Shown here: positions 1 through 25,821 of the stretch, in pieces
How the letters are laid out: each line of letters begins with the position of its first letter
Numbering within the stretch: position 1 is the first letter of the stretch
Virus record (IMG/VR): IMGVR_UViG_3300034031_000055
Coordinates: 1 to 25,821 of that record
Source: a virus
Direction: 5' to 3' (one strand)
DNA length: 25,821 nucleotides
Program-made: the position numbers and the translations under genes
Notes under the pieces: generated by a model
Databases searched by the model: none
Told to the model about the DNA's origin: nothing
Seen by the model: only the letters and a program-made list of their open reading frames with translations

Positions 1-24
1 TGGGTTGTTTTTAAAATTAAATAT

Positions 25-204
25 ATGATCACACTAATCAACGGAATGATATTTATCGACAATGTAATAGCTACTAACCCGGAATATATCGGGCTTGCAT
101 TGCAGGATTTCGCAGAAACATTAGAGAATGATGGTAAAACAATTATTCTAAAAGATGCTGATGTTTTCGTTGAAAATGTTGGCAAATGTATTTATGATAA
201 ATAG
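25..204 (+). CDS. Small hypothetical protein upstream of terminase
   Basis: An ATG at 25 opens a 59-residue frame ending at TAG 202-204. The last G of that stop is the first base of the terminase GTG start (TAGTG overlap), which suggests translational coupling. The product starts MITLINGMIF and is a mixed, mildly acidic sequence with no signal peptide or membrane span. I do not recognise a family. It lies where a small phage ORF or a small terminase subunit is often found, but it has no visible helix-turn-helix and is short for a small terminase. It is called as a gene because of the tight overlap with the next gene and its uninterrupted frame; the function is unknown. Confidence 0.55.
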   Translation: MITLINGMIFIDNVIATNPEYIGLALQDFAETLENDGKTIILKDADVFVENVGKCIYDK

Positions 205-1673
205 TGCTTACAGATGCTGAAATATTAGAACTGGAAACTCTTTTGAAAGAAAGAGATATTGATATTTCATGCAAACGATTAAAGCAGGTTGATAAGGATA
301 CTAATCCAAATTATGCACTTCTTTTTGATGCAATTACTAGTCAAAGGTATGAGTTTGTTGATGGTGAAATGCAATTGGTGTCTGGCTATCGTGGAGCTGG
401 GCTTGAAGGATCTACTCGTTCTGGTAAAACCTGGAGCGGTGTTGATATAATCATTTGGCTTTGTCTTTATTATGAGATAAATGGTTGTACTATTAACATT
501 TATCGCGAAACATACAATGAATTCAAAACTACTCTATATGATGATTTTAAGCGTAGGTTAGACGATTATGGTTTGCCAAATAAATTTCATAATGCTGAAG
601 AAATTAAAAGTTTTAAAATTGGCAAATCTAAAATTTACTTTATTGGGGATGGAAAGCATGGTGGAGGTTGTGATTATGCTTTCTTCAATGAAATAATGTT
701 CATCAAGAAAAGCGTTTTTGATCAGGTTAAAATTCGTTGTAGAAAATTCTGGTGGGCCGATTATAACCCATCATTTACCGATCATTGGTTTTTTGATAAT
801 GTTTTAACTCGTCCAGACGTTGCATTTTTAAGAACAACATTTCATGATAATAAATATATTTCTCCACAAGAGAGGCATGAGATAGTAATTACTGAACCAT
901 GGAAGCCTGGATCATATATTGTAAAAGATAATATTATTCAATGCTATAATAGAGAAACTGGAAAAGTAGAACCAATTAGCAAAACAAATCAACCACTGCC
1001 GCATCCTACTAATATAAGTAATGGAACAGCAGATGAAGATTATTGGAAAATTTATGGTCTGGGACTTCGTGGAGCAATGAAGGGATTAATATTTCCAACA
1101 GTCACATGGATTGATAAATTCCCTGAAGACAAGGCTGAAATTTATCCTAATGACTTTGGATTCACAACAGATCCAAATACACTTGTTAAGTATGCTGAAG
1201 ATGAATATAATATTTGGATAGAGCCTTTGTCTTATGAACCGATTGAAACTCCGGAAGCACTTGCAGGCTTATTAGAAAGCTTAGGAATTGATAAGGCAAA
1301 AGACATAATTCCTTGTGATTCGGCTGATAAATATACTGGAGAAAACAAGGGAACTGTCGAAATGGTTAAAGGCTTAAAAAAATTAGGTTATGTCTATGCT
1401 TATAAAATCAGCAAAACAAAATCAGTAATGTATTGGCTTAATTCAATGAAAAAAAAGAAAATACACATCGTTAAAAACCATCTATATAGCCAGGCTCTGA
1501 AAGAACAACAAAATTATAAAATGAAAGAGATTGCCGGAATTCAAATAAACCAGCCAATAGATAAATGGAATCACATCTGGGACTCTGCCAGGTATGGTCA
1601 TATTGCTCATAATTCAAAAGCGCAAATGCACTCAACTGAAGAAACATTAGAAGAATTAGGAATTGATTATTAG
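204..1673 (+). CDS. terL: Phage terminase large subunit (ATPase and nuclease)
   Basis: The packaging motor protein cuts concatemeric DNA and pumps it through the portal into the prohead. The 489-residue product has the full two-domain plan. In the ATPase, a Walker A motif GSTRSGKT lies at 69-76, a Walker B-like YAFFNE at about 158-163 and a coupling-type ADYNPS at 185-190. In the RNase H-like nuclease, three acidic metal-ligand positions are visible: D317 in NDFGF, D372 in CDSADKY and D460 in the closing WDSARYGH. The start is GTG at 204: the frame has a TAA at 198-200 just upstream, and the next Met would remove part of the N-terminal domain. The portal gene follows after 5 bases. The small subunit must lie outside the window. 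Confidence 0.95.
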   Translation: MLTDAEILELETLLKERDIDISCKRLKQVDKDTNPNYALLFDAITSQRYEFVDGEMQLVSGYRGAGLEGSTRSGKTWSGVDIIIWLCLYYEINGCTINIYRETYNEFKTTLYDDFKRRLDDYGLPNKFHNAEEIKSFKIGKSKIYFIGDGKHGGGCDYAFFNEIMFIKKSVFDQVKIRCRKFWWADYNPSFTDHWFFDNVLTRPDVAFLRTTFHDNKYISPQERHEIVITEPWKPGSYIVKDNIIQCYNRETGKVEPISKTNQPLPHPTNISNGTADEDYWKIYGLGLRGAMKGLIFPTVTWIDKFPEDKAEIYPNDFGFTTDPNTLVKYAEDEYNIWIEPLSYEPIETPEALAGLLESLGIDKAKDIIPCDSADKYTGENKGTVEMVKGLKKLGYVYAYKISKTKSVMYWLNSMKKKKIHIVKNHLYSQALKEQQNYKMKEIAGIQINQPIDKWNHIWDSARYGHIAHNSKAQMHSTEETLEELGIDY

Positions 1674-1678
1674 AAATT

Positions 1679-3097
1679 ATGGAAGAATTAGAAAATTTAT
1701 TATCGGGGCCACTAGATAAAGCCATCAAAGTTTTGACATCCCAAAAAAAGGATAGTGAACTCATAGCAAAATACATAAAGGAATATAAAAATCTCGACCG
1801 TACGATCAGGCAGTCACAGGTAGGAATCATCCAAAAGGACAAACAGGTTGGTAAAGGTGAAAAGTCTAAAACCGTAAAGGTAATTAGGTCCATTGTACCC
1901 TATCAAGAAAAAATTGTTACTACAGCTACAGCTTTTGAAGTAGGAGCTCCAGTGACTTTGATTCCTGATAAAGTAAATGATTTATCAGTAGAAATAATGC
2001 GCTTATGGGAAGAAAACCGAATGGATGATAAAATTCAAAAAGCTAAAGTTATTCAAAAAAGCCAAACTGAATGTGCCTTTCAATTCTACATGAAAAAGAC
2101 TATAGATGTGGAAAATAAAGAAGTTCTCGATATAAAGGCAAAAATACTTTCGAACGAAGAAGGAACAATGGCGCCTTACTTTGATGCTTTAGGTGACATG
2201 ATTGCTTTTACATGGTCTTTCAGCTATAAAAATTCAGAAGATAAAACAATTAAGAGTACTTGGATTTGGACTGATAAGATATGCTATAAATGCTCTGACC
2301 AATCAGGATCATTTGTTATAGATGAAGCGATTCCACACGGTTTTGATAAAATCCCTATAGTTTATATCAGCCAGGACTTTCCAGAATGGCACAGTGTGGA
2401 AAGTTTGATTGACCGGTATGAGACCGGCCTTTCCAAATTGGGTGCAAGCAATGACTATTCCGGCTATCCATTATTGAAATTGTATGGTAAAGTAGAGTCT
2501 ATGCCTGACAGGAACGATGATGGCAAAACATTAAAGTTTCCTATGAAAGAATTGGACAATGAAACCGGTAAAACTATTCATGGGGATGCGGATTTTTTGA
2601 CTAATAACAATGCTCCCGAGAGTGTAAAACTGGAAATGGATACCATAGATAATTTAATATACTCTTTGACATCCACACCTAATCTTTCATTTGATAATTT
2701 GAAAGGCAATATAGGAAATCTATCTGGAGTCGCAATAAAGCTTTTATTTATAGATAGTATTATAAAGGCCAGAATGAATGAAGGAGATAACCGCACTATG
2801 CTGCAACGTATCATTAAGATATTCATATCCGGAGTTACAACGACAACAAATACAAAATTAGCATCAAGTAAAAAAGATACGATTGTAAGGATACAATTCA
2901 ATTCTATCTTACCTGATGATTTAAAAGAAGCAGTTGATATTGCTTCCCTAGCCAAAAATGCAGGGCTAATGAGTACAAGGACTGGCGTCAAGTATTTGGA
3001 TATGACTGAAAATACAGAAGAGGAAATCGCCCTGATAAATGCAGATAAACCAATTGGTATTGTTAAACCAGATACTCAGGAATTAAAAAATAACTGA
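1679..3097 (+). CDS. Phage portal protein, SPP1 gp6-like
   Basis: The portal forms the dodecameric ring at the capsid vertex through which DNA enters and leaves, and it docks the terminase. The product is 472 residues, a normal length for the SPP1 gp6-like family. Typical features are an IPHGFDKIPIVYI strand at about 218-230, then the helix with SVESLIDRYETGLSKLGASND (about 239-259), and near the C-terminus NLSGVAIKLLF at 347-357 followed by a long basic helix, as in the portal stem and crown region. The gene sits directly behind the terminase, as in most tailed phages, and is followed by a clear terminator, so terminase and portal appear to form one transcription unit separate from the capsid genes. 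Confidence 0.9.
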   Translation: MEELENLLSGPLDKAIKVLTSQKKDSELIAKYIKEYKNLDRTIRQSQVGIIQKDKQVGKGEKSKTVKVIRSIVPYQEKIVTTATAFEVGAPVTLIPDKVNDLSVEIMRLWEENRMDDKIQKAKVIQKSQTECAFQFYMKKTIDVENKEVLDIKAKILSNEEGTMAPYFDALGDMIAFTWSFSYKNSEDKTIKSTWIWTDKICYKCSDQSGSFVIDEAIPHGFDKIPIVYISQDFPEWHSVESLIDRYETGLSKLGASNDYSGYPLLKLYGKVESMPDRNDDGKTLKFPMKELDNETGKTIHGDADFLTNNNAPESVKLEMDTIDNLIYSLTSTPNLSFDNLKGNIGNLSGVAIKLLFIDSIIKARMNEGDNRTMLQRIIKIFISGVTTTTNTKLASSKKDTIVRIQFNSILPDDLKEAVDIASLAKNAGLMSTRTGVKYLDMTENTEEEIALINADKPIGIVKPDTQELKNN

Positions 3098-3123
3098 AAT
3101 TAATTATCATTTAAATACCATTT

Positions 3124-3151
3124 AAACCACTTTTAAACGAGTGGTTTTTTT
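3124..3151 (+). terminator. Rho-independent terminator after portal
   Basis: A 7-bp stem AACCACT/AGTGGTT (3125-3131 with 3140-3146), extendable by an A-T pair, has an 8-base loop and runs into seven consecutive T at 3145-3151. It closes the terminase-portal unit just before a separate promoter for the capsid genes. Confidence 0.85.
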
Positions 3152-3163
3152 ATACACAAAATA

Positions 3164-3206
3164 TTATTTAGAATGATTATAAATAACATAATATGTTATA
3201 CATTTG
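3164..3206 (+). promoter_or_regulatory. Promoter with 17-bp dyad operator, capsid operon
   Basis: The 17-mer ATAACATAATATGTTAT at 3183-3199 is an inverted repeat (8-base arms ATAACATA/TATGTTAT around one central A). Its last base overlaps TACATTTG at 3199-3206, which fits the Bacteroidota -7 box TAnnTTTG. No TTG-type -33 element stands at the expected distance; the dyad fills that space, which is compatible with an activator site or an operator. The whole 43-base block recurs at 21360-21402 with only two differences. A decayed second dyad may lie at 3152-3169. The start codon is 30 bases downstream. Regulator identity is unknown. Confidence 0.7.
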
Positions 3207-3236
3207 TCTTTATAATCAACAATTTAATTTTTTATC

Positions 3237-3890
3237 ATGGCAGTTAAACCAGAAATCATTAAGGCACGACTTAAGGTATTATTCCCTAAGGCGAACTTAT
3301 CTACCAAAAGGATAGACGCAATAGCGGCTAAACTTGCTCCGATGCCAGCTGACGATGCAGACGATGCAGCGGTGGACGTTGTTTTAAATTTAGCAAATGA
3401 CTTTAATTCTTTTGAAGATATCGCCCGAGAGGACGATAGGATTAGGACCTTAGAGGCAAAAGCGAATACAGCCCCAACGCCGGCAAGCGATGCAGAACCA
3501 GCACCAGTTAATACACCTGTTCCAGATGATACTCCAGCATGGGCTAAAGCTATTATTGATGCAAATCAAAAGTTAGTGGCCGATATGGAAGCGATCAAAA
3601 CAGGTAAAATACTTGAAACTAAAAAACAAACTGCACAGTCTGTTTTTGAATCTTCGGAAGTTTTAAAGGCATTGAAGCCAGAAATTAAAGCAAACTGGCT
3701 TAACCGGATTGATGTTCATTCTGAAACTCCTATTGAGGATCAGGTAAAAAACCTTGAGACAGAATTCACTGATATACGTCAGGAAATTGCAAACACTACT
3801 AAATATTCTAGTGTTGTACCAAGTTTCACAAGCAAAGATGGCAAGCCAGATGAAAAAGATGTGGCAAACATTGTTGATGGTTTAATCTAA
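3237..3890 (+). CDS. Putative capsid scaffolding protein
   Basis: The 217-residue product is rich in Ala, Asp, Glu and Lys and mostly helical in appearance. It has an N-terminal helical part (about 1-75), an Ala/Pro/Thr-rich linker (about 76-105, with PTPASDAEPAPVNTPVPDD), a charged helical part (about 105-185) and a polar tail. This composition, with no membrane span or enzyme motif, and the position between portal and decoration/capsid genes fit an internal scaffold that directs prohead assembly and is then lost. I see no Ser-His-Asp protease signature, so a fused maturation protease is unlikely. It is the first gene behind the dyad promoter. The assignment is by position and composition; a minor head protein is the main alternative. 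Confidence 0.55.
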   Translation: MAVKPEIIKARLKVLFPKANLSTKRIDAIAAKLAPMPADDADDAAVDVVLNLANDFNSFEDIAREDDRIRTLEAKANTAPTPASDAEPAPVNTPVPDDTPAWAKAIIDANQKLVADMEAIKTGKILETKKQTAQSVFESSEVLKALKPEIKANWLNRIDVHSETPIEDQVKNLETEFTDIRQEIANTTKYSSVVPSFTSKDGKPDEKDVANIVDGLI

Positions 3891-3904
3891 AATTTAAAGA
3901 AATT

Positions 3905-4306
3905 ATGGCAGGTACAACTGTAAAATTAGACAACACAGGAACCTCGGTAGATACAAGCAATGATTCTGTTGTGATTGTACAAAACCTTGAGACTATTCCA
4001 GGGGGCAGCGCTTTGGACGTAACTGGATTTACTCCAGAGGTCATTAATGCGGGCCACTTAATCATTGAACAAACCGTGTCAGGCGACTTAAAGCCGATGC
4101 CTGTAACAGGCAATGATTATGCTGCATTACCAGCCGGACACACTTACAAAGGTGTTCTGGTTGCCAGCATTTTGAAAGCCAAGCCAAGCGCGGCAATAAT
4201 GGTTCGCGGAACTGTAAATGATGCAGCTTTTAAAAACGGCACCGGATTGACAACGCCAGCAGAGGCGAAAACAGCATTAGTATTAATCAGATTTACAAAA
4301 GACTAA
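3905..4306 (+). CDS. Putative head decoration protein
   Basis: The 133-residue product has a Gly/Thr/Val-rich all-beta appearance. The arrangement INAGHLIIEQTVSGDLKPMP (about 48-67), then YAALPAGHTYKGVLVASI, then a terminal strand with MVRGTVNDAAF resembles decoration proteins of the lambda gpD-like type, where a short beta-tulip protein trimerises on the capsid surface and stabilises the expanded shell. It lies immediately before the major capsid gene, the usual place for this function. Spacing to both neighbours is short (14 and 6 bases), so the three genes are co-transcribed. The family call is from pattern and context. Confidence 0.65.
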   Translation: MAGTTVKLDNTGTSVDTSNDSVVIVQNLETIPGGSALDVTGFTPEVINAGHLIIEQTVSGDLKPMPVTGNDYAALPAGHTYKGVLVASILKAKPSAAIMVRGTVNDAAFKNGTGLTTPAEAKTALVLIRFTKD

Positions 4307-4312
4307 TAAATC

Positions 4313-5587
4313 ATGGAAAGATCATTATTTGTCAAGTTTGCCGCCTACTTTACGGCAATTGCAAAAGACCTTGTAGAAAGAGTTAATGGCAAAAAAACGC
4401 CTTTAACTTATTTACATAAGGAAATGTTAACATCAGAACTATCGACAGATCTGAAGTGGCAGACATTAAACGTTGATGGTTCAATTGTTTCAGCAGATGT
4501 TGTTTCTATGGATTCCGCATTGCCATTGAAAAAAAGAGATTCATTTGGAACGGCTTCCGGAGATATTCCAAAGATGGGAATGAAATTTTCATTGAATGAA
4601 AAGACAATGTCCGATATTGACGTCTTACAGGCAAGGAATGTAGAAACTAAAACCCTGGTAGGGAAAATCTTTGCCGATACGGTCAAAGCAACTATGGGTA
4701 TTTACGAAAAGCTTGAGTTTATGTTCCTACAGGCTTTATCAACAGGTGTTACCTTAATTGATGACGACACGAATGTTGGAACAGGGATTAGGGTTGATTT
4801 CCAGTACAAGGCCGACAACTCATTTGGGGCAGCTTTGCCTTGGTCGAACCCTGCATCAAAACCAATAGACGATATCAGGAGGATCGTGAAGATAGCAAAG
4901 GCAAAAGGAGATTCTCCTGCATTTCTTTTAATGGATGAAGCTACTTTCGATAATCTTGCATCTAACCAGCAGACAAGAGAACAGTATGCTTTTAGTCAAA
5001 ATTTCGCAGGGAATACTATTCCGGTGCCAGATTTGGACCAGGTAAATGCCATGATGCAAAAAAGGTACAAACTGACTATTCAGATAATAGACAGGACCGT
5101 TGTTACTGAGAGAGACGGAAAAAGAACAACCCACACGCCCTGGGGTGCAAACAAAGTTGTTTTCTTGCAAAACTTGAAAGTTGGAAAATTGGTTTATGGC
5201 ATTCTTGCAGAAGAAACCCGCCCGAATAAAGCAGTGATGTATGAGAAAGTGGATGATTTTATTTTACTTAAAAAGTGGCACTCACCGGAACCTTTTGCAG
5301 AATTCACTTCTTCCCAGGCTTTAGTGCTGCCGGTTATCAATAATGTAGATTCCATTTACATACTTAATTCTGAAGAAGCTGCAACGGATAATCAAAATGA
5401 GGGAGATGCAAACTTTGCTTATAAAGGAGTGAATTATACGAAAGCATCAGTTATTGCAGCTATAAACGTGGCGGCCGGAAAAACAATTGCGAGAGTTAAT
5501 AACACTGATGCTACATTATTGAAATTCGTAAATGAATTGTCTGATGAAGATGTTCTGGTGTTTGAAGGTAACATTGTTGTAGCATAA
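4313..5587 (+). CDS. Major capsid protein (lambda gpE-like)
   Basis: This is the main shell protein of the head. The 424-residue sequence has features of the lambda E-type capsid group: an N-terminal helical arm, the early segment PLKKRDSFGTASGDIPKMGMK (around 71-91), a helix-rich middle with LLMDEATFDNLASN (about 205-218), and a late AEETRPNKAVMYEKVDDFILLKKWHSPEP stretch (about 299-327) before the conserved end FTSSQALVLPVI. Residues from about 348 onward form an additional C-terminal piece of about 77 residues with no counterpart in the basic fold. The position after a decoration gene and before the connector candidate supports the call. Codon use is visibly less AT-rich here than in the accessory island downstream. 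Confidence 0.88.
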   Translation: MERSLFVKFAAYFTAIAKDLVERVNGKKTPLTYLHKEMLTSELSTDLKWQTLNVDGSIVSADVVSMDSALPLKKRDSFGTASGDIPKMGMKFSLNEKTMSDIDVLQARNVETKTLVGKIFADTVKATMGIYEKLEFMFLQALSTGVTLIDDDTNVGTGIRVDFQYKADNSFGAALPWSNPASKPIDDIRRIVKIAKAKGDSPAFLLMDEATFDNLASNQQTREQYAFSQNFAGNTIPVPDLDQVNAMMQKRYKLTIQIIDRTVVTERDGKRTTHTPWGANKVVFLQNLKVGKLVYGILAEETRPNKAVMYEKVDDFILLKKWHSPEPFAEFTSSQALVLPVINNVDSIYILNSEEAATDNQNEGDANFAYKGVNYTKASVIAAINVAAGKTIARVNNTDATLLKFVNELSDEDVLVFEGNIVVA

Positions 5588-5589
5588 TT

Positions 5590-6171
5590 ATGTATACTCA
5601 GGAAAGCATATCTTTTCTTTTAAACAGAATCGGCTGGGGAAGGCCGTTGCAATCCGGGCTTGTTCCTGCTATCAGTTCAGAAAACCTTTTAGCAAATTCA
5701 GGACGGACCGTAAGTTCATTCCACCAGCTGGCATCTGTCGAGAACCTGTATAATAATATTTCAGAAGTAAATGCCAATGAAGTATTATTCAATGAGTTTT
5801 TGGCCGATATGAAAAGGCAATCTGTAGTAGAGGTTTTAACTTCCATTTTAGATCAGCATTTTCTTTATCAGGAAGAGATAGACTATTCAGAAACTATTAT
5901 ACAAAAGGCTAGACTTTTTGACGATGCGATTGGTTATTCGATAGCCATAAAATGTTTAGAATTGTTTATTTCATCTACCCGGAGCAACGCCTCTGAAAGG
6001 AGCAATGCTTTCAGCTTTCAAACATTGAAAGTGGAGCTTGAAGGAGCACGTAATGATAATGGCCATTTTATAGCCAAAGGTATTATCTACAAAAAAGAAA
6101 GAGCCATTTTAAAAGCTCAAAGAATAATTTTCCCCGACCCTATTGTGGTTATCGGCGATAGCATTTGGTAA
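5590..6171 (+). CDS. Putative head-tail connector protein
   Basis: The 193-residue product starts MYTQESISFLLNRIGWG and is soluble and mixed alpha/beta, without signal peptide or membrane span. I do not recognise a named family. The gene starts 2 bases after the capsid stop and ends 3 bases before the next gene, inside an unbroken structural operon. In siphoviruses the place between capsid and tail terminator/tail tube normally holds head-completion or connector proteins that extend the portal channel, and the helical N-terminal half fits that role. Function is inferred from position only. Confidence 0.5.
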   Translation: MYTQESISFLLNRIGWGRPLQSGLVPAISSENLLANSGRTVSSFHQLASVENLYNNISEVNANEVLFNEFLADMKRQSVVEVLTSILDQHFLYQEEIDYSETIIQKARLFDDAIGYSIAIKCLELFISSTRSNASERSNAFSFQTLKVELEGARNDNGHFIAKGIIYKKERAILKAQRIIFPDPIVVIGDSIW

Positions 6172-6174
6172 ATT

Positions 6175-6693
6175 ATGAACTATACAATTTTAAATCCTAA
6201 AGGCATTGACTTTCCCATTCAAAATATTCAAAACTTTTTGTTTGATAGGTTGAATTGGGGCGATATTGATGTTTATGGTCGAGTACATAAAAACCCATCT
6301 GAACAAAAAGGATTAATGCTTGAAGCATACATTGGCAATAATGAGTATAAGGATGTTTTTACGGACGATACTAAAAATGCCAATATCTTTTTTGTAGAAG
6401 ACGATGTCCATACTACCAAAGAAGGGATATTGTTTTCAAATAAGCTCAAAATAGTGTTTATGGTAAACTTAAAAAAAGCTTACCCCAACATTATGCACAG
6501 GGCAGATATGGAAGCCGAAATGAAAGCAATAGAATTAATTAGAAAAAAACCCGGCTTTTCATTTGAAAAATTGGAGAAAGGTATCAAACAATGTTTAGGG
6601 GAATATTATACAGAAGGTATAAAATTGAATGATATGCACCCCTATCATACCTTTTCCATTACAGGGGAAATCACATATCAAATTAGTTGTTAA
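6175..6693 (+). CDS. Putative tail terminator / neck protein
   Basis: The 172-residue product begins MNYTILNPKGIDFPIQNIQ and has a strand-helix-strand pattern with NNEYKDVFTDD (about 56-66) and a closing strand SITGEITYQISC. There is no membrane span or export signal. It lies directly before the tail tube gene, where siphoviruses encode the tail terminator, which caps the tube and docks the tail to the head. The length is in the usual range for such proteins. No motif proves the role; another neck protein is possible. Confidence 0.45.
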   Translation: MNYTILNPKGIDFPIQNIQNFLFDRLNWGDIDVYGRVHKNPSEQKGLMLEAYIGNNEYKDVFTDDTKNANIFFVEDDVHTTKEGILFSNKLKIVFMVNLKKAYPNIMHRADMEAEMKAIELIRKKPGFSFEKLEKGIKQCLGEYYTEGIKLNDMHPYHTFSITGEITYQISC

Positions 6694-6710
6694 TTATAAA
6701 ATAAAAAATC

Positions 6711-7592
6711 ATGGGAATCCATTTAGAAATCTGCAATAGCGGAAAATCAAAACCAAGAAATACTGGAGAAAACGAACAGTGTTTTGAAGGCATATTAGAA
6801 AAAATATTTGTGGCCAAAAAGAATTTTAGGTTTGCCAATTTACAAGCAATGAAAGATGTATCTGTTTGGAAAACTGCCATTCAAAACAAAGATATTGTTC
6901 CGCTGTACAATGCGTATGAAGTTGCGCCTGCAAATATTGAAGCGAAAAAATTTGAGAGTGGGAATTTCTCTTATGAAACGGCTAAAGCAATCAAAAAAAC
7001 AACCTTCGAATGTTTTCTGGGTTTCTGCTCTCATAGAGCATTAAAAACATATGCCAATTCAGAATATACACAAGTTTTTGAACTAACAGATACAGGTGTT
7101 ATTCTGGGTGTAAATACTTCAGATGGTAGTATAAAGGGGCAAGATGTAAGCATTGCTGTAGATATCAGGACCATTCAGGTAAGCGGAAAGGTCCCTTTTA
7201 CAAAAGTAACACTTACGTACCGCGATTATGAAGAATTAGAAGATGGTGCGGTTGGCATCAAACCGACATGGGACACGGAAACGCAACTGCAAGGAATATT
7301 TGATTTGAATTTAGAGCAAGTTTCTGCAACTGCAACAACAATCAGGTTCAAAGCATTAGCTGGTTGTTCAGGAGGTGGTGCTTTAGTGACTTCTTTGGTT
7401 GCTGCAAATATTGTAGTTAAAAATGCTGTAGGCCAGGTTCAGACTGTTTCTTTTGTAGCGGCAGATCCTGATGGTATTTATACAGTTACAGGAACTGGCT
7501 TTGCTGCCGGCTTCACTATTTCTTTAAACGGAGTTGTGGCGCAAACTACAATCATGTATGAATCTCCGGAACCTTTAACAATTACCATCTAA
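6711..7592 (+). CDS. Major tail tube protein with C-terminal Ig-like domain
   Basis: The 293-residue product has a tube-like beta-rich body (about 1-205, with the segment VDIRTIQVSGKVPFTKVTLTYRDY near 145-168). A Gly/Ala/Val-rich C-terminal part (about 206-293) contains AADPDGIYTVTGTGFAAGFTISLNGV, which resembles the immunoglobulin-like or IPT-like decorations often fused to major tail proteins. It is followed by small chaperone-position ORFs and the tape measure, the standard order for tail tube genes. Its TAA stop overlaps the next ATG by one base (TAATG), so translation of the next gene is probably coupled. Confidence 0.7.
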   Translation: MGIHLEICNSGKSKPRNTGENEQCFEGILEKIFVAKKNFRFANLQAMKDVSVWKTAIQNKDIVPLYNAYEVAPANIEAKKFESGNFSYETAKAIKKTTFECFLGFCSHRALKTYANSEYTQVFELTDTGVILGVNTSDGSIKGQDVSIAVDIRTIQVSGKVPFTKVTLTYRDYEELEDGAVGIKPTWDTETQLQGIFDLNLEQVSATATTIRFKALAGCSGGGALVTSLVAANIVVKNAVGQVQTVSFVAADPDGIYTVTGTGFAAGFTISLNGVVAQTTIMYESPEPLTITI

Positions 7593-7819
7593 TGAATCGT
7601 AATACATGGAAAGGGATAACTTTTGCAGAGGGCTATAACAAGTCCTTTGCAGAATTTAAAGTCGAATTTGAGCAAATGCAGGACTTTAAAGATATCCCAA
7701 GCGCTGAACTGGATGAAGTGCTTAAAGAAGCTCACCGAATTGCAATTAAAGGGAATGGCGACACTAAACGATCAGTTACAGAAAGCAAAGAAACTAAAGG
7801 CCAGCAGCCTGAAAAATGA
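7592..7819 (+). CDS. Small protein after tail tube, chaperone position
   Basis: The 75-residue product has an acidic helical N-terminal half (KSFAEFKVEFEQMQDFKDIPSAELDEVLKEAH) and a very polar tail ending KETKGQQPEK. The start overlaps the tail tube stop by one base. It also overlaps the next ORF, which is in the +1 frame, by 65 bases. Overlapping small ORFs between tail tube and tape measure are the classic place for tail assembly chaperones, the shorter of which may be extended by recoding. No classic -1 slippery heptamer leads into the downstream frame, because the frame relation is +1. Function is inferred. Confidence 0.55.
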   Translation: MNRNTWKGITFAEGYNKSFAEFKVEFEQMQDFKDIPSAELDEVLKEAHRIAIKGNGDTKRSVTESKETKGQQPEK

Positions 7820-8204
7820 TCTTTTCAAGTTTATAAGGAGTATCCAGAAGGAATTGCTGGATAAAAATAAAGATCAGATACTAAACCAAAGCAAAGATAT
7901 ATTTGGAAATCCCATTGGTTTTTATTCTTATGCTACTGAAGTAATATCAAGAGGGAATAAGAAAAAAGGAGAACCATTTATGGGATATGAAACCGGAGAT
8001 TTTTTCAAAGGATTTTATATGCAAGAAGTGGCTGGTGTTTTAAGTTTTGGTTCAACGGACCCGAAAACATCTATAATATTGAGTAGTGAAAACTGGTTAT
8101 CTGACGAGCTTTTTGGATTGAGTGACGAAAATTTGAAGGAGGTAATCGAAAAGAGGTTATTGCCATTCTTCATTGACAATTGCAGGGATATATTAGAAAT
8201 TTAA
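7755..8204 (+). CDS. Tail-region protein of unknown function
   Basis: The open frame extends upstream to 7623, but that part is only the shadow of the previous gene; the first sensible start is the ATG at 7755, giving 149 residues (MATLNDQLQKAKKL). After a helical N-terminal part comes a region with FGNPIGFYSYATEVISRG, then YETGDFFKGF, then ELFGLSDENLKEVIEKRLLPFF at the C-terminus. The late FGL-plus-helix pattern recalls minor head-tail or tail completion proteins, but I cannot name the family. A start inside the previous gene, or production by +1 recoding from it, are both possible. A structured intergenic segment follows the stop. Confidence 0.6.
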   Translation: MATLNDQLQKAKKLKASSLKNDLFKFIRSIQKELLDKNKDQILNQSKDIFGNPIGFYSYATEVISRGNKKKGEPFMGYETGDFFKGFYMQEVAGVLSFGSTDPKTSIILSSENWLSDELFGLSDENLKEVIEKRLLPFFIDNCRDILEI

Positions 8205-8210
8205 AAATTA

Positions 8211-8305
8211 GATGTATGCCACAACATACATTCAACATTTCTTAGTGTTATCACTAATCAAGGACCTTCTTACAATGTGTTGTGGCTTGTAAGGAGGTTT
8301 CTTTT
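8211..8305 (+). ncRNA. Foldable intergenic RNA with possible kissing loops
   Basis: Three hairpins fill most of the gap. A: TGTATG/CATACA (8213-8218 with 8225-8230, plus A-T and G-T closing pairs), loop CCACAA. B: TTAGTG/CACTAA (8242-8247 with 8252-8257), loop TTAT. C: 12 bp including one G-U pair (8264-8275 with 8287-8298), 11-base loop 8276-8286. Loop A is fully complementary to TTGTGG in loop C; the match extends to 9 bases, GCCACAACA 8218-8226 with TGTTGTGGC 8278-8286. Hairpin C is followed by TTCTTTT and may terminate or attenuate transcription. Its 3' arm contains AAGGAGG. No known RNA family is recognised. Confidence 0.45.
8262..8305 (+). terminator. Possible terminator/attenuator before chaperone-position gene
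   Basis: This is hairpin C of the structured region taken alone: a long, stable stem (12 bp, plus two G-U pairs at the base) followed by a short interrupted T run. In a structural operon that must reach the tape measure, full termination here would be costly, so partial attenuation is more likely. Confidence 0.4.
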
Positions 8306-8319
8306 ATAAAGTTTATACC

Positions 8320-8901
8320 ATGACGTACAAAACCCTTGACACCATCCCCTATAAATTATTTGTAAAGATTTCAGAGACAGGAGATATTTCTTTATTAAGT
8401 GATACAGAGGCGAATATTGAAGTGCTTGCAGGGATTTGGGAACAATTATATGAGGAACATTTATCAAAAAACCAGACTACTGAATCTAAAAAGATATTAA
8501 AACTATCCAAAGAAATCGACAGTTTGCTTACCCTAAATAAAGTGGTTTTGATGGCTTGTGAATGTTTAAAGTTTGATTTTGATCAGGAACTGTTTAGCAT
8601 CATTGTGGGGCTTGGATACCAGCTTTCTGTTTCAGATAATAAATCATATTATGAAGACATCAAATTGATTGAGCGGGAAGCAAATGCATATATAGTCCAG
8701 GCAGAAAATTATAAGAGTATGCTACCTGAAAAGAAGGGTAATGAAAATCAGGATTATAATGTTGATGATGTAATGGCCAGTTATTCGGCTATACTGGGAT
8801 TTAATATTGGCGATTTTAACCTGGTTACCTATAACGCATTTTACGGATATGAAAAGCAGGTAAACGCAAAAATTAAAGCACTTAAAATAAATCAAAAATA
8901 A
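8320..8901 (+). CDS. Putative tail assembly chaperone
   Basis: The 193-residue product starts MTYKTLDTIPYKLFVKI and is acidic and mostly helical, without export signal. The N-terminal half has ANIEVLAGIWEQLYEEHL (about 32-49). The C-terminal part DVMASYSAILGFNIGDFNLVTYNAFYGYEKQVNAK recalls the helical ends of phage tail assembly chaperones and of tape-measure-adjacent proteins, which bind the tape measure before tube polymerisation. It stands 2 bases before the tape measure gene. The long 5' gap with RNA structure suggests its translation may be controlled separately. The role is inferred from position and general character. Confidence 0.5.
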   Translation: MTYKTLDTIPYKLFVKISETGDISLLSDTEANIEVLAGIWEQLYEEHLSKNQTTESKKILKLSKEIDSLLTLNKVVLMACECLKFDFDQELFSIIVGLGYQLSVSDNKSYYEDIKLIEREANAYIVQAENYKSMLPEKKGNENQDYNVDDVMASYSAILGFNIGDFNLVTYNAFYGYEKQVNAKIKALKINQK

Positions 8902-8903
8902 TC

Positions 8904-11900
8904 ATGGCCAATCCAAAGGGAATTATAACACGCAAAGATATTATCGAAGATGAAGCTTTGAAATGGGGTGAGATTTACACTGAAAACATAAAAGAAGCAA
9001 TTAAGCAAAATAAAATACTGGTTGAGTCTGTAAAAGAACTAAACAAACAAGTGCAGGCATTTAAAGTTGCAAACAGCCAGAAAGATTATATCACAGCAAA
9101 ACAAGCCGAGACATTGGCCACGCAACAGGCCATTGATGCCATAAAAAAACAAGAAGCTGCCGAAATTTCAGCTGATAAAATAAAGAGGTCAGCAATAGCA
9201 ACAATGGAAGCCGAGCGGAAGCAAAGAGAAGCCACACAGAAAGCTGAAAAAAGAGCTAATGATGAAAAAGAGCGTTCTAAAAAATTAACCATTGAGGAAC
9301 GAGTACAGAATGAAATAGCCAACAAAGTACTTAAGCAAGAAGCACTGGAACGTTTAGGATTAGTTTCAGCTTACACTAAATTAAATAACGCAAGGACCGA
9401 AGCCAAAAACAAGCTACGGGATTTAATTGCCAGTGAAAGTGCATCGACTGCCGAAATAAAAAAAGCACAAAAAGAATTTGAAAACCTGGATCAAAAAGTT
9501 AGAAAAGCAGATGCGGCAGTTGGGGATTTTGCTAAAAACGTAGGTAATTATCCCCTTAAAGGACTGGCAACTGGATTAAAAGATTTAGTTGAGGCTTTTG
9601 GTATTGCTGGAGGTATTGGTGCTTTTGTGGGTATAATGAAAAGTGCTTATGATACAGTTAAAAAGTTTGATCAAGCAGTAGCTGATTTAAGTGCAATAAC
9701 CGGAGCGTCTGGTAAAGAGTTGGATTACTTAAAAAAACAGGCCATTGAATTAGGCAAATCTACTAAAGGTGGTGCGATTGCAGTAGTTGAAGCCTATAAA
9801 CTGATAGGCTCGGCAAAACCTGAATTATTAGAAAATGTAAAAGCGTTAAACCAGGTTACAGAAGCCACTTTGACACTTTCTAAAGCAGCTGGTATGGAAA
9901 TGCCGGAAGCAGCTACTGCTCTAACTGATGCAATGAACCAATTTGGAGCAGATGCAAGTCAGGCAGCAGTTTTTGTAGATGCATTAGCTGCAGGTGCAAA
10001 ATATGGAGCGGCCGAAATTCCTCAAACAACAGAAGCTTTGTTAAAATTTGGTGCCGTTGCAAGAACTTCAAACATCAGTATTCATGAGAGTGTTGCTTTG
10101 ATAGAGTTATTGGCTGAAAATGGAATAAAAGGAGCAGAGGCAGGAACTAAATTAAGAAATGTATTGCTTAAAATATCGGCACCAGATGCATTGCCAAAAG
10201 AAGGCTTCAAAGCCCTTTCGGGAGCATTGAAAGAATCTGGTGTTTCAATGGAGTACCTGAAAGATAAAACGGTTCCTGTTGAAGATAAATTGAAAGTATT
10301 AAAACCATTGCTAAGGGACAATGCCAATATTGTAAAAATATTTGGGGATGAAAATGCAACTGCAGCTATTAATATTATTGAACACAATGATCGTCTTAGA
10401 GAATTGACAAAAAGCACAAAAGAGCAGGGTGTTGCAGATGAACAGGCCGCCATAAAAATGGACACTGTGCAAGGTAAGACAGAGAGACTTTCCAGTACCT
10501 ATGATAGTTTGGTTTTATCAATAGGGAGTGGGCGTGGTGTTGTTTCAGAATTCTTTAAATTCTTTATAGAAGGAGCTGAAGGTGCGCTCAATGGATTATT
10601 ACGTTTGAATACTTCTTGGAATGAATTATATGAAAAAGCCAAACTAGCGGGACAATCAAAAGGTCTGGAAGAATTTAGAAAACAATTCAATGGAATTTTT
10701 ACACTAGGAATTTCTAATGAAAAAGAAGTAGCAGAAGGTATAAAGGTAAGAGCTCAAAATCTTCTGAATATTTATAAAAAAGAATTTCAAAAAAATGAAA
10801 AAGAACTGAAGGAATGGGAGGAAACAGGTTTTTTTGGAAAATACGTATGGGGTGAAGGAAGTACTAAAGAAAAGGCTATGAAAGCTGAAAAAGAGCGTCT
10901 TATTAAAGCACTTGCTGAACAACAGACAATTATTGACAATGCTAATGAAAAAATAAATCCAAAAAAAAGTACTTCTGATACTGTTCCTCAATCAGACAAA
11001 CCAAATATAGATAGTGAGACTGATGCAGAAAGAAAAAAACGTTTAGACAAAGCAAAGAAAGCAGTCCAAGACAAATTAGATTTAGAAAAAAAACTTGCCG
11101 ATTCATCATATGAGTTGCAAAAACAACGTTTAGAGCAAACTATTAAATTTAATGATGAAATAGTTGCAGATGATTTGCAAAGCGATGAAGTAAGAGTACA
11201 GGCACTTACAAATAGCCAAAAAAAACAAGAGGAATTATTGCTTTTAACTAAAAATCATTTATTAGAGATTGAACAAATAAGTTATAAAAAGGAATTAGAA
11301 GAAAACAAAGGCAATAAAGTAAATCTTCAATTAGTTGAGAAAAACCACATTAATGATAAACTTAAAATCAATGAGGATTACTCTAATAAATTAACTGAGT
11401 TAAATGCTAAAACTCAAAAGGAATTAGACAAAATAAATCAATTTGATGAGGCAAAATATACTAAGGAATTAGAGGGTAAAATATCTAAACAAAATTTGGC
11501 AATGAATTCGGAATTAGAAGCCGAGAATAAAAGATTTAATGCCTTAAACGATATTGACAAAAAACGTGAAGATAAGATTGCAGAACATGAACAAAAAGTA
11601 TTCAACATTAAGAAAAAATATGCAATAGAAGCTTTAAAACTTCAAATAAATAATCTTGAAACTGAATTAATAGCTAGTGATGCTCTTCCAAAAAAGGAAC
11701 AATTGTCTGCTGAAAAAAGACAAAAAATAGCAGAAACTTTAAGTAAAGCTAAACTAGATTTATCAGAAGTTGAATTAAGTAATAATGATAAAAAGAACGA
11801 AAAATATGAAAAGAATGAAAGAGAAAGGGCTAAAAAAATACTAGAGATTTCAAGGAACTTAACTACTGCGCTTGGAGATTTAGCAAACACTATATATAAT

Positions 11901-12632
11901 ACAAAAATTCAAAATATTGATGCTGAAATTAATAGAAGTAACGAGTATTATAATGGTGAAATTGAAAAAGCGGGAAATGACCAACGTAAAAAAGACATGT
12001 TGGAAAAAGAAGCTAATGAAAAAAGAAAAAAATTAGAAGCAGAAAAGAGAAAAGAACAGCAGAAACAAGCTGTTTTTGAAAAAGCTTTTACTATTTCTCA
12101 AATTGGGCTTCAAACAGCTCTTGCAATTATCAAGGCCGCCGCTGCAACTGCTCCCACATTTTGGGGTGTTGCTATTGCCGCCGGTATTGGTGCCCTTCAA
12201 TTAGGTGCCGCTCTTGCTACACCCATTCCAAAATACAAGCATGGACGTAAAAGTGGCCCAGAAGAATTAGCTATTGTCGGTGATGGTGGTCGCCGTGAAA
12301 TTATTGAAAGGGCTAGCGGTTTAATCGAAATGACACCCGCAACCGATACACTGGTAAAATTGGAAAGAGGCGATAAAGTACATGGCAGTGTCGAGGAGTA
12401 TTATAAATTGCAGCGGGCAGTATTACTGAACGGTATTAATATGCAGGGAAGAAAAGCAACAGAATACCAGGTCAATATTGAATTTGAAAAAACTTACGGG
12501 AAAGATTTATTAGATGAGTTGAAAAGAAACACAAAGGCTATCGAGAAAAATAAATCAAATGTTACTGTAAACATTCCCAAAATAGATTTTACCCATGAAC
12601 TATGGAAGATGAAAAATAAAAACTGGAGTTAG
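8904..12632 (+). CDS. Phage tail tape measure protein, TP901-like
   Basis: The protein sets tail length and is ejected ahead of the DNA. The 1242-residue product has a Lys/Glu/Ala-rich coiled-coil N-terminus (1-230), a short hydrophobic glycine-rich segment (about 232-246), and a TP901-type core (about 255-560: ADLSAITGASGKELDYLKKQ, then GADASQAAVFVDALAAGAKYG and NGIKGAEAGTKLRN). A second very long charged coiled coil follows (about 690-1065), then a hydrophobic Ala/Gly-rich segment (about 1067-1110) and a C-terminal part with IVGDGGRREII. At about 1.5 angstroms per residue, a tail near 185 nm is expected by the usual rule. The second coiled coil is distinctly more AT-rich than the TP901 core, perhaps showing mosaic origin. 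Confidence 0.93.
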   Translation: MANPKGIITRKDIIEDEALKWGEIYTENIKEAIKQNKILVESVKELNKQVQAFKVANSQKDYITAKQAETLATQQAIDAIKKQEAAEISADKIKRSAIATMEAERKQREATQKAEKRANDEKERSKKLTIEERVQNEIANKVLKQEALERLGLVSAYTKLNNARTEAKNKLRDLIASESASTAEIKKAQKEFENLDQKVRKADAAVGDFAKNVGNYPLKGLATGLKDLVEAFGIAGGIGAFVGIMKSAYDTVKKFDQAVADLSAITGASGKELDYLKKQAIELGKSTKGGAIAVVEAYKLIGSAKPELLENVKALNQVTEATLTLSKAAGMEMPEAATALTDAMNQFGADASQAAVFVDALAAGAKYGAAEIPQTTEALLKFGAVARTSNISIHESVALIELLAENGIKGAEAGTKLRNVLLKISAPDALPKEGFKALSGALKESGVSMEYLKDKTVPVEDKLKVLKPLLRDNANIVKIFGDENATAAINIIEHNDRLRELTKSTKEQGVADEQAAIKMDTVQGKTERLSSTYDSLVLSIGSGRGVVSEFFKFFIEGAEGALNGLLRLNTSWNELYEKAKLAGQSKGLEEFRKQFNGIFTLGISNEKEVAEGIKVRAQNLLNIYKKEFQKNEKELKEWEETGFFGKYVWGEGSTKEKAMKAEKERLIKALAEQQTIIDNANEKINPKKSTSDTVPQSDKPNIDSETDAERKKRLDKAKKAVQDKLDLEKKLADSSYELQKQRLEQTIKFNDEIVADDLQSDEVRVQALTNSQKKQEELLLLTKNHLLEIEQISYKKELEENKGNKVNLQLVEKNHINDKLKINEDYSNKLTELNAKTQKELDKINQFDEAKYTKELEGKISKQNLAMNSELEAENKRFNALNDIDKKREDKIAEHEQKVFNIKKKYAIEALKLQINNLETELIASDALPKKEQLSAEKRQKIAETLSKAKLDLSEVELSNNDKKNEKYEKNERERAKKILEISRNLTTALGDLANTIYNTKIQNIDAEINRSNEYYNGEIEKAGNDQRKKDMLEKEANEKRKKLEAEKRKEQQKQAVFEKAFTISQIGLQTALAIIKAAAATAPTFWGVAIAAGIGALQLGAALATPIPKYKHGRKSGPEELAIVGDGGRREIIERASGLIEMTPATDTLVKLERGDKVHGSVEEYYKLQRAVLLNGINMQGRKATEYQVNIEFEKTYGKDLLDELKRNTKAIEKNKSNVTVNIPKIDFTHELWKMKNKNWS

Positions 12633-12675
12633 CTTTTTTTGCTATTTTTGTAATACTACTAAATAAAAATTATGA
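12614..12675 (+). repeat. Direct repeat copy 1 flanking first moron unit
   Basis: The segment from the last tape measure codons through the first codons of the next gene (TGGAGTTAG, a T-run, CTATTTTTG, then AAAAATTATGAAAAA) is clearly similar to 13908-13971. The copy here includes the real end of the tape measure gene (Trp-Ser-stop), so this is probably the original and the second copy its duplicate. Confidence 0.6.
12623..12650 (+). promoter_or_regulatory. Candidate promoter of first moron
   Basis: TATTTTTG at 12643-12650 fits the -7 box TAnnTTTG. A weak upstream CTG at 12623-12625, in place of TTG, lies 17 bases before it. The position just after the tape measure stop suggests independent expression of the accessory gene. 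There is no 17-bp dyad here, unlike the structural promoters. Confidence 0.45.
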
Positions 12676-13190
12676 AAAAGATTATCATAGCCTTGATTTT
12701 GGGTTTTACCACTTTCGGATATTCTCAAAACTGTAAATATAAAATAAATGAAGTTGATGAATTCAGTAAAAATAAAATTTTAGAAACTAAGAAAGAAGCT
12801 TTTACAATGTCAGGTATAGGGTTTGGTTTTTCAACAAATTATTCATTAAAGAAAATAAATAATGATAGATACTTAAAATTATATATAAGTAGTCCAAAAA
12901 TATTTACTTTAAGGCAAGGGGATCAAATTATGTTAAAAACAGATTCTGAAAATACTGTTTCATTAGTATTAATGCAAACAACAATTGCAAGAAGTTCTTA
13001 TAATGATCAGTTAGGAAGTACAACTTGGTACGAAGATGTATTAATACCTATTACTGACGAAAATTATCAAAGGCTTTTAACAGAAAATATTTTGAAATTA
13101 AGAGTATATACAGCAGATGGTTATATTGACGATGATGTTAAAGAAAAAAGAGCTAAAAAATTTAAAGAAATTTTAAAATGTATTGAGTAA
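12672..13190 (+). CDS. Secreted hypothetical protein (moron)
   Basis: The 172-residue product has a clean signal peptide, MKKIIIALILGFTTFGYSQ, with likely signal peptidase I cleavage after Gln19 (SQ-N, a frequent flavobacterial cleavage context). The mature part is beta-rich and polar, with YLKLYISSPKIFTLRQGDQIML (about 76-97) and a central TTWYEDVLIPI strand, ending in a basic helix. There is no lipobox and no T9SS sorting domain, so it is probably periplasmic. It interrupts the usual order tape measure to tail tip, has its own promoter candidate and is visibly AT-richer than the head genes, all signs of an accessory gene that may act on the host rather than in the virion. I do not recognise the family. 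Confidence 0.7.
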   Translation: MKKIIIALILGFTTFGYSQNCKYKINEVDEFSKNKILETKKEAFTMSGIGFGFSTNYSLKKINNDRYLKLYISSPKIFTLRQGDQIMLKTDSENTVSLVLMQTTIARSSYNDQLGSTTWYEDVLIPITDENYQRLLTENILKLRVYTADGYIDDDVKEKRAKKFKEILKCIE

Positions 13191-13205
13191 TTAAAAGCTA
13201 TTTAG

Positions 13206-13796
13206 ATGTCTATTGAACCTAATTATAAGCTGTCTCTTGATGAAATAATTAATAAAATTGAAACAGTATATTCCGAAAGTAACTACTTAAAAAGAAAAGA
13301 AGTTTGGCTTGATAATATTACTATGTCAGATAGTAAATGCTTACCCTTATATTATGATTTAGATTATAATTATTTAGGGTTTGAAATTAAACTGTCTGGT
13401 AAAACCATTAATTTAACCTTTACTTTAAACAAAACAATAAGTATAAAAAAAAATGATGAGTAATTTTTTTATTTTGAAAATAATGAATCCATTAATTTTA
13501 GTTTTCTGACAAATGGAGTTAAAGGGAATAAATTTTATTTTAACGTAGTTATACCTACTGGAAAGGAATTACTTCTTTTTGCAAATTATAATTTATTGTA
13601 CTGGAAATTAAGTTTAAAGAAGCAAAATATAATCTTAGAAAGTTATAACTCAATTATTCATCCATTAAATAGACTTAAAAATAAAGAAGATCTGCAATCT
13701 GTTTTAAAATTTATTACTTCAAAAATAATAAATGAGTTAAAGATTGCTTGTACGCATGACTACCCTAATGATGAAGTCAAAAATCAGCTTTTCTAA
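13206..13796 (+). pseudogene. Hypothetical gene split by an in-frame TAA
   Basis: One reading frame runs from ATG 13206 to TAA 13794-13796 and is broken only by TAA at 13461-13463. The first part is 85 residues (MSIEPNYKLSLDEI to SIKKNDE). After the stop the same frame continues without another stop for about 110 residues (FFYFENNESINFSFLTNG, then FYFNVVIPTGKELLLFANYN, to VKNQLF). Both halves read as ordinary protein, and alternating beta-strand character continues across the break, so an intact gene of about 195 sense codons is likely ancestral. One base change from GAA, CAA or AAA explains it. Alternatives are a sequencing error, suppression of TAA, or two separate genes; the second half has only a TTG start at 13596, so two genes is least likely. 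Function unknown. Confidence 0.7.
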
Positions 13797-13820
13797 TATA
13801 TTTCTTATTGATTTAAATTA

Positions 13821-13850
13821 GATTCTGTCCATCAGCAGGTTTTCTTGTTT
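13821..13850 (+). terminator. Decayed terminator after split gene
   Basis: GATTCTGTCCATCAGCAGG followed by TTTTCTTGTTTT matches base for base most of the intact terminator at 14712-14740, but the left arm has lost its pairing. It appears to be a degenerate copy of that terminator. Confidence 0.45.
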
Positions 13851-13907
13851 TAAATCACATTTAACCAATGTAAACGTTCCTCCAAAAGACTTTGATTACA
13901 AATTGTA

Positions 13908-13971
13908 AAAATTAAAATTGGAGTTACTTTTTTTACTATTTTTACAGTCTAAACTTAAAAATTATGAAAAA
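13908..13971 (+). repeat. Direct repeat copy 2 before lipoprotein gene
   Basis: Similar to 12614-12675: TTGGAGTTAC, a T-run, CTATTTTTAC, and AAAAATTATGAAAAA at the start codon. Here the TGGAGTTA part is not the end of any gene, so it looks like a copied remnant of the tape measure 3' end. The two repeats enclose the first moron unit (two genes). Confidence 0.55.
13918..13944 (+). promoter_or_regulatory. Candidate promoter of lipoprotein gene
   Basis: TTG at 13918-13920 and TATTTTTA at 13937-13944 (one mismatch to TAnnTTTG) are 16 bases apart, followed by the ATG at 13964. It is homologous to the candidate promoter at 12623-12650. Confidence 0.45.
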
Positions 13972-14689
13972 TATCATTTTTTACTTACTGATTACTTTAG
14001 CCTTTTTTGGATGTTCTAAAGAGGATGATAACGAAGATCAAACAAATTCTGATAGTTTGAAGCTAATAAGAGAAGTAGAAACAGATCTTATCACTAATAC
14101 TTCAGAAATATTTGATTTTACTTATTCTAACAATATCTTAATAAAAAGAGAAGAAACAGAAGGTAATAATGTTGATAAAACGGAATATATATATGAAAAT
14201 GGAAAATTGATAAGAAATAATTATTTTAATAATTCCATACTAACAGGAAATAGCACATATACTTATACAGGAGACATTATTTCTAGTATGTTGTCGTTTG
14301 AAGACAATATGTACTTTTTACATAATTACACTTATAATTCTGATAAAAAATTAATAAGTGCACAACAGTTCAGCAATAACATTTTAGATAGCAGTAAGGA
14401 GTTCCAGTATAACCCCCAAGGTAATATGTCTAGGATATTGTCAACCAATTATAATGTAACTATAGAATATGATAATTATAAAAATCCATATTCATTGATT
14501 TTTAGTGAGCCCTTTATGAATAGTATGGATGGAGCGGGTTATTCAAAAAACAATGTTACTAGAATAACCGAAAGCGCAGGATACATTACAACATATGAAT
14601 ATACCTATAATGATAAGGGCTACCCTATTCAGGTAATTGAAAAGTTGAATGGAGTTTCTAAAACTAGAACTACCTATACTTATGAATAA
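13964..14689 (+). CDS. Surface lipoprotein with YD/RHS-like repeats (moron)
   Basis: The 241-residue product has a lipoprotein signal peptide ending LAFFGC (Cys17), followed at once by SKEDDNEDQ. An acidic stretch with Lys just after the lipidated Cys matches the lipoprotein export signal known from Capnocytophaga and Flavobacterium, so display on the outer face of the outer membrane is likely. The mature part consists of repeated short strands of the kind FxYxNNxLIxR, YIYENGKLIRN, YTYNSDKKLIS, FQYNPQGNMSR, YTYNDKGYPIQ, about 20-25 residues apart, as in YD-type repeats found in RHS-like proteins and many Bacteroidota lipoproteins. It has its own promoter candidate and a strong terminator, so it is a self-contained accessory unit. 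A role in altering the cell surface or superinfection is conceivable but unproven. Confidence 0.75.
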   Translation: MKNIIFYLLITLAFFGCSKEDDNEDQTNSDSLKLIREVETDLITNTSEIFDFTYSNNILIKREETEGNNVDKTEYIYENGKLIRNNYFNNSILTGNSTYTYTGDIISSMLSFEDNMYFLHNYTYNSDKKLISAQQFSNNILDSSKEFQYNPQGNMSRILSTNYNVTIEYDNYKNPYSLIFSEPFMNSMDGAGYSKNNVTRITESAGYITTYEYTYNDKGYPIQVIEKLNGVSKTRTTYTYE

Positions 14690-14711
14690 AATAATAATAG
14701 TTAATTATAAT

Positions 14712-14740
14712 AAAACCTGCCTATCAGCAGGTTTTATTAT
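14712..14740 (+). terminator. Rho-independent terminator after lipoprotein gene
   Basis: A perfect 9-bp stem AAAACCTGC/GCAGGTTTT (14712-14720 with 14727-14735) and 6-base loop CTATCA, followed by an AT-rich, T-containing run. The flanking A and T runs would let it work in both directions. Confidence 0.8.
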
Positions 14741-14763
14741 TTTAAAAAATCCCTAAAACTTTC

Positions 14764-14795
14764 TTTTGCTTCTAGCTTAAGGAGTAAAAGCAAAA
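14764..14795. repeat. Inverted repeat in intergenic region
   Basis: TTTTGCTT (14764-14771) and AAGCAAAA (14788-14795) form an 8-bp dyad with a 16-base spacer. It lies between the lipoprotein terminator and the next small gene. Role unknown. Confidence 0.35.
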
Positions 14796-14833
14796 ACAAA
14801 ATGGCTCTTTATTGAGGTAAAATGGGTACACTC

Positions 14834-14855
14834 TTTCATAACATTTTTTATGAAA
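14834..14855. repeat. Inverted repeat in intergenic region
   Basis: TTTCATAA (14834-14841) and TTATGAAA (14848-14855) form a perfect 8-bp dyad with a 6-base centre. It may be a small hairpin or a binding site. It differs in sequence from the 17-bp operator. Confidence 0.4.
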
Positions 14856-14907
14856 ATCCTCAAATTTAAAAGCAAGTAAAATAATACTCAAATAAAATAA
14901 GGCATAA

Positions 14908-14915
14908 TAAATTTG
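14908..14915 (+). promoter_or_regulatory. Candidate -7 box before small ORF
   Basis: TAAATTTG fits TAnnTTTG and lies 48 bases before the ATG at 14964. No convincing -33 element is visible. Confidence 0.3.
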
Positions 14916-14963
14916 TATTACAGCATAAATGTTATAAATTTATCTGAATTAAAGTTCAGAAAT

Positions 14964-15152
14964 ATGGCACTTTCAAAATATGCGTACAAATCAAAAGAAG
15001 AGCTTATAGAATATATTCAAGCTTTGGAATATTTAACTATAACATCTTGTACCAATCCTATAATTAAATTGATAATTACTAGCACACCGGAGTTAATCCC
15101 ATTAGATAGTAAAATTGATTTGATCAAAACAATATCTAAACTAAAGAAATAA
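14964..15152 (+). CDS. Small hypothetical protein
   Basis: The 62-residue product begins MALSKYAYKSKEELIEYIQALEYL and ends KISKLKK-like (LIKTISKLKK). The frame is open upstream to a TTG at 14913, but the ATG at 14964 starts the part that looks like protein. The N-terminal helix KSKEELIEYIQALE is amphipathic. No motif, signal peptide or membrane span is obvious. It stands alone between two non-coding stretches within the accessory island. Confidence 0.45.
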   Translation: MALSKYAYKSKEELIEYIQALEYLTITSCTNPIIKLIITSTPELIPLDSKIDLIKTISKLKK

Positions 15153-15473
15153 TAGCTTTATAATAAAATGTATGTATAATGCTGAGTACCACAACAAGAT
15201 TAATTGCAAAAAAATATACATATAATCATACTTATATTAAAATGTTTATGTAATTTCTTGCAGGATAAATTTCTATTTCTTAATTTTATGTGTTGACAGA
15301 CAATTCATTACCTACGTTACCCGAAAAAGATTTGAAAAACATTGATTTATTCAAGCAATTGTACGGAACGGTTAGCAATTGACAAGGTTATTAAGTAATG
15401 TCAGCAGAGAATAAAAGGGAAATTAGCCGAACAGGTACTTTAAAATAGTAGGCATAATCAAAATTAAATTAAA
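15153..15473. other. Gap of 321 bases, possibly a decayed gene
   Basis: No intact gene is seen. Two short adjacent stretches read like protein in different frames: 15293-15382 (LTDNSLPTLPEKDLKNIDLF and onward) and 15366-15398 (ERLAIDKVIK then stop). These could be the remains of a frameshifted gene, but I cannot identify it. The first half of the gap is plain AT-rich sequence. No convincing promoter or terminator is visible. Confidence 0.35.
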
Positions 15474-16484
15474 ATGAAAAACATCTTCTTATCTTTATTT
15501 CTAATTTCAGTATCGAGTATTCTATATTCTCAAAATGCCAATAGACGGATTATTGGTGATGACGGTAATGAGTTAAATCTATGTATCATTGGCAATGCAC
15601 AAGTAACTATTGGGGAAACGAACATATTTAGTTCAATACTGACGGCTCAATGTTCAAGTTGCTATGATTGGGATATCAACAATGATAGTGATTCTTCAGA
15701 CAACCAAACAGTTGGAATTGTTGGAATAGATACGGAACAAACTGTTCAAATTCAAGGCATAACAGCTGGTCCTTTCACTTTACAGTTAACTTATTTTGAT
15801 GAAACTGGTTGTCATACTTGTAATTTTAGTGGGGTGGTTTTAGAAGCACCTGTTGTCACACCATTACCAAGAGTAAGCTGTTTCGGTTTTGATCCTGTGG
15901 AAGGTCCACCAGATGTTAATGAGGAAGGCCTTTTAAATTATGGATATTTAGGAATGCCATATCAAGCTCCTATATCATCAATTGGACTAACATTTGCTTG
16001 GTATTTTAAATTTGCAAATGATAATTTATTGACATTTGATACGCAAAATCCAACATTTAGAGAATTATGCCCAACTAACCCAGTAAAAAGTTTTGCTTTA
16101 GTAGTTTCAAATGGTGTGCAATCGAGACAATATAGATCAATTGATCCGGATTATCCAATTCCTGGATTTTCTATGGGCAGTACCCCTACTTGTTTTATAC
16201 ATCCTGAATGTGGAATAGGTGGTTTTGCTAATTCATCTAAGACTGTTACAAATCAGGGGAGTATAATTTTATCACCAAATCCAACAACTTCTATTATAAA
16301 ATTTGAAGGAGAAAATTTAAAAGATTACAAAATCTCAGTTTTTAATATGAATGGAGAGGAAATTTTAAAAAATTTAAAACTCGATCAAGACTTAAATTTA
16401 GAAAATCAAAAAAAAGGAATCTATTTATATGTCATAACTAATGAAAAAGGGTTCAAACAAGAAGGGAAAATAATAAAGGAGTAG
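15474..16484 (+). CDS. T9SS-secreted protein with type A sorting domain (moron)
   Basis: The 336-residue product has a signal peptide (1-20, ending ILYSQ, cleavage before NANRR). A beta-sandwich-like, PKD-type section follows (about 40-123, with four Cys and FTLQLTYFDETGCHTC), then a Cys-containing middle (about 130-250). The C-terminal domain (about 263-336) has the hallmarks of the type A T9SS sorting signal: LSPNPTTSIIKFEG, then ISVFNMNGEEIL, then LENQKKGIYLYVI and a basic end GKIIKE. Such proteins cross the inner membrane by Sec and the outer membrane by the Bacteroidota-specific type IX system and are released or attached to the surface. The gene lies inside the phage tail operon region, so it is a phage-borne host-directed product. 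The function of the mature part is unknown. Confidence 0.85.
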   Translation: MKNIFLSLFLISVSSILYSQNANRRIIGDDGNELNLCIIGNAQVTIGETNIFSSILTAQCSSCYDWDINNDSDSSDNQTVGIVGIDTEQTVQIQGITAGPFTLQLTYFDETGCHTCNFSGVVLEAPVVTPLPRVSCFGFDPVEGPPDVNEEGLLNYGYLGMPYQAPISSIGLTFAWYFKFANDNLLTFDTQNPTFRELCPTNPVKSFALVVSNGVQSRQYRSIDPDYPIPGFSMGSTPTCFIHPECGIGGFANSSKTVTNQGSIILSPNPTTSIIKFEGENLKDYKISVFNMNGEEILKNLKLDQDLNLENQKKGIYLYVITNEKGFKQEGKIIKE

Positions 16485-16595
16485 AAAAAACAAATAGACT
16501 GCTAGATTTCGCACTGCTCTCAAAAATTAAATTATTTGTGGGCAGAAGCGTTTCTATATAATGTCTAAAATCATTTATTTTCATTTAAAATAGAA

Positions 16596-16637
16596 ATAAC
16601 ATATTTTGTTATATTATAACATAATATGTTATTTTTG
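16596..16637 (+). promoter_or_regulatory. Promoter with two dyad operators, tail-tip operon
   Basis: There are two 17-mers: ATAACATATTTTGTTAT (16596-16612, one mismatch in the dyad) and the standard ATAACATAATATGTTAT (16616-16632), 20 bases centre to centre. TATTTTTG at 16630-16637 fits the -7 box and overlaps the second dyad by three bases. The start codon used by the gene is at 16654. The first 17-mer is identical, on the opposite strand, to 21347-21363. Confidence 0.7.
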
Positions 16638-16653
16638 TATTTATATATTTTTC

Positions 16654-18873
16654 ATGAGCAATATAAATACAACCTATAACGACCGTGTCCGCTACACGCT
16701 TAAAAGTAAAAATTTAGATTCTTTAATTGTTACAGAACCCATTGGCTGGACTGAAGATGACAAAGAATATTCCCGTCACGAACAATATCATGGAATTATT
16801 GCTAAATTTTCAAACTCCTTAAAATTTATTGACAGTGGTGCCGATTATATTCAACTGGTTTTAGACTTGTACGGCATTAATGAACAGGTGGAACTAATAA
16901 GGGAAGAAAAGCATCCCCAAACAGATGTATGGACATTGACCTACTCTGGTTATCTGGACTTATCGACATGGACCAGGGAAAAGAACGAGGTAGGTGTAAA
17001 ATTTAATTCTGGTGGTTTAGAGCAACTATTAAAATCCCGTGAAAGCGAGAAAGTAGAAGTTGACAGATTGACTACCATTGACGGTAAAACAATACCAGAA
17101 CTCAGTACCATTGATGTGGAACTGGAAGGGCGCAGAATATTTTTAAAAAGTAAATGGGAATTAAAAGCACCTAACAATTACGGAGAAGTATTTATAGAAT
17201 CAGAAGCAGGAAATACAAGAGACCAATCTGTGGGTGTTCCTTTTCAATTGGTTAATCAATCACATGAAAATGCGCAATCGGTAAATATTCAGAGTAATGC
17301 CAATGAAAATTATGGAACTACTGGAATGATGTTTTATGCGGTTTCGGAGAGACAAAGGACTTTAGATATTTCAATTATAATGACATTTAAGTTAAATGTA
17401 CATCAGGAAGATATAGGTTGGGCTTGGTTTGATATTAATCTAACTAAGTATGGAAATGGTATAAATTATGAACCTATTTCGAGGGAAAGACTTTTTGGGC
17501 TTCCCAATAAAAGTGCCATTTTTGATGCATCAGGAAGAACTTTCAATGTGAATTATCAGGGACGAGTTGTCATAAATATTGGGGAATCTTTGGCCATCGA
17601 AGCAATAGAAAAAGCTGACCTTCAAAGGAGGGGTCATGCTGAATTAAGAATTACAATGGTGGATATGGTTGGTGAGTTAAAAATGGATGAAGATAGTTTT
17701 CATGAAAAGACTACGACTAAGGCTATATTGGCTCATGAATTAGCTGATAGATTAGTAACCATTGTCACCAACGAACGAAATGGATTTTATTCCGATTTTT
17801 TAGCAAGAACGAATTTAGGATATCCAGTAAATGGAAAGGGTGCTTTTACCGGGTTTACACATGGGTTTTGGGTTCGCGGATTTTATAAATCACCAGAACC
17901 AACAGAAGGACAGCCAAATGTTGAAAATTTATTTAAACCCTTAACGACCTCTTTTAAAGACTTTGCACAATCGATGGCGGCTGTTTGGAATGTCGGGATA
18001 GGAATAGAAAAAGCAGGTTTTAAAGAAAGGGTCAGGCTGGAAGAGTTAAGATATTTTTACAATCCTAATGTCACGATCAGACTCCCAAATCAAGTAAAAA
18101 ATGTAAAGCGCACCATTGCAACGGATAAATGTTATTCCTCATTAGAAATAGGTTTTAAAGAGGGTGGTGATTATGAAGAAGCCTGCGGGCTGGATGAGTA
18201 TAATGCAAAATCTACCTTTACTACTGTCATCAACCGTATAAAAAATACTTATACCAAAATATCGGAATACCGTGCAGATAGCTATGGGTTAGAATTTGCG
18301 AGAAGAAAGCAAAAATTATTAAATGATACAGAAGATACACCTTATGATAATAATGTCTTTTTTTTAGATTTAAAAAGATTTATACCCGGGCTTTTAAAAC
18401 AAAGAAAATGGTGGGATGATTTCGAAGCAGCTCCAACTGGAGTTTTCAGCCCTGAAACTGCAACAAATTTAAGATTTTCACCATTTAACTGTTTGCTGCG
18501 CCACTCATGGTGGTTTTCCGGAGGTTTTAAAAAATATCTTTCTGATTATATCCGATATGGCAGTTCCACCGCCAATAGCCAGTTAAAAACCAAAATGATT
18601 AATGGTAATGAATATGCTGAGAATGGTAATATAATCAATTCAGAGTTACTGCCGGCACGTTTCATACCGGAGGAAATAGAATTTGAACATATTTGCGATT
18701 TTGATATTATGCAACAAGTCAATGGAACATCAATTATATTGGGGAAGAAAATACAAAATTTTTACGGCCTTGTCGAGTTTAAGAACGAAAGAAACGAAAT
18801 AGAGAAAGGCTTTTTGATTAATTTGAAGCCAAATGGGCGTGGGAATTGGAAAATATTAAAATCAGCTAGATAA
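16654..18873 (+). CDS. Putative tail-tip / baseplate hub protein
   Basis: The open frame reaches back to a TTG at 16606, but that part overlaps the operator; the ATG at 16654 gives 739 residues starting MSNINTTYNDRVRYTL. The N-terminal third is beta-rich (KSKNLDSLIVTEPIGWTEDD, a phrase that looks like a tail protein beta-sandwich). The middle contains long strands, including GTTGMMFYAVSERQRTLDIS, and a helical segment LAHELADRLVTIVTNER. No peptidase or lysozyme motif is seen. Large proteins in this position, after the tape measure, usually form the distal tail, hub or tail-associated protein. The accessory island separates it from the tape measure, and it starts a new dyad-controlled transcription unit. 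Family not recognised; role inferred from position and size. Confidence 0.6.
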   Translation: MSNINTTYNDRVRYTLKSKNLDSLIVTEPIGWTEDDKEYSRHEQYHGIIAKFSNSLKFIDSGADYIQLVLDLYGINEQVELIREEKHPQTDVWTLTYSGYLDLSTWTREKNEVGVKFNSGGLEQLLKSRESEKVEVDRLTTIDGKTIPELSTIDVELEGRRIFLKSKWELKAPNNYGEVFIESEAGNTRDQSVGVPFQLVNQSHENAQSVNIQSNANENYGTTGMMFYAVSERQRTLDISIIMTFKLNVHQEDIGWAWFDINLTKYGNGINYEPISRERLFGLPNKSAIFDASGRTFNVNYQGRVVINIGESLAIEAIEKADLQRRGHAELRITMVDMVGELKMDEDSFHEKTTTKAILAHELADRLVTIVTNERNGFYSDFLARTNLGYPVNGKGAFTGFTHGFWVRGFYKSPEPTEGQPNVENLFKPLTTSFKDFAQSMAAVWNVGIGIEKAGFKERVRLEELRYFYNPNVTIRLPNQVKNVKRTIATDKCYSSLEIGFKEGGDYEEACGLDEYNAKSTFTTVINRIKNTYTKISEYRADSYGLEFARRKQKLLNDTEDTPYDNNVFFLDLKRFIPGLLKQRKWWDDFEAAPTGVFSPETATNLRFSPFNCLLRHSWWFSGGFKKYLSDYIRYGSSTANSQLKTKMINGNEYAENGNIINSELLPARFIPEEIEFEHICDFDIMQQVNGTSIILGKKIQNFYGLVEFKNERNEIEKGFLINLKPNGRGNWKILKSAR

Positions 18874-18892
18874 ATTTTAAACAATAATAATT

Positions 18893-20914
18893 ATGCCGGC
18901 ATCAAGAATAACGATAACATTTACTCAGGATTTGCCAATTGGTGCGCAATTAGGATTTGATGTTGTAAATGATGGAGGCGGCTGGGGAGTACCTACGACT
19001 GTCTCACAAATATTCAATTGGGTTAATCTAAGAAGTGCAAATAATCAAGTAACACGAGGTATTGCAACTACTACTCCTGGGGAAAGGTCCGCTGTTAATT
19101 TTCAGACAGCTTTTAATTTAGATACAGGAGGGCAATATGTTGTAATGAGAAATAGTAATGAAGTTACAATTGTAGCAAACAATTTATACAGCCTTACAGA
19201 ATTTGTTGTGAATGGTATCTTTGCCCCTTATACTAACCATCCGAGTATTGGATTTGAGATTACCAATGGTAACTCAGTTGCTTTTGCGATAAACTCAACC
19301 ACATTTGTTCAAGCTGCTTCATCCCCATGTTTTAATATCAACATAGTCATTACTACAAATGAATTGGCAACAAGAATATTAAGCCCTTTTATATTAAATG
19401 GTAATACACAAAATCCATTTTCTTTTCAAGCTTTAAGAGGTTCATCTATAAACGTGATTATTGAAAATGCGGATGGAGAACAAATAAATCAAATCATTGA
19501 AATGCCTGGTTTGCTAAATGCTTCAAATTTCAGTGTTTTAATAAATAACTCGCCTAATGGCGCAACGGCAATAATTGAGAGTACAAATACCAATGGTTTA
19601 ACATTAGAGTATTCTTTGGATAATTTCGTATGGCAAACATCTAATGTATTCAACGGACTTGTTGTCGGGAATTATAATTTATACATAAAAGACAACTTTG
19701 GGTGCAATGTCAATAGATCGTTTTTGATTGACGAATTTGGGATTCAAACGCCTTACTTTTACATATCTAAATCAAATTCGATAAGGTTTGCTAATCGAAT
19801 AAACTGGGGTGATTCTGAAAATTATAAAACAGATGAAAACACATTGAGTTGTGAAGTTGATGTAGAATTGCCATATTCCGAAATACAACAATTTCAAAGT
19901 GCTGATATTATCACAACACAATTCAAATCTAATTATTCGTCAAATATTGCAACTCTTGTAAATGAGGATGGAGCTATAGTAAATATTCCCGTTGAGAAAA
20001 AAACCAGCAATATTGGTATAAAAGATAAAAGGGATTGCAGGAAATATAATGTTGGTAACGGGAAAACCGGAATATACTTTATATCCGGAAACATTTACGA
20101 TTATAATAGTAATGCTGTAACCGGTCCTTATGCTTTAAACGGATTGCTACCGGAATGGGGAGAAATTGGAAATTATCTTCAAATAGCTAACATTTGGTAT
20201 ATAATTGAAGATATTGTTTTTGATGAAACAAAAAATGCTGACGTAATAGTTTTTTCGAATACTTATATCGGTTCGGAAGTAAATGTTATAGCTGGATCTA
20301 TCTACAACCGATTTAATTATGAAGTTTATGAATTTTCTATTGATATGGTGGATTATATTGATGAAAAATTCAAAGTTAAACTAGTAAATTCTAATTCAAA
20401 TTTCACAACGATAACACACCTGTCCGAAACTATATACTGTAAAGTAAAGCACGAAAATGTACTTGAAATCAGGTATAGGAATACAACCAATACTGATATT
20501 TTTTACAGTACAGGTATTGAACATAAAATCAGAATACCATACATTAAAATTAGCGGTAAGTCTGATGAACAGAGTGAGGTTCATAAAACCGATACAGATG
20601 CTATTTTATTAAATGCAGATATGTATGAGGTAGATGAATTTCAATTTGAACCGGTAACCAAAGAAATATGGCGTAAACTCATGATTGCGCTTTCTCATGA
20701 AAAAGTTCTTATTAATGGAGTAGGATATGTGAAAAATGGAAGTTTTAGTACAGAGGGACCATTAGATAAAACAAATCTTTATGTTTTAACGGCCAATATG
20801 ATCAAGACCGGAAATGTTTATAATTCTCAAACTAGTGGCAATCTTGATTTTGATGGAAGCGAGGTAGAGGTGCCTGGATTGATTTCAACAGAGAGTGGTT
20901 ACTTGAGATACTAA
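18893..20914 (+). CDS. Tail protein with SprB-like domain
   Basis: The 673-residue product follows the hub candidate by 19 bases. The N-terminal 215 residues are beta-rich and polar. Residues about 218-279 (LTLEYSLDNFVWQTSNVFNG, then GNYNLYIKDNFGC) match the repeat seen in SprB, the flavobacterial gliding adhesin: YS-D, a Trp/Gln-Thr-Ser stretch, F-GL-GNY, then KD-GC. The remaining 390 residues are beta-rich with no motif I recognise. There is no signal peptide, as expected for a virion protein. A tail-tip or receptor-binding role is inferred from position and from the adhesin-like domain. The stop is followed by a terminator that faces the minus-strand cassette. Confidence 0.65.
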   Translation: MPASRITITFTQDLPIGAQLGFDVVNDGGGWGVPTTVSQIFNWVNLRSANNQVTRGIATTTPGERSAVNFQTAFNLDTGGQYVVMRNSNEVTIVANNLYSLTEFVVNGIFAPYTNHPSIGFEITNGNSVAFAINSTTFVQAASSPCFNINIVITTNELATRILSPFILNGNTQNPFSFQALRGSSINVIIENADGEQINQIIEMPGLLNASNFSVLINNSPNGATAIIESTNTNGLTLEYSLDNFVWQTSNVFNGLVVGNYNLYIKDNFGCNVNRSFLIDEFGIQTPYFYISKSNSIRFANRINWGDSENYKTDENTLSCEVDVELPYSEIQQFQSADIITTQFKSNYSSNIATLVNEDGAIVNIPVEKKTSNIGIKDKRDCRKYNVGNGKTGIYFISGNIYDYNSNAVTGPYALNGLLPEWGEIGNYLQIANIWYIIEDIVFDETKNADVIVFSNTYIGSEVNVIAGSIYNRFNYEVYEFSIDMVDYIDEKFKVKLVNSNSNFTTITHLSETIYCKVKHENVLEIRYRNTTNTDIFYSTGIEHKIRIPYIKISGKSDEQSEVHKTDTDAILLNADMYEVDEFQFEPVTKEIWRKLMIALSHEKVLINGVGYVKNGSFSTEGPLDKTNLYVLTANMIKTGNVYNSQTSGNLDFDGSEVEVPGLISTESGYLRY

Positions 20915-20930
20915 TAACTTTAAAAGAAAA

Positions 20931-20950
20931 AGCCACTTTAATCAGTGGCT
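20931..20950 (-). terminator. Terminator of the minus-strand cassette
   Basis: A stem AGCCACT/AGTGGCT (20931-20937 with 20944-20950) has a 6-base loop that contains the TAA stop of the minus-strand gene. Read on the minus strand it is followed by a T-rich run (TTTTTCTTTT), so it mainly ends that cassette. On the plus strand only a weak TTC follows, so it may act poorly for the tail operon. Confidence 0.7.
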
Positions 20951-21102
20951 TCATCAGAGCAAAATTTACATTCAGTAATATAAATTTCATCATGTTTTTT
21001 ACACTCTTTCAAAGTATCAGCTAATGCAAAAATTGATTTGAAATCACCATTTTTACATGCATTTTGAAAATCTTGTACTAATTTATTTTGTTCTTTATCC
21101 AT
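20938..21102 (-). CDS. Small Cys-containing hypothetical protein
   Basis: A 54-residue gene on the minus strand, MDKEQNKLVQDFQNACKNGD to SDEATD. The ATG at 21102 overlaps the end of the preceding minus-strand gene by 8 bases, so the two are co-translated. The product is charged and helical, with four Cys (positions about 15, 34, 45, 48; the last two as CKFC). A CxxC with two further Cys could bind metal, but this is weak. Family not recognised. Confidence 0.6.
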   Translation of the reverse strand: MDKEQNKLVQDFQNACKNGDFKSIFALADTLKECKKHDEIYITECKFCSDEATD

Positions 21103-21316
21103 TGCTATTACTTTTTTTTAGTTCAAAAACCTTTTTCTTCGTAGTATCATCAATTATAGAAATGTTTTTATGTTCATGATAATGATGATGAACCGACCTA
21201 TCTACATAAGTGATTCTACTGTTGCCTTTGTTAGGAAATAAAGCTTCTCCAACTAGTTTTCCAATTAACCAGCCACCACCCACTAACGCAACGAAAAGTA
21301 TAATTATAAACATCAT
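21095..21316 (-). CDS. Small membrane protein, His-rich tail
   Basis: A 73-residue gene on the minus strand. The frame extends upstream to 21385, but that part runs through the operator; the ATG at 21316 gives MMFIIILFVALVGGGWLIGK. The N-terminal 20 or so residues form a membrane helix, followed by a polar tail with VDRSVHHHYHEHK (about 38-50) and a Lys-rich end. It is expected to be anchored in the inner membrane. The candidate -7 box TATTTTTG ends only 4 bases before the ATG, so the mRNA may be nearly leaderless. Opposite orientation to all neighbours marks it as an inserted accessory cassette. Function unknown. Confidence 0.6.
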   Translation of the reverse strand: MMFIIILFVALVGGGWLIGKLVGEALFPNKGNSRITYVDRSVHHHYHEHKNISIIDDTTKKKVFELKKSNSNG

Positions 21317-21320
21317 AATA

Positions 21321-21363
21321 CAAAAATAACAAAAATGCTTTTCTGAATAACAAAATATGTTAT
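21321..21363 (-). promoter_or_regulatory. Minus-strand promoter with dyad operator
   Basis: On the minus strand, ATAACATATTTTGTTAT (21363 to 21347) is followed after 18 bases by TATTTTTG (21328 to 21321). This mirrors the plus-strand arrangement at 16596-16637, where the same 17-mer stands 17 bases before TATTTTTG. The conserved spacing suggests that the dyad replaces the -33 element. Confidence 0.6.
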
Positions 21364-21402
21364 TTAGAATCATTATAAATAACATAATATGTTATACTTT
21401 TG
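21360..21402 (+). promoter_or_regulatory. Promoter with dyad operator, tail fibre gene
   Basis: ATAACATAATATGTTAT at 21379-21395 overlaps TACTTTTG (21395-21402) by one base. The 43-base block is the same as 3164-3206 except for two bases. The fibre gene ATG is 20 bases downstream. The variant dyad of the divergent minus-strand promoter lies 32 bases upstream centre to centre, about three helical turns. Confidence 0.7.
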
Positions 21403-21422
21403 TTTAATAAATTAAAGATCTA

Positions 21423-23774
21423 ATGAGTTTTCAAACATTTGTAACCCAAAGATTAGCTGCTATTACTGCTATGATTAATGCAATAGCAACTAATGCAAAA
21501 AAAATTGATGAATTGCCTGAACAATCAGATTTAAATCCGGCATCAAAACTTCATGTTTCGAGGGATGGAATTTCTGAAAGTCTGGAAGTTGAGAAAATTA
21601 TCAGTGCGATTAATTCAGGTCTTTTTGATACTATATTATATCTAGGAGATATTACATTAGATGGAAATGTTGTAACTGTTCCGGCCGGAGCGAGATGGAA
21701 GATTGGGAATATTAATTATGGAAATACATCTGATATTGAAAGAACAGTACCTTTTTGTGCAATAGGATTAACAAGAATAGATATTTTAGTTGCCAATACT
21801 TCGAATGATATTATTTTAATTAGAGGCCAGGAAACGGCCAGTATCAGTATACGGCCAAACACTCCTCCCAATACAGTTTTAGTAACAGAAATGAGTGTTA
21901 CAGAAAGAACTGTAGGAACCCCTGCCAATCCTGTATTAGGCGGCCCGTTTGTAAGAAAATCTGAGAAATATTTTGCAGACATTAATGCTCCAGGTCAAAA
22001 TAGTGTTAGACTGTATGGTGAAAGTTCCTATTTTATGATTTCTGATTTTTATGCCCCTTTCGGGAATTTAGAATATTTAATTGACTATATGACTTCTACT
22101 TATGTAGGCAAAAGCTATGTTTTTTATAATAATCAGGCGACTAATTTAACTATTGTTCATAATCCTTCGGGAACGGTAGCCAATAGAAAATATTTTATAT
22201 TTCCAAACAATCAAAATTTCATTTTAAAGCCTGGTGAACAAGTAGAGTTTATAGAGCATGAAGATGGCAACTTATATTATTTGGGGACAGCTAATGTTGA
22301 TATAAACAACTACTACACAAAAACCGAAATTGATACTAAAATATCATCTGTTTACAAATACAAAGGAAGTGTAGCAACATTAGCTGATTTGCCATCATCA
22401 GGGCAAGTAATCGGGGATGTCTATGATGTTCAGACAGACGGTAGTAATTATGCATGGAATGGTATTGAATGGGATAGATTGGGTGGTATGGTGGATATGT
22501 CAGGGAAAGAAGATACAGCCAATAAATCACAAGATGTAGAAGCGGACAAGCTATCAACTACAAAATATGGATCAATCAAAGCGATATATGATTGGGCAGT
22601 TGCAAAGTTCCAGGCGGCATTAAGGGATGTTAGCGCAACACAATCAGGAATTGTTAATAACAATTTATTACAAGAATTGGGAGGTGTAGATAAATTGATT
22701 AATGGTGTCCGCATAGGCCGTGGTAACGGCAATGGCATTAATAATCTAGCCTTAGGAGCTTCAGCTTTAAATTCCGTAGAAGTCTCCGGGAATTTATCAG
22801 GCCAATATAATGTAGCGGTAGGAATCAACCCTTTGGAAATGAATACTACAGGGTTTTACAATAGTGCTTTAGGGGTTAGAACTTTGACTAATAATACTAC
22901 AGGAAATTATAACACTACTATAGGGGCTGTTACTCTACATTTCAACACGACAGGCAATGAAAATACCGCAATTGGAGCGTTTTCTCTATGGAAAAACACA
23001 ACAGCAAGCAATAATACAGCTTTTGGTAGTTCATCGTTAAGAGAAAATTTAACAGGTTTAAGAAATGTTGCCGTAGGTAGGTTTGCAGCAGTAATAAGTA
23101 CTGGTAATGATAATATTGCCGTAGGACATGCAGCTCTGGGCAATCTTAGTACAGGTTCGGGCAATGTTGTTTTAGGAAGTAGCATCAACACTAATTTAGG
23201 TTTAACAACAGGTTCTAATAATTTAATAATTGCCCCTAATAATGGCCAAGCAACTGGAATAACAACAGGTAGCGGTAATGTCGTTATTGGAAAAGTCACC
23301 GGCTTAGCTGCTGACCTGCAAAATACAGTAACTATTGCTAATGGGGTTGGAGATATTAGATTTTCAGTTAACACTGCCGGACTTGCGACCATTCCTTCTC
23401 AAACCAATGCATTAATAGAGGCGGATGCAAGTGGTAAAGCTGCAATTACAAAAGAATATGTCAATTCAATAGTAAAGCCTTATAAAGTCTATGTTGCTCT
23501 TTTAACTCAAACAGGGACATCTGCTCCGGTTGCTACAGTTTTAGAAAACACTTTCGGAGGAGAAGTTATGTGGAGCCATGATTCACAATCAAATTATAGA
23601 GGCACGTTAACAGGAGCTTTTACAGAAGGAAAAACAGCTGCATTCTTACAACAAAATAACTTTTTTTATACATTGGTTTTTAACAGGATTGATAATAATA
23701 GCTTTATTATCACAACTAATGGGCCTGACAATATTTTAATTAACGCTTCTATAGAAATTAGAGTATATAATTAA
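21423..23774 (+). CDS. Tail fibre / receptor-binding protein
   Basis: The 783-residue product has the modular build of a tail fibre. The N-terminal helix and virion-attachment part with SRDGISESLEVEKIISAI lie at about 45-64, and several beta domains run to about 290. A short linker INNYYTKTEIDTKISS (about 293-308) leads into the small domain YKGSVATLADLPSSGQVIGD (about 310-350), common in fibres. A region of 17-residue repeats NTTGNYNTTIGAVTL spans about 439-627, followed by a C-terminal domain after IVKPYKVYVALLTQ. Repeats with TGNxNTAIG resemble the left-handed trimeric coils of trimeric autotransporter heads. No S74 self-cleaving chaperone is seen. It has its own dyad-controlled promoter and precedes the lysis genes. 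Likely role: receptor recognition. Confidence 0.8.
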   Translation: MSFQTFVTQRLAAITAMINAIATNAKKIDELPEQSDLNPASKLHVSRDGISESLEVEKIISAINSGLFDTILYLGDITLDGNVVTVPAGARWKIGNINYGNTSDIERTVPFCAIGLTRIDILVANTSNDIILIRGQETASISIRPNTPPNTVLVTEMSVTERTVGTPANPVLGGPFVRKSEKYFADINAPGQNSVRLYGESSYFMISDFYAPFGNLEYLIDYMTSTYVGKSYVFYNNQATNLTIVHNPSGTVANRKYFIFPNNQNFILKPGEQVEFIEHEDGNLYYLGTANVDINNYYTKTEIDTKISSVYKYKGSVATLADLPSSGQVIGDVYDVQTDGSNYAWNGIEWDRLGGMVDMSGKEDTANKSQDVEADKLSTTKYGSIKAIYDWAVAKFQAALRDVSATQSGIVNNNLLQELGGVDKLINGVRIGRGNGNGINNLALGASALNSVEVSGNLSGQYNVAVGINPLEMNTTGFYNSALGVRTLTNNTTGNYNTTIGAVTLHFNTTGNENTAIGAFSLWKNTTASNNTAFGSSSLRENLTGLRNVAVGRFAAVISTGNDNIAVGHAALGNLSTGSGNVVLGSSINTNLGLTTGSNNLIIAPNNGQATGITTGSGNVVIGKVTGLAADLQNTVTIANGVGDIRFSVNTAGLATIPSQTNALIEADASGKAAITKEYVNSIVKPYKVYVALLTQTGTSAPVATVLENTFGGEVMWSHDSQSNYRGTLTGAFTEGKTAAFLQQNNFFYTLVFNRIDNNSFIITTNGPDNILINASIEIRVYN
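22737..23303 (+). repeat. 17-residue repeats within tail fibre gene
   Basis: About ten units of roughly 51 bases encode a consensus like xNTAIGxxxLxxNTTG. The clearest run is NYNTTIGAVTLHFNTTG, NENTAIGAFSLWKNTTA, SNNTAFGSSSLRENLTG. Later units vary in length (16 to 20 residues). The DNA copies have diverged, so the protein structure rather than recent duplication keeps the pattern. Confidence 0.8.
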
Positions 23775-23791
23775 CTTAATAAATTATAACT

Positions 23792-24121
23792 ATGGGACTG
23801 CTTTTATTTTTTATTGCTTGGATACTGATCTTACCTCTTACGATCATTAATTACATTATTGTTTGGAAAAAAGGGTATTTCCTTGACACAGCTTTAAGCT
23901 TGGATAAGTTTGGGAACCGAGAATACCGGACGCTTTGGAACCTAACTTTAAGAAAAAAAAATGGTTATGAATTTGGTGTGGTAAACGAAACTATATCCAG
24001 TGCACTGGGAAAGAATCAACGTGATGGTACACTGACAACAACAGGTAAGGTGCTTTGTTTTATTCTTGACACATTAGATAAGGACCATTGCAGAAAATCA
24101 ATAAACGAATTACATAAATGA
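23792..24121 (+). CDS. Membrane protein of lysis region
   Basis: The 109-residue product has one N-terminal hydrophobic segment (about 3-25, LLLFFIAWILILPLTIINYIIVW), then a soluble part with ETISSALGKNQRDGTLTTTGKVL (about 66-88) and HCRKSINE near the end. It overlaps the holin start by 4 bases (ATGA), which couples the two. I have an impression of similar sequences near lysis genes of Bacteroidota phages but cannot name a family. It could assist the holin, act as a pinholin-like or antiholin-like factor, or be unrelated to lysis. Membrane placement is clear; function is inferred from position. Confidence 0.65.
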   Translation: MGLLLFFIAWILILPLTIINYIIVWKKGYFLDTALSLDKFGNREYRTLWNLTLRKKNGYEFGVVNETISSALGKNQRDGTLTTTGKVLCFILDTLDKDHCRKSINELHK

Positions 24122-24666
24122 AATCAATAATTATAAAAAGTCTCGGAGGCACGATGCTAAAAAGATGTGCCCAAGGCATACCATTTACTGAAAAGTTCTA
24201 TTTATGGCTTGTTTCCTTCGTTTCCGGAGTTCTGGCATACTATACCGACTTGCATCTGGCATTTTATATATTTCTGGGCGCAACTACACTGGACACGATA
24301 ACTTCAATCCATGTAGATGCAGTGAAAAAAGGATTAAAGTTTAATCCATTCAGAGGATACTTTTGGAAACAGATAACTTCCGGAGGATTGCGGGAGTGGG
24401 CAAAGAAAGTTTTTTTAGAATATGGAATCTATCTGATAATTGCATTCATGATTAACGAATGGGTTCTTAAAAGAATGGTTTTGTTTGAGGTTTTTGACAG
24501 AAAGCTCACTCTGCCTGTAATTGCACTTTACCTATTCTCTTTCATCGAGATTTGGAGCATTGGAGAGAATATCGAAAAAGCTGGGGGAACAAACCTATTT
24601 AAGAAAATCCTGCATTTCCTGCCAGATAAATACCAGCAAATTTTTAAAAATGAAAACAATGGATAA
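24118..24666 (+). CDS. Phage holin, phi29-like family
   Basis: Holins form holes in the inner membrane at a set time and release the endolysin. The 182-residue product has hydrophobic segments at about 27-62 (two closely spaced spans, ending FLGATTLDTITSI), 101-115 and 130-148. The phrase LDTITSI followed by a basic stretch matches the phage holin 4-type family. It starts inside the ATGA overlap with the upstream membrane gene, and its end overlaps the endolysin start by 17 bases. The length is on the long side for such holins, with a basic C-terminal tail. Confidence 0.75.
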   Translation: MKSIIIKSLGGTMLKRCAQGIPFTEKFYLWLVSFVSGVLAYYTDLHLAFYIFLGATTLDTITSIHVDAVKKGLKFNPFRGYFWKQITSGGLREWAKKVFLEYGIYLIIAFMINEWVLKRMVLFEVFDRKLTLPVIALYLFSFIEIWSIGENIEKAGGTNLFKKILHFLPDKYQQIFKNENNG

Positions 24667-25135
24667 ACCAACAAAAGAAAGAATTGGAAAACTTCATCCG
24701 GCTGTAAGAAAAGAAGTTACTGAAATAGTTGAAGCATGTGATAAAGCCCTGACTGGAAAAGCAAAAATAAGGATCACACAAGGCTTACGGACTATAGAAG
24801 AACAAAATCTTATGTATGCGCAGGGAAGAACGCTTCCCGGCAAAAAAATTACCAATGCAAAAGGAGGCCAGTCTGTCCACAACTATGGTTTTGCTGTTGA
24901 TATCTGCCTGATTATTGACGGAAAAACGGCATCATGGGACACGGCAAAAGACTGGGATAATGATGGCATTGCCGATTGGCAGGAAGTCGTGAAAGTATTT
25001 GCAAGATTTGGATGGAACTGGGGCGGCAACTGGAACACTTTCAAAGACATGCCACACTTCGACAAAATTGGCTTTGACAACTGGCGTACGCTCCAGCCAA
25101 AAAAGAGAGACAAAGAAGGCTATATCATTCTATAA
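24650..25135 (+). CDS. Endolysin, M15 family peptidase
   Basis: This zinc peptidase cleaves peptide bridges of the cell wall, of the L-Ala-D-Glu or D-Ala-D-Ala type. The start at ATG 24650 gives 161 residues; a second ATG at 24659 is possible, and the longer frame upstream is the holin shadow. The metal site SVHNYGFAVD has H77 and D84, and DMPHFD has H136 as third ligand. The segment RITQGLRTIEEQ (about 41-52) is usual for the family. DWDNDGIAD at 101-109 has the spacing D-x-D-x-D-G-x-x-D of a calcium loop. There is no signal peptide, so release needs the holin. Exact bond specificity cannot be told from sequence. Confidence 0.9.
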   Translation: MKTMDKPTKERIGKLHPAVRKEVTEIVEACDKALTGKAKIRITQGLRTIEEQNLMYAQGRTLPGKKITNAKGGQSVHNYGFAVDICLIIDGKTASWDTAKDWDNDGIADWQEVVKVFARFGWNWGGNWNTFKDMPHFDKIGFDNWRTLQPKKRDKEGYIIL

Positions 25136-25169
25136 GTACAATTTTCAATCAAAATTATATACAATAATC

Positions 25170-25508
25170 ATGAGAAATTATATACCTCACATTATTATTA
25201 CTATTCTGCTTATATCAATTGTATTCCAATGCGCGGACCAGATCTCGCTTACCGAACAGGTCGCCACAGAAAAACAGAAAGTAAAAGGCTTCGAAAAAGA
25301 TATTAAAGTTTTAAATACAAACGTGAAAATCTTGAACAATGTAAAAGATAGCCTTAATGTAAAGGTCAAGAATCTAGACTTAGAGCTGTCAAAAACCAAA
25401 AAAGAAATTTTAACCATCAGAAAAAAAAGAGATGAAAAAATCAATGTTATTAATAGTTATAATGCTAGCCAGCTTCAGCAGTTTTTCACAGAACGTTATC
25501 CTGAGTGA
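25170..25508 (+). CDS. Rz-like spanin, inner membrane component
   Basis: The open frame extends far upstream, but the ATG at 25170 gives 112 residues, MRNYIPHIIITILLISIVFQ, with an N-terminal membrane helix (about 5-21). A long coiled coil with heptad-like KVKGFEKDIKVLNTNVKILNNVKDSLNVKVKNLDLEL follows to about 95. This layout fits an inner membrane spanin subunit that connects to the outer membrane after wall digestion. The gene follows the endolysin by 34 bases and overlaps the next gene by 77 bases in the +1 frame, reminiscent of Rz/Rz1 overlap. The Cys after the helix (about residue 21) is not in a standard lipobox. Confidence 0.65.
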   Translation: MRNYIPHIIITILLISIVFQCADQISLTEQVATEKQKVKGFEKDIKVLNTNVKILNNVKDSLNVKVKNLDLELSKTKKEILTIRKKRDEKINVINSYNASQLQQFFTERYPE

Positions 25509-25821
25509 GAATCAAGCAAAAGCAGTTGCAATTGATCTGATTGCCGGAGATGCCTGCCGGCAGGAACTGGAAAGGACACAAGGTGCCTTAGAGCTTACTG
25601 AGACAAAAGTGGATTTGAAAGATAAAGTAATTTCTAACCTGGAGAACCAGAAAACCGAACTCCAGAAAATTAATGAAATTAGGCTTCAGGAGTTCCAGAG
25701 CTTGGAAAACATAGTCTTGCTTCGGGAAAAAGAACTGAAAAAACAGAAAAGGGTTTCTTTGTTTTATAAAATAATTGCAGTAACGGGGGTTTTAACTTCT
25801 GGTTTTCTAATTATAAAATAG
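25432..25821 (+). CDS. Putative lysis accessory / spanin-like protein
   Basis: The 129-residue product starts within the previous gene at ATG 25432. It has a signal-like N-terminus (MKKSMLLIVIMLASFSSFSQ, possible cleavage before NV), a section with DLIAGDACRQELERTQG (about 35-51), a coiled coil to about 105 and a C-terminal hydrophobic segment (about 107-128, SLFYKIIAVTGVLTSGFLI). It is complete: its stop is the last three bases of the window. Two membrane anchors, or a cleaved signal plus one anchor, around a periplasmic coiled coil suggest a partner of the upstream spanin. No lipobox is seen, so it is not a classic Rz1. Confidence 0.6.
   Translation: MKKSMLLIVIMLASFSSFSQNVILSENQAKAVAIDLIAGDACRQELERTQGALELTETKVDLKDKVISNLENQKTELQKINEIRLQEFQSLENIVLLREKELKKQKRVSLFYKIIAVTGVLTSGFLIIK

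Follow-up and report, generated by a model that had tools for sequence, protein, structure and literature searches.

A Fur-type box and a -7 box in predicted composite late promoters of a large group of Bacteroidetes phages

Some phages express their late genes through activators of their own that replace the -35 contact, as do P2 Ogr and T4 MotA, and a prophage promoter can also be placed under a regulator of the host, as in E. coli stx1, where a toxin cargo gene is controlled by host Fur. Bacteroidetes phage promoters differ from the textbook types, and the control of late genes in these phages is, to our knowledge, still largely uncharacterised. Many phages enter their hosts via iron-regulated TonB receptors, and tail fibres may contain iron, an idea still open (the 'Ferrojan horse'). 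In the Flavobacteriales, a Fur box of Riemerella anatipestifer was predicted from regulated genes and backed by Fur EMSA (PMC5609570). The CGP3 prophage of Corynebacterium glutamicum is described as showing iron-triggered induction via the SOS response (PMC6173762). In the open-access literature we found nothing on Fur control of flavophages, and iron or ferric is not mentioned in the main text of the source paper of phages Danklef and Freya.

Architecture of the promoters in the window

The window is the whole stretch of viral DNA that was analysed (25,821 nucleotides), an incomplete 25.8-kb record without the early region. The initial annotation described two near-identical 43-base blocks in it, ahead of the capsid and fibre genes. 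Both are present, at 3164-3206 and 21360-21402, with mismatches solely at 3175 (G/C) and 3202 (A/T; coordinates of the first copy), and none of 20 Markov shuffles of its sequence contained a comparable 43-mer pair. Position 3175 is the central base of a palindrome that we call element A, and 3202 is an 'n' of the -7 box TAnnTTTG; both positions are degenerate, so every base with a predicted meaning is identical in the two copies. As read from its sequence, each 43-bp block combines two operators (A and B) with a -7 box. Element A, the first 23 bases of the block (TTATTTAGAATnATTATAAATAA), is a separate palindrome that was absent from the initial annotation. It is followed by the 17 bases of element B, which overlaps the end of A, and TAnnTTTG begins on the final base of B, in line with the reported overlap between dyad and -7 box. 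The features of the window are:

25-204, plus strand: F44 gene (59 aa), immediately ahead of the terminase large subunit (TerL) gene; in several relatives joined to a Fur-like DNA-binding domain
3164-3186, plus strand: element A of the capsid operon, predicted extended Fur box TTATTTAGAATGATTATAAATAA (19-mer core 3166-3184), one mismatch to ATTTAGAATnATTCTAAAT
3183-3199, plus strand: element B, phage-specific dyad ATAACATAATATGTTAT, exact copy
3199-3206, plus strand: -7 box TACATTTG of the capsid-operon promoter, without an upstream -33 TTG
3237-5587, plus strand: first genes of the capsid operon, F6 (3237-3890), 3905-4306 and the major capsid protein (4313-5587; Phage_cap_E, 7e-23; phrog_29)
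16596-16632, plus strand: tandem B-B with a 20 bp period ahead of a tail gene, exact B at 16616-16632 and near copy at 16596-16612
16630-16637, plus strand: -7 box TATTTTTG of the B-B promoter, with the ATG (16654) 16 nt further on
16654-18873, plus strand: F10, virion structural protein downstream of the B-B promoter (phrog_15220, 1e-117)
21095-21316, minus strand: F13, small one-helix membrane protein with the motif HHHYHEH, divergent from the fibre promoter
21347-21363, plus strand: distal B copy ATAACAAAATATGTTAT of the fibre promoter, a near copy (B'-A-B array, centres 16 bp apart)
21360-21382, plus strand: element A of the fibre operon, TTATTTAGAATCATTATAAATAA (core 21362-21380), one mismatch to ATTTAGAATnATTCTAAAT
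21379-21395, plus strand: proximal element B of the fibre promoter, exact ATAACATAATATGTTAT
21395-21402, plus strand: -7 box TACTTTTG of the fibre promoter, without an upstream -33 TTG
21423-23774, plus strand: fibre/spike-type virion protein (phrog_23837, virion structural; phrog_4636, tail spike)

The start codons lie 30 nt (ATG 3237) and 20 nt (ATG 21423) past the blocks, within the 20-30 bases given by the initial annotation, and the missing -33 element that it noted is borne out by the lack of a TTG 14-24 nt ahead of the capsid and fibre -7 boxes. The features of an activator-type promoter, i.e. a -7 box, no -33 element and an operator at a fixed distance, are thus present at the capsid and fibre promoters; the tail-gene -7 box does have a TTG, located within the distal B copy. 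This tail promoter (16596-16632) is a third B promoter, which had been overlooked when two sites were counted. The notion of one dyad and one regulator also has to be revised, as the block contains a second palindrome, the Fur-type box A, and relatives conserve this palindrome better than B at their capsid and fibre promoters.

The tail genes follow a 4-kb insertion (12672-16484) between the tape measure and a tail gene, which most of the compared relatives do not have at this place and which terminates in its own B-B promoter. A secreted protein encoded in the insertion (15474-16484) has a C terminus similar to type IX secretion sorting signals, and two mutually similar, imperfect repeats with CAGCAGGTTTT within the cassette (13806-13854 and 14698-14746) are probably terminators. 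The F13 gene is always divergent from the fibre promoter, and its His-rich motif (HHHYHEH and variants) is kept in 17 of 17 members; the stretch is a possible metal-binding segment.

Distribution of elements A and B

Element B (ATAACATAATATGTTAT) occurs as three exact copies in the window (3183-3199, 16616-16632 and 21379-21395) and two near copies with one mismatch on the better strand (16596-16612 and 21347-21363); at up to three mismatches, there are 10 strand-matches against 0.57 expected, a number reached by 0 of 100 shuffles. B recurs ahead of TerS, TerL, tail, capsid and fibre units. We scanned 12 larger relatives with a weight matrix and examined the tandem arrangement at 40 distinct promoters. 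The copies follow each other with a period of 20 bp in 33 of 40 pairs, and in 36 of the 40 distinct promoters the TA of the -7 box is in a fixed register with the proximal B. B-B promoters stand ahead of the TerS unit, of the tail genes past the 4-kb insertion in the window and of the F44-TerL unit in L006, the closest relative of the window (568-603). In six host genomes, B was not commoner than a reversed control, and exact copies were located inside a prophage only; we therefore regard B as a phage-specific promoter module. The claim of a phage-wide control element thus stands in so far as the dyad recurs ahead of phage units and is at background level in hosts. A motif search had been suggested in the initial annotation, with hits anticipated only before phage operons and near a helix-turn-helix gene; B does precede phage operons, with exact host copies confined to a prophage, and no helix-turn-helix gene adjoining B was found. 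A comparison of gene presence and absence with B among the phages gave no clean regulator candidate, and HTH_39 (F38), the single candidate that was tested, was rejected as its regulator, as several B-bearing phages do not have it. As a separate observation, L047, L049 and G019 (near 22930) have a tRNA-like sequence directly 3' of a B-B late promoter, downstream of a TerS-like gene.

Element A agrees with the Flavobacteriales Fur box ATTTAGAATnATTCTAAAT at all bases but one in each window copy, and in many relatives the match is exact; it is thus the EMSA-supported box of Riemerella anatipestifer save one base (PMC5609570). In 101 Flavobacterium genomes, the 19-mer at up to one mismatch was found ∼112 times, against ∼10 for the reversed control (both totals are our own sums), and among the genes beside it are sufS, a siderophore-type decarboxylase, imelysin, TonB receptors and hemA/AraC. 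Based on the identity with the Riemerella box and the enrichment at host iron genes, we take A to be a host Fur box. A Fur gene is present in both hosts that were searched (G035 and G036; PF01475, best E-values 1e-25 to 1e-26). At the sampled host genes, a small and partly orthologous set, the -7 box is upstream of the Fur box, which is a repressor arrangement, and never 13-16 bp downstream of it.

Among 20 phages, 64 boxes with up to three mismatches were found against 7.5 expected, and the intergenic ones cluster at capsid, fibre and repressor genes. At capsid promoters, ATTTAGAATnATTCTAAAT is present at up to two mismatches in 29 of 46 distinct cases (null 0.016%), although such counts are non-independent, with capsid and fibre promoters homologous within the group and phylogeny inflating the numbers. 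Here A is mostly located 14-16 bp ahead of TAnnTTTG (13-16 bp overall), i.e. in the -33 position, and it is likewise found at the fibre promoter of relatives, divergent from F13. B intervenes between A and the -7 box in a minority only (the window, L006, L018, L046 and L055) and follows a variant box in L012. In IMG/VR, we found 97 distinct stretches with box and -7 box, of which 69 have a spacing of 13-16 (binomial p 6e-26, uncorrected for descent), distributed as 14 (35 stretches), 16 (16), 13 (11) and 15 (7). The element extends beyond the TerL family of the window to L218 (three copies), L269 (two), L246 and, among named phages, the Polaribacter phages Danklef/Freya and the Leeuwenhoekiella phage Arctus_1. 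A search of 399 Flavobacteriaceae genomes for the box followed by 12-17 bp and TAnnTTTG returned four matches only, two in the known prophage of Flavobacterium sp. 1355 (L093/G035) and two on contigs where the matching stretch equals promoters of phage G020, and a BLAST comparison of the composite with plasmids gave weak matches only.

A further location of the box is the start of lysogeny repressor genes. In 10 of 14 such genes, a box with up to three mismatches ends within ∼10 nt of the predicted ATG (overlapping it in G017), compared with 2.5% of non-repressor ORFs that have a box near their start. The repressors with a box differ in their HTH domains and have unrelated recognition helices.

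Candidate readers of element A

No Pfam-detectable Fur protein was found in 27 phage records, and no Fur-like domain in the 25.8-kb window, whose early region is outside the record. The F44 gene, which encodes a small protein (25-201 in the window), is directly ahead of TerL in nearly all relatives, and F44 has a C-terminal Fur-like winged helix in L037, L021/G008, L028/G013, L032, L040, L057, L086 and L367 (the fusions in the last two were assigned by eye from sequence). The same domain is encoded by a separate gene in L031, L034-036 and L038/G016, and in G016 this gene (31860-32312) is directly ahead of the capsid promoter. Comparison with Fur by hhalign gave 95.7% (pairwise E 9e-9), and the top 27 PDB matches of the L037 model in Foldseek all belong to the Fur family (best E 1.5e-3). 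The phage domains match positions ∼1-77 of the 121 of the Fur profile, with the remainder being F44 or absent; they do not contain the metal-binding dimerisation domain of Fur and we therefore call them Fur-like rather than Fur. F44 was considered as this dimerisation domain and rejected (profile probability 0.2%, no PDB fold match).

In Danklef, gp73 consists of a Fur DNA-binding domain (PF01475, 1e-7) joined to a 45-residue domain homologous to F44. The Danklef/Freya protein (L336:44806-45234) is annotated as a Fur-family protein and encoded just ahead of TerS/TerL, and Fur boxes precede the portal gene and other structural genes of these phages; no relatives of Danklef gp73 were found in IMG/VR.

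In some relatives, the slot of A is occupied by a variant box, TTATTTAGwCTAAATAA. A phage-encoded domain is present in 8 of the 12 phages that have the variant box and in 2 of the 28 that have the canonical one (Fisher p 2e-4, uncorrected for descent), so four relatives with the variant box do not have the domain and two with the canonical box do; G023 has the variant box at the capsid and the canonical box at the fibre promoter. The hosts encode a DtxR-family protein, and on the basis of the association with phage Fur-like domains we consider a Fur-type reader of the variant box at least as likely as a DtxR operator. In the Flavobacterium hosts L302, L306, L310 and L325, boxes similar to the variant are located ahead of TonB receptors and of a periplasmic binding protein.

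Proposed mechanism, alternatives and known systems

With a probability of roughly 0.6, we favor a late-promoter class that is run by a Fur-type protein, which would be host Fur in the window phage and a phage-encoded Fur-like domain in several relatives. A composite late promoter would result, with the Fur-type box standing in place of -33, B filling the spacer and the Bacteroidetes -7 box at its end. A Fur-family DNA-binding protein would dock at A, supplied by the host in the window phage and most relatives with the canonical box and by the phage itself, as a Fur-like DNA-binding domain, in several relatives that usually have the variant box. The bound protein would help RNA polymerase start at the head and fibre operons. 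Since there is no -33 element and the distance between the box and the -7 box is fixed at 13-16 bp, we consider such activation the most likely direction of the effect, at slightly better than even odds, and the suggestion of the initial annotation that an activator substitutes for the -33 contact is plausible; classical holo-Fur repression is given appreciably lower odds. F44, the product of the preceding terminase operon, is a likely phage partner, judging from the gene fusions and its position. The second Fur box before most repressor genes may couple the decision between lysis and lysogeny to the same signal, and B may add a second, phage-timed input. We propose only tentatively the complete scheme in which F44 recruits host Fur or the phage Fur-like domain as an activator at the head and fibre operons and the boxes at repressor genes tie lysis and lysogeny to iron.

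The main rival, which we regard as possible but well short of probable, is that, in iron-rich conditions, host holo-Fur occupies the -33 region and thereby represses the capsid and fibre operons as well as the repressor gene, and that iron starvation releases them; F44 and the phage Fur-like domains would in that case serve as anti-repressors or substitutes. Fur acts mostly as a repressor, the box overlaps the -33 region, where a repressor would also be well placed, and the boxes at repressor genes are located right ahead of the ATG, as in classical Fur targets. However, in the limited host sample described above the Fur boxes are downstream of -7, whereas those of the phages vary little in spacing and take the place of -33, and the G016 domain is encoded in the gene before the capsid promoter, as would suit an activator produced in the preceding step. 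Slightly less probable is the original version, in which a single phage regulator governs both units with B as its sole operator. It accords with the phage specificity of B, its recurrence, the tandem period of 20 bp (33/40) and the -7 register (36/40), but leaves A unexplained, although A is what relatives conserve at their capsid and fibre promoters; it may be true of one half of the block.

Reading of A by a phage protein unrelated to Fur, with the match to the Fur box being coincidence or mimicry, appears unlikely. Many phages have early regions rich in uncharacterised genes, and B points to a phage-specific regulator, but A is near-identical to a 19-bp Fur box, the variant box goes together with Fur-like DNA-binding domains, and Danklef has both Fur boxes and its own Fur-domain protein. 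We assign the lowest likelihood, a very slight one, to A as the operator of the lysogeny repressor, dispersed to silence late genes in the prophage in the manner of L5 stoperators. A does adjoin the repressor gene as well as late promoters, but covariation between operator and repressor HTH, expected of such a system, was not observed: A is constant across repressors with unrelated HTHs, and it is therefore not considered their operator. An identical box is also found at host iron genes.

A Fur-type late promoter would give a large phage group, represented by 97 distinct IMG/VR stretches, a concrete promoter grammar that can be tested, and would link virion-gene expression to host iron regulation. 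It suggests that the group ties virus assembly to the iron status of the host or borrows an iron sensor as a gene switch. If true, an iron-gated fibre operon would make the 'Ferrojan horse' question directly testable.

Compared with known systems, the phage promoters share with the Flavobacteriales Fur regulon (PMC5609570) the 19-bp sequence, which in hosts that encode Fur precedes iron genes, but differ in that the phage box is located 13-16 bp upstream of -7, replaces -33 and is found at head and fibre genes and lysogeny repressors. The iron status of the host affects the CGP3 prophage as well; the route there is SOS, and the abstract of that study describes no iron-regulator box at virion genes (PMC6173762). 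As in stx1, host Fur would act at a prophage promoter; there the target is toxin cargo, whereas here it comprises predicted virion operons and lysogeny repressors and is phage-group-wide. The closest parallels in architecture are the P2 Ogr and T4 MotA promoters, with no -35/-33 element, a retained core box, an operator at a fixed distance and, in some relatives, a candidate phage-encoded activator; unlike in those systems, the DNA-binding module would be of the Fur type and apparently supplied by the host in most phages with the canonical box.
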